From assembly GCA_038744685.1 (NCBI GenBank), contig JBCDMB010000002.1:186001-250000 (forward strand): a stretch of 64,000 nucleotides of DNA, written 5' to 3'. Position numbers and translations under genes: made by a program. The DNA comes from Verrucomicrobiota bacterium. Lineage in GTDB: Bacteria > Verrucomicrobiota > Verrucomicrobiia > Opitutales > Puniceicoccaceae. Position 1 is the stretch's first letter; each line of letters opens with the position of its first letter. Positions 1 through 64,000 of this stretch are shown here, in pieces. Below the pieces are notes generated by a model. It searched no databases. It saw nothing but the letters and a program-made list of their open reading frames with translations, and had not been told where the DNA came from.

Positions 1-1106
1 TGGAGCGTGCGGGTATGGATGCCGATCCTCGCGATCTCGAAGTGAACGCGAGGATGCGTCGGAACCACGAAAAGTGGTGTGAGGAGATGAAGAAATACGG
101 ATTTGATTTTGTGGACGGATTCTATGGAGCGAACCTGCGGGAGCTCTGGAACGAGGAGTTGAACGTCCATAACCTCGACTGGACCGTTGATAAGGCTTTC
201 GATTTTTTCGAAAAATATAAAGACGAGCCTTTTTTCCTCTACTTCTCAACAACCCTTCATCACGGGCCGCTTCCCTGGAACAACAAATATTCCCTCAACG
301 CCGACCCACGGATGACCGGCGAGGGATTCGTTGAGGAAGGATTTGATGTCTTACCCCCAAGGGAGGACGTTTTGCGGCGCAATCGCGAGGCTGGCTTCAA
401 GGATCGCGACGCTTACGCCCTCTGGCTCGACGATGGCGTCGGTGCAATCATTGATAAAATTGACGAGCTTGGTCTCTCCGAGGATACGCTGATCATTTTT
501 GTTCCGGACCACGGTTCCTACCGTCACGGAAAAGCGACGCTGCATGAATACGGGATGCGAGTTCCGATGCTCCTCTTGTGGAAAGGCACCATCGAACCGG
601 GACTGGAATACGATGGTATCGTGGCCAACATAGACTTGGCCCCAACGTTGATGGATCTAGCCGGAATCGAAAAACCTGCTGACTACAAGATCGATGGCCT
701 GAGCTTCAAAAGTGTTCTTTTTGGAGACCAGCAACCGATCCGCCAGGTCCTCTTTGGCGAACTCGGCCATTCAAGGGCGATCAAATCAAAAGAATGGAAA
801 TACATTGCTATTCGCTACCCGCCGGAGCTGCAAAAGCGGATCGACTCTGGGGAAGAATTCAAGGGCTTTGATGGCGAGCCTATTCCCCTTCCCTACCTCA
901 CCCGTAACGGGCATTTGGGGCATCACGCTTCAAGAGCCAACCCGAACTATTTTGATGCCGACCAGCTCTACAACCTCGTAGACGATCCTGAAGAAACCAA
1001 TAACATCTTTCAGCAAAATCCCGAGGTTGCGGAGATGGCAAAACGGGCGCTTTCCCGGGAGCTGGCCCGTTTCGAAGACCGTCCCTTTGGCGAATTTACC
1101 AATTGA
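1..1106 (+). CDS. S1-family sulfatase, C-terminal part (5' end outside window)
   Basis: The reading frame is open back to base 1, so this is the last ~365 residues of a larger sulfatase. The N-terminal half with the formylglycine cysteine motif lies outside the window. What remains is typical of the alkaline-phosphatase-like fold: a TTLHHGP segment and a later VPDHGSYRHGK segment that supply metal and substrate ligands, then the small C-terminal domain ending in the usual LYNLVDDPEETNN block. It resembles the sulfatase at 49880-51505: both share an ALWLDDGVGAI-like helix and a preceding [16 protein letters not shown] stretch, so the two are paralogues. It would hydrolyse sulfate esters on a carbohydrate, probably outside the cytoplasm. 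The next gene starts 27 bp downstream and the pair look co-transcribed. Substrate is unknown. Confidence 0.9.
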   Translation, partial: ERAGMDADPRDLEVNARMRRNHEKWCEEMKKYGFDFVDGFYGANLRELWNEELNVHNLDWTVDKAFDFFEKYKDEPFFLYFSTTLHHGPLPWNNKYSLNADPRMTGEGFVEEGFDVLPPREDVLRRNREAGFKDRDAYALWLDDGVGAIIDKIDELGLSEDTLIIFVPDHGSYRHGKATLHEYGMRVPMLLLWKGTIEPGLEYDGIVANIDLAPTLMDLAGIEKPADYKIDGLSFKSVLFGDQQPIRQVLFGELGHSRAIKSKEWKYIAIRYPPELQKRIDSGEEFKGFDGEPIPLPYLTRNGHLGHHASRANPNYFDADQLYNLVDDPEETNNIFQQNPEVAEMAKRALSRELARFEDRPFGEFTN

Positions 1107-1120
1107 GCTGATTCAACTCC

Positions 1121-1125
1121 GGAGG
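1121..1125 (+). promoter_or_regulatory. Ribosome binding site of the sulfatase at 1134
   Basis: GGAGG lies 8 nt before the ATG at 1134, a good Shine-Dalgarno that fixes the start of this gene. Most genes in the window have weaker sites. Confidence 0.6.
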
Positions 1126-1133
1126 CTCCACAC

Positions 1134-2543
1134 ATGAAGAACCTAAACCTTTGGTGCCTCGTCCCACTGCTTTTTGGTCTCACCAGTGCTCATAGCAGTG
1201 AACGCCCAAACGTCCTCTTTATCGTGGTCGATGACTTGAATGTGGACATCGCGTCCTACGGGCATCCGATCGTCAAAACGCCGAACTTGGACCAGCTGAG
1301 GGAGCGGAGTATGCAGTTTAATCGGGCTTATTCGCAATACCCGCTCTGCAATCCCAGTCGAAATTCGTTCCTCACCGGACTCTACCCGGGGACCAGCGGA
1401 AACCTGAACAATGCCGATCACATCCGCGATTTAATCCCGGATGTCGTTACGCTTCCCCAGCTCTTCAAGGAAAACGGCTACCGCACCGTCTCGACCGGGA
1501 AAATTTTTCATCAGCGGGATCCGCAATCGTGGACGCAAATCTCAGACATGCACACCGGTGGTTTGCTACCGATGGACCGCCAACCGCGTTTTTATCAGCA
1601 GGGCGAGGAAGGCCGAACAAAAGGCCCCGGGCGACTGATTGTTGATGAAACTGTTCCATGGTTTGAGTGGCGCTCGGTTGTTGACGGAGAGGAATTCCTC
1701 AAAGACGGGCAAATCGCCCGTGCTACCATCAACCGAGCCGATGAGATTGCCGAGGATGGAGTTCCCTTTTTCCTCGGGATCGGTTTCTCGAGGCCGCACG
1801 ATCCTTTTTTCGCACCCCAGCGTTTTTTTGACATGTATCCCCTCGACTCACTCGAGCTCCCGGAAACGCCTGAAGGAGCAAGTGAGGTCCCTGATCATGC
1901 TTTCTACTACGTCTTCAAGGACGCCTTCGATCAAATGGATCGGCAGGACAAGCTCGAAGCAATGCGGGCCTTCTACGCAGGAATCAGCTACATGGATGAG
2001 CAACTCGGCCTCGTCATGGATCACCTCGAGAAGAAAGGATTGTTAGACAACACTGTCATCGTCTTCATCGGCGATCACGGATACCAGGTTGGCGAAAAAA
2101 ACTACTGGAACAAGGCCTTGCTCTTCGAACGCTCTTGTCGCGCACCCATGCTCATTTCGGCTCCCGGCAAAACGCTTGAAGGAGGAAGCACTGACCGGAT
2201 CGTCGAGTTTATCGACATCTATCCCACCCTCGTTGAGCTTTGCGACCTGGAGGCACCGGCGAATCTCGACGGAACAAGTCTCGTCCCTCTACTCATGAAT
2301 CCAGACGCTCCTTGGCACGAAATTGCCTACTCGTATTGCAACGCCGATCGTTCCGTTCGTGACCCGCGATTCCGCTACATTGTCTGGAGTGGTGGCGGAC
2401 ACGCACTGTTCGATCACGAACAAGATCCCGGTGAACACTTCAATCTGGCTTACAACCCTGAATACGCGACTGTTGTTGAGCGGATGCGGGGTTTAATCGA
2501 CGAAATGCCGGAGCCCTCAAAGAAAACCCGACCTCAATCATGA
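1134..2543 (+). CDS. Secreted sulfatase, iduronate-2-sulfatase-like
   Basis: 469 residues. A signal peptide spans about residues 1-21 (hydrophobic LWCLVPLLFGL core), then the metal-binding VVDD and the formylglycine signature CNPSR at residues 72-76, followed by NSFLTGLYPGT. Later come STGKIFH and GDHGYQVGEKNYW, the arrangement seen in iduronate-2-sulfatase-like S1 enzymes. The cysteine would be converted to formylglycine and the enzyme would remove a sulfate ester from a sugar, likely in the periplasm or outside the cell. A GGAGG 8 nt before the ATG supports the start. Its stop overlaps the next ATG by 4 bp (ATGA), so the two are translationally coupled. The iduronate name describes the fold group; in this galactan context the true substrate is probably a sulfated galactose unit. 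Confidence 0.93.
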   Translation: MKNLNLWCLVPLLFGLTSAHSSERPNVLFIVVDDLNVDIASYGHPIVKTPNLDQLRERSMQFNRAYSQYPLCNPSRNSFLTGLYPGTSGNLNNADHIRDLIPDVVTLPQLFKENGYRTVSTGKIFHQRDPQSWTQISDMHTGGLLPMDRQPRFYQQGEEGRTKGPGRLIVDETVPWFEWRSVVDGEEFLKDGQIARATINRADEIAEDGVPFFLGIGFSRPHDPFFAPQRFFDMYPLDSLELPETPEGASEVPDHAFYYVFKDAFDQMDRQDKLEAMRAFYAGISYMDEQLGLVMDHLEKKGLLDNTVIVFIGDHGYQVGEKNYWNKALLFERSCRAPMLISAPGKTLEGGSTDRIVEFIDIYPTLVELCDLEAPANLDGTSLVPLLMNPDAPWHEIAYSYCNADRSVRDPRFRYIVWSGGGHALFDHEQDPGEHFNLAYNPEYATVVERMRGLIDEMPEPSKKTRPQS

Positions 2544-3907
2544 AGATAAGCCTCATCCTGCTCTTCAGCCTGCTACTCGGCCATTTTGCTTTTGCTGTAC
2601 AGCGCCCGAACATCATCCTCATTCTCTGCGATGACCTCGGCTATGGGGATCTTGGTGTGACGGGCCACCCCTACGTTCTGTCACCCAATCTCGACCGCTT
2701 TGCCAACGAGGGTATTCGCTTCGAACACGGATACATGAGCGGGGCCTGGTGCGCTCCCAGCCGCTACTCGCTCATGAGCGGCATCTATCCGTCACGCTAC
2801 TTCCAGCAGACGAAAGAAATGGATACCGAAGCGGAAAATCTCTTTCGCGTTCTCAAAAAAGCAGGCTACACGACTGCGCATTTCGGCAAGTGGCACATGA
2901 GTGGAAGGAACGCGGATGACCCGACACCCGATCTGTACGGCGTTGACGAAGACTTTATCGCCAACGGCAACGGGGAAGGATGGACACGGGAAGAGCGAAG
3001 AGCCCCTCACTGGCGGGAAAACACAACCCAGCGCTATGTGGATCTAACGATCGACTACATGGAAAGGCATAAGGACAGCGGGCAGCCCTTCTACATCAAC
3101 CTATGGGTCTATCCGACCCACTCCTACATCAATCCACGGCCCGATATGCTCGAGCCCTACAAAGACCTGCAGGTCGACATCAACGATTTTGAGAATCCCT
3201 ATATGAGGGAGTTTCTCGAGTTTATCTCGGAACAAGGAGATCTTCAGGAGGCGATGCGCGCCTACTGCTCGGACGTCACCGAGCTCGATAATCAGATCGG
3301 TCGGCTGATGGCTGCAATCGCCGATCTTGGATTGGATGAGGACACCCTCGTCATTTTTGCGAGCGATAACGGACCACCGCCACTCGGAGGCGTCGACAAC
3401 CTCGACCAGCTGGCAGAACGGATTCAGGAAAGACCGACTCTCATCAATTGCGTAGGCTCTGCCGGGCCTTACCGGGACCGCAAGATTTCCCTTCATGAAG
3501 GAGGAGTGCGGACGCCCCTTTTCGTGCGATGGCCCGGAAAAATTCCTCCGGGTTCAGTGAATAGCGAAACCGTGTTCACTGGAGTGGATTTTCTCCCAAC
3601 CGTAGCTGCTTTGGCCCGAACCGAGGCACCCGAGGGAATCGATGGAGTAAACCTACTCCCCTCATGGGCCGGTCAGGAAATTGAACGCGGTCAGCCCCAT
3701 TTTTGGAACGACCGGCCGGGGTGGTCAACGGTTCGCGACAAGCAGTGGAAAGCTCATTTGCGTAAGAACGAGTTTCTCCTTTTCGATATCTTGAAAGATC
3801 CTTCCGAGTCAAACGACGTCTCCTCAGAGTATCCGGAAGTCTCGGACTACTACCGGAAGCTGCTAGACCAGTTCGAGGCCTCGATTCAATCATACAGAAA
3901 GAACTAA
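2540..3907 (+). CDS. Secreted S1-family sulfatase (arylsulfatase A-like)
   Basis: 455 residues. A signal peptide (MKISLILLFSLLLGHFAFA) is followed by RPNIILILCDDLGYGDLG with the two calcium-binding aspartates, then CAPSR at residues 71-75 as the formylglycine motif. FGKWHM and FASDNGPPPLGG supply further active-site residues, and SLHEGGVRTPLFVRWPG is the canonical block near the end of the catalytic domain. The length is normal for the family and all key residues appear present. It starts inside the stop codon of the previous sulfatase and is followed 20 bp later by a DUF1080 gene. The role is desulfation of an exported or surface-bound polysaccharide; the exact position cleaved cannot be read from sequence. 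Confidence 0.93.
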   Translation: MKISLILLFSLLLGHFAFAVQRPNIILILCDDLGYGDLGVTGHPYVLSPNLDRFANEGIRFEHGYMSGAWCAPSRYSLMSGIYPSRYFQQTKEMDTEAENLFRVLKKAGYTTAHFGKWHMSGRNADDPTPDLYGVDEDFIANGNGEGWTREERRAPHWRENTTQRYVDLTIDYMERHKDSGQPFYINLWVYPTHSYINPRPDMLEPYKDLQVDINDFENPYMREFLEFISEQGDLQEAMRAYCSDVTELDNQIGRLMAAIADLGLDEDTLVIFASDNGPPPLGGVDNLDQLAERIQERPTLINCVGSAGPYRDRKISLHEGGVRTPLFVRWPGKIPPGSVNSETVFTGVDFLPTVAALARTEAPEGIDGVNLLPSWAGQEIERGQPHFWNDRPGWSTVRDKQWKAHLRKNEFLLFDILKDPSESNDVSSEYPEVSDYYRKLLDQFEASIQSYRKN

Positions 3908-3927
3908 ACTTCCTTCAATTGTTGACC

Positions 3928-4680
3928 ATGAAAAATTCCCTCCCCCTCTTCGCTGCCGCGTTAGTTTTTTCTTCATTGTCGGTAGTCAACGCTGATGATG
4001 CCCCGCCAAAGCTGGCGCCGCAATTTGAGAAAATTTACGAAAGACTCTCTGAGCGGCCTGCCACGCCAGAGCCGTCGGAGATGCTGCTCAACACCGATCC
4101 GGAACCGGACCTGAGCGAAGGATTCGTTAGCCTCTACAACGGCGAGAACCTTGACGGCTGGGTGCAGCGAGGCGCGGACAACATCTATGAAGCCGAGGGG
4201 GATGTGATCGTCGGAACATATGTTCCACCCAATGGAAACTCCTACCTCTGCACCGTCCGTGACGATTTTGGAGACTTCATATTCACGGTGGAGTTTAAGT
4301 GGCTTCTGCAAGGCAATTCCGGCATCCAATTCCGTTCAAGGGTAGTCGGCAAGGGCGGCGTGCAAGGCCCTCAGGTTGAATTGGAAGAGGCCGCTCGGAA
4401 AAAGGGTTGGACGGGCGGTGTTTTCGGACAAGGCATCGGAGGTTTTTTCTACCCCCTCTGGCTTGAGGCTCACGAAGAGGCCCGAAATGCAGTCAAATTC
4501 GATGACTGGAATCGAGTTACGATTCATGCCGAGGGCGATACGGTGAAGACTTGGGTGAATGGCGTTCCCTGTGCGCATTTTAAGAATGATGAATACCTTC
4601 AAGGATATTTTGCGCTTCAGGTGCACAAAGCCGACGAGGGACTTATTCATTTTCGCAACATCAAGGTCAAAGAGCTGTGA
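3928..4680 (+). CDS. Secreted DUF1080 (3-keto-disaccharide hydrolase fold) protein
   Basis: About 250 residues from the ATG at 3928. Two in-frame TTG codons lie just upstream, but only the ATG puts the signal peptide (MKNSLPLFAAALVFSSLSVVNA) at the N-terminus. The single domain is the concanavalin-like beta-sandwich of PF06439, shown by FVSLYNGENLDGWVQ, FTVEFKWLLQGNSGIQFRS and the closing FRNIKVKEL. Members are common in Planctomycetes, Verrucomicrobia and Bacteroidetes beside sulfatases and glycosidases. Some cleave 3-keto-disaccharides and others may only bind sugar. It lies between sulfatases and overlaps the next one by 4 bp (GTGA), so it belongs to the same operon. A second family member is at 42832-43692. 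Confidence 0.85.
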   Translation: MKNSLPLFAAALVFSSLSVVNADDAPPKLAPQFEKIYERLSERPATPEPSEMLLNTDPEPDLSEGFVSLYNGENLDGWVQRGADNIYEAEGDVIVGTYVPPNGNSYLCTVRDDFGDFIFTVEFKWLLQGNSGIQFRSRVVGKGGVQGPQVELEEAARKKGWTGGVFGQGIGGFFYPLWLEAHEEARNAVKFDDWNRVTIHAEGDTVKTWVNGVPCAHFKNDEYLQGYFALQVHKADEGLIHFRNIKVKEL

Positions 4681-6479
4681 CGAGGTGGAGACAGCTTGTC
4701 TGCCTGGTAACCCTCGGTCTCGCGGGAGACCTGAGCGCGCAGCCACCACCCAATATCTTGTTGATCGTTACCGATGACCAGGGCTACGGAGACCTCTCCC
4801 TTCACGGGAACACTGCCGTCGAGACTCCTCATCTCGATCGCCTCGGTCGTGAGTCCATGCGCTTTGATAACTTTCACGCCACCTCTGTTTGCGCGACAAC
4901 CCGAGCCTCTCTGTTGACCGGTAAAAACCATTACCAGGTCGGGGTTTGGGGTGTCCATATTTCCCGAGACTACCTTCATCTTGATGAGCTCACGCTCGCT
5001 GATTATCTCCAAGCAGCGGGTTATCACACCGGTTTCATCGGCAAATGGCATTCCGGCCGAGCACCCGCTTGGATGCCATGGAATCGTGGTTTCGACGATG
5101 CCTGGGTGGCATCCCTTTATAAACACGTGGACACGCCTGTAAGCCGCAATGGGAAGGCCATGCAACTGGACGGGTTAGCCGACGATACCTTCACCGAATT
5201 AGCAATCGATTTCATGAGGGAAAACCGGGACCAACCGTTTTCTCTCATGCTGAGTTACATGAGTATCCACACTCCACTCGAAGCGCCACAGGAGCTGGTC
5301 CGGAAATACAAAGCGAGGGGGCAGTCCGAATACTTTGCGGAACTCAATGCGATGCTCGAGCATTTGGACGCAAACATCGGTAAACTCATGGGGTATCTGG
5401 ACCGTTCCGGTCTGAGAGAGAATACGATCGTTGTGTTTATTAGTGATAATGGTCCGGTTCACCGGAGCCGGGCGACCAATCGAAAATTGTCCCGCGACGA
5501 GATCCAGCTCCGGTCCCCACAAAATTTAAGGGGAAGCAAGGGACATATTTGGCAGAATGCTCTCCGGGTTCCGTGTTTCATCAGTTGGCCCAAGAAGATT
5601 CAACCTTCCCAGATTGAAGCGTTCACTGACGTGACCGACCTCTTCCCCACTCTTCTCCAAATTGCACGAGTCCCGGAAGCGGAAGAAATTGAAGGCGTTA
5701 CGGGCCGGTCCCTAGTCCCTTTTCTTGCAGGCCGACAAACGCGCTGGCCCGACAACCGCGAATTCTACCGACCTGGATGGCAAGTCTCCCTAAATGGCTA
5801 CATGCGGCAAAACAACGTCCTCGTTGATAAAAACGACCTTCTTTACGAGCCCCAGATTGGGGCCTGGCGAAATGGTCCCTTCAAACTCGTAAAAACTGCG
5901 AAGAACGAGTTCTTTCTCTACAACCTCGAAGACGACCCAAGAGAGAGGGAAGACATACTTTCGGAGCACCCGGAAATGGCCAAGTCGATGCAGAAGAAAC
6001 TTCAGGACGCCTTCGAACAAACCGTAGCCTATCCGACCAGCTTCGAGCATCCGCGCTTCCATATCGGGCATCTGGAATATGACCGTTACGAACGAGTAGG
6101 CCGCAATCTAAGTGGCTCGGAAATTCCCTTTGGCGGCGGCGTAAGAATGACTGGGGGGCTGAGGGCAGACATCCACGGCTCCCTCAACTGGAAGAATCCC
6201 GGCGACTCGCAAACGGTTCCCGTGGAGGTCGTAACTCCGGGGAGATACAAGGTGACAATTGAGGCCGAGGAACCTGTGGAGAATGCTGAGTTTTTACTGA
6301 CGGTTGGGGATTCAGAAATCAGATCTCCCTTGCGGCAAATTGGAGGAAAATGGACGCTCGGCGAGGTTGATTTAGAAGTAGGTGAGCACGACTTGACCCT
6401 CGAGCTGGTTTCTAATGCTCCCGGAGAAAACCGGCCCTTCAAAGAGCTCGAACTGATCGTATTTACCAATCAGTCGTAG
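4677..6479 (+). CDS. Secreted S1-family sulfatase with unusual CATTR signature
   Basis: 600 residues from a GTG that overlaps the previous stop. A signal peptide (residues 1-21, ending LSAQ) precedes PPPNILLIVTDDQGYGDLS. At residues 72-76 the formylglycine motif reads CATTR: Cys and Arg are kept, but the third position, usually Pro or Ala, is Thr. FIGKWHSG and ISDNGPVH follow normally. After about residue 470 there is an extra ~110-residue C-terminal beta-rich domain (NPGDSQTVPVEVVTPGRYKV and following) that could bind carbohydrate; I do not recognise the family. It is the last gene of the operon; a strong hairpin terminator follows at 6635-6662. The motif change leaves formylglycine formation uncertain. 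Confidence 0.88.
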   Translation: MTRWRQLVCLVTLGLAGDLSAQPPPNILLIVTDDQGYGDLSLHGNTAVETPHLDRLGRESMRFDNFHATSVCATTRASLLTGKNHYQVGVWGVHISRDYLHLDELTLADYLQAAGYHTGFIGKWHSGRAPAWMPWNRGFDDAWVASLYKHVDTPVSRNGKAMQLDGLADDTFTELAIDFMRENRDQPFSLMLSYMSIHTPLEAPQELVRKYKARGQSEYFAELNAMLEHLDANIGKLMGYLDRSGLRENTIVVFISDNGPVHRSRATNRKLSRDEIQLRSPQNLRGSKGHIWQNALRVPCFISWPKKIQPSQIEAFTDVTDLFPTLLQIARVPEAEEIEGVTGRSLVPFLAGRQTRWPDNREFYRPGWQVSLNGYMRQNNVLVDKNDLLYEPQIGAWRNGPFKLVKTAKNEFFLYNLEDDPREREDILSEHPEMAKSMQKKLQDAFEQTVAYPTSFEHPRFHIGHLEYDRYERVGRNLSGSEIPFGGGVRMTGGLRADIHGSLNWKNPGDSQTVPVEVVTPGRYKVTIEAEEPVENAEFLLTVGDSEIRSPLRQIGGKWTLGEVDLEVGEHDLTLELVSNAPGENRPFKELELIVFTNQS

Positions 6480-6634
6480 TCGCTTTAAAGAGTGGAACCT
6501 AGGCCAACTGGGCAAATTTCGGCTTTCGATCCAAGGCGAATCATTACCGTTTCCAAAACGGCAAGAACAGTGGAACTGTTGTGCTCGAGAACGTGAGAGT
6601 GAGGGACCGACCGGTTAACACTACTCAGGATGGT

Positions 6635-6662
6635 AGACAATTTGCGGAAATTGTCTCTTTTT
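6635..6662 (+). terminator. Rho-independent terminator of the first sulfatase operon
   Basis: Perfect 9-bp stem AGACAATTT / AAATTGTCT with a four-base GCGG loop, followed directly by CTTTTTC. It lies 156 bp after the last sulfatase stop and before fdhD, so it separates the two units on the plus strand. Confidence 0.82.
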
Positions 6663-6738
6663 CTTCTGTCGCCAATCCTTCCCATCCCACTCTATCCTAT
6701 CGGGATCAGTTCAAACCGCTACATACGCCACCACCTGC

Positions 6739-7623
6739 ATGTCTCTTGAAGTAACGAAAGAAACTCCACTTCGCACGAGTGTTAGGGTGATCAAGCAGCG
6801 TATGCAGGGCACGGAAATGTCGGCGCCGGAGCTAGATGAGTTGGCGATAGAGGATCCGATCGAAATCGTACTCTTCTACAATTCAGGCCAGCTGAATCGG
6901 AAATCAAGAGTCCTTACTCTGACCATGCGAACTCCCGGCAACGATGAAGAAATGATCACTGGGTTCCTGTTCTGCGAAGGAATCATACAATCCTCCGATG
7001 ATATCGACACGATCAAGTTTAGTGAACCTGCGGATGCCGAGGCACCCACTCGTGCAATAGTAAATCTCCGGGAGGGACTACAGGTTTCAGACGAGGTCTT
7101 TGATCGGAATCTCTCGATTCATTCCAGCTGTGGCATCTGTGGAAAGAACTCTCTCAACCGTCTCGGAATCTCCCCGAAGTTAGCACTGACCAATTTCAGC
7201 CAGATTGATTATATGCTGGTCCACCAGCTTCCCAAGAGAATGCATCAGGCGCAGACAGTGTTCCATAAGACAGGAGGACTTCACGCTGCTGCGATTTTCT
7301 CTGATGATTACAAAAACGTAGTTTCTCGCGAAGATATCGGCCGCCATAATGCCATGGACAAAGCAATCGGTGCCAAGTTGCGAAGTGGAGGTGCTCGAGA
7401 ATTAGGCCAAGCAGTGTGCGTTAGTGGCCGAATGAGCTACGAAATTATCCAAAAGGCATTGGTGGCCCGCATCCCCATTGTCGCAGGAGTTGGTGCCCCG
7501 TCGAGCCTTGCCGTTGCCTTAGCCAATGACTTCAACTTGACCATGATCGGATTTATCCGAGAAGGCTGCTACAGCGTGTATAGTAACCCGGAGCGAATCA
7601 GAACTTCGAACCGAACTCTGTAA
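6739..7623 (+). CDS. fdhD: Formate dehydrogenase accessory sulfurtransferase FdhD
   Basis: 294 residues, close to the family's usual length. The hallmark CGICG motif with the sulfur-carrying cysteines is at about residues 131-135 (HSSCGICGKNSLNR). The GGLHAAAIF and EDIGRHNAMDKAIG blocks that build the bis-MGD pocket follow, then SGRMSYEIIQKA. FdhD carries sulfur from a cysteine desulfurase to the molybdenum cofactor of formate dehydrogenase-type enzymes in the cytoplasm. The following gene, 2 bp after the stop, is such an oxidoreductase, so the pair form an enzyme-plus-maturase operon. The link to the sulfatases around it is positional only. Confidence 0.96.
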   Translation: MSLEVTKETPLRTSVRVIKQRMQGTEMSAPELDELAIEDPIEIVLFYNSGQLNRKSRVLTLTMRTPGNDEEMITGFLFCEGIIQSSDDIDTIKFSEPADAEAPTRAIVNLREGLQVSDEVFDRNLSIHSSCGICGKNSLNRLGISPKLALTNFSQIDYMLVHQLPKRMHQAQTVFHKTGGLHAAAIFSDDYKNVVSREDIGRHNAMDKAIGAKLRSGGARELGQAVCVSGRMSYEIIQKALVARIPIVAGVGAPSSLAVALANDFNLTMIGFIREGCYSVYSNPERIRTSNRTL

Positions 7624-7625
7624 AG

Positions 7626-9932
7626 ATGCCCCAGAACTCCAAAAACACTTTGCCTGATCCAGAGCCCCCAAGGGAGCTGGAAAACCTCCGTCGAAGTGCA
7701 CCGAAGGATACTGCTGTAGGTTCAAAAGCAGTCACCAATTCACTGAAGCACGTCCACCGACAAGCCGGCACAACCCGAGGCGCGAAAGCACTTTACCGTC
7801 TCAATCAAAAAGGAGGGTTCGATTGTCCCAGCTGTGCATGGCCAGACCCCGACGACGAGCGATCACGCTTTGAGTTCTGTGAAAACGGCGCAAAAGCGGT
7901 AGCTACCGAGACCACTAAGAAACGGGTTGATCGCGAGTTTTTTGCGAACTACTCCGTCCAAGAGCTAGCGAAGCAGTCCGACTTCTGGCTCAACGATGCG
8001 GGGCGTCTGACCGAGCCTATGCTCCTGGAGCGAGGAGCGAGCCACTACCGACCGATCAGTTGGAACGAAGCCGTTCAGATCGTTGCCGATGAGCTCAATG
8101 CTACCGACTCACCCGATGAAGGCATCTTTTACACCTCCGGCCGAGCCAGCAACGAAGCAGCCTTTCTCTACCAACTCTTTGTTCGGCAGTATGGAACGAA
8201 TAACCTACCCGACTGTTCGAACATGTGCCACGAGTCCAGTGGTGCTGCGCTCAAGCAAACGATCGGGATCGGCAAAGGAACCGTTACCCTCAAAGATATC
8301 GAGAACACGAGCTGCCTTCTCGTAATCGGTCAAAACCCGGGGACCAACCATCCCAGAATGCTCACCTCCATGGAGCACACCGTGAAGAATGGAGGAAAGA
8401 TTGTATCCGTAAATCCTTTGTTGGAGACCGGACTAAAGGCCTTTGCGAATCCCCAGAAAGTTTCCGGTATTCTCGGTAAATCGACACCGTTGGCCTCTCT
8501 TCATCTTCCTGTTCGCATCAACGGAGACCTTCCCTTCCTCAAAGGCATGCTGAAATGTGTGCTCGAAGCGGAATCTGCCGCACCAGGAACTGTTGTGGAT
8601 CGAAAGTTTATCGATTCTTTCACGAACGGGTTCGAGGCGACTTGCGAGGAGATCAACGCTTCGCCATGGGAGGAGATAACCAAACAATCGGGACTCAGCG
8701 AAGAACAGATCCGAACTGCTGCGAAAGTCTTCATCGATGCAAAGGAAGCAATCACCTGTTGGGCGATGGGTCTTACCCAGCATCACAACGCGGTCGAAAC
8801 GATTCGCGAAGTCGTTAACCTCCACCTGATCACGGGTAAAATCGGCCGTCCTCGGAGTGGCCTTTGCCCGGTTCGAGGACACAGCAATGTCCAAGGAGAT
8901 CGAACGATGGGCATCTGGGAAAAGATGCCGGAGACTTTCCTCTCAGCACTCGATCGAGAGTTCAATTTTAAGTCACCGAGAGCGCACGGTTTCGACACAG
9001 TAGAGAGCATTCGTGCCATGCATGCCGGAAAAGGAAGGGTCTTCATCGGGCTCGGCGGAAACTTTCTCTCTGCATGCCCAGATACGCATTATACCGCGGC
9101 TGCGATGCGGCGTTGCAGTTTAACCGTCCAAATTTCAACAAAACTGAATCGCAGTCATCTTATCACAGGCAAACGCGGCCTCATTTTACCTTGTCTGGGT
9201 CGAACGGAGATCGATCAGCGGAAAAGCGGCCCCCAATTCGTGACTGTTGAGAATTCCATGGGAGTGGTCCAGAGCTCTGAAGGACGGCTCACTCCCATTT
9301 CACCCAGTATTTTGAGTGAGACGGCGATCATTTGCCGACTTGCGAAAGCAACCCTCGCAGAGAGAAGCCAAGTGCCTTGGCAAGACTTCGAAGACAGCTA
9401 CGACTTGATCCGCGAGAGGATCGAAAACGTTGTCCCTGGGTTTACGAACTTTAATGAGCGCGCCCGTCGGCCCGGTGGATTCTATCTCCCTAACAGTGTA
9501 AAAGAACGCGTTTTTCAGACCGACAGCGGCCACGCAGAGTTTACGATCAATCGCCTCAACCCGATTCAGATCAAACCCGATCAGCTCCTTCTGCAAACCT
9601 TCCGCAGTCACGATCAGTTCAACACTACGATTTACGGAACAAACGATCGTTATAGGGGAATACGGAGCGAACGCCGCGTCCTCTTCATGAATCCGGAAGA
9701 CATGCGGGAGAGAAATCTAGTCGCGGAGCAACCAGTGAGTATCACAAGCCATTTTAACGGAGAGAACCGAACCGCAGAACTCTTTCTTGCGATTCCCTAT
9801 GATACACCTAAGGGCTGCGCCGCCGCCTACTACCCGGAAGCGAACGTACTTGTTCCAATCTCGGCACAAGCGAAGGAAAGCGGCACTCCGACATCAAAAT
9901 CCATTGTCATCACCGTGCGGGCTCTAGCGTAG
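7626..9932 (+). CDS. FdhF/YdeP-family molybdopterin oxidoreductase
   Basis: 768 residues, typical of the FdhF/YdeP group. Near the N-terminus, GGFDCPSCAWPDP (Cys 67 and 70) is the characteristic remnant iron-sulfur motif of this group. It is followed by YTSGRASNEAAF and LPDCSNMCHESSG in the molybdopterin domain, by GLTQHHNAVETIREVVNL, and by a C-terminal molybdopterin dinucleotide-binding domain with SHDQFNTTIYG. No signal peptide or twin-arginine motif is seen, so it should be cytoplasmic. E. coli YdeP is linked to acid resistance, and related proteins are annotated as formate dehydrogenase-like; the substrate of this group is not settled. It is co-transcribed with fdhD, whose product would sulfurate its cofactor. 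Confidence 0.9.
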   Translation: MPQNSKNTLPDPEPPRELENLRRSAPKDTAVGSKAVTNSLKHVHRQAGTTRGAKALYRLNQKGGFDCPSCAWPDPDDERSRFEFCENGAKAVATETTKKRVDREFFANYSVQELAKQSDFWLNDAGRLTEPMLLERGASHYRPISWNEAVQIVADELNATDSPDEGIFYTSGRASNEAAFLYQLFVRQYGTNNLPDCSNMCHESSGAALKQTIGIGKGTVTLKDIENTSCLLVIGQNPGTNHPRMLTSMEHTVKNGGKIVSVNPLLETGLKAFANPQKVSGILGKSTPLASLHLPVRINGDLPFLKGMLKCVLEAESAAPGTVVDRKFIDSFTNGFEATCEEINASPWEEITKQSGLSEEQIRTAAKVFIDAKEAITCWAMGLTQHHNAVETIREVVNLHLITGKIGRPRSGLCPVRGHSNVQGDRTMGIWEKMPETFLSALDREFNFKSPRAHGFDTVESIRAMHAGKGRVFIGLGGNFLSACPDTHYTAAAMRRCSLTVQISTKLNRSHLITGKRGLILPCLGRTEIDQRKSGPQFVTVENSMGVVQSSEGRLTPISPSILSETAIICRLAKATLAERSQVPWQDFEDSYDLIRERIENVVPGFTNFNERARRPGGFYLPNSVKERVFQTDSGHAEFTINRLNPIQIKPDQLLLQTFRSHDQFNTTIYGTNDRYRGIRSERRVLFMNPEDMRERNLVAEQPVSITSHFNGENRTAELFLAIPYDTPKGCAAAYYPEANVLVPISAQAKESGTPTSKSIVITVRALA

Positions 9933-10096
9933 CTACTCGGCATTCGATTTCAGAAAACTCAGGAAGCTAAGGGTTCAAGAACCTCTCCGCCGCGACGGTT
10001 TGGAACTCAAGCCCCAATCCGACTTGGTCGGACTACTTAAACTTAAAACAGTTCTGAAACGTGAACATGGATTCAAAATTTGGAGTCAGGGTTTCC

Positions 10097-12163
10097 CTAA
10101 TTCGTTTGGGAGTAAACCTCCTTGCTCTTCTCTACCAATTCTGCCCACTCAACTCGCTGCTGGCTCACCGATGGGTCACGAAGAAGATCCGACGAAAACG
10201 CTTCTACGATTCCCCAGTCATCCGGTCCGACAAAATCAGACTCGCGAAGAAGCATTCCCCAAATAGCCAATATCGCACTCATCTGGTAATCCACATTCAT
10301 CTCTGCAAACTCATTTGCCACTGGGAGCGTCACTGGCACCTGAAGCGATAGGCTATCTTCCTCAAGTGGCCATTTGTAGCGAAGCTTTACCGTGGCAAGT
10401 TCGACTCCTTCCCAGCTACTGTCTTCAAGGGTTTCAGCTTTTGGGTGAAGAACTTGATACTTCAAATCGTCCACCTCAGAAACCTCGATCCCCGAATTCG
10501 GAAGAGCAATCTCATAAAGAGCGGTCACAGTCTGCCCAGCACCAAGCTCACCCGCGTCTTTCGTGTCGTCGTTGAAATCCTCGGGCCGGAGTAATCGATT
10601 CTCGTAGCCAATCAGTCGATAAGCCTTAACCACCGCTGGATTGAACTCCACTTGGATTTTCACGTCTTTCGCAATTGGAATCATCGTTCCACTTGCCGCT
10701 TGGAGAAAGATACGCCGTGCCTCCCGTTCGCTATCAACGTAGGCATAATTGCCATCTGCAGCATTCGTTAACGCCTCCAGCATATCGTCCTTAAAATTCC
10801 CGGTTCCGAAACCAAGAATCGTCAGAAAGACACCTTCTTCAGCGAATCCCTCGGCAGCTTCCACGAGACTTCCCTTGTCTGTCGTTCCAACATTAAAATC
10901 GCCATCCGTACAGAGAATGACCCGATTGATCCCGTCGGGAATGAAGTGCTCTAAAGCCGTTTGATAGGCCAGTTGGATTCCCGCTCCAGCATTGGTCGAT
11001 CCGCCGGACTCCAATTGATTGATCGCATGAAGGATAGTCTCTGTATTGTTGGCAGTCGTCGACGGAAGAGCGAGTCCACTTGCACCAGCGTAGACGACGA
11101 TTGCTACCCTGTCGTTCCCGTTAAGCCTTTCTACCAGCAGTTTTAATGATTCCTTCACCAAGGGGAGCTTATTGGCAGTGCTCATTGAACCCGACACATC
11201 GAGAAGAAAGACCAGGTTGGCTGGCGGCCGCTTTTTCCAATCCACCTCGAAGCCTTTCAGTGCGATACGCAACAGACGGGTGTCACTCTCCCAAGGGGTA
11301 GGTCCCACTTCTGCCGAAATTGCAACGGGATGCTCAAGAAAATCGGGAAGGTTTGAAGGGGTGACCTCCTCAGGCACCTCCCCGGTGACAACCGGCTCTC
11401 GGTAGGAGTAAGGAAAGTAGTTAATCAGCTCCTCAATTCGAATTGCATCAGCCGGTGGCCTCTTGCCCTGTGTAAGCATCCGGCGCAGATTGGAATAACT
11501 CGCGGAGTCTACGTCGATTGAGAAGGTGGAAAGCGGTGCCACCCGGGGTGAACGAAAGGTGTTTGGCTTAATCAGCTCGTAGCTCTCGGTGTTGAACATG
11601 GCTACGTCAAACTCCGACCGCATTCCTAGTGCTGCTAGCGGAGCATTAAAGGCAACCGAGGAGGCACGACCCAAATCTGCTGGAGATGAACGAAAGACAT
11701 ATCTTTGTGCAGGAGCTGCGAATGGATCATCCGCTACAGACGGCGACCGACCAACAGGTTGCTGAGGCCCACCCCCAGGGGCAATCGGACTAAACAAAAC
11801 TGCACCCTGGACAATCTTCCACTCGTACCCAGTTTGCTGCGCAGCAATGTCTAGAATCCTAATAAAACTCAAATTTCGCACGGCAAAGTTGACCCTGCTA
11901 TCTTCTCTTTCGGGAGAAACAATAATGACAATTTTCTGATCCTCCGGCAGAGATTGATTCGCCATCTCACTCAAACTCTGGAGAGCGTCCGAAAGCGCAG
12001 TATCCCTAAACGTAACTCTCGGCAGGACGATGCTCTCCAGTTGGCGTCGGATTTCCTCCTCCGACATCGGTTTCGCAGAGGCTTCCGAGTCAGTGTCATT
12101 CGTTGCGCCCAACGAAATCGAAGTGAGTAGTGAGAACAAGAACAGGGGGAGTATCGTTTTCAC
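10097..12163 (-). CDS. Secreted von Willebrand factor A protein with STN-like N-terminal domain (YfbK type)
   Basis: 688 residues from a GTG start; MKTILPLFLFSLLTSISLGA is a signal peptide. Residues ~48-126 look like a secretin/TonB short N-terminal (STN-like) domain (TFRDTALSDALQSLSEMANQ, FSFIRILDIAAQQTGYEW). Residues ~205-260 are the conserved vWA N-flanking block (FSIDVDSASYSNLRRML). The vWA domain follows with an intact MIDAS DVSGS at residues 322-326, and the C-terminus matches the domain found after vWA in YfbK (DUF3520). Such proteins are thought to bind partners through a metal ion at the envelope; the partner is not known. It is preceded by a 346-bp gene-free stretch and is probably transcribed alone. 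Confidence 0.88.
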   Translation of the reverse strand: MKTILPLFLFSLLTSISLGATNDTDSEASAKPMSEEEIRRQLESIVLPRVTFRDTALSDALQSLSEMANQSLPEDQKIVIIVSPEREDSRVNFAVRNLSFIRILDIAAQQTGYEWKIVQGAVLFSPIAPGGGPQQPVGRSPSVADDPFAAPAQRYVFRSSPADLGRASSVAFNAPLAALGMRSEFDVAMFNTESYELIKPNTFRSPRVAPLSTFSIDVDSASYSNLRRMLTQGKRPPADAIRIEELINYFPYSYREPVVTGEVPEEVTPSNLPDFLEHPVAISAEVGPTPWESDTRLLRIALKGFEVDWKKRPPANLVFLLDVSGSMSTANKLPLVKESLKLLVERLNGNDRVAIVVYAGASGLALPSTTANNTETILHAINQLESGGSTNAGAGIQLAYQTALEHFIPDGINRVILCTDGDFNVGTTDKGSLVEAAEGFAEEGVFLTILGFGTGNFKDDMLEALTNAADGNYAYVDSEREARRIFLQAASGTMIPIAKDVKIQVEFNPAVVKAYRLIGYENRLLRPEDFNDDTKDAGELGAGQTVTALYEIALPNSGIEVSEVDDLKYQVLHPKAETLEDSSWEGVELATVKLRYKWPLEEDSLSLQVPVTLPVANEFAEMNVDYQMSAILAIWGMLLRESDFVGPDDWGIVEAFSSDLLRDPSVSQQRVEWAELVEKSKEVYSQTN

Positions 12164-12509
12164 GCTTCGGATAATCGCAATGACTCATCCGAAGGGCAAT
12201 TGAAAGAAATTCACATTCTTCCGAAACATAGGAGGGCGAACCTACTCGTGCGCCGTTGCGCCTACCTCGAAGCTGCATTTGGCGAAGGTGAGGCTATTTT
12301 TCAGAAACCCATTGTAGCATTGGTCGTGAGACCGATGATTAGCAAAGCCCGGTGGATATGCAAAGACTGAGATCATCCGCCTCACGGCGTATGCTACAAA
12401 AGGCAGTGCTTGAGTGCTTTCACCAGTGATCTTCCGGACTGGCCTCAGTTTGTAAGATGCCCCGACTGACTTCCGATCATCTCGCAACAATAATCCCGAG
12501 GCTGCTTTA
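12164..12509. other. Gene-free stretch between vWA gene and short ALDH gene
   Basis: About 346 bp with no convincing gene. A 92-codon minus-strand frame crosses it but has no family character and runs through the hairpin repeat at 12372-12398. The stretch should hold the promoter of the vWA gene, although I see no clear consensus boxes. Confidence 0.6.
12372..12398. repeat. REP-like hairpin repeat, copy 1
   Basis: Imperfect palindrome CATCCGCC-TCAC-GGCGTATG, preceded by GAT and followed by CTACA. It matches the repeats at 42743-42770 and 45177-45204. It lies 112 bp after the end of the minus-strand aldehyde dehydrogenase homologue, so it may protect the transcript 3' end or end transcription. 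Confidence 0.7.
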
Positions 12510-13379
12510 TCAGCTCCCAACCGGGTGCCAAGTCGTTTTGAATTCCAGAAAACTTCGAATCGCGTAAACGGATTGAGCGTCCTCGCTCAACCACTTCCGG
12601 GATTCAGACTGGTCCCGCACCTTGACCCGCTTCACGCTCTCGGCTGCCAATGCCTCGGCTCTCTGTCTGGTAGAGGTCTCCAACACAAGGTCCAAACCGC
12701 GAATCTGCTCGTGGCTGGCAAAGGTCTCCAACAACTCGTCTCGATAACCGGTCAGCAGGTTAATGACACCTCCAGGGAGGTCGGAAGTTGCCAGCATCTC
12801 GCCCAAAATAATTGCTGGATAGGGGTTCGTCGACGACGCAAGCGCAACAATTGAATTGCCGGAGGCAATAATGGGGAGCACCTGCGAGATCAATCCTAGC
12901 AGGCACGGCTGATCAGGGGCGAAGACCCCTACGACACCGATCGGTTCCGTCACCGAGAAGTTGAAGAAAGATCCTGCGACCGGATTTGTATTCCCCAGCA
13001 CCTGTTCATACTTATCCGTCCATCCTGCATAATAGATCACACGGTCGATAGTGGCAGCTACCTCTTTTCTGGCAGCGGCAAGAGGATTGTCGCCTTTGAT
13101 TGCCACCGCCTGCACGAGCTCCTCCGCGCGCGCTTCCATCATTTCCCCCATACGGTATAGGATCTGCCCACGGTTGTAAGCGGTTCGCCCGGACCAGCCG
13201 GAACCAGCCTTGCCCGCAGACTCTACCGCGTTTCGGGTATCTTTTCGCGTGCACTGAGGGATGTTGCAAAGAAACTCGCCCGACTTCGTCTTGAGCGGAT
13301 AGACCTGACCACTTTCGGAGCGGATAAACTTACCGCCGACGTATGCCTTGGGAGTCTTGGTAATAGGAATTCGTGCCAT
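12510..13379 (-). CDS. Short aldehyde dehydrogenase homologue lacking catalytic residues
   Basis: 289 residues, against about 480-500 for normal aldehyde dehydrogenases. The N-terminal coenzyme-binding half is recognisable (YVGGKFIRSESG, IGVVGVFAP, LPIIASGNSIVAL, GGVINLLTG). The active-site asparagine region reads APDQP instead of PWNFP. The ELGG glutamate and the catalytic cysteine domain are absent. The protein ends cleanly in LEFKTTWHPVGS with no sign of a frameshift, so it looks like a settled pseudo-enzyme and not a fresh pseudogene. It lies 14 bp after the full-length aldehyde dehydrogenase in the deoC operon and is probably a structural or regulatory partner of it. I recall the deoC-ALDH-short ALDH order from other bacteria, but cannot confirm it here. 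Confidence 0.82.
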   Translation of the reverse strand: MARIPITKTPKAYVGGKFIRSESGQVYPLKTKSGEFLCNIPQCTRKDTRNAVESAGKAGSGWSGRTAYNRGQILYRMGEMMEARAEELVQAVAIKGDNPLAAARKEVAATIDRVIYYAGWTDKYEQVLGNTNPVAGSFFNFSVTEPIGVVGVFAPDQPCLLGLISQVLPIIASGNSIVALASSTNPYPAIILGEMLATSDLPGGVINLLTGYRDELLETFASHEQIRGLDLVLETSTRQRAEALAAESVKRVKVRDQSESRKWLSEDAQSVYAIRSFLEFKTTWHPVGS

Positions 13380-13393
13380 GGCTCGGTGAAAGA

Positions 13394-14896
13394 TTAGGAT
13401 TCGATCTTGAGGTAATCACAGATGCCCTGCTTGCCGCCTTCGCGCCCAAAGCCACTCTCTTTGTATCCTCCGAATGGTGACGTTGGATCGAACTTATTAT
13501 AGGTATTTGCCCAAACGACCCCAGCCTTTAGAGCCGTGCTCATCTTGAGGATCTTGGAACCCTTGTCTGTCCAAACGCCTGCTGACAAACCGTAAGCAGT
13601 ATTGTTGGCCTTCTCGACCGCCTCACTCACCGTGCGGAAAGTCAGGATACTAAGAACAGGTCCGAATATCTCCTCCCGGGCAACCCGATGACTTTGCGTG
13701 ACTCCATCGAGTAGGGATGGGCGGTAATACCACCCCTTGCTCGGCAGCGCACACTTGCTTTGGAACAATGTGGCTCCTTCGTCCACTCCGGACTGGACTA
13801 GCTCCTCAATTTTGCTGAGCTGCTCCTTTGAATTAATTGCACCAATATCCGTGTTCTTATCCAGAGGATCGCCAACCCGAAGCGCAGCAATGCGTGTCTG
13901 TAACTTCTTTACAAATGTCTTCGCGATCGACTCCTGCACCAAGAGACGACTCCCGGCGCAACAAACATGGCCTTGATTGAAGAAGATTCCATTGATCACA
14001 CCTTCCACTGCCTGATCAATCGGAGCGTCTTCGAAGACAACATTCGCGGCCTTGCCACCAAGCTCCATCGTCAGGCCCTTTCCGGAGCCTGCTGTCGCTC
14101 GCAGGATCGCCTTCCCCACCTCGGTGGATCCAGTGAAGGCAATCTTCTTAGCTGCCGGATGATTTACAATCAGCTGACCTGTTGGACCCGCACCAGAAAC
14201 AATATTCACAACGCCAGGTGGAAGTTCTGCCTCCTGAAGAATCTCGGCGAATTTCAGAGCCGTTACGGAAGTTGTCTCCGCCGGCTTGATGACCACGCAG
14301 TTTCCAGTCGCGAGAGCGGGAGCAATTTTCCATGCCAACATGAGCAACGGAAAATTCCATGGGATAATCTGCCCCACCACCCCATAGGGTTGATGAGAGG
14401 CACCAGGTAGAGCATACTCCAGCTTATCTGCCCAACCCGCATAGTAGAAAAAGTGGGCCGCTGCCATCGGGACGTCAAAATCGCGGGATTCCTTGATCGG
14501 CTTTCCACCATCCATGCTTTCTGCCACGGCAAACTCACGGGAGCGGTCCTGCAACAGGCGTGCAATACGGAACAAATACTTTCCCCGGTCTTTTCCCGAG
14601 AGTTTGGACCAGTATCGGTTCAGTCCTGATTCTGCCGCAGCGAAAGCGGCATCAACGTCCGCCTTTCCGGCCGCGGGAATCCGGGCGAGAGATTCTTCCG
14701 TTCCCGGATTGATCGATTCAAAATACTTGCGGCTCTTTGGAGCCACTTCTTTGCCGTCGATAAAAAGCGAATAGGTTTCCCTCAGCTTCGGATCGGCCGA
14801 CTCCGGAGCCGGATCGAACTCCCAAAGATCCCCGAAGAGTAATTCAGGAGTTTTTCCTCGAGGAGGAGAGCTTTTGGTATTTCGGGTAGCCGCCAT
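13394..14896 (-). CDS. Aldehyde dehydrogenase, full length
   Basis: 500 residues with all catalytic landmarks: PWNFP (Asn 181), VIKPAE (Lys 204), FTGSTEVGK in the NAD(P) fold, MELGGK (Glu 278) and [11 protein letters not shown], where Cys 312 aligns with the catalytic cysteine. It oxidises an aldehyde to an acid with NAD(P)+ in the cytoplasm. It begins 18 bp after deoC, so the likely substrate is the acetaldehyde made when DeoC splits deoxyribose 5-phosphate. Residues 1-40 form an extra N-terminal stretch before the family core. Oxidation of an anhydrosugar from the galactan pathway is a less likely alternative. Confidence 0.93.
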
Positions 14897-14914
14897 GTGT
14901 CTTCGAAGAGTCGA

Positions 14915-15856
14915 TCAATAGCCAGTGCTGGCGTCACTAAATTTCCAAGGCGCTTGGTAGACACCCTGTTCCTGTTTGCGGAGCTGCATGAGAAGGTCGT
15001 TCAGCAGAGAACTGGCACCGAAGCGGTATCGCGTGCTGTTTAACCATTCGTCTCCCAAGGTTTCCTTGACGGCTACCAGGTAGTGAAGAGATTGCTTGGC
15101 CGTTTTGATCCCACCCGCAGGCTTCATCGAGATCGGAGTTCCAGTCTCCAGATAAAAGTCTCGAATCGCCTCCAGCATTACCTGATTGTTCGCCAGTGTT
15201 GCATTGACAGAGGTTTTCCCCGTGCTGGTCTTGATAAAGTCATTAGGCCGCAAGACGCTCATAGCAAGGAACGAAGCGGCTCGAATATTGTCATAAGTTT
15301 CCAGCTCACTGACCTCAAGGATCACCTTCAAAGTTGAATCACCACAGGCATCGACCACCGAAGCGATCTCATCCTGAACCAGCTTGACCTGGCCAGAAAG
15401 AAAAGCACCGCGATGGATCACCATGTCGATCTCATCGGCACCGTCCCGCACGGCTCGCTTCACCTCTTCCAATCGGGTCCGTAGTGGATATTGACCGGAC
15501 GGAAATCCGGTGGCAACCGACGCAACCTTGATTGGTGATTCACCCAGAAAGGACCGAGCATGTTTCACCATCGCAGGATAAACACAAACCGCTGCTACCT
15601 GCGGCGTATCCATCTCCGGATCGGGTGACTGGGCCTTCCGGCAAAGCGACTCCACCTTACCCCTCGAATCCTTGCCTTCCAAAGTCGTCAAATCCACCAT
15701 TGAAACGGCCATCTTGAGCCCTTGGACTTTGCTTTTCCTCTTGATACTCCGAGAAGCAAACTTCGCTACACGCTCTTCAATGGCCACCTTGTCAACGGGT
15801 CCCACTTCATCAAGAAGTCGGCTCAAGGGTGTTCTACTTACTATTTCAACTGGCAT
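14915..15856 (-). CDS. deoC: Deoxyribose-phosphate aldolase
   Basis: 313 residues, a little longer than E. coli DeoC because of an N-terminal extension. The TIM-barrel signatures are intact: MVDLTTLEG, VATGFPSG, DEIDMVIHRGAF with Asp 144, the Schiff-base lysine in NDFIKTSTGKT (Lys 209), and ISMKPAGGIKT (Lys 245). It cleaves 2-deoxyribose 5-phosphate to acetaldehyde and glyceraldehyde 3-phosphate in nucleoside salvage. The two aldehyde dehydrogenase genes directly downstream (18 and 14 bp gaps) complete a route from deoxyribose to acetate or acetyl groups. A 217-bp gap upstream should hold the promoter. The gene looks like core metabolism and not part of the polysaccharide locus. Confidence 0.95.
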   Translation of the reverse strand: MPVEIVSRTPLSRLLDEVGPVDKVAIEERVAKFASRSIKRKSKVQGLKMAVSMVDLTTLEGKDSRGKVESLCRKAQSPDPEMDTPQVAAVCVYPAMVKHARSFLGESPIKVASVATGFPSGQYPLRTRLEEVKRAVRDGADEIDMVIHRGAFLSGQVKLVQDEIASVVDACGDSTLKVILEVSELETYDNIRAASFLAMSVLRPNDFIKTSTGKTSVNATLANNQVMLEAIRDFYLETGTPISMKPAGGIKTAKQSLHYLVAVKETLGDEWLNSTRYRFGASSLLNDLLMQLRKQEQGVYQAPWKFSDASTGY

Positions 15857-16073
15857 CGAGAATCCTAGGGATCATCCCCTTATGGGAGGCTACCAGCTGA
15901 TGGTGCTGTTCTCAGCATAGTCAGGGCAAGGCAAAACGGCTTCGCTGATCCACTGCAACCACCCCTCAAATCCATGCTCCGTTTACATTGGTGATCAATT
16001 CAAGCTTTGCTTCGGGAGACTTCGATCAGATCCACCTGCATTTTCGAATCCGTTTTAGTTGAGGAAGCACAAG

Positions 16074-17297
16074 TCACTCGCACTGAGCGCCTCCAGTTTC
16101 TTTCAAACCGAGAGAAGCAATCAGGCTAATCAAATAACCCACCGGAAAGATGAGAAGTGCCAACTGAAACCCTGTTACCGTTGCGTCGTCGATTTTGCCG
16201 GCTCCCCCGTGCTCCAATCGGAGGATCAAACCGGGTAGGTATTGCAAGAGAGCCGCGCCCATAAAGATCGCTGTATTCAGGATTCCGTTTGCTGTCGTTA
16301 TGAGCCTCGCCGGAACCAACTCCTTCACCATTACGTAAGCCATTGCGTAAAAGGCAGAGGAGGCTCCCGCACAGATGAAGATCGTTCCAATCTCAAGCCA
16401 AGGAGGAATCTTTGCGCTGAAACAAACGACACTTGTCGAAAGGAGGGTCACTACCAGTCCAATCACCAGAATCGGTTTTCGCAACTTGAGCCAGTCAGAG
16501 ATCCAACCGGATAATGCCATACCAATCCCCATCGCCAACATCATTGCGGATACCAAGAGATCCGCATCTTTGGGAGGATAACCCAGACGCTCGGCGTAAG
16601 GTAAATACCAGAGACCTGAAAACGCAATGATCCCTCCGCTCGAAAACAATCCAATGACAAGATATCGGATGATTTGAGGATTTCGAACCAAATCCAAAAG
16701 ACCCTGCCAAGCACCGGATTCTCCGGTTGTTTCGTGTCGTTCAACTCTTCGCGTCGCAATGACGGCTAAGGGGACGGATAGACACAGAAAAACCCCGCTA
16801 ATCATTGCGAAATAGATGCGCCAACCGAAATGCAATAAGATGGTCGGCATCAGAACCAAGGCCACCAGCAAAACCGAGAACTTAAACGTCTGATTGAACC
16901 CCAGTAAACGTGCATAGAGTTGGGGTTCAAAGTTACGCGAGGCGATTGCAACGAAGCCAAGAAAGAAGCACGAACCTCCAATTCCGGAGATGACCCTTCC
17001 CAAGATGGCTAGCCCAAAACCAGGGGAAAAGGCGAAGAGGAGGTTCCCGACGGCAAAAACGATACAGGCGACCAGGAGGAGGCGAACTGGATTAAAGCGA
17101 GCATAAGCCAAGCCTACGGGAATCTGGAGAGCGCCGTAGAAAAGAGTAAAGATTCCAAAGAGAAGGCCGGTCCGCGAGGGCCCAATACCGAAGCTCTCAT
17201 CTACCTTGGCAGCGACCGCACCGACTGCATAGAACTCCAGGTTGATGAAGCCCAGCATCAGCGTCGCCAGCACCCAGAGTAGCCATCGATTTGCCAT
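16074..17297 (-). CDS. MFS transporter
   Basis: 407 residues with about twelve hydrophobic segments and no other domain. The N-terminal half shows LLFGIFTLFYGALQIPVGLAYARF, with the short loop between TM2 and TM3, and ILGRVISGIGGSCFFLGF at TM4. The second half carries GWISDWLKLRKP, the repeat of the conserved loop. It is an inner-membrane secondary carrier. Its substrate cannot be assigned; sugar-acid or drug carriers of this group look similar. It is separated from deoC by 217 bp on the same strand and is probably transcribed from its own promoter in the 349-bp upstream gap. Confidence 0.86.
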   Translation of the reverse strand: MANRWLLWVLATLMLGFINLEFYAVGAVAAKVDESFGIGPSRTGLLFGIFTLFYGALQIPVGLAYARFNPVRLLLVACIVFAVGNLLFAFSPGFGLAILGRVISGIGGSCFFLGFVAIASRNFEPQLYARLLGFNQTFKFSVLLVALVLMPTILLHFGWRIYFAMISGVFLCLSVPLAVIATRRVERHETTGESGAWQGLLDLVRNPQIIRYLVIGLFSSGGIIAFSGLWYLPYAERLGYPPKDADLLVSAMMLAMGIGMALSGWISDWLKLRKPILVIGLVVTLLSTSVVCFSAKIPPWLEIGTIFICAGASSAFYAMAYVMVKELVPARLITTANGILNTAIFMGAALLQYLPGLILRLEHGGAGKIDDATVTGFQLALLIFPVGYLISLIASLGLKETGGAQCE

Positions 17298-17434
17298 CGG
17301 CGAAAACTATGAACCTACCAAAACCAAAGGCGAGTCTTGAGGAAGAACCGCAACCTTCAACGCGATGGCAATCTCATCCCCCCATCGAAACCAGATCAAT
17401 TATTACTCCGCTGCTAGAATAGAACATACTCGTG

Positions 17435-17483
17435 AATCGAAATCGGGTCTCGAGCGCTTTCGATAGCGATACCGATTTCGATT
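17435..17483. repeat. CGATTT-rich inverted repeat
   Basis: AATCGAAATCGG (17435-17446) and its exact reverse complement CCGATTTCGATT (17472-17483) are 25 bp apart. The right arm runs on into a third CGATTT unit, and CGATAGCGATACCGAT lies beside it, giving a locally repetitive stretch. It could form a stem-loop; its function is unknown. Confidence 0.65.
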
Positions 17484-17565
17484 TCGATTTTTGCGAGCAA
17501 GCTTTGTATGAGGCGCGATTTACTATCTGATGACAAATCTACGAACAGCTCACTGATGTGGTGAC

Positions 17566-17585
17566 GGAAAAAGTCGGCTTTTTCC
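17566..17585 (-). terminator. Possible terminator hairpin after the DUF5060 gene
   Basis: GGAAAAAG / CTTTTTCC form an 8-bp stem around a TCGG loop, 62 bp past the end of the minus-strand gene. The T-run lies inside the stem arm and not after it, so this is a weak call. Confidence 0.35.
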
Positions 17586-17646
17586 AAATCTTGCTTTCTC
17601 CCAGACTTAACCCGATTCCGTTTTCCGGAGTCGAGAGACTCACGTT

Positions 17647-20112
17647 TTAAGCTGCCTCGCTCTTTTGCACGAGGACCACCCAGTCTTCACCTGTTTCCGA
17701 GGGTGGGTTTCCAATTGAAACAGAATCTCCGCCGGTAACTAAGGGAACCGTTCCAATCTGAAGCGGGCCACCATCACGTGGGTTGAACCACCGAACAGCA
17801 AAGGTCCCCTCGGAACCACTGAGATCAAGCGAGGTGCTGCCCCCATTTGGCAAATAAATCGCGTAAATCTCCCCTACTTTGGCAAAACAATATTTGTCGT
17901 TGGAGTTATTAGCGTTTCCGACCAGTGCGTTGGCGTTCTCCATTTCGTCAAAAGGCAAATACTCATTGAAGAAGTTGAGCGCGTGACGGCAGTAATCCCA
18001 CATTCGGTCGCGGCTACGGAAGTCATCCAAGGTAAGATCACTCTGCGGGTTTTCGTATCCGGCATAGAGTTCTACACCTGCGCCACCTGCCATCAAGTTT
18101 CCCCAGACAGTCATCCAGCGCATTTGTTTCTGACTCGGGGTGTTATCTCCCGAAAAACCGGGCCAGCCGTCATCGGGTGGATTGGCATGAGAGGCCGACC
18201 CCTGCTCATCGTTGGCGACTACCCATTGCTTTCCTGCATCGGCAGATTCGTTGATCCATTGAAGAGTGTGCTTGTGCACATTCGAGAACTTCGTCTGGAC
18301 CGAAGCACCCGTGAGCTCTGAGTTGTCGCCAAGAAGTGGACGATACCGCTGCTCCTGCTGTTGTGGATAGGTGTGTATAACAATGTTGTGACCGTAAGGG
18401 TCGTGATCGCGAAAATACTGCGCCATGTCCTGCTGCTGCTCGGTCGTCTGTGTTGTCTCTTCGCCAAGATTCCAGTTCAATGCGAGGTGGTGGCCGAATC
18501 TTGCGATGAGTTCGCGATAGTAGAGCTTGCGTTCGTCCCCAAGATCTCCGCCGTCCAGAGCGAAATCCGCTCCAGGGCCTTTGCGATCGTCGTTCTCCGT
18601 TTCCTGAGTCTTAAAGTGGAGATACATGCCCATCGCAGTGCCGTGAGAGAAGACGACTTCCCACTGGTCGAGCTTGGAACAATCGAAACGAAGTGGATCG
18701 TCATGAGCGACATACATCCATACGTCCTTGCTATCACCACCAGCGTTGTAGGTGAGAAAGGAAAAGACGTTCTGCCCTTCGGAGGCGAGGTAGTTGATCG
18801 CGCCAATAATGCCTTTGCCCTGACCGTTCTTCCAAGTTGGATCACCGATTTTCCAATCGCGAATATGGGGAAACCAACTTTTCGTGTAGTCAGGTCCGCC
18901 GTGGTTGTAAGTATTGTCAAATCCGGTGTAGTTGAGAAAGTTTTCCGGCGCGTCAGCTCCGGTCTTGATGAAAGCCTCGCCAGTGTCGGCAAATTTCAAG
19001 TAGCGGGTGCCATCGTATTGGAGTCGCCCTCGTGCCCGATGGTCATTACCCGTTTTGTCTGAGGCAACCACTTCGAAAGATCCGCTTTCACCATCAAAGG
19101 ATTCTGCCAAGCCAGCCTCCGCGTCGGCGTTCATTGCGATATTCGTCCCGCTCCGGAAGGAAGCCGAGTAGTTCCAAGTGCCAATCTCATCCGGCGCAAA
19201 GTGAACACGCCAAATGTTCCCAGAAGTAGATCCGGTCTCGCCTGCATTTCCGTCCGCCGCATAGTATCCGGGAACAAGGTAGGTTTTACCACTTTCAGGG
19301 TGTTGAAAGGTCACGTTCAACCGGTAGTCGGTAAACGGGTTTGGAGTGGCAGTCTCACTGGAGCTGGGCCCTTCAAAAGCAACCGTGACTCGGTGCCATT
19401 TTTTGTGACTTCCGCTCTCGTCGGTCTCGCCATAGATTCCGGCTGAGGTCGTATTCAGTGCAGCCGATTCGGTGGGCGGACCAGGAGATGGAGTAAGCTC
19501 AAGCTGGCGCCAGCGACCCCGCGCCCACGCAAAACCGTTGGCACCGTTCTCCTCGGGGATCAGGTCATTGGAGTGCGCGTTGGACTCCACCGAAACGGTG
19601 TCACCTTCGTTGATCGCAATCTCACTCCAGGTGTAGGTATGCGGCCTAAGATCCCCCGAATAACCCGACTCTCCTGCACCCGGATTCCGAAAAGTACCAA
19701 CGACTTGATCATTGATCAACAGCCGGTAAGTGGATTCACCATCCTCCTCAGTGATGGTAGTGATTGTTACGTGATATTCATCCGACTGCCCAGTAAAGAG
19801 ATGGGAAGCCCTAGCAAACTTTGTATCATCAAAACCCACGGCGTTCGGTCTAATTCCGAGTGCGTCATACCTCTTGTCGTCGTAGTAGTTAACCTCTCCT
19901 TCGTTCGTAACAGGGAAATCCACAGTTGCTGTTATTGTATACGGGGTCGTTAGATTGTAATCGACCGCCACCGAATCGACAGCCTGAGGTTCACTTGAAA
20001 TCGGGGGCTGACTCTGGTCAACAAGGTCCTGAGTGTAGCCGATCTGCAGACCGGAACAAAAAACCAGAGGCACTAGAAGACGGGGCAAGAATAAGATTCG
20101 GGAGCAATTCAT
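17647..20112 (-). CDS. Secreted multidomain glycosidase (DUF5060 / clan GH-A-like barrel / collagen-binding-like domain)
   Basis: 821 residues with a signal peptide (about residues 1-28). Residues ~50-210 form a beta-rich module that may bind carbohydrate. Residues ~225-330 match DUF5060 ([34 protein letters not shown]). A barrel then starts at [26 protein letters not shown], as in apiosidase-like (DUF4038) enzymes. LNWNLGEE and VVANDEQG each offer a glutamate placed like a clan GH-A acid/base and nucleophile. The C-terminal ~85 residues resemble the putative collagen-binding domain that often ends such proteins ([13 protein letters not shown]). It probably hydrolyses an exported polysaccharide, but no characterised specificity can be assigned. 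It is divergent from the GH29 gene, with a candidate operator between them. Confidence 0.78.
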
Positions 20113-20234
20113 ATCGATAGGGTAAAGAGGCTAAGTTTTGAAAGACTGAGAAGATGAAGCTGCAGATATCAGATCTTCGGGACCAGAATTGCAGGGGGGA
20201 TACAGTGCCGAAACTCCTTAAAGGCGACCATACT

Positions 20235-20246
20235 TTTCTCGTGTAA
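20235..20246. promoter_or_regulatory. Candidate LacI-type operator, site 1
   Basis: TTTCTCGTGTAA matches the palindrome TTACACGTGTAA at 10 of 12 positions. It lies in the divergent promoter region, 80 bp before GH29 and 122 bp before the DUF5060 gene. Related sites are at 26546, 31366 and 33302. Confidence 0.45.
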
Positions 20247-20326
20247 TTAACCGATTGCCAAGAATAAATGACTGAGAGTACAGTCGTCTCTACTGCTCAT
20301 CAAAACTCGTATCTCAGTATAAACCA

Positions 20327-21874
<1,548 letters not shown>

Positions 21875-21889
21875 CTACCAAACAAGCGC

Positions 21890-22714
21890 CTAGTTGCGGT
21901 AACGCGAGGGGACGTAAGCATCCCGGTATCCTTCATCTGAGATTTCCGCGTCCGAGTAATTGCTTTGAAACGGTTCATCACGGATTGGGAAAAGTGAATA
22001 GGTTAGTTTCTGTGGCTCTCTTGGGTTGGGGTACAAAAGAATGAGTTCCCGTGCACCTTGAGCCATCGCCATTTTCTTATTCTCAAAAACATAGGTCGAT
22101 TCGCCGTCATGGCCTGCCATCGCAAGACGGACTCTGAATCGCGGTTTATCGCTCTTAATTCTAAAATCCTCCGCGTCCATCGAATTCAGTCTAGCATCTT
22201 CCTCATCGACCCGAATCACCGCTGACTGTTGACTGAAGTTCATCACGCGGACGGTGTTTTCAGGCAGCGTTTCTCTTCCTACGTGCATCACACGGGCAGA
22301 TATTCTCTGCTTTTCATCTCGAGTTAGAAAGATGATCTTTCTCCCAGGTTTACCCAAATTGATATTCACTAGCGGTATCCGTGTAATCTCGCCTTCTGCA
22401 GAGGTCTCGGGTTTAAAGAAGAAAAAATTTGGATTGCCTTGATATCGGATCGTTCTCGTCAGGGACCCAGGTATGGTGTTTATCCGAAAGTCTTTCTCGT
22501 TATTCCTGAAATGTAGCGGGAAGCCGAGGTTCGTCTTCGACATTGGCTCTTTGGAGAGGTACAATATATTCATCAGGTACGGCTCCGGCTCTTCCTCTTC
22601 CGCCTCACTCCGCATTGGAGGCGGCTCACCGTTGAAGCCCTGCCCAACGACGAACGAGGCCGATGTCAAAATCAGCCAGACTACGAATGCCGAACGGCTC
22701 ACAGAAAAAAACAT
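21890..22714 (-). CDS. Secreted protein of unknown function, partner of the Verru_Chthon-A-like gene
   Basis: 274 residues with a signal peptide (hydrophobic SAFVVWLILTSASFVVG), then an acidic, proline-containing linker (SEAEEEEPEPY) and a beta-rich body. I recognise no domain. It begins 7 bp after the giant pseudopilin-like gene, so the two are almost certainly co-transcribed and may act together at the envelope. Strands such as TRIPLVNINLGKPGRKIIFL and the closing RDAYVPSRYRN are unlike any enzyme motif, and no catalytic residues stand out. Confidence 0.7.
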   Translation of the reverse strand: MFFSVSRSAFVVWLILTSASFVVGQGFNGEPPPMRSEAEEEEPEPYLMNILYLSKEPMSKTNLGFPLHFRNNEKDFRINTIPGSLTRTIRYQGNPNFFFFKPETSAEGEITRIPLVNINLGKPGRKIIFLTRDEKQRISARVMHVGRETLPENTVRVMNFSQQSAVIRVDEEDARLNSMDAEDFRIKSDKPRFRVRLAMAGHDGESTYVFENKKMAMAQGARELILLYPNPREPQKLTYSLFPIRDEPFQSNYSDAEISDEGYRDAYVPSRYRN

Positions 22715-22721
22715 CAGCGAT

Positions 22722-25700
22722 TCAAATTTCGTTCGATCTCAACCAGCGAGTCGAGACGATCTCAAACTTTCGACCGAATTGACGATTGAGCGAAGCTGTA
22801 GCGGGATCTGGGTCATCGTCAGAATCACTCATGTATTGAGGGGTGCGCTGAACGACCATTTCAAGAACCGCGTCGCTCGTTTCGTTTCCAGTCGTAGGAT
22901 CAACACTCGAGCCGTAAGAACGGACAGTGAAAGTATCGCTTCGAGCAGTCAGAGTGTGACCAATCCGACTTAACAGATCCGCTTGAGTGAGTGCCCCAGG
23001 TGCACCATCCATAAATGGCCGGTTCCTAATCACTTCCATGGACTCTGGCAAAAACGCGCCAAACTTGTTTTCGATCGTTGTAATATACTCGTTATCCCAT
23101 AGCCCAGTCGACCTATCTCTTTGGTTCTCCCAGTTTTCACCCACTGCCGGAACTCCGTTCACTTCGGACTGGTCAATTGCAAACTGAAGCGGGCCCATGT
23201 AGGCAAACCTCTTTCTATTGTTGTTCTGTATGTCCGCCGCGTCGGTCGATCGGTTTACAAAATCCGCCATCGTGAGGAAGGGATGGCCTCTTGCTGCACT
23301 TCGAGTGCGAATCTCACGAACGATACTCGCTGCTAGATCCGAAATCTGGTCGTCGGTCAAACTCCTGAATCCAGCTACAATGGCATCCTTTGTGGCTCTA
23401 CTTGCGTACGTAGGAGTCTCCCCTGTGGATTCAAGGAGAGGCTCGACGATCCTTGCGTAGGGATGGATAAGATCGGAGCTCGAAGATCCTGCTCCAAGCG
23501 TTTCCACGTCTCGTAGTGCGCCCAAAACAGCCTCCCAAGCAGCTACAGAGGTCGAGTTTACGTTAAATCCTCCTCGTAAGAGAACGTTTGCCGCCTGCTC
23601 TTCACTGTCCGTGAGTTCGCTGTCTGAGGCATTCGAATTGAACAAAACTAGACGTGAGTTGGGCAGCGCTTCCTCGCGCGGAAAATTAATAGCAGGGCTA
23701 TTCCCCTCCGGAATCAAAGTCGAAAGGTAATAGTCGTCCCATAGTGCTTGATTCAACTCATAGGAGTAGTCGTAATGCGCTCCTGAGTAACTACCCGACG
23801 GAAATTTGCTCGGAGGAGAGCTCCCCTGGAACATAGGAGAACCCGGTTCAACGAGAACCTTAGTTCTGTCTAACGGAAGATGAACGTTCGCCATAGAGTT
23901 CCCGATCGCATAAGCCGGCGTAGTGTAAGGCTGCTGGAGATTTCCAGCCCAACCGCCACCAGGGTGGGTCCAACCAATGCTACCATAGTTCATTAGGTTC
24001 GCGTGCATAAATTGCCCTATGCCGAGCGGTGTGCGGGTTGGGGACTCAAAAAGAACCATCTGATCATTTCCTGAGGCAAAGTCTTTTCCCATACCTACGT
24101 AGCCAATCGAGTCGTCAACACCACCGATGAAATAGGTGTGGCGTTTACCGTTCCCACCCGCGTTCCAGAAAGAGAATGGCTCTCTTCCTAAAAGCTGGTA
24201 AACGTACTCAGCATCGCCGTCGTCCCCCTGTAACCCAACGTGCATTTGCTCGGATATGAAACTGGACCGAGGGTTAAACTGGCTGAGCAAATGGATCTGT
24301 TCGCTTCCAGTAGCAACGTCTGGAAAAGCCATGTAGCGCGCAATCCCATTTATTATCTGCGCATTAGTCTCGATGTTTATAATCTCGATCGGAGACAAAC
24401 TCTCATCGAACGCCGCGCCAACACTCGAACCGGCCGGGCTGATCACTTGAGAGAAATTTGCAATGCCTGTGCTTGCAGGAGTTCGCGTGGCATCCCAAAT
24501 GCGAATGACACGGCCATCATTCGGAAGATTCCGAACGAGTGAATACAACCCGTTTGTGGCTATTGAAAGGAAGCGATCTTCGCGATCCGGCTGCCGATCA
24601 AAAGGTGCTGTGTAAAAGTTCACCTCATGCCGAGCCAAGTGCCGTTTAAATGCAAACCTGAGAAGTGTATTCTCGTATTTTGAGAAGCCATAACCGGGGA
24701 ATAGAGAGTTATTCTCTGAGTTATGTTCGTTGAAATCACGACGATCGCCTTCGCCGGGATCTGTAGTGAACCTTACAGGCGCTGAAAAAAATCCGTAGAG
24801 GTAACGATCCCCTGCACCGGGAACCAGCCAATTATCCCGACCATCGGAAAAATCAAGGTAGGAGTTGAGAGGAGGAGAATAATTCACGGCCTGCCCGGCA
24901 GGGATTGTGGTTCCCTGAATCGTAAATCCAACCTTTCGGCGGCTAGTCGGGTCCGACCCCAAGGAAATATCGCCGTCTTCAAGAATCGTCTTGATCGCAA
25001 AATCAGAGGTGTGCACCTGTGGTGGGTTCGGATAATCTGGGCCGGTGGGATTCCCATTTGCATCCAAAGGACGGCTTCTAATCAACTCGACGCCAGCCAT
25101 ATCTGTTTCCATCCCCAGATCTGGCAGGACCAAGTCACGGTCGTAAGGATTCCAAAACGTGATAACCGGGAAAATGCCTACCACATATTCCATATCCTCT
25201 GCCATGCTGCGTAACGCCCAGTTCGGAACCTCCAGTTCAGCAGGAGGGGGCTCAAGTGTCCTCCAACGAGTGGCAAAGACTTGAACAATAAACTGAAACC
25301 GCGTCAGCACCGGCGTGATTCCGAATTCGTCGTCAGCTGGCGCTTTAAAAAAGATTTCGTCTGCGTCGTTATTGCGGACTGTGTGCTGGTAAAAGTCTGC
25401 CAGCTGTTGCCACGTAGGACCGCCAGGATTGCCCTCTCCGCTATCGCCTGCAACGGGCTCGAAAATCGGGCCTTCCAAACCGTTTGCCTGCGGATCAAGT
25501 AAGGCTGTAGATAAATCCATCTTCAGGCCACCTTGACGGAGGTTGGTCATAACACTGGCTGATGAAGTTGAAAAATCGTGGAAGAAATCACGTTCCACAC
25601 CCGCTCCGGCATTAGTTTGATCAAGGTAGCGCAAACTATTGAAAACCGTCACCTTGGAGACCAAGCTGTCGTCCTCTTTCCAAAGTGAAATATCCTGATT

Positions 25701-26456
25701 CGGAGAGAATGGCCGACTCCCAGAACTTGTTCTAGACACCGAAGCATCCGCTTGCTGCGCGAGAGCGATGTCATAAAAAGGTGCTTCGGAATCAGAGGCA
25801 AAATTGGAGATTCGATCTAGATTGACCCGAGCCTTCAAGCCGTCATCACTCACCCAAAATCCATATCTACCCGAACTTCCTTGACCCGTCGCGGGTATCT
25901 CGACGGTGGGAACTACCACTTCGTCATCATTTGAACTCACTGAGATTTCTCGCGTTGCAAGCGTGATCATATCGTCACCGTTTGCAGTCCCTCCCGTGAT
26001 CTTTCCGTTTTGGCTGCTTGTAAATTCCGAGATATCCCCACTCACGAGCCACGAGACTCTGTTCTCATCCAAACCATCATTCTGGTCGTCGGGGTCGTTA
26101 GTATTGCTCTTGCTGGACCATACACCCGTCCATCTACCAGTTCCTGAAAACGGTGAGTTGTCGGGAGGAATCACGACGTCTGCGCGAGCCGTCACTCTTT
26201 GGTCAGGCCCGACAAACCTTTGCAGCTCACCCACCGCGATCATCGCCCCAAGCTCGGCGTTGAGCCGGGGTTCCTGCTGCTCCTTGGCTGCAACTGACCC
26301 GGCGGTTTCGATCTGGACAAAAGTGGTGAGCGAAAGAAGCAACAACAAAATAAAACCCATCAACGAGAGCGCGATGATGAGGGCAAAACCGCCATTCCGG
26401 TCGTTACGGTTTCGAAAACTGACAGGAGAAGAGGTAGGCGACAGTTGACTAGACAT
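22722..26456 (-). CDS. Verru_Chthon cassette protein A-like giant pseudopilin-related protein
   Basis: 1244 residues. After a short polar, basic start, NGGFALIIALSLMGFILLLLLSLTTFVQIE (about residues 20-50) is a PilX-like prepilin N-terminus, followed by ELGAMIAVGELQRFVGPDQRV, which is characteristic of Verru_Chthon cassette protein A (TIGR02600). The remaining ~1100 residues form a large, mostly beta-rich body ending in RRTPQYMSDSDDDPDPATASL and FEIVSTRWL. Family members are found mostly in Verrucomicrobia and usually lie with smaller pseudopilin genes (proteins B-D). Here only one small secreted gene follows. It is probably exported and processed like a pilin, as a surface or secretion component. 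A perfect palindrome lies 89 bp upstream. Confidence 0.82.
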   Translation of the reverse strand: MSSQLSPTSSPVSFRNRNDRNGGFALIIALSLMGFILLLLLSLTTFVQIETAGSVAAKEQQEPRLNAELGAMIAVGELQRFVGPDQRVTARADVVIPPDNSPFSGTGRWTGVWSSKSNTNDPDDQNDGLDENRVSWLVSGDISEFTSSQNGKITGGTANGDDMITLATREISVSSNDDEVVVPTVEIPATGQGSSGRYGFWVSDDGLKARVNLDRISNFASDSEAPFYDIALAQQADASVSRTSSGSRPFSPNQDISLWKEDDSLVSKVTVFNSLRYLDQTNAGAGVERDFFHDFSTSSASVMTNLRQGGLKMDLSTALLDPQANGLEGPIFEPVAGDSGEGNPGGPTWQQLADFYQHTVRNNDADEIFFKAPADDEFGITPVLTRFQFIVQVFATRWRTLEPPPAELEVPNWALRSMAEDMEYVVGIFPVITFWNPYDRDLVLPDLGMETDMAGVELIRSRPLDANGNPTGPDYPNPPQVHTSDFAIKTILEDGDISLGSDPTSRRKVGFTIQGTTIPAGQAVNYSPPLNSYLDFSDGRDNWLVPGAGDRYLYGFFSAPVRFTTDPGEGDRRDFNEHNSENNSLFPGYGFSKYENTLLRFAFKRHLARHEVNFYTAPFDRQPDREDRFLSIATNGLYSLVRNLPNDGRVIRIWDATRTPASTGIANFSQVISPAGSSVGAAFDESLSPIEIINIETNAQIINGIARYMAFPDVATGSEQIHLLSQFNPRSSFISEQMHVGLQGDDGDAEYVYQLLGREPFSFWNAGGNGKRHTYFIGGVDDSIGYVGMGKDFASGNDQMVLFESPTRTPLGIGQFMHANLMNYGSIGWTHPGGGWAGNLQQPYTTPAYAIGNSMANVHLPLDRTKVLVEPGSPMFQGSSPPSKFPSGSYSGAHYDYSYELNQALWDDYYLSTLIPEGNSPAINFPREEALPNSRLVLFNSNASDSELTDSEEQAANVLLRGGFNVNSTSVAAWEAVLGALRDVETLGAGSSSSDLIHPYARIVEPLLESTGETPTYASRATKDAIVAGFRSLTDDQISDLAASIVREIRTRSAARGHPFLTMADFVNRSTDAADIQNNNRKRFAYMGPLQFAIDQSEVNGVPAVGENWENQRDRSTGLWDNEYITTIENKFGAFLPESMEVIRNRPFMDGAPGALTQADLLSRIGHTLTARSDTFTVRSYGSSVDPTTGNETSDAVLEMVVQRTPQYMSDSDDDPDPATASLNRQFGRKFEIVSTRWLRSNEI

Positions 26457-26545
26457 GGTTGGGTGTTGGGTCTGTGGTTAGGCTCTACGGGCTTTGCAGA
26501 GCTAAATTGGAAGGAGGATAATGCAGATAGAAGTTCGACTCTTCT

Positions 26546-26557
26546 ATACACGTGTAT
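26546..26557. promoter_or_regulatory. Candidate LacI-type operator, site 2
   Basis: ATACACGTGTAT is a perfect 12-bp palindrome with a central CG, 10 of 12 identical to site 4. It lies 89 bp before the Verru_Chthon-A-like gene and 88 bp after the GH2 stop. Confidence 0.5.
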
Positions 26558-26645
26558 TTACGCGGACATAAAAGTCAAACCGTAAAAGTCTCAGAATCCC
26601 AAAACTTACAAGTTTTTACCGAAATTTAAAGGACTCATCCTGTCT

Positions 26646-29180
26646 TCAGAGGGCCCCGTCGATCGAGCTCACGTGCTTTCCGGTGTCCGATATCCTTTCG
26701 ACAACCTGTCCAATCTCGGAAAGGCGGTTGTCAGGCACAGTTGAAGCCAACTGTAGTCTGTATGGTTCCAGGCCTTTAGACTCGGCGAAGATCACGAACT
26801 CGCCGGGAGTATAAGTTGATTGAATCAACAGCTGAGAAAGACCGCAATAGGCCCTCCGCTCAGGCAGCTTTTCCGGCTCGTGACTGATTGGGTTCCCATT
26901 ACCAACACCTGCAAACTTCAGACCTTCCGGAACCTCGAATTTCACCACATTTTCCGCAGTCGGAACAACCCGCCCCTCTGAATCGACAATTTCGCATCGG
27001 ATGATCGCCATGTCGCGCCCATCAGCGATCATCTTTTCGGACTCCGGCATGAGCCGAACCGCCGCAGGATCTCCCGTTGTTTCAAGCAATTTGGATTGGA
27101 TTTCCGACCCTGAGGCATCATATCCGCGAGCCTCCAGTTTACCACGTGCATAGACCACGTCCCAAACCAGTTTACCATTTATGGGCATATTTTTTCTGCC
27201 GAGGCTTTCACCGTTGAGCCAGAGCTCTACTGAGTGGCAATTACTGTAGCACCAGACATCTTTCATTTTTCCCTCTTCGCCAGGCCAATTCCAATGCGGA
27301 AAGAGATGGACCATCGGCTCATCTGTCCACCACGCTTTATGGTAAAAGAACGCATCCTTGGGAAAACCGCACAAGTCCATCAAGCCATAGCGCGTGACCA
27401 CCGCGGGCCAGCCGAAAGGGTAAGTCTCGCCACGATAGTCAAAACCAGTCCAGAGGAACGTTCCGCCGAGAAAATCGCGCTCAGCACAATCACGCCAGGT
27501 ATCTTCAATCGACCGCCCCCATGGGGTCATCGTTTCGCTGAAAGCGGTCGCGTCCCCTTCCCTCTCCGGATTTAAATCGACATAGTTGTCGATCCCCAGA
27601 TCGGCCGTGTCCGGTCGATGCGGTTTGCCTTTATAGTATTCCTGCCCGTAGAGCCCCCGGGTTGATGCAGACCCACCAGTCTCCCCTCCGATGAGTGGCC
27701 AATCCGGATACTTCGCGTGAAACTCGTCGTAACGTTCACCCTCACAATCGAGATTACCATCCTCATTTCGCCGAGAAGTATAATTCGCCCCGAAGACATC
27801 GATACGGAAACCATTTGCCTCGAAATTGTCCGCTATTTCGTTGAAGTCGCAATTTGCTGAGTAAGTGCAGAGACGCGTTGGATCCAGTTGGTGCGCCCGA
27901 TCCTGCATGCGCTGAAGAATACGAGCGCCCACTGCCGTTTCCTGAATAAGCATTTCCTCATTCCCAAGCGACCAAAGGATCACGCTGGGATGGTTCCTAT
28001 CCCGGTAGATCAGCGACTCCATCTGACCCATCAATTCAGGCGTAGTGCCCGGCATCCGAATTTCATCCATCACCAGAATCCCCTTTCGGTCGCAGAGTTC
28101 GAGTAAGGCCGGGGTCGGTGGATTGTGTGCCGTGCGCATAGCGTTGCATCCCATCTCCTTCATCCGATCCAACCGCCATGCCTGCAGCCGATCCGGTATC
28201 GCGATCCCAACTCCTGCATGATCCTGATGATTACACACCCCTTTCAGCTTTATCGGACGCCCGTTCAGAAATACCCCGCGAGCAGGATCAAAGTGTATTG
28301 AGCGAACACCAAAAGAGGTTTCGTAAGAGTCCACAAGAAGCCCGTCACAGAAAACGGAAGTCTCTACCAAGTAGAGGTAGGGATTTTCAGGCGACCAGAG
28401 CTGTGGGGCTTTGAGATCAATCGACTGAAAGACAGTCAATTTGCTCAACGAACCGACATCTGCGAGGTCTTTCGCTTGTCCTCTTTCAATCCCTTCTTGG
28501 TCCTTGATCGTAGAAACGATCTGGACCTCAGCGGGACTGCGAAGCTCGTTCAAAATTGTCGTTTCAATCTCAATCGTGGACACCGTGGGGTTTTCAACGC
28601 GCTCAACAGTTGCCCGAACAAAGGTCCCACAATAATCGACATGAATTGGATCCAGTTTCAGCAAACGAACGTCGCGATAGATACCCCCACCCTCGTAAGA
28701 CCACAGTTCGAAGTTCCGGGCGTCAACGCGGATGGCGAGAGCGTTCAGACCACCGAAGTTACAAAGCTCGGTGACATCATACTGGAAGCTAGTATAGCCC
28801 GAGAGATGTCGACCAACCAGGTGTCCGTTCAACCAAATCTCCGAATCACGATAGATACCATCAAACTCCAGCGTGATCCGCTTGCCGAGATCTTCGGCCT
28901 CAAGCTCAAACACTTTTCGGTACCACCCGACATCCACCGGCAAGGAACCATGGACCTCATTAGCCTCGGGGCTAAATGGTTGCTCGACCACAAAATCGTG
29001 AGGCAAGTCAACGTCGCTCCAATGATCATCCGGATACGCTGGCTTTGCGATTCCATGGTTGCCCGCTTTCATCCACTCTGGAGCGCGAAAGCGGCTCTCG
29101 TGAATCGCAGCGAAATTGTGAAGCTCGATGTCCCCAAGATGGAATTTCCACCCAGGGTTCATGGAAAAGATCTGTCTCAT
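26646..29180 (-). CDS. GH2 beta-galactosidase-type glycosidase, cytoplasmic
   Basis: 844 residues without a signal peptide. The GH2 order is clear: a sugar-binding domain ([24 protein letters not shown]), an immunoglobulin-like domain, and the TIM barrel starting at [16 protein letters not shown] with AMRTAHNPP. Acid/base Glu 408 is in WSLGNEEM and nucleophile Glu 500 in GGETGG. Extra beta-domains follow ([14 protein letters not shown]). It removes a beta-linked sugar, probably galactose, from imported oligosaccharides. It is the last gene of the unit 31284-26646, 6 bp after the second beta-propeller enzyme. A second GH2 is at 58144-60540. Confidence 0.93.
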
Positions 29181-29186
29181 AGTTGG

Positions 29187-30239
29187 CTAGGTATTCTCGC
29201 CAATTCTAAGAACAACACCAGATGAAGTATTGTACTTTCCTCCGACCAGGGCACAAAACAGGTAAGCAGGTCTCCCCTCCTTCATGAGAATCTGCGGACG
29301 TTCGAACCGCCCTTCACGTTCAAGACCGTTTGGAGCCTCCGGTAAGTAATGTTGAGAATTCAGGTAGGCGATCTGGGGCGCTTTCTCCCAATTCAAACCG
29401 TCAAGCGACTCAAGGTAGATGCCATACTCGTGATTGAAGAAGCCCATGTCTCGAAGGATCATCTTGTAAACACCGTCCTCGTGCCAGACATAAGCATCCT
29501 CAGTTTGCGCGTTTGGGATTCTCTTGCGCATGTTAATGATCGGGTTGCCGGGAAATTTCTCGTAGGGCCCAGTCGGTGAGCTGGCTGTCGCCAAACCGTA
29601 CTGCCGATTGGTGTGTATCCCCGTGTCCTCTGTTGCCGGCCGCATCCCAGTTGCCAGATCTTTGTTCCAATCCTCTACGCACCATCCCTTGTAATAAAGT
29701 CGGCACTCCCCGTCCGGCGAGCGAACAAATGCCGGATTTGAGGTAACCGCGCTATCCCAATCGCCACGAGGATCGGACCCCGCCTCGACAATAGGCCGGT
29801 CAAAACGTTCCCAAGGACCATAGAGCGAGGTGGAAACGGCTACGCCTACGCGCTTGGAAGTCACCATCCCGTCGCAGTTTCCCATGTAAAAGAGATAATA
29901 AGTGCCACCAATTCTGTGAATCGTCGGGTTATGGATCGTCATCGAATCCCAAAAATCACCTCCGCGGCCAATCAACGCCGTTTCCAGCACTTCATAGGGG
30001 CCCTCGGGTGATCGGGCCACCGCGTGCCCTATCTGGCTGCACTCCAGCCAACCTTTGTGCGCAGCCTCGTTGGCCCACTTGGAGTAGAATACATGGACGT
30101 TGCCGTCTTCATCAAGAATCGGCGAACAACCCCAAACGTTGTTTTTCTCATCTTCGAGTATACGACCCAAGCCAGTGAGGCGCTTTGCAAAAGTCGAAAG
30201 GTTTTCCTCAACCTCGGAAGCGATGGTCTGAATTTGCAT
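29187..30239 (-). CDS. Five-bladed beta-propeller glycosidase, paralogue B (family uncertain)
   Basis: 350 residues and no signal peptide, so cytoplasmic. Repeated short motifs, one per blade (GNVHVFYSKW, YYLFYMGNCDG, CRLYYKGW, VYKMILRDM, PAYLFCALVGG), show the five-bladed propeller of the GH43/GH32/GH117 type. Conserved acidic groups such as GGDFWDSMTIHNPT and QTEDAYVW are probably catalytic. The exact family cannot be fixed by eye. It is strongly similar along its full length to the gene just upstream (30268-31284), which points to tandem duplication; this copy has a short insert after GMRPATEDTGIHT. It lies between that paralogue and the GH2 in one operon, so the three probably act in turn on the same oligosaccharide. 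Confidence 0.82.
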   Translation of the reverse strand: MQIQTIASEVEENLSTFAKRLTGLGRILEDEKNNVWGCSPILDEDGNVHVFYSKWANEAAHKGWLECSQIGHAVARSPEGPYEVLETALIGRGGDFWDSMTIHNPTIHRIGGTYYLFYMGNCDGMVTSKRVGVAVSTSLYGPWERFDRPIVEAGSDPRGDWDSAVTSNPAFVRSPDGECRLYYKGWCVEDWNKDLATGMRPATEDTGIHTNRQYGLATASSPTGPYEKFPGNPIINMRKRIPNAQTEDAYVWHEDGVYKMILRDMGFFNHEYGIYLESLDGLNWEKAPQIAYLNSQHYLPEAPNGLEREGRFERPQILMKEGRPAYLFCALVGGKYNTSSGVVLRIGENT

Positions 30240-30267
30240 TGGATGCGGAATAGCAAGGAAGGATAGC

Positions 30268-31284
30268 TTAGTTCAGTCGTAAGACTACGGCCGAAGAGGT
30301 GTTGAACTCCCCTCCAACGATCGCACAGAAAAGATATTCTGGTTTGCCGTCTCGCATCAAAAGTTGCGGACGCTCGAAACGACCCTCGCGTTCCAGCCCG
30401 TTGGGTGCCTCCGGCAGATAAACCTGAGAGTTCAAATAGCTGATTTTGGGATACTGATCCCAATCCAGTCCATCTCTCGACTCAAGATAAAGACCATACT
30501 CATGGTTGTAGAAGCCCATATCCCGAAGAATCATTTTGTAGACACCGTCCTCGTGCCAGACGTAGGCGTCTTCGGTCTGCGCCTTGTCTACATACTGACG
30601 CATGTTCACGATCGGGTTGCCCTTGTATTTCTTATACGGTCCAAGTGGATTATCCGCTACAGCGAGACCGTATTGCCGGTTAGCCTGCCACCAGGTCCCG
30701 TCCTTCAGGTCGCGTTCCCGGTCAGCTTTGCTCCATCCCTTGTAGTAAAGGCGGCACTCGCCAGAAGGAGCCATCACAAATGCCGGATTGGAAGTGACCA
30801 GACTGTCCCATTGATCGGGCTCTTCCGATCCAGCAGGAAGAAGAGGTTCGTCCAACCGCTGCCAGGGACCATCCAGAGAATCCGAGAAAGCGACGCCGAC
30901 GCGCTTCGTCGCCACCGTTCCGTCGGAATTGCCCATGTAGAAGAGATAATATTTCTCTCCCACCCGATGAACCGTCGGATTGTGAATGGTCATGCTGTCC
31001 CAATAATCTCCCCCGCGCCCAGTCAGGACGGCTCCTTGAACCTCATACGGACCTTCCGGGTGAGGCGCGATGGCATGAGCAATTTCGCTACAGGTCAACC
31101 AACCTTCATGAGCAGCTTCGTTCCTCCAGCGGGAGTAGAACACATGAACGTTACCCTCACTATCATAGATCGGTGAGCAGCCCCAAACGTTGTTGTCCGG
31201 ATCTTCAAGAATTCTGCCTACGCCCTCTAGACGCTTCGCAAAATCGGAGAGCTGGGTTTCAATTTTAGATTCAATGACTGACAT
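30268..31284 (-). CDS. Five-bladed beta-propeller glycosidase, paralogue A (family uncertain)
   Basis: 338 residues, cytoplasmic. It shares almost every motif with the next gene: VWGCSPI, VHVFYSRW, GGDYWDSMTIHNPT, YYLFYMGNSDG, WDSLVTSNPAFV, AQTEDAYVWHEDG, MILRDMGFYNHEYG and PEAPNGLEREGRFERPQ. This is the first gene of the 31284-26646 operon (28 bp to the paralogue, then 6 bp to GH2). The operon is divergent from the LacI-family regulator, and a near-perfect copy of the candidate operator lies 81 bp before its start, so it is the most likely direct target of that regulator. The two copies may attack different linkages or sulfation forms. Confidence 0.82.
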   Translation of the reverse strand: MSVIESKIETQLSDFAKRLEGVGRILEDPDNNVWGCSPIYDSEGNVHVFYSRWRNEAAHEGWLTCSEIAHAIAPHPEGPYEVQGAVLTGRGGDYWDSMTIHNPTVHRVGEKYYLFYMGNSDGTVATKRVGVAFSDSLDGPWQRLDEPLLPAGSEEPDQWDSLVTSNPAFVMAPSGECRLYYKGWSKADRERDLKDGTWWQANRQYGLAVADNPLGPYKKYKGNPIVNMRQYVDKAQTEDAYVWHEDGVYKMILRDMGFYNHEYGLYLESRDGLDWDQYPKISYLNSQVYLPEAPNGLEREGRFERPQLLMRDGKPEYLFCAIVGGEFNTSSAVVLRLN

Positions 31285-31365
31285 AAATTCTGTGAAAGGG
31301 TGGTGCTAGAGGCAGCTGCGGGACCTTTTAGAAGCATGGCTTAAAGGTCTTTGAGCCAACCAGTT

Positions 31366-31377
31366 TTTCACGTGTAA
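31366..31377. promoter_or_regulatory. Candidate LacI-type operator, site 3
   Basis: TTTCACGTGTAA is 11 of 12 identical to the palindrome at 33302. It lies between the beta-propeller/GH2 operon and the divergent LacI gene, 81 bp from the former start and 132 bp from the latter. Confidence 0.55.
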
Positions 31378-31474
31378 CATAAACAATGAGAGCAGCTTGG
31401 TTTTCATTCAATTGTAAATTGCCCAATCTGCTAGCAGGCCCAGTCGGTTGAAAAGATTTCCTCAAAACAAACGG

Positions 31475-31499
31475 TTGACAGCTTTACTACACAGTAAAG
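31475..31499 (+). promoter_or_regulatory. LacI gene promoter with inverted repeat
   Basis: TTGACA at 31475-31480 is a perfect -35 box just before the regulator's ATG at 31510. CTTTACTACACAGTAAAG at 31482-31499 is an 18-bp inverted repeat with 6-bp arms. It fills the space where the spacer and -10 should be, so a bound protein would block the promoter. Autoregulation is likely, although this arm sequence differs from the CACGTG palindromes. Confidence 0.5.
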
Positions 31500-31509
31500 T
31501 AATGCGGGT

Positions 31510-32538
31510 ATGATCAAGCTAATCGATATTGCGGAGCAACTAAACCTTTCACGGGTAACTGTTTCCGCAGTGTTGAATGATCGATACAAAAAACTCGGCA
31601 TTTCGGAGGCCACAGCGAAGCGGGTCATCAAGGCCGCGGACGAGATGGGCTACCAAAGAAACGAGATGGCCATCTCAATGAAGACCGGAAAGAGCTTCCT
31701 CCTCGGCTGCATGACGGGTGCTCTCGATTTAGAGTGGGGCGGTCGCATCGTTGAAGGTGCCCTGCTCGGGCTCCGCAACACCGCCTACTCACTGAAGCTC
31801 GAATCGGTCCATTCATCGGTAGAAAACGAGGCTGCGGTACAACGGTTTCTGGGAGCAAGGGTCGCGGGAATTCTCGCCTGCAATATTAATCCCAATCTCG
31901 AAGACACCGCCCGTCTCAAGAACGATCTCGATCGCTACAAAATCCCCCTCGTGTGTAACAACTGTCGCGACGAGCTGTCTCCTTACAAAGTGGCTCCAGA
32001 CAACATTCGAGGAAGCCTTCTCGCTGTCGAGCATCTCGTTAGCCTAGGACATAATCGAATTGCCTTCGTAGGAGGAGACCAAACCAGCGACACAAGCATC
32101 CAGCGAGAGAAGGGCTTTCTCAAAGCACTCGGGAAGCTCAACCTCAGCCTTGGTCCCAATTTTCTCGAAAGAGGAAACTGGGATTTCGTCGAGACTGAGA
32201 AAGCAGTAAAGCGGCTCCTCTCCGCCAAAACCCGACCTACAGCCATCATCTGCGCAAACGACGAAATGGCAGCTGTAGCCTTACGAACGATTCAGCGTGA
32301 GGGATTGCGTGTGCCAAAAGACGTGTCCGTTGTCGGCTTCACAAATGAGCGGTTAGGACTCCTCGCCAATCCACCACTGACTACGGTGGCTCAGTCTGAA
32401 AAAGAAGTTGGCAAGGCCGCGATTAAGATGCTGATCGAAATTGTGGGAGCTGGGCCTGACCGAAAACTGAACCCAAAAAGCACGTTGCTCCCTTCGAGGA
32501 TCCTTGCACGGGAGTCTACTGGACCCGCACCAAAATAA
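31510..32538 (+). CDS. LacI-family transcriptional regulator
   Basis: 342 residues, the normal length. The helix-turn-helix lies at the very N-terminus (IKLIDIAEQLNLSRVTVSAVLN), followed by the hinge region with YQRNEMAISMKTGKS. A periplasmic-binding-protein-like effector domain follows (GAL-type LLAVEHLVSLGHNRIAFVGG, PTAIICANDEMAAVALRTI, VSVVGFTNERLGLLANPPLTTV). It would bind a sugar and release DNA. It is divergent from the beta-propeller/GH2 operon, and the shared candidate operator lies between them. The start at 31510 leaves almost no leader and no good Shine-Dalgarno. It probably controls the operon, GH29 and perhaps the pseudopilin genes. Confidence 0.94.
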   Translation: MIKLIDIAEQLNLSRVTVSAVLNDRYKKLGISEATAKRVIKAADEMGYQRNEMAISMKTGKSFLLGCMTGALDLEWGGRIVEGALLGLRNTAYSLKLESVHSSVENEAAVQRFLGARVAGILACNINPNLEDTARLKNDLDRYKIPLVCNNCRDELSPYKVAPDNIRGSLLAVEHLVSLGHNRIAFVGGDQTSDTSIQREKGFLKALGKLNLSLGPNFLERGNWDFVETEKAVKRLLSAKTRPTAIICANDEMAAVALRTIQREGLRVPKDVSVVGFTNERLGLLANPPLTTVAQSEKEVGKAAIKMLIEIVGAGPDRKLNPKSTLLPSRILARESTGPAPK

Positions 32539-32553
32539 CCAAGATCCTCCCTT

Positions 32554-33285
32554 CTAATTGTTGCGGAAATACTTGTCGAGGTCGGCCATGACGACCTCCT
32601 TCTCTAGCCATTCGACGTGCCCGTCAGCGAACAAGTAATGACCGCCGCCGTTGTACTTATCGTTCACCCCAGCGGCTGCCCAGTAGGGCCAGACCAATTG
32701 ATCTGCAGTGCCGTTTCCGTCCGTTTCGGCAATGATAACGGTCCTACTGAGATCTTTCAAATTCACCTTCCGAGCTGGAGGTGATTTGTCTATGTTTCTC
32801 TCGGGATTTGAGTGCCACCAATCGGGGCCGAAGGTTACGTAGTTGTATCCATAGGAACTAGTTGTGATATCATTGTCCGGGTCAAAAGGGAGCTCGTAGC
32901 CGGGATTTTGGAAAATAGACTTTGCTGGATCAATTCTCCACACATACGCGTTCGGGCTATCGACGCGTTCAACGAAGCCTAATTTTTCGCCTACGAGATC
33001 CTGCCACGACCAGTTCGCATACTTTGTGTCCTGTCCCCCATAGGGAATGTAGGAGCTCGGCGGAAAATACTCCGTTCCTTCAGCAACTACGAGTTCGAGG
33101 CCCGAGTGCATTTGACGGAGATTACTCGAAGATTTCGCCATATTCGAACGCTCAACCATACCGCCTGTTATGGGTATGATGATCGCGGCTAAGATTCCGA
33201 TTATGGCGATAACGGTAAGCAGCTCGATGATGGTGAAGCCGCGCTTATTGTCGGACGATGAGTCCGGTAGGTATGGGGAGGGCAT
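32554..33285 (-). CDS. Type II secretion-like pseudopilin with H-X9-DG motif
   Basis: About 243 residues from the ATG at 33285. The frame is open further upstream, but only this start puts the prepilin signal at the N-terminus. KRG-FTIIELLTVIAIIGILAA is a type IV prepilin signal: cleavage after Gly 16, Phe +1 and Glu +5, then a hydrophobic helix. The C-terminal GGGHYLFADGHVEWLE is the H-X9-DG signature common in Planctomycetes and Verrucomicrobia. It would be processed by a prepilin peptidase and placed in the inner membrane or a pseudopilus. A perfect TTACACGTGTAA lies 16 bp before the ATG, which suggests repression by the neighbouring LacI protein. It is convergent with lacI. Confidence 0.9.
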   Translation of the reverse strand: MPSPYLPDSSSDNKRGFTIIELLTVIAIIGILAAIIIPITGGMVERSNMAKSSSNLRQMHSGLELVVAEGTEYFPPSSYIPYGGQDTKYANWSWQDLVGEKLGFVERVDSPNAYVWRIDPAKSIFQNPGYELPFDPDNDITTSSYGYNYVTFGPDWWHSNPERNIDKSPPARKVNLKDLSRTVIIAETDGNGTADQLVWPYWAAAGVNDKYNGGGHYLFADGHVEWLEKEVVMADLDKYFRNN

Positions 33286-33301
33286 GTCAATAGGATTAAA
33301 A

Positions 33302-33313
33302 TTACACGTGTAA
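33302..33313. promoter_or_regulatory. Candidate LacI-type operator, site 4 (perfect palindrome)
   Basis: TTACACGTGTAA, a perfect 12-bp palindrome 16 bp before the pseudopilin ATG and 166 bp before the divergent sulfatase ATG. It is the best copy of the motif in the window, and at this position it should overlap the pseudopilin promoter or leader. Confidence 0.6.
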
Positions 33314-33479
33314 ACGCAAGGGTAATATTGTAATATACCACTAAAAACCGAAAAATCCACCCATGTGATCTCTCCCACAGGCCGTTCATGGTCTTATCAA
33401 AAGATAGTTTGTCACCTCAAATCGCGGTAGAAGACTCTCAGGCCTTTCTTCGTCAGTTTTCACCCCTTTGACGCAGCCC

Positions 33480-35147
33480 ATGCGCCTATTCCCTGAGCTC
33501 GCCACTTCGTTCCTTCTTACGGTCCTCTCAAGTCCTGCGACTGAATCGAGGGCCTCATTTGTGGACGAGCGGCCAAACATTATTTTCATTCTCACGGATG
33601 ACCAGCGGGCGGACCACGTCGGCTTCATGGGCAACGAGATTGTTCAGACGCCAAACTTGGACCACATGGCGGCTGAAGGGACCGTTTTCGACAATGCCTT
33701 TGTCACCTCCTCCATCTGCACCCCAAGCCGCGCCTCTTACCTGCTCGGACAATACGAACGTAAACACGGAATCAACTTCAACTCCGGCACTTCGATGTCC
33801 CCTGAGGCGTGGGCGAAGTCCTACCCGATGATACTCCGCGAGCACGGCTATTTCACCGGGTATATCGGCAAGAACCATCTACCGATAGGCCGGAAAGGCT
33901 ACTTCACAGGAATCATGGATCGGAGTTTTGATTTTTGGTATGCCGGGCACCATCACCTAGGCTTTTACCCGAAGGATCGCCACGCTATCTTCGACGAAGC
34001 CACCGACGATACCCAAACTGAGATCATCGGAGAAGGTGCCCTCGCCTTTCTCGATCCAGACTCCAACGAAACGATGATGCGAAATGCCGTTGAGTTCCTG
34101 CAAACGCGTCCCGAGGGTCAACCCTTCTGCCTTTCAATCTGCCTCAACCTTCCTCATGGCGTCAGCACAAGCGGCATGGAAAAACGGGAGCAAGACGATC
34201 CCCTTTATCGGTCCGCTTACCGTGATCTTCAGCAGACGATCCCTCTGACACCCAACTACATCGCTAAGGGCGATATCGATGAACCAAAGCTTCCAGCCGA
34301 TCTCCTTCTCGTCCAACTTCGCCAAAGCAACTATTCCTGGGTCGACAATCCCGATACGGTTCGCGAGCGACTCATTCGCACCTACCAAACGATCACTGGA
34401 ATCGACCGTATGATCGGTCAAATCCGGGACACGCTTCAAGAAACCGGTTTGGATACCAACACCGTCATTCTCTTCAGCTCCGACCACGGCCTTCTTTTCG
34501 GAGAGAACGGTCTCGGTGGAAAATCCCTCTGCTACGAGACGACCCTTAAAGTTCCGTTGGTGATCTACGACCCCCGCACTCCAAGCGGAAACCGGGTCGA
34601 CGAGCTGGTCCTCTCCATCGACATTGCCCCAACCATCCTGAGCCTCGCCGGTATCGGAATCCCCGATACCATGCAGGGTGCAGACCTGACACCCTTTCTC
34701 CGGGGTGAACGACCCGAATGGCGGGAAGTGGCCTTCGGGGAAAACCTCTGGTCAAATATTTTCGGCAACCCTCGCTGTGAAACGGTGCGCAACGACGACT
34801 ACCGCTACATCCGCTACTTCAAGAACGACAATCTCGAGAAACGTTTAAACACGAAGCCCGAAGACCTCTACACCGTTCCCCCTTCCATGGCAGAGGACTA
34901 CCGAAGCTCCCTTACCTCAACGATTCTCGGCGAACCCGTCGTCTACGAAGAGCTCTTTCACATTACCAGTGACCCTTACGAATCCATAAATCTGGTCAAC
35001 GATCCAGCCCACGCTGACGTCCTCGATCATCTCCGCTCAAAATGCATAGAAATGGTCGCAGTCGCGAAGGGGGACATCGATACGCCACCGTCCACCATCC
35101 CGGTCGATTCCCGATGGACGGAAACCAACTACCGGAACGGACTTTAA
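33480..35147 (+). CDS. Secreted S1-family sulfatase
   Basis: 555 residues from the ATG at 33480; a TTG 12 bp upstream is in frame but unlikely. The signal peptide is about residues 1-25. RPNIIFILTDDQRADHVG gives the metal aspartates, and CTPSR at residues 80-84 is the formylglycine motif, followed by ASYLLGQYERKHG. GKNHLP and SSDHGLLFGENGL complete the active site, and the C-terminal domain ends with the LFHITSDPYESINLV block. It resembles the heparan/choline-type S1 enzymes in layout. It is the first of two co-oriented sulfatases (29 bp gap) and diverges from the pseudopilin gene. It desulfates an exported glycan; substrate unknown. Confidence 0.92.
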   Translation: MRLFPELATSFLLTVLSSPATESRASFVDERPNIIFILTDDQRADHVGFMGNEIVQTPNLDHMAAEGTVFDNAFVTSSICTPSRASYLLGQYERKHGINFNSGTSMSPEAWAKSYPMILREHGYFTGYIGKNHLPIGRKGYFTGIMDRSFDFWYAGHHHLGFYPKDRHAIFDEATDDTQTEIIGEGALAFLDPDSNETMMRNAVEFLQTRPEGQPFCLSICLNLPHGVSTSGMEKREQDDPLYRSAYRDLQQTIPLTPNYIAKGDIDEPKLPADLLLVQLRQSNYSWVDNPDTVRERLIRTYQTITGIDRMIGQIRDTLQETGLDTNTVILFSSDHGLLFGENGLGGKSLCYETTLKVPLVIYDPRTPSGNRVDELVLSIDIAPTILSLAGIGIPDTMQGADLTPFLRGERPEWREVAFGENLWSNIFGNPRCETVRNDDYRYIRYFKNDNLEKRLNTKPEDLYTVPPSMAEDYRSSLTSTILGEPVVYEELFHITSDPYESINLVNDPAHADVLDHLRSKCIEMVAVAKGDIDTPPSTIPVDSRWTETNYRNGL

Positions 35148-35176
35148 GAAAACCAAGATTTTCTCACGCCAAAACC

Positions 35177-36649
35177 ATGTATAGATCGCTGCTCAAATCT
35201 CTCATCCTCTTCTTTTTCGTCTTCAAGCTTTCGGCAGATGAAAGACCCAACATTCTAGTCATCGTTGTCGACGATCTCGGTTATGTCGATGTAGGCTTCA
35301 TGGGGTCAACCGAAGTCTCCACACCGGTTCTCGATCAACTGGCGTCAAACGGAGTCATCTTCCATAGCGGATACGTCACCCACCCCTATTGCGGACCGTC
35401 GCGTGCCGGACTCATCACCGGCCGCTATCAGGCGAGATTTGGAGTCGAAACCAATTTCACTTACTCCCCTTACGATCTCCATCAAGGCCTTCCACTCGAA
35501 GAAAAGACCTTTGCCGAGCGCCTTAAACCAGCTGGCTATCGCACTGGAATCATAGGCAAGTGGCATCTCGGTGCTTCCAAGCCGTTTCACCCGAACAGTC
35601 GCGGCTTTGACCATTTTTACGGGTTTCTTTCCGGAGGGCACTACTATTGGCCTGAAAGCGTGACCAACGTCAAAGACCTCATCCTTCCCAACGGAAATCC
35701 ACACTACAGCTTCAATGAAGGGTCATTCCTTCCACTAAGTCGAAACGATCAAATCGGAGAATTTGACGAATACCTGACCACGGCCCTGAGCCGCGACGCA
35801 GCCGATTTTATCCGAGAAAGCGACACTCCTTTTCTTCTCTACCTTGCCTACAACGCACCGCACGGCCCTCTCGAGGCTCCCGCAGACTTGATTGAAAAAT
35901 ACAGTCACATTGAGCCCGCAACCCGCCGCACCTATCTCGCGATGATTGACTCTCTGGACCAAGGGATCGGCATGGTAGTCGATGCTCTCGAAGAAACAGG
36001 AAAGCTTGAAAACACCCTGATCTTTTTCCTATCCGACAACGGAGGTGTGGCACCAAAGGTGAACCACATGAACGAAAATTGGGCCGACAATGGTCCCCTG
36101 CGGGAGGGCAAGGGAAGCATGTATGAAGGCGGCAGCAGGGTTCCGTTCATCGCGCATTGGCCTAAGGGTATTCCCGGAGGACAGGATTTCGACTATCCCG
36201 TATCCTCGCTCGACATCGCGGCAACTACGGTTGCACTCGGAGAAGGCGATACATCGGGTCACCCTCTCGACGGAGTCAATCTAATCCCACACCTCGACGG
36301 CACCCTGGACCATCCGCCCCACGAAGCGATCTATTGGCGCGTGCGTGACGGAGCAGGATGGGCAATCCGAACTCCGACTGCGAAGATGCTCAAGAAGGGT
36401 TACTCAACCGATCCTCCCGAACTCTTCGATATGGTCAACGATCCCTACGAGTCGGCCAACATTATTGATCAAAACCCGGAACTGCGGCAGCAACTCGCAA
36501 AGCTCTGGAACGATTGGAATGCCGGGAACTCCGCAAATGTTTTCCTTCAAGCGGGCGAATATCAGCGAATGCGGCTTCAACTGTATCGGGAGCTATACGA
36601 GGAGCAAAAGGCCAAGGCCGACGCTCGGGATCCGATTGTGATCAAGTAG
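35177..36649 (+). CDS. Secreted S1-family sulfatase (arylsulfatase B/galactosamine-6-sulfatase-like)
   Basis: 490 residues from the ATG at 35177; the frame is open upstream into the previous gene, but the signal peptide (MYRSLLKSLILFFFVFKLSA) sets the start. VVDDLGYVDVGFMG, then CGPSR at residues 72-76 with AGLITGRYQARFG, GKWHLG and LSDNGGVAPK are all in place. MYEGGSRVPFIAHWPKGIPGG is the block typical of arylsulfatase B-like enzymes, many of which act on galactose or N-acetylgalactosamine sulfates. That fits a galactan locus but is not proof. It converges with the sugar porter gene, whose stop is only 5 bp away. Confidence 0.93.
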   Translation: MYRSLLKSLILFFFVFKLSADERPNILVIVVDDLGYVDVGFMGSTEVSTPVLDQLASNGVIFHSGYVTHPYCGPSRAGLITGRYQARFGVETNFTYSPYDLHQGLPLEEKTFAERLKPAGYRTGIIGKWHLGASKPFHPNSRGFDHFYGFLSGGHYYWPESVTNVKDLILPNGNPHYSFNEGSFLPLSRNDQIGEFDEYLTTALSRDAADFIRESDTPFLLYLAYNAPHGPLEAPADLIEKYSHIEPATRRTYLAMIDSLDQGIGMVVDALEETGKLENTLIFFLSDNGGVAPKVNHMNENWADNGPLREGKGSMYEGGSRVPFIAHWPKGIPGGQDFDYPVSSLDIAATTVALGEGDTSGHPLDGVNLIPHLDGTLDHPPHEAIYWRVRDGAGWAIRTPTAKMLKKGYSTDPPELFDMVNDPYESANIIDQNPELRQQLAKLWNDWNAGNSANVFLQAGEYQRMRLQLYRELYEEQKAKADARDPIVIK

Positions 36650-36654
36650 TTTTT

Positions 36655-38217
36655 CTAAAGGGCACTTCGAAACCGCTTTTCGATTTCTTCAAGGCTCAGG
36701 TTTTTCGTCTCCGGTAATATCCGCCAAAGGCAAATCAAGCCGAAGACCGCGACAACCGCATAAAAAAGAAAAACCGAGGCGCTCCCCATATTGGCGAGTT
36801 GCCAAGGGAAAAATTTCTGGATGAACCAACTTGAGAGACTCACTACAAACGCGAACGACGGAATCGCCACGCTTCGAAGGGCTGTCGGGAAGATTTCGGA
36901 AAACAATACCCACATGATCGGTCCGATCGAAAAATGGAAGGCTGCAATAAAACTCAGGATTCCGCCGAGAATCAGCCATCCATTCAAACTAGCCGCCGCC
37001 TGAAGCAAGGCCCCCGAAAAATCCCTTGCCTGTTGTGGACCCAACACCTCAACAACAGCCTTCTTAAAGCCGATGTCGCTATCGTAGGTCTTCCCGGCGA
37101 TGAGGTTGAGCTCGTTCCGATCCAAAGCCTCTGGCAGAGTCTCGATCGAATCCAAGGACAGTTCGTATTGGGCCTGATTGAAACCATATGCGCAAAGCCC
37201 AAGACTAGCCGCAAGCCAGACGAGACCCCCGATGACCATCGGTCGCCGCCCTAACCGATCCACCAGGAGAATCGCAAGAAAGGTGAAGACAACAGAAACC
37301 AAACCGATCCAAATCGCCTGCTGGAAGGCCGCGTTCGTGCCAATCCCCAACTGTTCGAAAATAGTGGGCGCATAGAAAAGGATCGCATTGATTCCCGAAA
37401 GACCCTGGACCACCGCAATCAACAACCCAACCCAGAGAATACGTCTCATCCCGGGTGAAAGGAGTCGCTTGAACTGTGTCCAAACCGAAATGTTCCCTTC
37501 CCTTTCCAACGATTCCTGAATCGCCTCCAGCTGGGTCTCGACCTCCTCCGGATCTGCAATTTTCGCCAGAGTCGCTTTGGCCTCATTCACTCGTCCATGA
37601 TGAACCAGCCAACGAGGGCTCTCCGGTATCCAAAACAAGAGCACTAACCAGAGAAATGCCGGAAAAATTTCAGATCCCAGCATGTAACGCCACGCGTGTT
37701 CGCCGAGGTTTAGCCCTACGATCCACTCCGCTTGAGAGTCGATACTCTGAACGATGACGTAATTGACAAAGTAAGCGGCAGAAAGACCAAAGACGATGTT
37801 CATCTGGTTGATCGCCACCATTCTTCCTCGAAGCTTGGGTGGAGAAATTTCACCGATGTACATGGAGGCAAGCGACAATGAGCAGAAGGCTAAGCCGCCC
37901 ACGAACCGAGCTGCCACTAGACCCCAATAGCTCGAAGCAAGAGCCGAGCAAACCGCAGAAACCAAATACAAGACTGCCACCAAGATGAGTGCCCGCTTCC
38001 GACCAATCCGTTCACATACCCAACCTGTCACCACAAGGGCAAACAGCACGCCAAAACCGGGGGCGCTAACCACCGTCCCGATCTGCAGATCGTTCAGACC
38101 AAAATCGATTGCAATGAATCGAACGGTTCCCGAAATGACGGCTGCATCGAGACCAAAAATGAAGCCGCCAAGCGTCACGATAAACGCGAACAGGCCGGCA
38201 CGGGAGCGTTGGGTCAT
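36655..38217 (-). CDS. Sugar porter (MFS) family carrier with extended loop
   Basis: About 520 residues from the ATG at 38217; the frame opens earlier with a TTG but the extra 14 residues are polar and unlikely. The sugar-porter signatures are present: FGLDAAVISGT in TM1, CERIGRKRALI, SPRWLVHHGR, DRLGRRPMVIGG, and PETKNLSLEEIEKRF at the end. The loop after the ninth membrane segment carries an insert of about 60 residues (ALDRNELNLIAGKTYDSDIG and neighbours), longer than in xylose or arabinose porters. It imports a monosaccharide or small sugar with protons. It lies 54 bp after a sulfatase on the same strand and may be co-transcribed with it. Confidence 0.92.
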   Translation of the reverse strand: MTQRSRAGLFAFIVTLGGFIFGLDAAVISGTVRFIAIDFGLNDLQIGTVVSAPGFGVLFALVVTGWVCERIGRKRALILVAVLYLVSAVCSALASSYWGLVAARFVGGLAFCSLSLASMYIGEISPPKLRGRMVAINQMNIVFGLSAAYFVNYVIVQSIDSQAEWIVGLNLGEHAWRYMLGSEIFPAFLWLVLLFWIPESPRWLVHHGRVNEAKATLAKIADPEEVETQLEAIQESLEREGNISVWTQFKRLLSPGMRRILWVGLLIAVVQGLSGINAILFYAPTIFEQLGIGTNAAFQQAIWIGLVSVVFTFLAILLVDRLGRRPMVIGGLVWLAASLGLCAYGFNQAQYELSLDSIETLPEALDRNELNLIAGKTYDSDIGFKKAVVEVLGPQQARDFSGALLQAAASLNGWLILGGILSFIAAFHFSIGPIMWVLFSEIFPTALRSVAIPSFAFVVSLSSWFIQKFFPWQLANMGSASVFLFYAVVAVFGLICLWRILPETKNLSLEEIEKRFRSAL

Positions 38218-38271
38218 ACGGGGAGAATCAACAGAGGTGTTCTGAATCCACCGACGCAACTGATTGATCCA

Positions 38272-40257
38272 TCACTTCAATAGGTGTTCATACTTTCGCG
38301 GTGCACGCGGTTTTGGTTTATGGACGACCAAGCGTAGCTCCTTCAACTCCGCACGACTTTGATCAGCCGCTACCCGGGCAATCACCCGTTCGGTCCCATC
38401 CCCATTGGAACGCACCGTGTGCTGCTGCATGACGCCATCCGTTGTCCATTCGGCGCCGTCAGCCGATCCCTCAATCACAAACCAATAGTCCGGTCCCAAC
38501 TCCTCCAATCGATCGAACTGCAGTGCCATGTAGCTGCCCTGAGCGTCCGATACTTCAAACCTGTGAGGAAGCTGTGTCGCGGACGGACTTTTTGGGTCCA
38601 TTGGATCGCCACCGTGGATGTACTCATCGAAATTAGTAACGCCATCCTCATCAGGATCGGCATTCGGCTCGAGCGTACCAAACTTCGCCTCGAAACTATC
38701 GGCGATTCCGTCACCATCTGAATCAAGGGGCGGAGGAGGCGCTTCTGAATCGACATCGTACAGATCGAACTTTGCCAAGATAGGCTCCAAACGTTCCTTT
38801 TCATCGATCAGGACGTCCTTGTATTCTCCGTGGGGCAACTCATCCAGTTTTGTAAAGGTGTCGTAGTCACTTGCAGGCTTGTTCACGTCATACCAACTGC
38901 CATAGCCGTCACGCATAACCTTGTCGCTGCGAATCATCTGAGTCTCGATGCGCATCGAATAGATCCAGTCACGATGATTGCGCTTCTCACCAGTCAGGTA
39001 GGGCCACATGCTTTGCCCGTCCAGCTTGTCGTAACCCTCCGGAAAATCGAAGCCCATGATATCCGCGAGAGTCGGCAAAATGTCTGTGACGTCCGCAACG
39101 ATTCTTTGACGGCCATTCACCTTGAGCAAGTGTTCGGGCGCATAGATCAAAAGCGGCACATGATGGCCCTGCTGACTTCGGACCCGGCCCTTCCCCCAGT
39201 TACCCGCGTTGTCCTGAGTGGCGTTGTCCGCCATGAATAGGATCACTGTGTTGTCAAACTCTCCGACTGACCGAAGCTTTTCGATATATTGCCACATCTG
39301 GTAATCCAAATACTCAACGTGATAGCTCAGTCCATCTGGAGTCATGTTGATCCGCTCGAAGGTCCCGTCGGGTCGTTCAATGTGTTTTGGATCCTTCCTG
39401 GTATATCCGTAACCACTCTCATCCCATTCGATCACGGGCGTTCGGGGCCAGACGGTCGGGGTGCCGGGTACCGCGTGATCTTTCGCCAAATGGCCTAGGT
39501 GTGGCGCATGAAAAACAAAAAAGGGTTCATCGGCAGCAATCGATCGATCGATGAAGTCAAAGATGTACTCCATCTCAAGATCCGGCGCATAGTCGTCGAT
39601 CTGGGTTTGGACAAACTTGAAAGGTTCGTTCGGGTAATCCGGGTGGTTGATCAGTTGGATTTCGGGCCACCAGAAGAATGACTCATGGTCCCAGTCCTTT
39701 GGATTGGCTGTCCGGAAGATCGGGTAAGGATTTTTATTCGGAGTGCCAAACGGATTCCAGCCCATTTGACGCGCAGGCTCTGCCGGATTGAAAACACCTT
39801 CGTTGAAGCCCATACTCAACAAGTCGCCACCATCACAGATGTGGGTTTTTGATACCCAGATATTCGCGTAGCCGGCATCGCGGCTCATATTGCCAAGAGT
39901 GATCGGGGCACTCTCATATGCAGTGTAGATGTTATGACAGTCCGTTCCGATGTGGCGGTTGTCCCAATACTTGTTCCGGTGCGCATACGTTCCGTTCATC
40001 AACGAGACCCGACTTGGCTTGCAGATGGTGGTCGCCCACATCGTCTCGACGAAACAGCCCGCTTCGGCAAGTCGATCCATCATCGGCGTTTTCGCGAGCC
40101 GATCTCCTGTCCACTTCGAAGACTCATAAAATGGAAACTCACGTGGACTAATATCGTCGGCCACAATGAGAATAACGTTGGGCTTTTCGGAGGCCACTGC
40201 CAACGGACAAACCGCAATAGCGGCAGCACTGATAAACAAGAAACAAAAATTCTTCAT
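38272..40257 (-). CDS. Secreted S1-family sulfatase with calcium-repeat C-terminal extension
   Basis: 661 residues from the ATG at 40257; an in-frame TTG at 40269 is less likely. The signal peptide is residues 1-22. IVADDIS supplies the metal site, and CKPSR at residues 79-83 is the formylglycine motif with VSLMNGTYAHRNKYW. ADNATQDNAGNWGKG replaces the usual DNG-type block. After the catalytic domain, DSDGDGIADSFE and DPDEDGVTNFDEY form a thrombospondin type-3-like calcium-binding stretch. A ~100-residue beta-rich tail follows (FEVSDAQGSYMALQFDRL), of the kind often seen at the end of verrucomicrobial exoproteins. The 313-bp inverted-repeat element lies 16 bp before the start codon, so it must affect, or even supply, the upstream transcription signals. 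Confidence 0.9.
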   Translation of the reverse strand: MKNFCFLFISAAAIAVCPLAVASEKPNVILIVADDISPREFPFYESSKWTGDRLAKTPMMDRLAEAGCFVETMWATTICKPSRVSLMNGTYAHRNKYWDNRHIGTDCHNIYTAYESAPITLGNMSRDAGYANIWVSKTHICDGGDLLSMGFNEGVFNPAEPARQMGWNPFGTPNKNPYPIFRTANPKDWDHESFFWWPEIQLINHPDYPNEPFKFVQTQIDDYAPDLEMEYIFDFIDRSIAADEPFFVFHAPHLGHLAKDHAVPGTPTVWPRTPVIEWDESGYGYTRKDPKHIERPDGTFERINMTPDGLSYHVEYLDYQMWQYIEKLRSVGEFDNTVILFMADNATQDNAGNWGKGRVRSQQGHHVPLLIYAPEHLLKVNGRQRIVADVTDILPTLADIMGFDFPEGYDKLDGQSMWPYLTGEKRNHRDWIYSMRIETQMIRSDKVMRDGYGSWYDVNKPASDYDTFTKLDELPHGEYKDVLIDEKERLEPILAKFDLYDVDSEAPPPPLDSDGDGIADSFEAKFGTLEPNADPDEDGVTNFDEYIHGGDPMDPKSPSATQLPHRFEVSDAQGSYMALQFDRLEELGPDYWFVIEGSADGAEWTTDGVMQQHTVRSNGDGTERVIARVAADQSRAELKELRLVVHKPKPRAPRKYEHLLK

Positions 40258-40273
40258 GGAAACATTCAATTTA

Positions 40274-40586
40274 GGGCACTTCGATTAACCTCCTTTGGCT
40301 CGTGATTGCGGCACCGCCGGAATCCGGGTGAGGCTGCGGAGAGGTTTGCGGGCCAGAGGCCCTCGGACCTCTCCGCTAACGCTGCCCGGAACCGGTGCTG
40401 CCGCAACCCCTTCCCTTCGGCAGGATCAGGGCCTTGAGTCTTATCGAAAGGCGGGGCGAGACACTTTTGGATTTGAGCCGCGTTGCGGCTTTGCAGACGG
40501 GCTTCTAGCCCGCCAAGCGAAGCCGTCGCCTTGCTCAAAACCAAAATTGCTCTCGTCACGTCCAAAGGAGGTTAATCGAAGTGCCC
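40274..40586. mobile_element. 313-bp MITE-like element with perfect 25-bp terminal inverted repeats
   Basis: The ends 40274-40298 and 40562-40586 are exact reverse complements over 25 bp (GGGCACTTCGATTAACC, then TCCTTTGG), and both are flanked by TTTA (40270-40273 and 40587-40590), a possible 4-bp target duplication. The inside is full of nested palindromes and encodes no credible protein. No transposase is in the window, so it would have to be moved in trans. It fills the gap between two minus-strand sulfatase genes, 11 bp from the stop of one and 16 bp from the start of the other. An alternative is a large non-coding RNA or recombination site. Confidence 0.8.
40306..40413. repeat. Large imperfect palindrome inside the MITE-like element
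   Basis: TTGCGGCACC near 40306 pairs with GGTGCTGCCGCAA near 40400. Inside it, GCGGAGAGGT pairs with ACCTCTCCGC around a GGGCC/GGCCC hairpin. The result is a nested stem-loop about 105 bp long. A second palindrome follows: ATTTGAGC / GCTCAAAAC near 40472 and 40538, with GACGGGCTTCTAGCCCGCC at its centre. Confidence 0.7.
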
Positions 40587-40597
40587 TTTATAGAGAC

Positions 40598-42472
40598 CTA
40601 GGGCTGGACACTCGCCAATTCGGGAACGCTTGGAATCAAGCCATCGGGAATATCCAGTCTCCGGTCGTGGGCACCAGCCGCGAAATCATGGAAGCTGTAG
40701 TCGTTCTTCTCGGTCCAGTCCACCTCGAGTCGACCATCGCCGAGAACGATACTCGCCAGTTTATTACGAAACCAAGTAGCGAGTTCCTGATAGGCCGGAT
40801 CATCAGCAACATTTCGACGCTCTAGTGGATCAATTCTCAGATCGTAGAGGGACATATCTACTTTGTCGGCAGGCGCATCGAGACCCCAGCGAATACGCTC
40901 TCCCGGCTCATACCCCTCCCCCGGCTTTGTCCAAAAAGGCCGCACGAGCATAGCGAACGCAAAATCTTCGCTGCGAAGGTAGGCACGGTCACCGCGCACC
41001 TGATTCATCTCACCAATCACGTAATCACGCTGCGGCCCCTCCTCCAAGGTAGTCAGAAGGCTCACCCCATCCAGACCGGGATGGGCGTCTGGATCGATTC
41101 CTGCGACTTCGTAAAAGGTTGGAGCGAAGTCAACGAACTCTACCCAGTCATCGATGATTTTGCCTGCAGGGAAGACCGACTTGTCCGAGGACACTACGAT
41201 TACGCTGTCGTGAACACTCTGAAACCAAGGACCGAACTTAGCTTTGATTCCCTGCTCACCCAAATGCCAGCCATGATCACCACAGACGTAGACGATCAGA
41301 TACTCCTGATCGTGCTTTTCGCAGTAGTCCTTGAAAGACTGCACTGCCTGCCCAATGAGATGATCACCCATCGCGCAAAAGGCATAGTAATCACGAATCG
41401 CCTGCTGCTTTTCCTCGTCCGTCATACTCGAAAAATCCATATCATCGCGCAGGTCACGAAGTGAATCCGGCATCAATTCGGCTTCCTCAGAACTGTATTC
41501 AGGAATACGATACATCTTTCCCTCAAATCGATCACGGAACTCCTTACTCGGTAGCACTGGCGTATGGGGAAACACAAAACCGAGGTGAATGAAAACCGGC
41601 TTAGAAGGATCGGGTCCCTCTGCAAGCACCCCCGAAACAGTTTCGTAGCTCTTCCCCTCATTACTGAGGTAACGCTGCATCGCCTTCACGATCGCACCAT
41701 CAAGCGTTTCACCGGTTTCAGCAGGCGAGACTCCCCCGATGATCAGGTCGGGATTTCTCCGAGTGTATGAGCGCAGAATATCCAGCTCTTCCTCGACCTC
41801 CTCACGCATCGCGATTTCCTCACGCGTCAATTCGCGGTCGACACGCGAACGCCAGAAACGTTTCACCGATCCATCGGCGAAGCGATACACCTCCTCGGTT
41901 CCAACTACTTTCCCTAGCTCAGGAGACCAAGGGCGGTTGAACCAAAAATCGCTTCCCTCCGTTTTCTGAAGGTCGTTGTTCCTAACAAAAGGCTGGTAGA
42001 ACCCAGGATCCTTCCACTGGTTGTAGTGTTCCCAGTCGAAAACGTAATAACCACTCTTTCCAAACAACGAAGGTTGGTAGCCATTCTCCAACATTACTTC
42101 CGGGATTATACGGCTACGGACTTTCTCATCGATCGCCTGGTGTGCCTTCCGAAAGCCATACATCCCGTTCCGGTGAGGATACTTTCCTGTGTGCATCGAG
42201 CTTCGTGAGGGCGCACAGGCCATTGAGTTACAGAAGGCGTTCGTGAAAAATGTACCTTCGCCTGCAAGGGCGTCGATATTCGGTGATTCCACATAACCGA
42301 GTGCGCTCTCGGCCAATCCAGTGGTGGCCATATTGTAGGCCGCAATAGAGTCACTTCGCTGGTCGTCGGTAATGATCCAAAGAATGTTTGGCTGATCAGC
42401 AGCTTCGAGAAGCGACGTAAAAAAGATCAGCACGGATCCGACAAATCGGACAGTGAAAGGGGTATGATTCAT
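40598..42472 (-). CDS. Secreted S1-family sulfatase
   Basis: 624 residues. The signal peptide is residues 1-25 (hydrophobic [17 protein letters not shown]). [18 protein letters not shown] and CAPSR at residues 86-90 with [17 protein letters not shown] give the active-site core; [10 protein letters not shown] and [18 protein letters not shown] complete it. A long helical insert lies around residues 205-240 ([20 protein letters not shown]). The layout recalls heparan N-sulfatase/choline-sulfatase-type enzymes. It removes a sulfate from an exported glycan. The inverted-repeat element begins 11 bp after its stop, and a 359-bp gene-free stretch with a hairpin repeat lies before its start. Confidence 0.92.
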
Positions 42473-42831
42473 GGTGAGGGAAAGCTGGAGAAAAGTCTCC
42501 GGTCCACCACCGAGAGCGTCGACGGTTTAGCTCATATCTTTGGATAGACGAGGCTGACTGATCCTGCTCGCTCAACCCAAGACAGCATCCAGTTTCCGAG
42601 AAACTGACGATCCGAAAAATTAAGGAACCATCAGCGAGGTCGCCTAATCGCAAATGATTCTAGGTTAGAACTTCCCGGGAGGCTTTCACGTGGCTTCGCT
42701 CGCGTAGACCGATGTCGAGTCGGGTTCTCTCGACACTCAAAGATCATCCGCCTGCGCAGCGGATGCTACTCAATCCTGCGTAAAAACGCTGAATCGAACA
42801 AAACCTTCGGCTAGACTTGATGGCCCTTGAG
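42473..42831. other. Gene-free stretch upstream of a sulfatase, with paired hairpins
   Basis: About 359 bp without a gene. It contains a TGTCGAG / CTCGACA hairpin (42713-42735) followed 7 bp later by the REP-like repeat at 42743-42770, so the two form a composite structure just after the DUF1080 gene. TTTCACGTG at 42684 is only a partial match to the LacI-type palindrome. The sulfatase promoter should lie in the part near 42473-42600. Confidence 0.6.
42743..42770. repeat. REP-like hairpin repeat, copy 2
   Basis: ATCCGC-CTGCGCA-GCGGAT inside GATCATCCGCC...GGATGCTACT. It has the same outer sequence as copies 1 and 3, while the loop side differs. It lies 61 bp after the end of the minus-strand DUF1080 gene. 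Confidence 0.75.
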
Positions 42832-43692
42832 TTACTCGCCCTTAAAACGAACCTGTGATCGGATTTCTTCAGGAAATTCGTCTATCGGACGAATCCGAAA
42901 GTTTCGATAATCGACCTCAGCGGCTTCCGACTGAAGTTGAATCTGGCCAGAAGTGAGTGGAGTCCCATCGGGCTTTCGCGCGTTTTCAACCACGTTAACA
43001 ACCTCGCCATTTGCAACGTGGATCGCGTTGTTTCCGATAACGTAAAGGTCTAGCTGATTCCACTCACCATGGGGAGCATCCGGCTCAGGAAAGGCACTAA
43101 TGTAACCACCTCGATACTCTTCGCTGTCTGGATCAAAGCGGGGACGCTTGACTCCCTCAAGGAGAGTCGTCCGGATTTCCGCTTTAGGCCCGGCAAGAGC
43201 AATGAAATCACCAAGGTCGCCCTCCTGCACCTGATACTCGAGGGACGACTTCCACACGTTCCAAAACCTACCGTGGTCCCCGTAACAGTGGTAGAGTATC
43301 CCGCTGTCCCGCAGACGGTTCAGTCGAGGTTCCCATTTCTTGTCACCCCATCGCATTTCAATGCTTAAGTGATAGTCAGAAAAATCGTCTATGGTGGTCA
43401 GCCCTCCGTAGATCTCCCCGGTCACCCGAAGGATCAGATCCCCATCTTCTTCAACCACAGTGAAAACCTCCTTCACGTCAGCATCGAGCCCCATCGGCGT
43501 GCCATTGTGCACATCGTTTGACTGATAAGTTCCTTCAGGCAGGCCCTCCACTGTCGAGTGGGGAACGCCCATCCAAATTTCAAAGTTTGAAAGGTCTTCG
43601 TCGAAAAGCTCTACCCACTCTGAAGCAAAAACTGAGCATGCTGATGCACTGAGGAGGGCTGAAAGTCGAAACAGGGGGCTTATGGGTTTCAT
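42832..43692 (-). CDS. Secreted DUF1080-family protein
   Basis: About 286 residues from the ATG at 43692; the frame is open 12 codons further, but the signal peptide (MKPISPLFRLSALLSASACSVFA) starts here. The single beta-sandwich domain of PF06439 is recognisable from WVELFDEDLSNFEIWMG, TTIDDFSDYHLSIEMRWG, DSGILYHCYGDHG and VDYRNFRIRPIDEFP. Together with the gene at 3928 it is one of two such proteins beside sulfatases here. It may bind or cleave an oxidised disaccharide outside the cytoplasm. It diverges from the GH16 gene across 147 bp, so both may share control. Confidence 0.86.
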   Translation of the reverse strand: MKPISPLFRLSALLSASACSVFASEWVELFDEDLSNFEIWMGVPHSTVEGLPEGTYQSNDVHNGTPMGLDADVKEVFTVVEEDGDLILRVTGEIYGGLTTIDDFSDYHLSIEMRWGDKKWEPRLNRLRDSGILYHCYGDHGRFWNVWKSSLEYQVQEGDLGDFIALAGPKAEIRTTLLEGVKRPRFDPDSEEYRGGYISAFPEPDAPHGEWNQLDLYVIGNNAIHVANGEVVNVVENARKPDGTPLTSGQIQLQSEAAEVDYRNFRIRPIDEFPEEIRSQVRFKGE

Positions 43693-43839
43693 GGACGACA
43701 AGCATGTCCGATCCAAACTCTCATTCAACCCAACAATTACGTGGAGTCGCTATCGAATGATAGCTCTAAAACCGTTGCCCTATCGGGCGATTCTTATTCC
43801 CCTTGGGGCGCCGAACAAAGTGCCCCTTCACCCTTGCCA

Positions 43840-45078
43840 ATGAAACCGAATCGTCCACTTCCCGTCGCTTTGCTTCTTGCTGCTCTTCTCTTTGGCTGGA
43901 TGCCCGATAAGCAGACATCGGGGGAGGAAATCTCACCACCTTCCAAAGATGCCTTCCACACGCTAACGGATACGAGCGGACGTTCCATCGAAGCTCGGAT
44001 CCTTCATGTTGATGAAGTTACCGCATTCATTCGGCGGGAAAATGGTGGGGATTTCGAACTCCAGCTCGAGATGCTCGATCCGTCGAGCCGGCAACTGGTC
44101 GCTCAGTGGCAAACGAATTACGCTCATCTCACGACAGAAACGCAACTGGCTTACCTCAGAAGCCTCAGTGAACCGCCTGAGACAGTCGAAGAGGAAAGCA
44201 CTGTCGACCAGAACGTCGATACGCCCCAGACCACGGTAGATGGAGACCCGTTGCCCTACCTCGATAACCCAGACCCCACGGCAAATTGGAGATTGGTAGA
44301 TGATTTCTCTGATGAATTCGAGGGAGGGTATATCGACGAAAGGAAATGGTTTCGCTTTATGAGGCCTTGGGGAGAGCGCGCCTGGACACCCGATAACGTT
44401 TGGCAGGAAGATGGGACGTTGAAGATTCAGGCCGTTTACGAACCTCACACTGACTCCCAGGGTCGGGAGTTTTTCTACAAACTCGGTATCCTCCAGAGCC
44501 AAACGAAGACGACCTACGGCTATTTTGAGGCGCGGATAAAAGGTTGCAGTCGCTTCCCCGGCCTCTGTCCGGCCTTCTGGCTCTACAGCAACAGAGGAGA
44601 AACCAACCCGGACTACCCCGATGTCACCTACAGTGAGATCGACATCGTGGAGCTGCAGCAAGGTCTCTACAATCCCGGTTTGAAGCGGAGGGTTGATGTG
44701 AACTACATCGACTTAAACCTCCACGCCCGAATCATGGAAGACGGCGAAGAAATTTGGTTGCGCCCCAACGGCGTGCCGGAGCTCTGCCGTGGTGGATGGG
44801 AAGCCCCCTGGGATCCTCGCGACGATTTTCATGTTTATGCTGTCGAGAACACGCCGGAAAAGATCACTTGGTATATTGACGGTGAGAAAATGGCCGAAAA
44901 GGAAAACCACTACTGGCACCTTCCGATGAATATCACTTTGACCATGGAGCTACGTCCACCACTCATCGCCTGGGCAGGTGATGGCAAGCGTCTTCCTGTA
45001 CCAGAGGCCGCAACCCCCGATGGCTTTCCAACCCACATGGAAGTCGACTACGTGCGGACGTGGGTGCGGGATGAGTAG
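43840..45078 (+). CDS. Secreted GH16 endo-galactanase-type enzyme with N-terminal SHD1-like domain
   Basis: 412 residues from the ATG at 43840, which heads a signal peptide (LPVALLLAALLFGWM); a GTG 99 bp upstream is in frame. Residues ~45-100 resemble an SLA1-homology-1-like domain (GRSIEARILHVDEVTAFIRR). The GH16 jelly roll follows: DDFSDEFEGGYIDERKW, GYFEARIKG, and the catalytic ExDxxE in SEIDIVELQQ (Glu 266, Asp 268, Glu 271). It ends with a VDYVRTWVRD strand. GH16 enzymes cut beta-1,4 or beta-1,3 bonds in agar, porphyran, carrageenan or laminarin; context favours a red-algal galactan. The same architecture recurs at 46474-47892. Confidence 0.9.
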   Translation: MKPNRPLPVALLLAALLFGWMPDKQTSGEEISPPSKDAFHTLTDTSGRSIEARILHVDEVTAFIRRENGGDFELQLEMLDPSSRQLVAQWQTNYAHLTTETQLAYLRSLSEPPETVEEESTVDQNVDTPQTTVDGDPLPYLDNPDPTANWRLVDDFSDEFEGGYIDERKWFRFMRPWGERAWTPDNVWQEDGTLKIQAVYEPHTDSQGREFFYKLGILQSQTKTTYGYFEARIKGCSRFPGLCPAFWLYSNRGETNPDYPDVTYSEIDIVELQQGLYNPGLKRRVDVNYIDLNLHARIMEDGEEIWLRPNGVPELCRGGWEAPWDPRDDFHVYAVENTPEKITWYIDGEKMAEKENHYWHLPMNITLTMELRPPLIAWAGDGKRLPVPEAATPDGFPTHMEVDYVRTWVRDE

Positions 45079-45176
45079 GCTATGAGCTTTTCAGTGTAAA
45101 TTCACGTAGCATCGGCCGCCCAGACCCATGACCCATAGAGGCCTGTAGTTATACCAAATTTAGTTACGGCGACGAA

Positions 45177-45204
45177 ATCATCCGCCTCTGCGGCGGATGC
45201 TACA
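45177..45204. repeat. REP-like hairpin repeat, copy 3
   Basis: CATCCGCC-TCTGC-GGCGGATG is a perfect 8-bp stem, flanked by AAAT and CTACA as in the other copies. It lies between two converging units, GH16 (ends 45078) and the 11-gene operon (ends 45284), where it could act as a two-way transcript end. Confidence 0.8.
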
Positions 45205-45283
45205 CTATCTTCCTAGAGCATTCAAGAGGCTCACCCTTGCGCGATCCGACTTAAGACAATTCTACCACTGGCGGATCCAAGAC

Positions 45284-46399
45284 CTACTCAAAAGTGAGGT
45301 AGATAGGATCTGTGACTGGTCCAAGAGGCATGTCCTGGTTATCAGGGTCGACCACAGCCGCCACGAAAGCCAAAGGCACTTTGTCTTCATCGATACTGAA
45401 AGGCTGCTCTGGGTCTTGGGAAAAATCGTAACCGGACACTCCATCAAAATCAAAATTCTCTGAGATATCGATCAACTCGCCTGTCATCTTGACATCGGCG
45501 AACTGGAACTCGACAGCGTTGTTTGCAGGAAACGCTTCTCTCTCGAGCCGCCTAAGTTGTTTCTCCAGTTTCTCGTTGTAGGGAGAGACAGGCTGGATAA
45601 AACCCTTTGCCAACACAACGCGCACCAGACTGCCTTTCGGACCGGAAACCATGACCGTAGGCCCGCCCTGAGAATAAGTTCCGGTCTCGCCTCCTTTTTT
45701 CCCGTTTACCAACAAATCCGCCGTTTCGTCCAAGGGAAGTTGTGTCGCTATGCCCTGAGCGCCTGCCTGAGTTCCCGTTGAGAAGAGCTGTCCGCTAGCC
45801 TCGGAACCATCTGCAAAAACCACCGTGAAAACTGAACCAATCAGTTCGGCACCAGAAACACCACCGACATCCCATTTCGGAGAGCTGCCTTGATCGAGGG
45901 GCCGCTTTTTCGTTCCCGCAATTGAATTGGGATCCATATCGATCGAGAATCCGAGCGTTTCTCCCGGATTAAAACCATCCGCACGATCTGATTCAAAAGT
46001 GAGTCGCAATCCACGGTAGCCCTTTGTTCCACCATCTCCGAGGTAGGGCTTACCCTCAGCCTCTGCCAGAGGCACAAAGCCGGTCCCCTCATCCTTATCA
46101 ATCGAGAGCGGTTTTGCCACACTGTCACCCGCGATTCCCTCTGGATCGAAAACACTGTCGGGAAATAGGGCCGTGGAAACGTCCAACTCAAATTCCACAA
46201 TATCTTTGTCTCCAGTATTGGAAAGCTGGAAGGAGTTCTTCCCAAAGTTTGACTTCTGCACCTGGTTCGATCCCGGCATAATCTTCAGAACTGCCGACCC
46301 GATCGCCGCATCGTCATTTGCCAGGAGCAAAGGGCCGGATAAGAAGACAAAGGAAAGACCCGTAAGAGTCAGAATTCGGGATAAGGGAGGAGTTTTCAT
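45284..46399 (-). CDS. Secreted protein of unknown function, last gene of the galactan operon
   Basis: 371 residues from the ATG at 46399, with AAGGAT about 8 nt upstream; a longer frame adds 13 residues. The signal peptide is about residues 1-26. The body is acidic and beta-rich and resembles two similar lobes (SAVLKIMPGSNQVQKSNFGK and following, then VFADGSEASGQLFSTG). It ends with FDFDGVSGYDFSQDP and VAAVVDPDNQ. I recognise no enzyme motif; a surface glycan-binding role is one guess from its place next to GH16 and GH86 enzymes. The gap to the preceding GH16 gene is 74 bp. Confidence 0.68.
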   Translation of the reverse strand: MKTPPLSRILTLTGLSFVFLSGPLLLANDDAAIGSAVLKIMPGSNQVQKSNFGKNSFQLSNTGDKDIVEFELDVSTALFPDSVFDPEGIAGDSVAKPLSIDKDEGTGFVPLAEAEGKPYLGDGGTKGYRGLRLTFESDRADGFNPGETLGFSIDMDPNSIAGTKKRPLDQGSSPKWDVGGVSGAELIGSVFTVVFADGSEASGQLFSTGTQAGAQGIATQLPLDETADLLVNGKKGGETGTYSQGGPTVMVSGPKGSLVRVVLAKGFIQPVSPYNEKLEKQLRRLEREAFPANNAVEFQFADVKMTGELIDISENFDFDGVSGYDFSQDPEQPFSIDEDKVPLAFVAAVVDPDNQDMPLGPVTDPIYLTFE

Positions 46400-46473
46400 G
46401 ACAAGGATCCTTTTCTTGGGATTCGTGGAGGTTGGCAATCAAAGATTACAGGGCTTTCCAGAGCACTTGGCGA

Positions 46474-47892
46474 TCAGTTCGGAATCGATTTCCAAGTCCG
46501 CACCCACTCATAGGATGTCGTGCGCTCCTCTTCCGAGCCTTCCTCGACTCTACTTTCTTCTTCCGGCACCGGATTCCAGTCGTAGGTCTCGATCGCCATC
46601 GTCAAGTAGGCAGGCACATCCCACTCAATTGGTGCTTGGATCGTATAAACATACTCACCATCGAGGAAGAAATCCACTTCGTATTCGGACTTCCACCACG
46701 CTCCGTAAACGAAGTAGCGGCTCGAGTTCTTGCGATCCAGTTTGATGCTGCCCTGGTGCTGAACTGGTTCAGGATTGTGCTTGTTCGCACGATGGATCAT
46801 GTTGGAGTGATATATCCGGTCCCATCCGGCCGCCCACGGATCCGCCTCGGGAGAAACCACCCCAACGCACTCCTGAATATCCAACTCCAGCTTTTTAATC
46901 GGATGGCCTTTCGTCATCAGCCAAAACGTCGATGACATTTCAGTAGCGTTTGCCTTCATCTTACACTCGTAAAACCAGCCAACTTCCCCTGCGTTCAGCG
47001 ATCTCACAATCGCTCCTTCGTAAAGAAACTCATTTCCCCGTACGACGACTGGCTCATCGAGTTTTCCAACCGTGACTTTCATTTTGCCGTCCTCCACCCG
47101 CACATTCTCAGCCCGAAACAGGCCCGGTGGGCGGCCAATCCAGACCCATCCGTTCGCCCGTGGTTCGAGCTGCCACTTGTCTTCATCCATCCGTCGTCCT
47201 TCAAACTCGTCGGACATGTTGTCGACCAGTTCCCATTCTACTCCACGGATGCGCGTCTTCAGATAGGGCCCGGTAACATCCCCTTCCAACTCTCCGTCAT
47301 CAACCTGAGCATCAGCCGAATCAATCGCGGCAACCTCTTGCTCAGCGACTCTTTCCTCCGGGGGCGTAGTCAGGAACGCCTTCTGCTCGTCGGTCACCAA
47401 GTGCGCGTAGCGTTCCCGCCAATTTTCAACCAGGGCCTGCGTTTTCGCATCAAACCGGTCAAAACCAATCTCAAAAATTCTCCTGTCAAAACGCCGGATG
47501 AAAGCGGACTCACCCACGACATCGAGGATCTGGGCCTCGAGCTCACGTCCGCCTGACGACACCAGCGTATACGTTTTGAAGCGATCATCTGCGATCACCA
47601 CTGGCTCCTTCACTTCTTGCGGAGGAACTTCCTGGGGGACCGGTTCTTCTGGGACAATTTGCTCCTCAACTACTTCGACAACTCTCGGTAACTCGACCTC
47701 AACCACCGGCGCAGGCTCCACTTCTCTCTCGGCGCTCTTCGCAACCGGTTCAGGAACCGCCTGCTCTACAAGCTCGTCTTCGCTTGTTTGGAGGTAGAGA
47801 AAGAGAGCTGCCGGCAGCGCAATCGCTACAACGACAATCATTGAGGGGAGCAACGGTCTTTTGGCCTGCTTCTTCTGTCCCCTTATCACCAT
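46474..47892 (-). CDS. Membrane-anchored GH16 enzyme with SHD1-like domain
   Basis: 472 residues. A basic start and one membrane helix (about residues 17-34, SMIVVVAIALPAALFLYL) anchor it, so the rest is exported. A Pro/Glu/Val-rich linker covers ~40-95. An SHD1-like domain (GRELEAQILDVVGESAFIRR) occupies ~110-165. The GH16 domain follows with DNMSDEFEGRRMDEDKW, WFYECKMKANATEMSSTFWL and the catalytic ExDxxE in LELDIQEC (Glu 336, Asp 338, Glu 341), and ends in YEWVRTWKSIPN. The FWL-to-catalytic segment resembles beta-agarases and porphyranases. The linker length suggests that it reaches across the periplasm or cell surface. Confidence 0.88.
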   Translation of the reverse strand: MVIRGQKKQAKRPLLPSMIVVVAIALPAALFLYLQTSEDELVEQAVPEPVAKSAEREVEPAPVVEVELPRVVEVVEEQIVPEEPVPQEVPPQEVKEPVVIADDRFKTYTLVSSGGRELEAQILDVVGESAFIRRFDRRIFEIGFDRFDAKTQALVENWRERYAHLVTDEQKAFLTTPPEERVAEQEVAAIDSADAQVDDGELEGDVTGPYLKTRIRGVEWELVDNMSDEFEGRRMDEDKWQLEPRANGWVWIGRPPGLFRAENVRVEDGKMKVTVGKLDEPVVVRGNEFLYEGAIVRSLNAGEVGWFYECKMKANATEMSSTFWLMTKGHPIKKLELDIQECVGVVSPEADPWAAGWDRIYHSNMIHRANKHNPEPVQHQGSIKLDRKNSSRYFVYGAWWKSEYEVDFFLDGEYVYTIQAPIEWDVPAYLTMAIETYDWNPVPEEESRVEEGSEEERTTSYEWVRTWKSIPN

Positions 47893-47921
47893 CCTTCAGT
47901 CTCTGGGTTCCAGATCTCCAA

Positions 47922-49859
47922 TCATTCGCGGACCGCCGCCCGAATGACTACCGAACCAACCGCACCATCATCCCCGTCATCAAACGAAACATTGATTGTG
48001 TTTTCCTCGAGAAGCTGGTCCGGCTCCAGATAAACCATCTTTGTCATAGCGTATTCGCCTTTATCGAAACGATCTGCCGCATCTTCGAGCGGCACGTCCA
48101 GTTCTTGACCATTGAGTGTGATGACGGGATCAGGGTTTGAACCACTCGGCCGGGTTAACCCCACCCGAAGAACCGCGTATTCGATTTCTTTCTCAACGGG
48201 AACCTTTACCTTAAAATCGGCACCCTCAGACAAAAAGACTCGGGTACGATCCCCGTAGCAGTTCACTTCATTGACCGTGGAAGTCTCGGCAATCTCCGTT
48301 CCGTAATCCGCAACGAGCACTATCGTCTCGCGACCCGCAATCTCCAGCTGATGGGGCGTAGGTTCGTTAGACTCATCAAGGTAAGCCGTAAAATCCTCGT
48401 TGCGACCGAACCGACGAAGCTCGACCTCGTCAGTTGCAATTCCCTCAAGAACCACTCGTTCCGGATACCAGCTCTGGTTGTTGATCACTAGATAGAGCTT
48501 CGAGCCGTCAACGAAGGCACGCGTTTGCAAGTCGGGGTCGTCGGAAAAAACAGAGACGCGTCTTCCATCGACACCACGAAAGAGTTTGTAGAAATCAAGC
48601 ATGTGAGTGGGCACCCACTTTGACTCGTCGGTATAGTTTTCCGGCACGTAAAGACCCGCATAGTATTTCGGATCCCATGCCCATGTGTTGGGCAGGAGGA
48701 AAGGCACCGACTTCACCACGGTATGGGGGTGGTCCATGAGCGTGAGCGTATTCGCGATGATGCTGCTGGTATGGACGAAGGCGACGATCGACCGCTTCTT
48801 CAGCTCGTTTTCCCAGGTATCTTCCGGAAAAAACTCAGCAGCGATCTGAGCAGCGAGACGCTCTCCATCGTATTCGCCTTTCGGCTGCACATTGATGTAA
48901 CCACCCTGCTCGCTGATCACTACATCCACTTCCTTACCATCCTGGAGCATCGTGTAGTTCTGCAGGAGGTCCAGCGACCCTTCGAGTGGGCTACCGGACT
49001 GCACCCGGCCACGGAAATCGCCATCGACCCAGTCAAAGTAGTCGTAGGTATGGAAAGAGTAGAAATCCATCTGCCCATCGGTGTTGTCGTAGAAGCCGGA
49101 CATCCCATTAAAGTTTTGGTAGTTCTCCCGCCAAAAGTAGGAAACCGATTGGCACATACCCCCCACAAGAACGTCCGGCAACTCCTCCTCAAATCGCTCC
49201 TTTACCGCGAGGTGCCAGTCGGCGAAATGTTGATCCACAAAATACTTCCAGTGCGGTTCATTCAGCGGTTCGAAATAGCGCGGACGAGTGAAGTCGTTGT
49301 AGTTGTATTTGAATACAGCGGTCGCAAGGTCTACCGCCGCCTCGATGTTTTCCGGGACCCACTCCGGCTTACCGCCATAGGTCGCACCCTCGAGCTGGTA
49401 TCTTCCCATGTATTCGGGGTAGGCATTATGATTGCCGTGCGCGGCTACATCGAGATTCGGGCCCAGGTCATCCACAAATCGCACACCGGATTCCGGCACC
49501 CTACTGCTTCTGAGCTTTTCGGTGTTAGCGAAGCCGGGACGATTCGGGTCTTCACCGATGGATTTCGCCGTCCACATCACTGGACCCAGCTGTCGACCGA
49601 AACTGACGCCAAGATCGTTGACTAGGTAGTCGTAAATCTCAGGAGGCATCCGCTGGTCAAATCCTCCTCCGTGATCAGCGACGGCAAAATAACGTTTTCG
49701 ATCCACTTCGGAAACGCCCCCGACTGCCCGGGTTACTTCCGGACGAACAACGATTTTCGAGATACTTTCTTCAGGTGTTGAGGAAAGAATGGAATCTTCA
49801 GCGTTTGAAAAACACGCGACCGCAAGAGTCGCAGACACGGAAAAGAATAGATTTCTCAC
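47922..49859 (-). CDS. Secreted GH86 beta-agarase/porphyranase-type enzyme, copy 1
   Basis: 645 residues from a GTG start; the signal peptide is about residues 1-20. The TIM barrel begins with [20 protein letters not shown] and carries acid/base Glu 201 in FEPLNEPHW and nucleophile Glu 317 in VISEQGG, the layout of family GH86. Two C-terminal beta-sandwich domains follow ([19 protein letters not shown], then [19 protein letters not shown]). GH86 members cut agarose or porphyran internally at beta-1,4 bonds. It is paralogous to the gene at 52596-54455, and the two differ enough to suggest different sulfation or methylation preferences. Gaps to its operon neighbours are 20 and 29 bp. Confidence 0.86.
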
Positions 49860-49879
49860 GATTTGAAAGAGTTCGATGA

Positions 49880-51505
49880 TCAGTCCTTTAGGCCCGGATA
49901 GGTGCCGGGCACGTCGTCCAGAAATTCGACAAGTAGCTTTTGCATTTTCTCCAGCCGACCCGCGTATTCGGGGTTGCTGGCGAGGTTGGTCGATTCTTTG
50001 GGATCGACTTGTAGATTAAACAATTGGTCCCGATCAAAATAACTCGAAGCCCACGGGGTGTTCTCTGGATCCTTCAGCTGCCAACGCTCAAATGCGAAAC
50101 CACCTGGTGACATACCGAGTTGGAAGTAAGGTGCATCTTCAAGAAAAGGGTATTGGTCTGCCATCCAGGGATTCTTTTCGAGCATCTCTCCATAATAATA
50201 CTCTTTCGCTTCCTTGACCCGCTCTTCCTTTATTCTTTCCAAACTAGGCGGAACGTAAAAGGCCACGTAGCTCCAGTCTGAGGTCGAAACCGCCCGTGCC
50301 AGCCCGATCTCACTGTAAACCGCTGTCCGCCAATCCTCTGGAGACTCACCTCGGAAGACCGGCATCAAGCTTAGACCATCGAGAATCATATCATCAGGAG
50401 GCGTAATCCCTGCCGCATCAAAAAAAGTCGTGCCAAAATCGACGTTTTGAACCAGCTCCTGTGGGCGCGCGCCGGGCTCGATCACCCCAGGCCAATAGGC
50501 CATAATTTGTGTGCGAATCCCGCCTTGGTAGTTAGTCCCCTTGGAGTTGTACTCCATGCCGTTGTCGTTGAAGTAGATCACGAGGGTGTCCTCCGCGAGG
50601 CCGAGCTCCTCTATCTTCGCTAAGATTGCGCCAATGCCGTCGTCGAGCCAAGTCGCTGCCTTGTTGCGATTGGGTATCCCAGCTGCCTCAGTTCGCTCAA
50701 GAACGGATTCCCGGGAAGGCTGCACCCCAACAATCGGCTCATCCAAAACACCCATCCCGCTCAGGCGGGGATCACCCGTCAAAGACGCGTAGGTATCCGG
50801 TACATGCATGAGCGTTGGAGCGAAATAAAGATACCAAGGCCGATCCTTGTTAGCCTCGATGAAGTCGATCGCGGCCTTCGTGTTCCACTCCTGATTGTGG
50901 ACGTTTGTCCCAGTGTTGATCAACGTCTTGTCGTCGTCCGGATTGCCTCCGTAGACCGCCTGCGCGAAATCGAATCCCCAACGCTTAATCTCGTTGGCAA
51001 TAATCTCCTGATTCTCGTGCATGATGGCCTGAATCTCCGGATCATACGGATCACTACCCTTCTCGATCGGCGTCACCAAATGCATTGTTCCATTGAGATG
51101 CCATTTTCCGGTAAAGCCTGTCGCGTAACCATTAGCTTGGAGCACCCTCGGAATGTTTGGCTGATCCTCGGAAAAGCCTAGGTTCCAAAGAATTCGGGTT
51201 ACTCCATCCTCAGTGGTTCCCGTCTGGAAATAAGGTTGCGGGCAGCGGCTGGCGTAGTGACCCGCCATCGCCGTGTAGCGACTAGGCGAACACACACTCG
51301 ACGAAACAAACCCGTTTTCGAAGTAAATCCCTTCGTTGGCCAGACGGTCCATGTGAGGGGTCAAGGATTCACCTCCCAGGAAACCGTAGTGGTCCTCGAA
51401 CATGTCATCTGTGATGATGAAAAGAATGTTCGGCTGGGTGCGCTCGGCATAAGCCGCAGAGAGCATCGCGAACAGTAGAATAAGGATCGGGGCAGACTTT
51501 TTCAT
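49880..51505 (-). CDS. Secreted S1-family sulfatase
   Basis: 541 residues from the ATG at 51505. The frame is open 68 codons further upstream into the GH117 gene, but the signal peptide ([20 protein letters not shown]) sets the start. [17 protein letters not shown] and CSPSR at residues 72-76 are the metal and formylglycine sites; GKWHLNG and [13 protein letters not shown] complete the core, and [15 protein letters not shown] marks the C-terminal domain. It resembles the partial sulfatase at the left window edge. Lying between GH117 and GH86, it probably removes a sulfate that blocks one of those enzymes. Confidence 0.93.
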
Positions 51506-51515
51506 AATAGTTTTC

Positions 51516-52592
51516 TTAACAGTGGTACTCGCCCATCTCGCTCCAGGGGATGTGCTTTTCGAAACGACGGATATAGTTCCAATTCCAGCTCTCATCATAT
51601 TGGTGGCAAAGGCCCCAATCGAGACCGGCGAGCGGTTCGGCATTGGCATCGAGGCTCTTGACCAGCCCGGCGGCCTCCGGGCCCCACTTAATGTGGGACA
51701 TGATCTCAAAGTTCACGCCGTCCTCAGCGAATTGAATGGTATTCTTCTCGACCCCGTCGGTGATCAGCATCGCCGCGATTCCGGACTTATAATTCCAGCA
51801 ACACACTTCGTGGCCGCTGTTGGTGATCGGGTTGTAAGGTGATTTGGCATAAGGACCCTCCAGCTTGTCGGAAATCGCAACCCCCCACTTGATCTCGCGG
51901 CCGCCCATCGTCATCTCCTCCCCCATGGTCTCGCCCTTGTAGTAGAGGTAAAACTTCTCTCTAAAGAAGAGCAGGCAAGGGTCGTGCGTCTTGTGGCTAT
52001 CGAAGTCGCCCTTTTCCTCGACGATGAAACGATTGTCGATATCACCCTTCCATTTGCCATTGGTCGCTGGCGATAAGATCGGCGCATCCAACTTTCGCCA
52101 AGGGCCGTGGACACTATCTGCAACAGCCATCGCCACTTGCTCAATCGAACGGTTCAGGTAAGGCGCCTGGACCACTTGGTAAACGAGAATGAACTGTCCC
52201 TTGTGCTCCAACACCTCGGGGGTGAAACAGGCCCGGTCGTCAAAAGAGCCGGCGGGCCCTTGGGTAATCGCCGGTCCCTCTTCCTTCCATTCCCATCCGT
52301 CCTTTGAAGAGGCATACCAAACCTGCGTCTTGTCCCAGGGAAATACCTTATCATCCGGGTCTTCTGATCCAAATCCGACCGTCTCTCCAGTTCCCTTGGT
52401 ATACCAGCAGTAGTAGACACCGTCGACCTGAAGGACGGCACTCGGGTCGCGACGAATTACGCCTTCTTCGAAAGCAAAGTCCCCGCCGAGATCCTGAAGT
52501 TTAAACTCGCAGAACCACTCCGAACCCTTCTCCCAATAGCCTCGCTCGATCGCTCGCTTCGAAGCGGCGCTCAGTTTCTTCTCCTCAGACAT
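51516..52592 (-). CDS. GH117 alpha-1,3-(3,6-anhydro)-L-galactosidase
   Basis: 358 residues, no signal peptide, the usual length for GH117. The five-bladed propeller starts after the conserved helical tail [14 protein letters not shown]. Family landmarks are [20 protein letters not shown] (Asp 49 a likely general base), [59 protein letters not shown] and [10 protein letters not shown]. It releases 3,6-anhydro-L-galactose from neoagaro-oligosaccharides in the cytoplasm, the final step after GH50/GH86 cutting. The N-terminal SAASKRA stretch is used for dimer exchange in characterised members. It lies 3 bp after the GH86 gene. It is the strongest single indication that agar-type galactan is the substrate of this locus. 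Confidence 0.93.
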
Positions 52593-52595
52593 TCG

Positions 52596-54455
<1,860 letters not shown>

Positions 54456-54472
54456 GTTCGATAGAGGGGTCT

Positions 54473-56068
54473 TCAACGAGACGAGGTAGTTCCGCGGCGT
54501 GCTTCAAGCTCTCGGCGAATCTCTGTCATCTTTGCCTTGGTCAATGGATATCGCCAAAGAAGGATGAGGCAAACGATGAGCGCGCCTGCCTGTGGGAGAG
54601 AGTAGAGTAAGCGCATGCGCTCCATCGTCCCTGGCTTTTGCCGCTCCATAACTGCCTTCCGTTCGAGATTGTCGGTATACATGCCGAGCGAGATGGGCTC
54701 TTCGCCCTCTCCCGCATACTTGTCCGCATCAGAGAGCGTTGCGTACTCTTCCTCGGCCTGAATCGTTATCTCGGCCTTCACCTCATCGGGGAGTTTACTA
54801 TCGAATTGGACGACGAATTGGAGAACGAATCCTGAAATCCCAATCGCAATGGTCATCGCAATCTTGTTGCACCAGTTCGTTATCGCAGCGATCAGACCCT
54901 CGCTGCGAGTCCCGGACCTATATTCATCCCAATCACAAACGTCTGCCCGCATCGAGAGGATTAAGACCCAAAAACCACACTCGCCAACAGCAACCAGAGG
55001 CTTGAAAACAAGTGAGAGCCATGGACGGCCTGGCAAGGTCGTGAAATACATCCCAACAAAAGCGACAATCAGAACGACCACTGACGCCATCATGATCTTA
55101 TGTTTATCCACCTTGTTAGTCAGCTTTCCGATCACTGCAGCAGCAGCGAGAGCAAAGAAAAGTCGCAAAGTTCCATCTATCCCGCCAAGGCTGGCTCCCT
55201 TAACGAAATCCCCTCCGTAGATATAGTATACGTTGACAAAGTAAGAGAGATTAGCCGTTGCCAAGATTGAGAAAAGGTAAATGCAGATCACACCCACAAC
55301 GATCAACAAAGGCTTATTCCCGAGCAGCGCCTTAATCGCACCTATAAAAGATCCGGCCCCTTCCTTCTCCGCAATTTGCTTGTATCGCTCGACGTTGAAT
55401 ATGGAGGGAAGAATACCCGCACCGATGATGACGGCTGCGACAATCCAACTTACCGTGCGAACACCTCCAATCTCACCTCCGATTGAATCAAACGTTCCTA
55501 ACCAAGCAGCGAGAGGAAAGATCCAGACAATCCCAAGATTAAAAAATTCCTGCACATACTTCCGCACCACGAAAATACGACTCCGCTCCTTATAGTCCGG
55601 CGTCAGCTCGGCACCTAATGCTTCGTAGGGCACCGAGAAGATCGAATAAACCGAGTAAAACAGCATCAGAATGACGAAGAGATAAACCGTAATCGCCGTC
55701 GTCGACCAAGCATCAGGAACCATCCAGATGGTCGGGAAGAGCAAGCCAGTTAAAATAGCGCCGACAAAGATAAAAGGTTTCCGGCGACCGAAGCGGCTCT
55801 TGCAGGAATCAGAAAACCGACCCGCAAATATATCCGTAAATGCATCCCAGCACCGTGCCGCTGCCAATGCCAAACCCACTACCGAAGCTCCCAGGCCAAG
55901 GAAGTCGACAAAGAAAGGCGTAATGAAGACAAAAGCCAGACAAACGTTCGCATAGTGATCGGAGACTACCCCCATAGAGTAGGCGATCTTCTCCTTGAGA
56001 GGAACAACGTCCTCTGGTCTAGTCTTATCAATATCGAATTCTTCGTTCTCGGCTGGGGTGTCAGTCAT
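54473..56068 (-). CDS. GPH-family sugar:cation symporter
   Basis: 531 residues, about twelve membrane segments. The glycoside-pentoside-hexuronide family marks are [49 protein letters not shown] and [21 protein letters not shown]. Later, [20 protein letters not shown] carries the acidic residues typical of the cytoplasmic loop in this family. The insert after the eleventh segment ([20 protein letters not shown]) is charged and soluble. It imports an oligosaccharide with Na+ or H+. Between GH50 and GH86, it is the natural entry point for neoagaro- or porphyran disaccharides. No SusC/D or ABC carrier is in the window. Confidence 0.93.
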
Positions 56069-56072
56069 GGCT

Positions 56073-58160
56073 TTATTTGTATTCGTATCGGAAGGGGTAC
56101 ATTCTCTTGCCTACCGAACGGATGACCTCGACCATCTCCCGGTAGGGCGTGTCTGCGATATCGACGAGACCGACGTTGTAGTTCTCTTCATCGGCTCTTC
56201 CGGCAAAATGCTCGTCTACCCATTGAAACCAGTGCACGCCGACCATTTGAGGATTCTCCAGCGCGCTTTGTAGATAGTCCTTGAAGAGTTCGGCGCGTTC
56301 GTTTTGGTCCTTCCCTTCGCGCAAACCGGGGTGAAAGTGTCCTTTGTCGGTCGCACCAAAGTGGTACTCTCCGATAATCATCGGTCGATCAGTATCGTAG
56401 GGCAAGCGCATGCTTCGGATGCTGCGCTCATATTTGTTGTAGCTGACGACATCGCAGTATTCCGCAGACGAAAGGGCTACGGTGTCATTCACCCACGCGA
56501 ACCGGCAACCCATGTAAAGGTGATTTGGGGCTGCAGCCTTTTGTTCCTCTCTAATCGTCCGAAAGTACGTATCCGCTGTCTTGCGGTAGAAACTACGAAG
56601 GTCTCCGATCGCCCGATCGATAGAGGGAACCGTTCGCGTCTCGAGGAAGTCCGTCCAAGACCTGTAGCCAGTTCCCCAGGCAAGATTCAAAGACTCGATA
56701 TCACGGTATTTGCGTCTCAAGTCCCGCCCAAACTCGATCTTGGCGGGCTGATCGGCCGGACTTGTCAGCGTCTCCAAGGAAAGCGAAATCCCGTCGTTCC
56801 CCCAGGAAAGCTCGTTATCCACGAAAAAGCCAATGCACCAGGGGTCCTGTGCTTCAAAACGACGTTCTCGAAAGCCATTCTTGACCGACTCGCGAAACGA
56901 GGGATCGAACACGTCGTGAAATTTACCCCAATAGCCTTCAGAGCCTTCCAGCGTGCGATTGCCCACGACAAAGAAGCTCGCGATGTAGGCGGTATCGTTT
57001 CCACGGTAAAGCTCCGGCAGCGCCCAGTTCGCCACTGTATTCATTCCCCAACTACGCAAACGAAGATGAGCCATCTTGATAAAACTCTCCAGCCAATCCT
57101 CTCCGTATTTCCGATAAAGGTTCGCTTTGTAAACCTGAAGGATTCGATAGGGAATCTTGTCTGAGTAGAAGCCGTGCGGTGCCCAATTGCTCAACTGGTA
57201 GAACTGAGCGAGTTCACTCCCATCTTCGGGCAGTCCTTCGAAATAGTGTTCCCGGCCCTCAACCCCAGTGTAGCCAAAGTCGGGACTCATGCAGGTGGGT
57301 CCATTCGACCAAAAGAGGTATCCCTCGGGATCAACGAACCACCATTTGCCGTCGACCTTTTCGACCCGGAAAAAGCCTGTCGCCTCGAGCTTCGGTCCGT
57401 CCTTCCAACCACCGAATCGGCTCCAGCTGGAAATTCCAGGGTTTCGCGAAAGATCTGACTCTTCAATCCGGATCACCTTCGCAAAGTCGCCGTCGTCGCG
57501 AATCTTTTCCGGCCACTCCTTGTGCTTGTTTTGTCCATACCGATCGACGAAAGGCAAGAATCCCTCTGTCGGTCGGATCTCAACAGTTCCTTCTGCGCGA
57601 AGGTTTTGTATCAGAAAGGTTCTCGGCTCATCAGCGTGACCAATGAAAACCTGAATCTTTTCAACAGCAGCGAGATTCATCAGCTCGATTCCCGGCGCAC
57701 GCCGCATACCGACCAGCGGAAGCGGTTCATCAAAAATCCAGTCCTCGGTGCTGAGACGCATACTGATGGTCATCGTTTGCCCCGGCTCGATGGACTCAAA
57801 TCCCTGGGCATGCTGCGGGGTATTTGTCTGGCCGGCACTCTTCGAATCAAGCCGAATGCCAGCGAACAGCGGAAGGCTACCGAGGTTGGTTACATCCACT
57901 TTAACCCGAAAGTAACCCCTCAAGTCCCAAGCGTCATCCCCTGAGCTAAAGGTAATGCTTGGCCACGCTTCAGAACCACCCGCCTCGACTAGGAGCCCGT
58001 CGTCGCGGTGTCCCAAAATGCGGCTATCATAATGCGATATATTCGGGTGGAGCGAACCTTCTTCCAGCGAAACCAAGCTATGGGTCCGGTTCTCGCTTTC
58101 GGCACAAGACAAAAAGGGAGCAGTCGCTACCATGGCACAGACTCTAAGATAGCGCTGCAT
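56073..58160 (-). CDS. GH50 beta-agarase
   Basis: 695 residues. The N-terminus ([15 protein letters not shown]) is a short signal peptide, perhaps of a lipoprotein, although the position three before the Cys is Phe and not the usual Leu. A beta-sandwich module (~60-200) precedes the barrel. The family landmarks are [30 protein letters not shown], acid/base Glu 450 in [10 protein letters not shown] and nucleophile Glu 598 in [10 protein letters not shown]50 enzymes cut agarose chains, often releasing neoagarobiose, the substrate of GH117. Its start overlaps the end of the GH2 gene by 17 bp, and the symporter begins 4 bp after its stop. Confidence 0.9.
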
Positions 58161-60540
58161 AGGCCTCTAATTCGATTTGAGCCGATTCGATCTCCGGCGA
58201 ATGGGCAAAAACCTCTCCCGAACTACTATCCGAGAGCACAAGCAAACACCTACCCTGTGAGGTTGTAAGTCGATCCGACTGAAAATCCTGGGTGCTGCAA
58301 ATGCTGCCATTGTCCACGCCAAGGATACGGGCAACCCCCGATACACTGAACCGCACCTCTCGCTCTTCCGACTTCACTGGACGGCCCTCCTCATCGACCA
58401 GCTGAGCGATGACGTGAACGCCGTCGCGCATGAGCTCAATTCCGACCGGACTGCCGGACGTCTCGATCGCATCACTTGCTGCGGCTGCTCTCGCTTCGAG
58501 TTTTCCCGCTTCGAACGGAACGGCCCACTTGAAGATCCGGTCAGGGAAATCCGAAAGCTTCTTGGAACCGAGCGATTGTCCATTGAGAAACAGTTCAACG
58601 TCGTCGGAATTCGAATACACCTCGACTGCTATCATCTCGCCGTCAGTATAGTTCCAGTGCGTGTTGACCTCTTGCCAAGCCCAGAGTTTCCGCTCCCAGG
58701 CAGTGGGATCGTCCTCTCCAATGAAACCAGTCTTCTCGTCGTAAGAGTACGGAGACCATTCCAGCGTCTGGGTCGTGAGATGGAGATGCGGATCATCAGA
58801 CCAGAGGGTTTTCAACATGTGGTAGGAACCTCGTGGGAAACCAGCAGTGTCGAGTAAACCACTTTCGTTGGCACGGACCGGCCAGCGGTTATCTACCTCG
58901 CCCAGGTAGTCGATTCCGGTCCAAAGAAAGGTACCGGCGACAAAAGGTCGCTCGGCAACAGCCTTCCACTCATGCCACTGAGGTAGGTTTTCGGTTCCCA
59001 TCAACGGGAGGCGGGGGTAGTTCTTGTGACCGTAGTCGTACATCACCCTCCGGTAGCTAAATCCAATTACATCGAGAGCGTCTGCGTAGCCGGACAGGTA
59101 GCTGGAGGAAGGAAGGATACAATTCGCTATTACCGGACGCGAGGTATCGAGCTCTTTCGTCCATTTTGAGAGTTTCTGCGCTGTTCTACCGATGCCGTGT
59201 TCGCCATTGGGAAGGGTTTCAAGCAACCGCCTGATTTCCTCTGGCGAATTCGGCGGCTGATCCCAGAAGTAATTTCCGCTCCAATCGACATGGAAGAAAC
59301 CAGTCGCTTCCGCGTTGCGCGGATAGGTCCACTCGATCTCGTTTCCAATGCTCCACTGGAAAATCGAGGGGTGGTTCCGATGCGAGCGAATCGTATCCTT
59401 CAAATCCCGTTCAGCCCACTCTTCAAAATGCTCTGCATAACCCCTCGAAATGTAGTCCGAGTGCCTATCATTCATGTTCAGACGTTTGTCCTTCGGGTTG
59501 TCCCACTCATCAAAGAACTCGTCCTGAACGAGGAGTCCGATCTCATCACAGAGACTGAGAAAATCAGAGGAAGCCGGATTGTGCGCAATCCGGACCGCAT
59601 TGCATCCCGCTTCCTTCAGTGTTTCGAGTCGACGCCGCCAGACATCATCCGGCACAGCTGCACCAACACAGCCGGCATCGTGATGCAGGCAGACACCCTT
59701 AACCTTGGTGTTCTTCCCGTTCAGGAAAAAGCCCTTGTCGGCATCGAAATGAATCGTGCGGATACCGAATCGAGTGACGTAGGTATCCAAAAGTTCACTA
59801 CGCATCCAGACTCGGGTCACCGCTTGGTAAAGCTGTGGCGTAGTCAATTCCCAGAACTCGGGATCCAAAACTTCCGCAATCTGTGTGACCTTGTCCAAGG
59901 CGGCGCTCTCTACCTTGGCGACGGTCTCGCCGGTCGGATCAACGATTTCTGTTTCCACTGTGACTTCGTCCAGAGGACCAGCGATCTCGACTTCGATCCG
60001 GACGGTCGCACGATCCCTCGAAACTTCCGGAGTAGTCACAAAGGTGCCCCAGACGGGAACGTGGGTCTCCGATGTTCCAATTAGCTCGGCGCGTCGGTAG
60101 ATTCCGGAGCCGGTATACCAGCGGCTGTCACAGTAACGGCTACGATCGACCCGGACAGAAACGACATTCTCGCCATCAACAATCCAATCCGTGATATCGA
60201 AGTAAAACGGCGAATAGCCATAGGGGTGGTCACCCAGTTTTTTCCCGTTCAGATAAACTGTCGAGTGATTGTAGATGCCATCGAAGTGAAGGTACGTCCG
60301 CTCCGTACCCAGGGGACGAAACTTCTTTCGATACCAGCCGATTCCACCGGGTAGGTAGGCCGTCGCGCCTTCCAGACCTTCGTCAAAAGAGGATTCGACG
60401 CTCCAGTCATGGGGGATATGAACCGATCGCCAATCACCATCGTCAAAGACCGGTGCTTCGGCACCCTCCATATCGCCAAGAAGAAACCGCCAGCCTTCAG
60501 TAAGCGGAACGGTTTGGCGCGGTGTTGAATCGACTCTCAT
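58144..60540 (-). CDS. GH2 beta-galactosidase-type glycosidase, cytoplasmic
   Basis: 798 residues from the ATG at 60540. A longer frame adds 80 residues of low-complexity, arginine/serine-rich sequence that runs into the sulfatase gene and is unlikely to be made. There is no signal peptide. [10 protein letters not shown] and the sugar-binding domain come first, then the immunoglobulin-like domain and the barrel from [16 protein letters not shown] with AVRIAHNP. Acid/base Glu 401 is in WSIGNEIEW, nucleophile Glu 517 in [10 protein letters not shown]-terminal beta-domains end at [10 protein letters not shown]. It probably removes terminal beta-galactose from imported galactan oligosaccharides. 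It shares its domain plan with the GH2 at 26646-29180, which belongs to the LacI-linked unit. Confidence 0.92.
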
Positions 60541-60592
60541 TAAATTTTCCAACGGTTTCGGTCTTTTTCCAATTTTGTTGAGCAAACTGAGT

Positions 60593-62293
60593 TCAATAGG
60601 GGTCACGTGGCCGCACCTTGACCACCTCGGCGTAGTCGACGATTTCCTGATCGGACTCCCGTTGCCGGGCGATCTTTGCAAGCTGCTCGACGAGCTCGGG
60701 GTTTTGCCTTGCCAGATTCTTCGACTCAGAAGGATCGTTTTCGAGGTCGTACAACTCGTGAACAATCCCGGGTTTAGCAATCGTCTGTAAATACCAACCG
60801 GGCTCGATCAGAAGCTTCCACCGGCCTTTGTAAATGACACTCTGTTGTCCCTTGTCGTTAAAATAAAGCACTTCATGCGGCGCAATGGACTCGCCCTTGA
60901 GGACAGAGACCACACTACGCCCGTCCATCGGCGCAAGTTCGTTACCACGGAACTCTGTGGGATAATCGGCATCAATGATGTCCAGTATCGTGGGCATCCA
61001 ATCACCGACCCACACTTGCTCATTAGAAATCGTGCCGGGAGCGATGCGACCCCTCCAGTAGGCAATGCAGTGAGACTTCAGTCCGCCCTCCCAGACCAAA
61101 GCTTTACTCCCCCGGTAGGGAGCGTTCATGAATTCATGGAGCTTGGAAACTGACCCATTGTCCGAAAAGTAAAGGATGAGCGTATTGTCCAGCTCGCCAG
61201 TGTCGACCAGCGCTTGCATCAAGCGAGCCACGTTCTGATCGATACCCTCCATCATCGCTGCATGCAACGCCAGCTGCCGACGGAAGGTGTCCTGATCCGG
61301 CGGAAGCCAGCTCGGCTTGTAGGCGCCATCGTCGGGGAAAAGACCCTCGGACTTCAAGCGCTCCACACGTTCGCGTTGGGCAGCCCGTAGGTCTTCGTAT
61401 TTCGGAAGGTACTTCTGAACTAAAGATTCCGGCGCCTGCCAAGGACGGTGGGGAGCGCGATAGGCTACATAGAGGAAGAAAGGCGCATCTTCCTTAGAGG
61501 CATCCTCTATCATTTCGATGGCTCGGTCGGTGATCCCATCGGTGGCGTGGAAGACCGGTCCGCTTTTCCCGTGATTCTGGCTGTAGGGCGTGCCCGGCTC
61601 GGATGGATAAGTGTGAATCGTGTAGTCGCGGTCGTATTCGATCTCGGCCTTTTCATTGCCATCCACATACGGGTGCGGTTGGCCGGGTTTGAAAAAGAGA
61701 TTATCCTGGGCTTTGAAAATACCAAAGTACTCATCAAACCCGCGCTGTTTCGGCAGAGCGAGGAAATCGGCCTCAATCTCTTCATCCGTCAACTCCCAGC
61801 CTTCGTGAGACTGCTTCCAGGCTTTTTGCAGTCCCTCCGAAAACTTCATCAGACTCCCTCCCAGGTGCCACTTGCCCACCATTGAGGTCTGGTAACCCTC
61901 GTCTCTCAGAAGCTCGGCAAGGGTCGGAAAATCGTACGACAGGCGGCCGCGCCTTGCTGGGAAAGGCATCTCACGTGACCAATCGCCCACCACACCGCCA
62001 CCAAATCCCACTTTGGCTGACTCGAGTCCGGTCATCAGCGAGGCACGGGTCGGACTGCACCTTCCATTCGTGTAGAAGTTCGTCAGACGCATTCCATTCT
62101 CTGCGAGCCGATCCAGGTTCGGTGTCTCGATTTCTCCTCCGTAGGATCCCAGGTCCGAATAACCGGAATCGTCGGACAGGATAATGATGACATTCGGCCT
62201 CGTCTCACCAGAAACTCCGTTCACGATCAAAAGGAGACTCGCAAATAAGAAATAGGAACTCAAAGCGAGCGTGGGTTTACTCGTGCAATTCAT
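60593..62293 (-). CDS. Secreted S1-family sulfatase
   Basis: 566 residues from the ATG at 62293; the upstream in-frame extension (19 residues) is not needed, since the signal peptide (about residues 10-29) starts here. [19 protein letters not shown] and CSPTR at residues 79-83 with [13 protein letters not shown] form the active-site core; GKWHLGG and [14 protein letters not shown] follow. [20 protein letters not shown] and [15 protein letters not shown] close the fold. It is the second gene of the large operon, 40 bp after the AraC regulator and 52 bp before GH2. Its regulator-proximal position suggests that it acts early on the incoming polymer. Confidence 0.92.
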
Positions 62294-62333
62294 CGGGGTT
62301 AAAAGTTTGTAGGAGAGAAACAGCGAGGAAAGC

Positions 62334-63176
62334 TCAGTTGCCTTCTGCAACGGCTTTCACTTGCTTGCGGAAGTCCTGAGGGGTCACTCCCATGACAGAT
62401 TTAAAGAGTTTGGAAAAGTGAAAGCCGTCGCTACAGCCAAATTGAGAGGCTAGCTCTTCGTTCGAAAGACTGGTGCGCGTCATCAGGCGACCTGCCTGCC
62501 GCATCAACGCCGCCCTGCGATAGCGCATCGGAGACACATTGAACTGCTTGGTAAAGCCCTTGCGCCAGGTTTCGTAGCTGCAACCGCATTCGTTGGCCAG
62601 CAGTTCCCAGTCCGGCTGATCCTCGGGTGGCAGGGACTGCAGGTGCTGTCGGCTGGCAATCATGCGTTCTTCAAAGCTCCAATCCGCCCGGTCCGCAGCC
62701 GAGACGTGATTCAGCAGGAGGTGGATATCTGATAGCGTGACAACGGCTTCAAAGTGATTTCGTGGCCGGCTGTCGACGATCCGCTTCCAACGCGGCAACC
62801 ACAGATCGACGCTCCCCAAGTGGAAGACCTGCCGCTGTTCAAGACCTGCACACTCCCGCCACGGATCGAAAGCGTCGCCATGGAAACAAGCGTAGATCTC
62901 CTTCCAGAACCCACCGGTCCGACAGCCGTATTGGTGAGTCAAGCCCGGCGGCACCACAATACAGTCCCCTGGTTTTACCTCCGTCTCAATGCCGTTCTCG
63001 TCCCGAAAAACACCCCCACCCTCAATGATCAGGGCAAGTGAGTAGAATTCGAGGCTCCGCATCTGCTTCAACCCCCAATCCTGATCCGTTACAAAGAAAC
63101 CGGCATAGTTGAGGGCGCCGAGGGGTGTCGGAGTGTCGATCCAGTGGTAAATCTCGGGTTCTCGGGGCAAATCCAT
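62334..63176 (-). CDS. AraC-family transcriptional regulator
   Basis: About 280 residues from the ATG at 63176; a GTG at 63212 would add 12 residues. The N-terminal half is a cupin-like sensor ([31 protein letters not shown]). The C-terminal ~100 residues carry two helix-turn-helix units: [20 protein letters not shown] and [20 protein letters not shown], closing with [12 protein letters not shown]. Such proteins switch on sugar-use genes when a ligand binds. It is the first gene of the 11-gene galactan operon, so it probably activates its own operon. No clear operator is visible in the 152 bp between it and the next gene upstream. Confidence 0.93.
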
Positions 63177-63278
63177 ACCCCAAAACTTACATACCGACCA
63201 CCTGTCGTCCACTACAAAAGTCTATATCCATTGATATTTCTGAGCCAGGAAGAACCACTTTCAACAAACCAAAAAAAA

Positions 63279-63302
63279 GCGCCCGCCACAGTGGGCGAGC
63301 GC
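63279..63302 (-). terminator. Rho-independent terminator of the PEP-CTERM gene
   Basis: On the minus strand a GC-rich stem (GCGCTCGCCC / GGCGGGCGC, with bulges) is followed by eight T residues (AAAAAAAA at 63271-63278 on the plus strand). It lies 27 bp after the PEP-CTERM stop and before the AraC gene, so it closes the right-hand unit. Confidence 0.72.
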
Positions 63303-63328
63303 CTGAGAAGATAAAATACGCTGGGAAA

Positions 63329-64000
63329 CTACCTACGCCGCCGTGCAACTACGCAACCCATCGCAATCAAACCACCGAGGAATGCGAAGGAGTTTGCCTC
63401 CGGAATAGGAGTGGTGCTGAACTGAAGATCGTAGTTCCGAGCGACCATAGTCCCCGCTGCCCCTTGGACAGAATTGTTTAGCAAGATACTCGCAACGGGA
63501 CCCGTGAAATCAATCGAGTCTTGGACAAATTGAAAAGTGTTTTCGGTAGTTGAAACATTAGCTGTTTGCGTCGTTTCACCAGCTCCAGTCACATCGACCG
63601 AACCGCTTGCCGGAATACCAGAACCCTTGCCGATGTTGATCGAGGTGAAACCATCGAAAACAATAATGTCACCGTTGTCAGTGGTCGTTCCAGAAACGCT
63701 AAGCATCGAGATAGTTATTCCCTCCAAGTTACCAAAACCAGCATCGATGCCTTGATTCATTGCGTTCGGCGACGCCCCAGAGCCATCAAACCTCATCGTG
63801 AACGACACGGTGTCGTTTGCAGTCGAGTCCCCATCTAGATCGAGACCCGAGTACCGGACGAAGTAGTCTAGGGGATTAGCCGCGGTATTCACGTTGGTAG
63901 GCGGGTCCTCGTTGATCAAAACCGTACCACCGCTTACCTGCGTTCCCGGGACTGCTGGGGTCCCTGTCCACGGGGTGCCAACATTCGCATCGTGACCGTA
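63329..64000 (-). CDS. PEP-CTERM domain exported protein, C-terminal part (5' end outside window)
   Basis: The frame is open to base 64000 with no stop (about 223 residues visible), so the N-terminus with its signal peptide lies outside the window. The visible part is rich in Ser, Thr, Asn, Gly and Asp (TVSFTMRFDGSGASPNAMNQ) and beta-stranded. The C-terminus is a PEP-CTERM sorting signal: PIPEANSF, a hydrophobic segment FLGGLIAMGCVVA and the basic tail RRRR. Such proteins are handed to an exosortase, trimmed, and left at the surface or in exopolysaccharide. The motif reads PEA and not PEP. It is not linked to the galactan operon, which starts after the terminator at 63279-63302. Confidence 0.85.
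   Translation of the reverse strand, partial: YGHDANVGTPWTGTPAVPGTQVSGGTVLINEDPPTNVNTAANPLDYFVRYSGLDLDGDSTANDTVSFTMRFDGSGASPNAMNQGIDAGFGNLEGITISMLSVSGTTTDNGDIIVFDGFTSINIGKGSGIPASGSVDVTGAGETTQTANVSTTENTFQFVQDSIDFTGPVASILLNNSVQGAAGTMVARNYDLQFSTTPIPEANSFAFLGGLIAMGCVVARRRR

Follow-up and report, generated by a model that had tools for sequence, protein, structure and literature searches.

In the window, by which we mean the whole 64,000-nucleotide stretch analysed here, two sulfatase genes on the minus strand (both PF00884; 38272-40257 and 40598-42472, considered as context only) are separated by an element of 313 bp at positions 40274-40586. The first of these genes has its ATG at 40257, 16 bp from one end of the element, and the second ends 11 bp from the other. 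The element begins with a terminal inverted repeat (TIR), GGGCACTTCGATTAACCTCCTTTGG (40274-40298, plus strand), the first ~19 bp of which are also the end of an IS5-family insertion sequence (IS) in genome G055, and it finishes with an exact inverted match of that repeat (40562-40586, minus strand). Copies of a target-site duplication, TTTA, stand on either side (40270-40273 and 40587-40590), where other copies of the element carry TAGA, TAAA, CATA or TCTA. Two open frames, one of 99 aa on the minus strand and one of 176 aa on the plus strand, cross the palindromes of the interior and show no gene-like sign, so that there is no credible ORF. On all these points, from the exact 25-bp ends and their TTTA flanks to the position between two sulfatase genes, 16 bp from a start codon, the sequence confirmed what the initial annotation had claimed.

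The two palindromic blocks that had been noticed in the interior proved to be hairpin arms of ~97 nt each which, together with an outer stem formed by the TIRs and a tiny middle hairpin, give a 274-nt cloverleaf. The folding energy of the element as single-stranded DNA is -115.8 kcal/mol, where shuffled sequences average -57.9 (z -13.4, 0/100). Arm A (40308-40404) carries the arm module in plus-strand orientation, as indicated by the fold and by a match to R3 (E 1.9e-14), a broader arm model of 41 arms and 30 pairs with a hand-drawn structure that replaces the R2 consensus (15 pairs). Arm C (40458-40554) has the module in minus-strand orientation and is thus inverted with respect to arm A (R3 match, E 6.1e-22; covarying alignments A2 and A4). 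Both contain a conserved motif, read from the sequence and the arm alignment, the 5' and 3' halves of which are GAGGCT (40330-40335) and AACGCT (40378-40383) on the plus strand in arm A, and AAGGCG (40527-40532) and AACGC (40480-40484) on the minus strand in arm C. R1, a covariance model of one arm with a building set that did not include arm A, matches arm A on the opposite strand, which marks the two arms as relatives in inverted orientation. The basic length of the element is 274, and the 313-bp form, represented by four of ten copies including the one in the window, has an additional palindrome of ~39 nt in the tiny middle hairpin (40411-40451). This insertion, CCTTTCGATAAGACTCAAGGCCCTGATCCTGCCGAAGG, is 88% like a hairpin repeat in genome G024, and is a repeat inside a repeat.

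The lack of a second copy would have counted against the proposal that the element is mobile, but a similarity search of the 3.64-Mb host genome (in 56 contigs) found ten near-full copies, 79-100% identical, in addition to truncated copies and solo ends. Since so many near-full copies occur in the same genome, a chance origin is excluded. Exact 4-bp direct repeats flank 8 of the 11 copies having both ends (TTTA three times, TAAA twice, and TAGA, CATA and TCTA once each), while the remaining three comprise one with an exact 5-bp repeat (CTTTT) and two in which three of four positions match. Most of the copies checked are intergenic or lie beside gene ends. The solo ends (L082, L083, L084, L085, L086, L089, L090, L091, L093, L095), several of which keep TTTA-like flanks and have unrelated DNA inside, may be products of decay or end-only products. 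At L088:4839-4887 there is also a mini-element of ~50 bp, consisting of little beyond the two ends and flanked by TTAA and TTTA.

A pattern search of the order recovered an intact IS in G055, starting with GGGCACTTCGATTAACCTCG directly after TTAG and encoding a 343-aa transposase that matches the IS5-family model NF033581 at 242 bits (cut-off 140), as well as PF01609 and PF05598. No intact parent IS was found in the draft assembly of the host genome, where a search for PF01609 returned only a pseudogene (L102) and two others without such ends. L102 is a decayed remnant situated between GGGCACTTCGGG and a right end that agrees with the element in 16/20 positions; its transposase fragment is 57% identical to the G055 transposase over 152 aa (E 3e-54). 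Judged by these sequence relationships, an IS5-family transposase is the likely mover of the window element. IS5-family transposase genes with like ends were found for three TIR types, namely the window TIR (G055), f5 (G048) and f22 (G104); for the gammaproteobacterial element described below the like IS end is weaker (14/18). The target duplications, 4 bp for the window TIR and TA for the f5 TIR, fit the short (2-4 bp), AT-rich pattern of the family. The window element and the G055 IS have only their terminal 18-23 bp in common, and consequently that IS did not give rise to the interior by internal deletion. Internal deletion of a parent IS is one common origin of miniature inverted-repeat transposable elements (MITEs), and is not required of all of them. 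Moreover, G116 contains MITEs of 93 bp and 165 bp with the same ends and without the cloverleaf core, so that, strictly speaking, movement can do without the core.

The core extends far beyond the host. By DNA similarity, elements were located in further families of the order, and full elements from four families have the same general fold at 273-278 nt, usually with the middle hairpin, the copy in G034 folding less cleanly on its own. R1 found matches in 23 of 273 genomes of the order, representing 14 genera. Elements with this core carry at least nine types of TIR, and GAACCTATCTCAAATTC, GAACCTATCCCAAAACC, GAGCATATTCGCTTTAATC, GGCAGTGTCTGGAAATT, ATACCACTTCTAAAAAATTC and CAGGCTGCTGAAAAAG are examples unrelated to one another. 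G480, from another order of the phylum, holds multicopy single-arm variants of 175-188 nt with the TIR GCGTGGTGCGGCAGG (L177, L181, L184, L187, L189). A full element of 271 nt was also present on a contig of a gammaproteobacterial metagenome-assembled genome (MAG), alongside aroC and other proteobacterial-looking genes (ORFs read by eye). With R3, 54 of 369 genomes in a sample of the gammaproteobacterial class gave matches at E 1e-4 or better, and 315 gave none. Two-arm cloverleaves with varied TIRs were seen at 12 of the 15 loci inspected from this search (251-276 nt), and at both loci inspected in G605, a relative of the MAG. Across the order, the phylum and this class, the arms found by the covariance models are mostly in elements of 266-278 nt with unrelated TIRs. 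The folded core thus occurs in bacteria of at least two phyla. Those newly found gammaproteobacterial elements that have a recognisable motif place the AA arm, near position 55, ahead of the TT arm, near position 213. Reverse complementation leaves this arrangement as it was, and the same folded object is therefore obtained from both strands. Two sister elements in G055, L175 and L156, differ in that one arm has been inverted in place, the arms of L175 having the same orientation, which suggests flipping between the stem repeats. A match in the OFTM29 Phycisphaeraceae genome (L235) may reflect a binning error, because the Opitutales genomes carrying that element come from the same project. Pattern matches in Cytophagales (L214) and Paenibacillus (L231) had no cloverleaf and were dismissed as coding or chance, and a search of plasmids gave one short match, in Azotobacter. 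No description of such an element was found in the literature searched, which excluded most subscription journals.

Comparisons between elements show that ends and core are decoupled as sequences. The first 20 bp of the window element are identical to those of the element in G023 (20/20), with cores that are 58% identical, whereas against G048 the ends agree at the chance level of 30% and arm C is 77% identical. An empty site is also available for an element of G048. The sister (f5) element L197, 278 bp long, has TA at each end, and the orthologous interval in G033 (L220) is without the element; when the flanks are joined through a single TA, the alignment runs over the junction with no gap there, at a modest intergenic identity. 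From this alignment, a duplication of TA upon insertion is consistent rather than proven, and the empty site supports mobility of the sister element. The suggestion of a non-autonomous transposon moved by an unseen transposase accordingly gained ground from several sides: the multiple copies, the 4-bp duplications, the same-ended IS5-family IS in G055, the decayed IS in the host and the empty site of the sister element.

Two lines of evidence indicate that the core is constrained. First, 80.5% of cells in the 41 arms are paired, as compared to 60.4 +/- 0.9 in shuffled controls, and the covariation score is 0.488, as compared to 0.175 +/- 0.012 when shuffled (0/500) and 0.10-0.22 when slid; because the R1 structure model had been used to find these arms, and the same alignment served for drawing the R3 structure, the counts lean towards structure. 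Secondly, all 41 arms contain the motif, a mid-stem helix of 3-4 bp that has RAGGC (few exceptions) at its 5' side and AAC(G/A)C at its 3' side. The structured core is real and is conserved well beyond the host species, and the plain MITE label does not explain it. In a covariance analysis of homologues, as proposed in the initial annotation for the RNA option, the structure covaries, but DNA and RNA cannot be told apart by covariation alone, some of which could result from template-switch correction of palindromes.

Our results favor, somewhat more than they leave in doubt, a superfamily of MITEs mobilised by IS5 transposases in which the folded core is selected for mobility. This grading is meant for the whole statement, which includes the putative role in mobility and is drawn from sequence comparisons; the plain identity as an IS5 MITE, taken by itself, is very likely. 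An IS5-type DDE transposase acting in trans would recognise the GGGCACTTCGATTAACC ends, move the element and duplicate a 4-bp target, a step for which the anatomy, the copies and the parent ISs provide the support. The interior is a conserved nucleic-acid cloverleaf and not the remnant of that parent IS, and it could fold as single-stranded or cruciform DNA, for instance on the lagging strand or in supercoiled DNA. Such a fold would keep both ends together at the foot of one stem, where any IS5-type transposase that fits them could bring about synapsis, although the link between core and synapsis is one that we infer. Each arm's double-bulge motif probably has a structural role or serves to bind a protein. 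Through exchange of ends the core would pass between element families, and the target of selection is probably the folded form during spread and not each resident copy as RNA. Tentatively, it could be hypothesized that the core is a selfish folded-DNA module that persists across phyla by acquiring, time and again, the ends of different IS5 lineages, and that works as a folded single strand with its motif recognised by a transposase or host factor, but in this full form we hold the proposal to be somewhat doubtful.

The main rival is an RNA role, in which IS5 mobility is retained and the core, transcribed from either side with the same fold, acts as RNA, whether to shelter the element or to stabilise, insulate or regulate transcripts. 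Strong covariation and the unpaired adenines kept in the arms would agree with this, as would the strand-symmetric design that folds equally from either direction and the intergenic or gene-end position of most of the copies checked. In addition, paired sites vary less than unpaired sites among copies within a genome (difference from consensus 0.027 v 0.050, 0.025 v 0.065 and 0.031 v 0.120). However, no credible Rfam match was obtained for the window copy or 13 related loci, and no promoter or terminator consensus was found near the window copy. Among the stem changes in copies, nearly all of which are uncompensated, G-U and A-C are about equally frequent (29 v 33), with no excess of G-U, although random insertion orientation weakens this strand test. 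Direct support for the regulatory RNA or recombination element that the initial annotation had offered as an option was thus lacking in the Rfam and promoter or terminator searches as well as in the stem changes, which have no strand bias, and we consider an RNA role unlikely.

Less probable still is that these are ordinary IS5 MITEs with hairpin interiors that are passengers, kept complementary by template-switch mutation only and spread by horizontal transfer. Palindromes are known to self-correct, changes in the copies are mostly uncompensated, and short same-ended MITEs without the core exist, all of which speak for passengers. Self-correction should nevertheless erase bulges, yet the motif adenines are unpaired in 37-38 of the 41 arms; and length (mostly 266-278 nt), arm order and motif are fixed while TIRs and stem sequences change. 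Mobilisation of a hairpin element by a tyrosine (Y1/HUH, RAYT) transposase, as in REP/REPIN, was rejected as very improbable on the strength of the target duplications and the IS5 ends, for although the element consists of two hairpins in inverted arrangement and the host genome (G000) has ~14 Y1_Tnp (RAYT-type) genes (L105-L119), most copies are flanked by direct repeats and have ends that match DDE-type IS5, neither of which is expected for REPs, and no arm module matched near the 14 Y1 gene loci.

The preferred reading of an IS5-mobilised element with a selected core can be set against known systems. REP palindromes measure 20-40 bp (PMC3733652), and the arms of the window element, which share with REP, BIME and REPIN the arrangement as two inverted hairpins in a host with Y1 genes, are far apart from them at ~97 nt and in their IS5-type surroundings. 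Correia, ERIC, Nezha and similar MITEs have near-perfect TIRs, robust secondary structures and often a position beside genes (PMC3733652), and the window element resembles them in size range, TIRs, folding and gene proximity. IS5-family MITEs are alike in being short, gene-less and multicopy, with IS5-type ends, short target duplications and NF033581/NF033580 transposases; unlike them, the window element has an interior unrelated to the parent IS and a cloverleaf in common with elements that have unrelated ends. Neither the two-arm cloverleaf nor the RAGGC/AACGC double-bulge motif is known from Correia, ERIC, Nezha or similar MITEs. Integron attC sites are folded single strands with conserved boxes that include AAC, unpaired bases and variable stems, and they have a paired R box (RYYYAAC/GTTRRRY) and an integrase nearby. 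The likeness to the window element ends where the AA is a bulge and not a paired R box, and where TIRs and target-site duplications flank the structure.

Taken one by one, features of a MITE are present (a short, non-coding element with terminal inverted repeats, dispersed copies, target-site duplication and ends common to an autonomous IS), and what is new is the cloverleaf core. MITE interiors usually pass for decayed filler; in these elements the core keeps its length, arm order and motif across phyla while ends are exchanged and stems are rewritten by covariation, and we know of no MITE with a core common to different phyla behind exchanged ends. Two questions thereby become open to test: is folded DNA structure what drives non-autonomous elements to spread, and can selection have a nucleic-acid module as its unit, independently of any single transposase? 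The covariance model and the motif also constitute a search tool for an apparently common repeat family that is undescribed in the literature searched.

Elsewhere in the window, at 29212-30643, a stretch of ~300 nt is duplicated at 72% identity with a spacing of 1072 bp, and this repeat probably represents duplicated genes.
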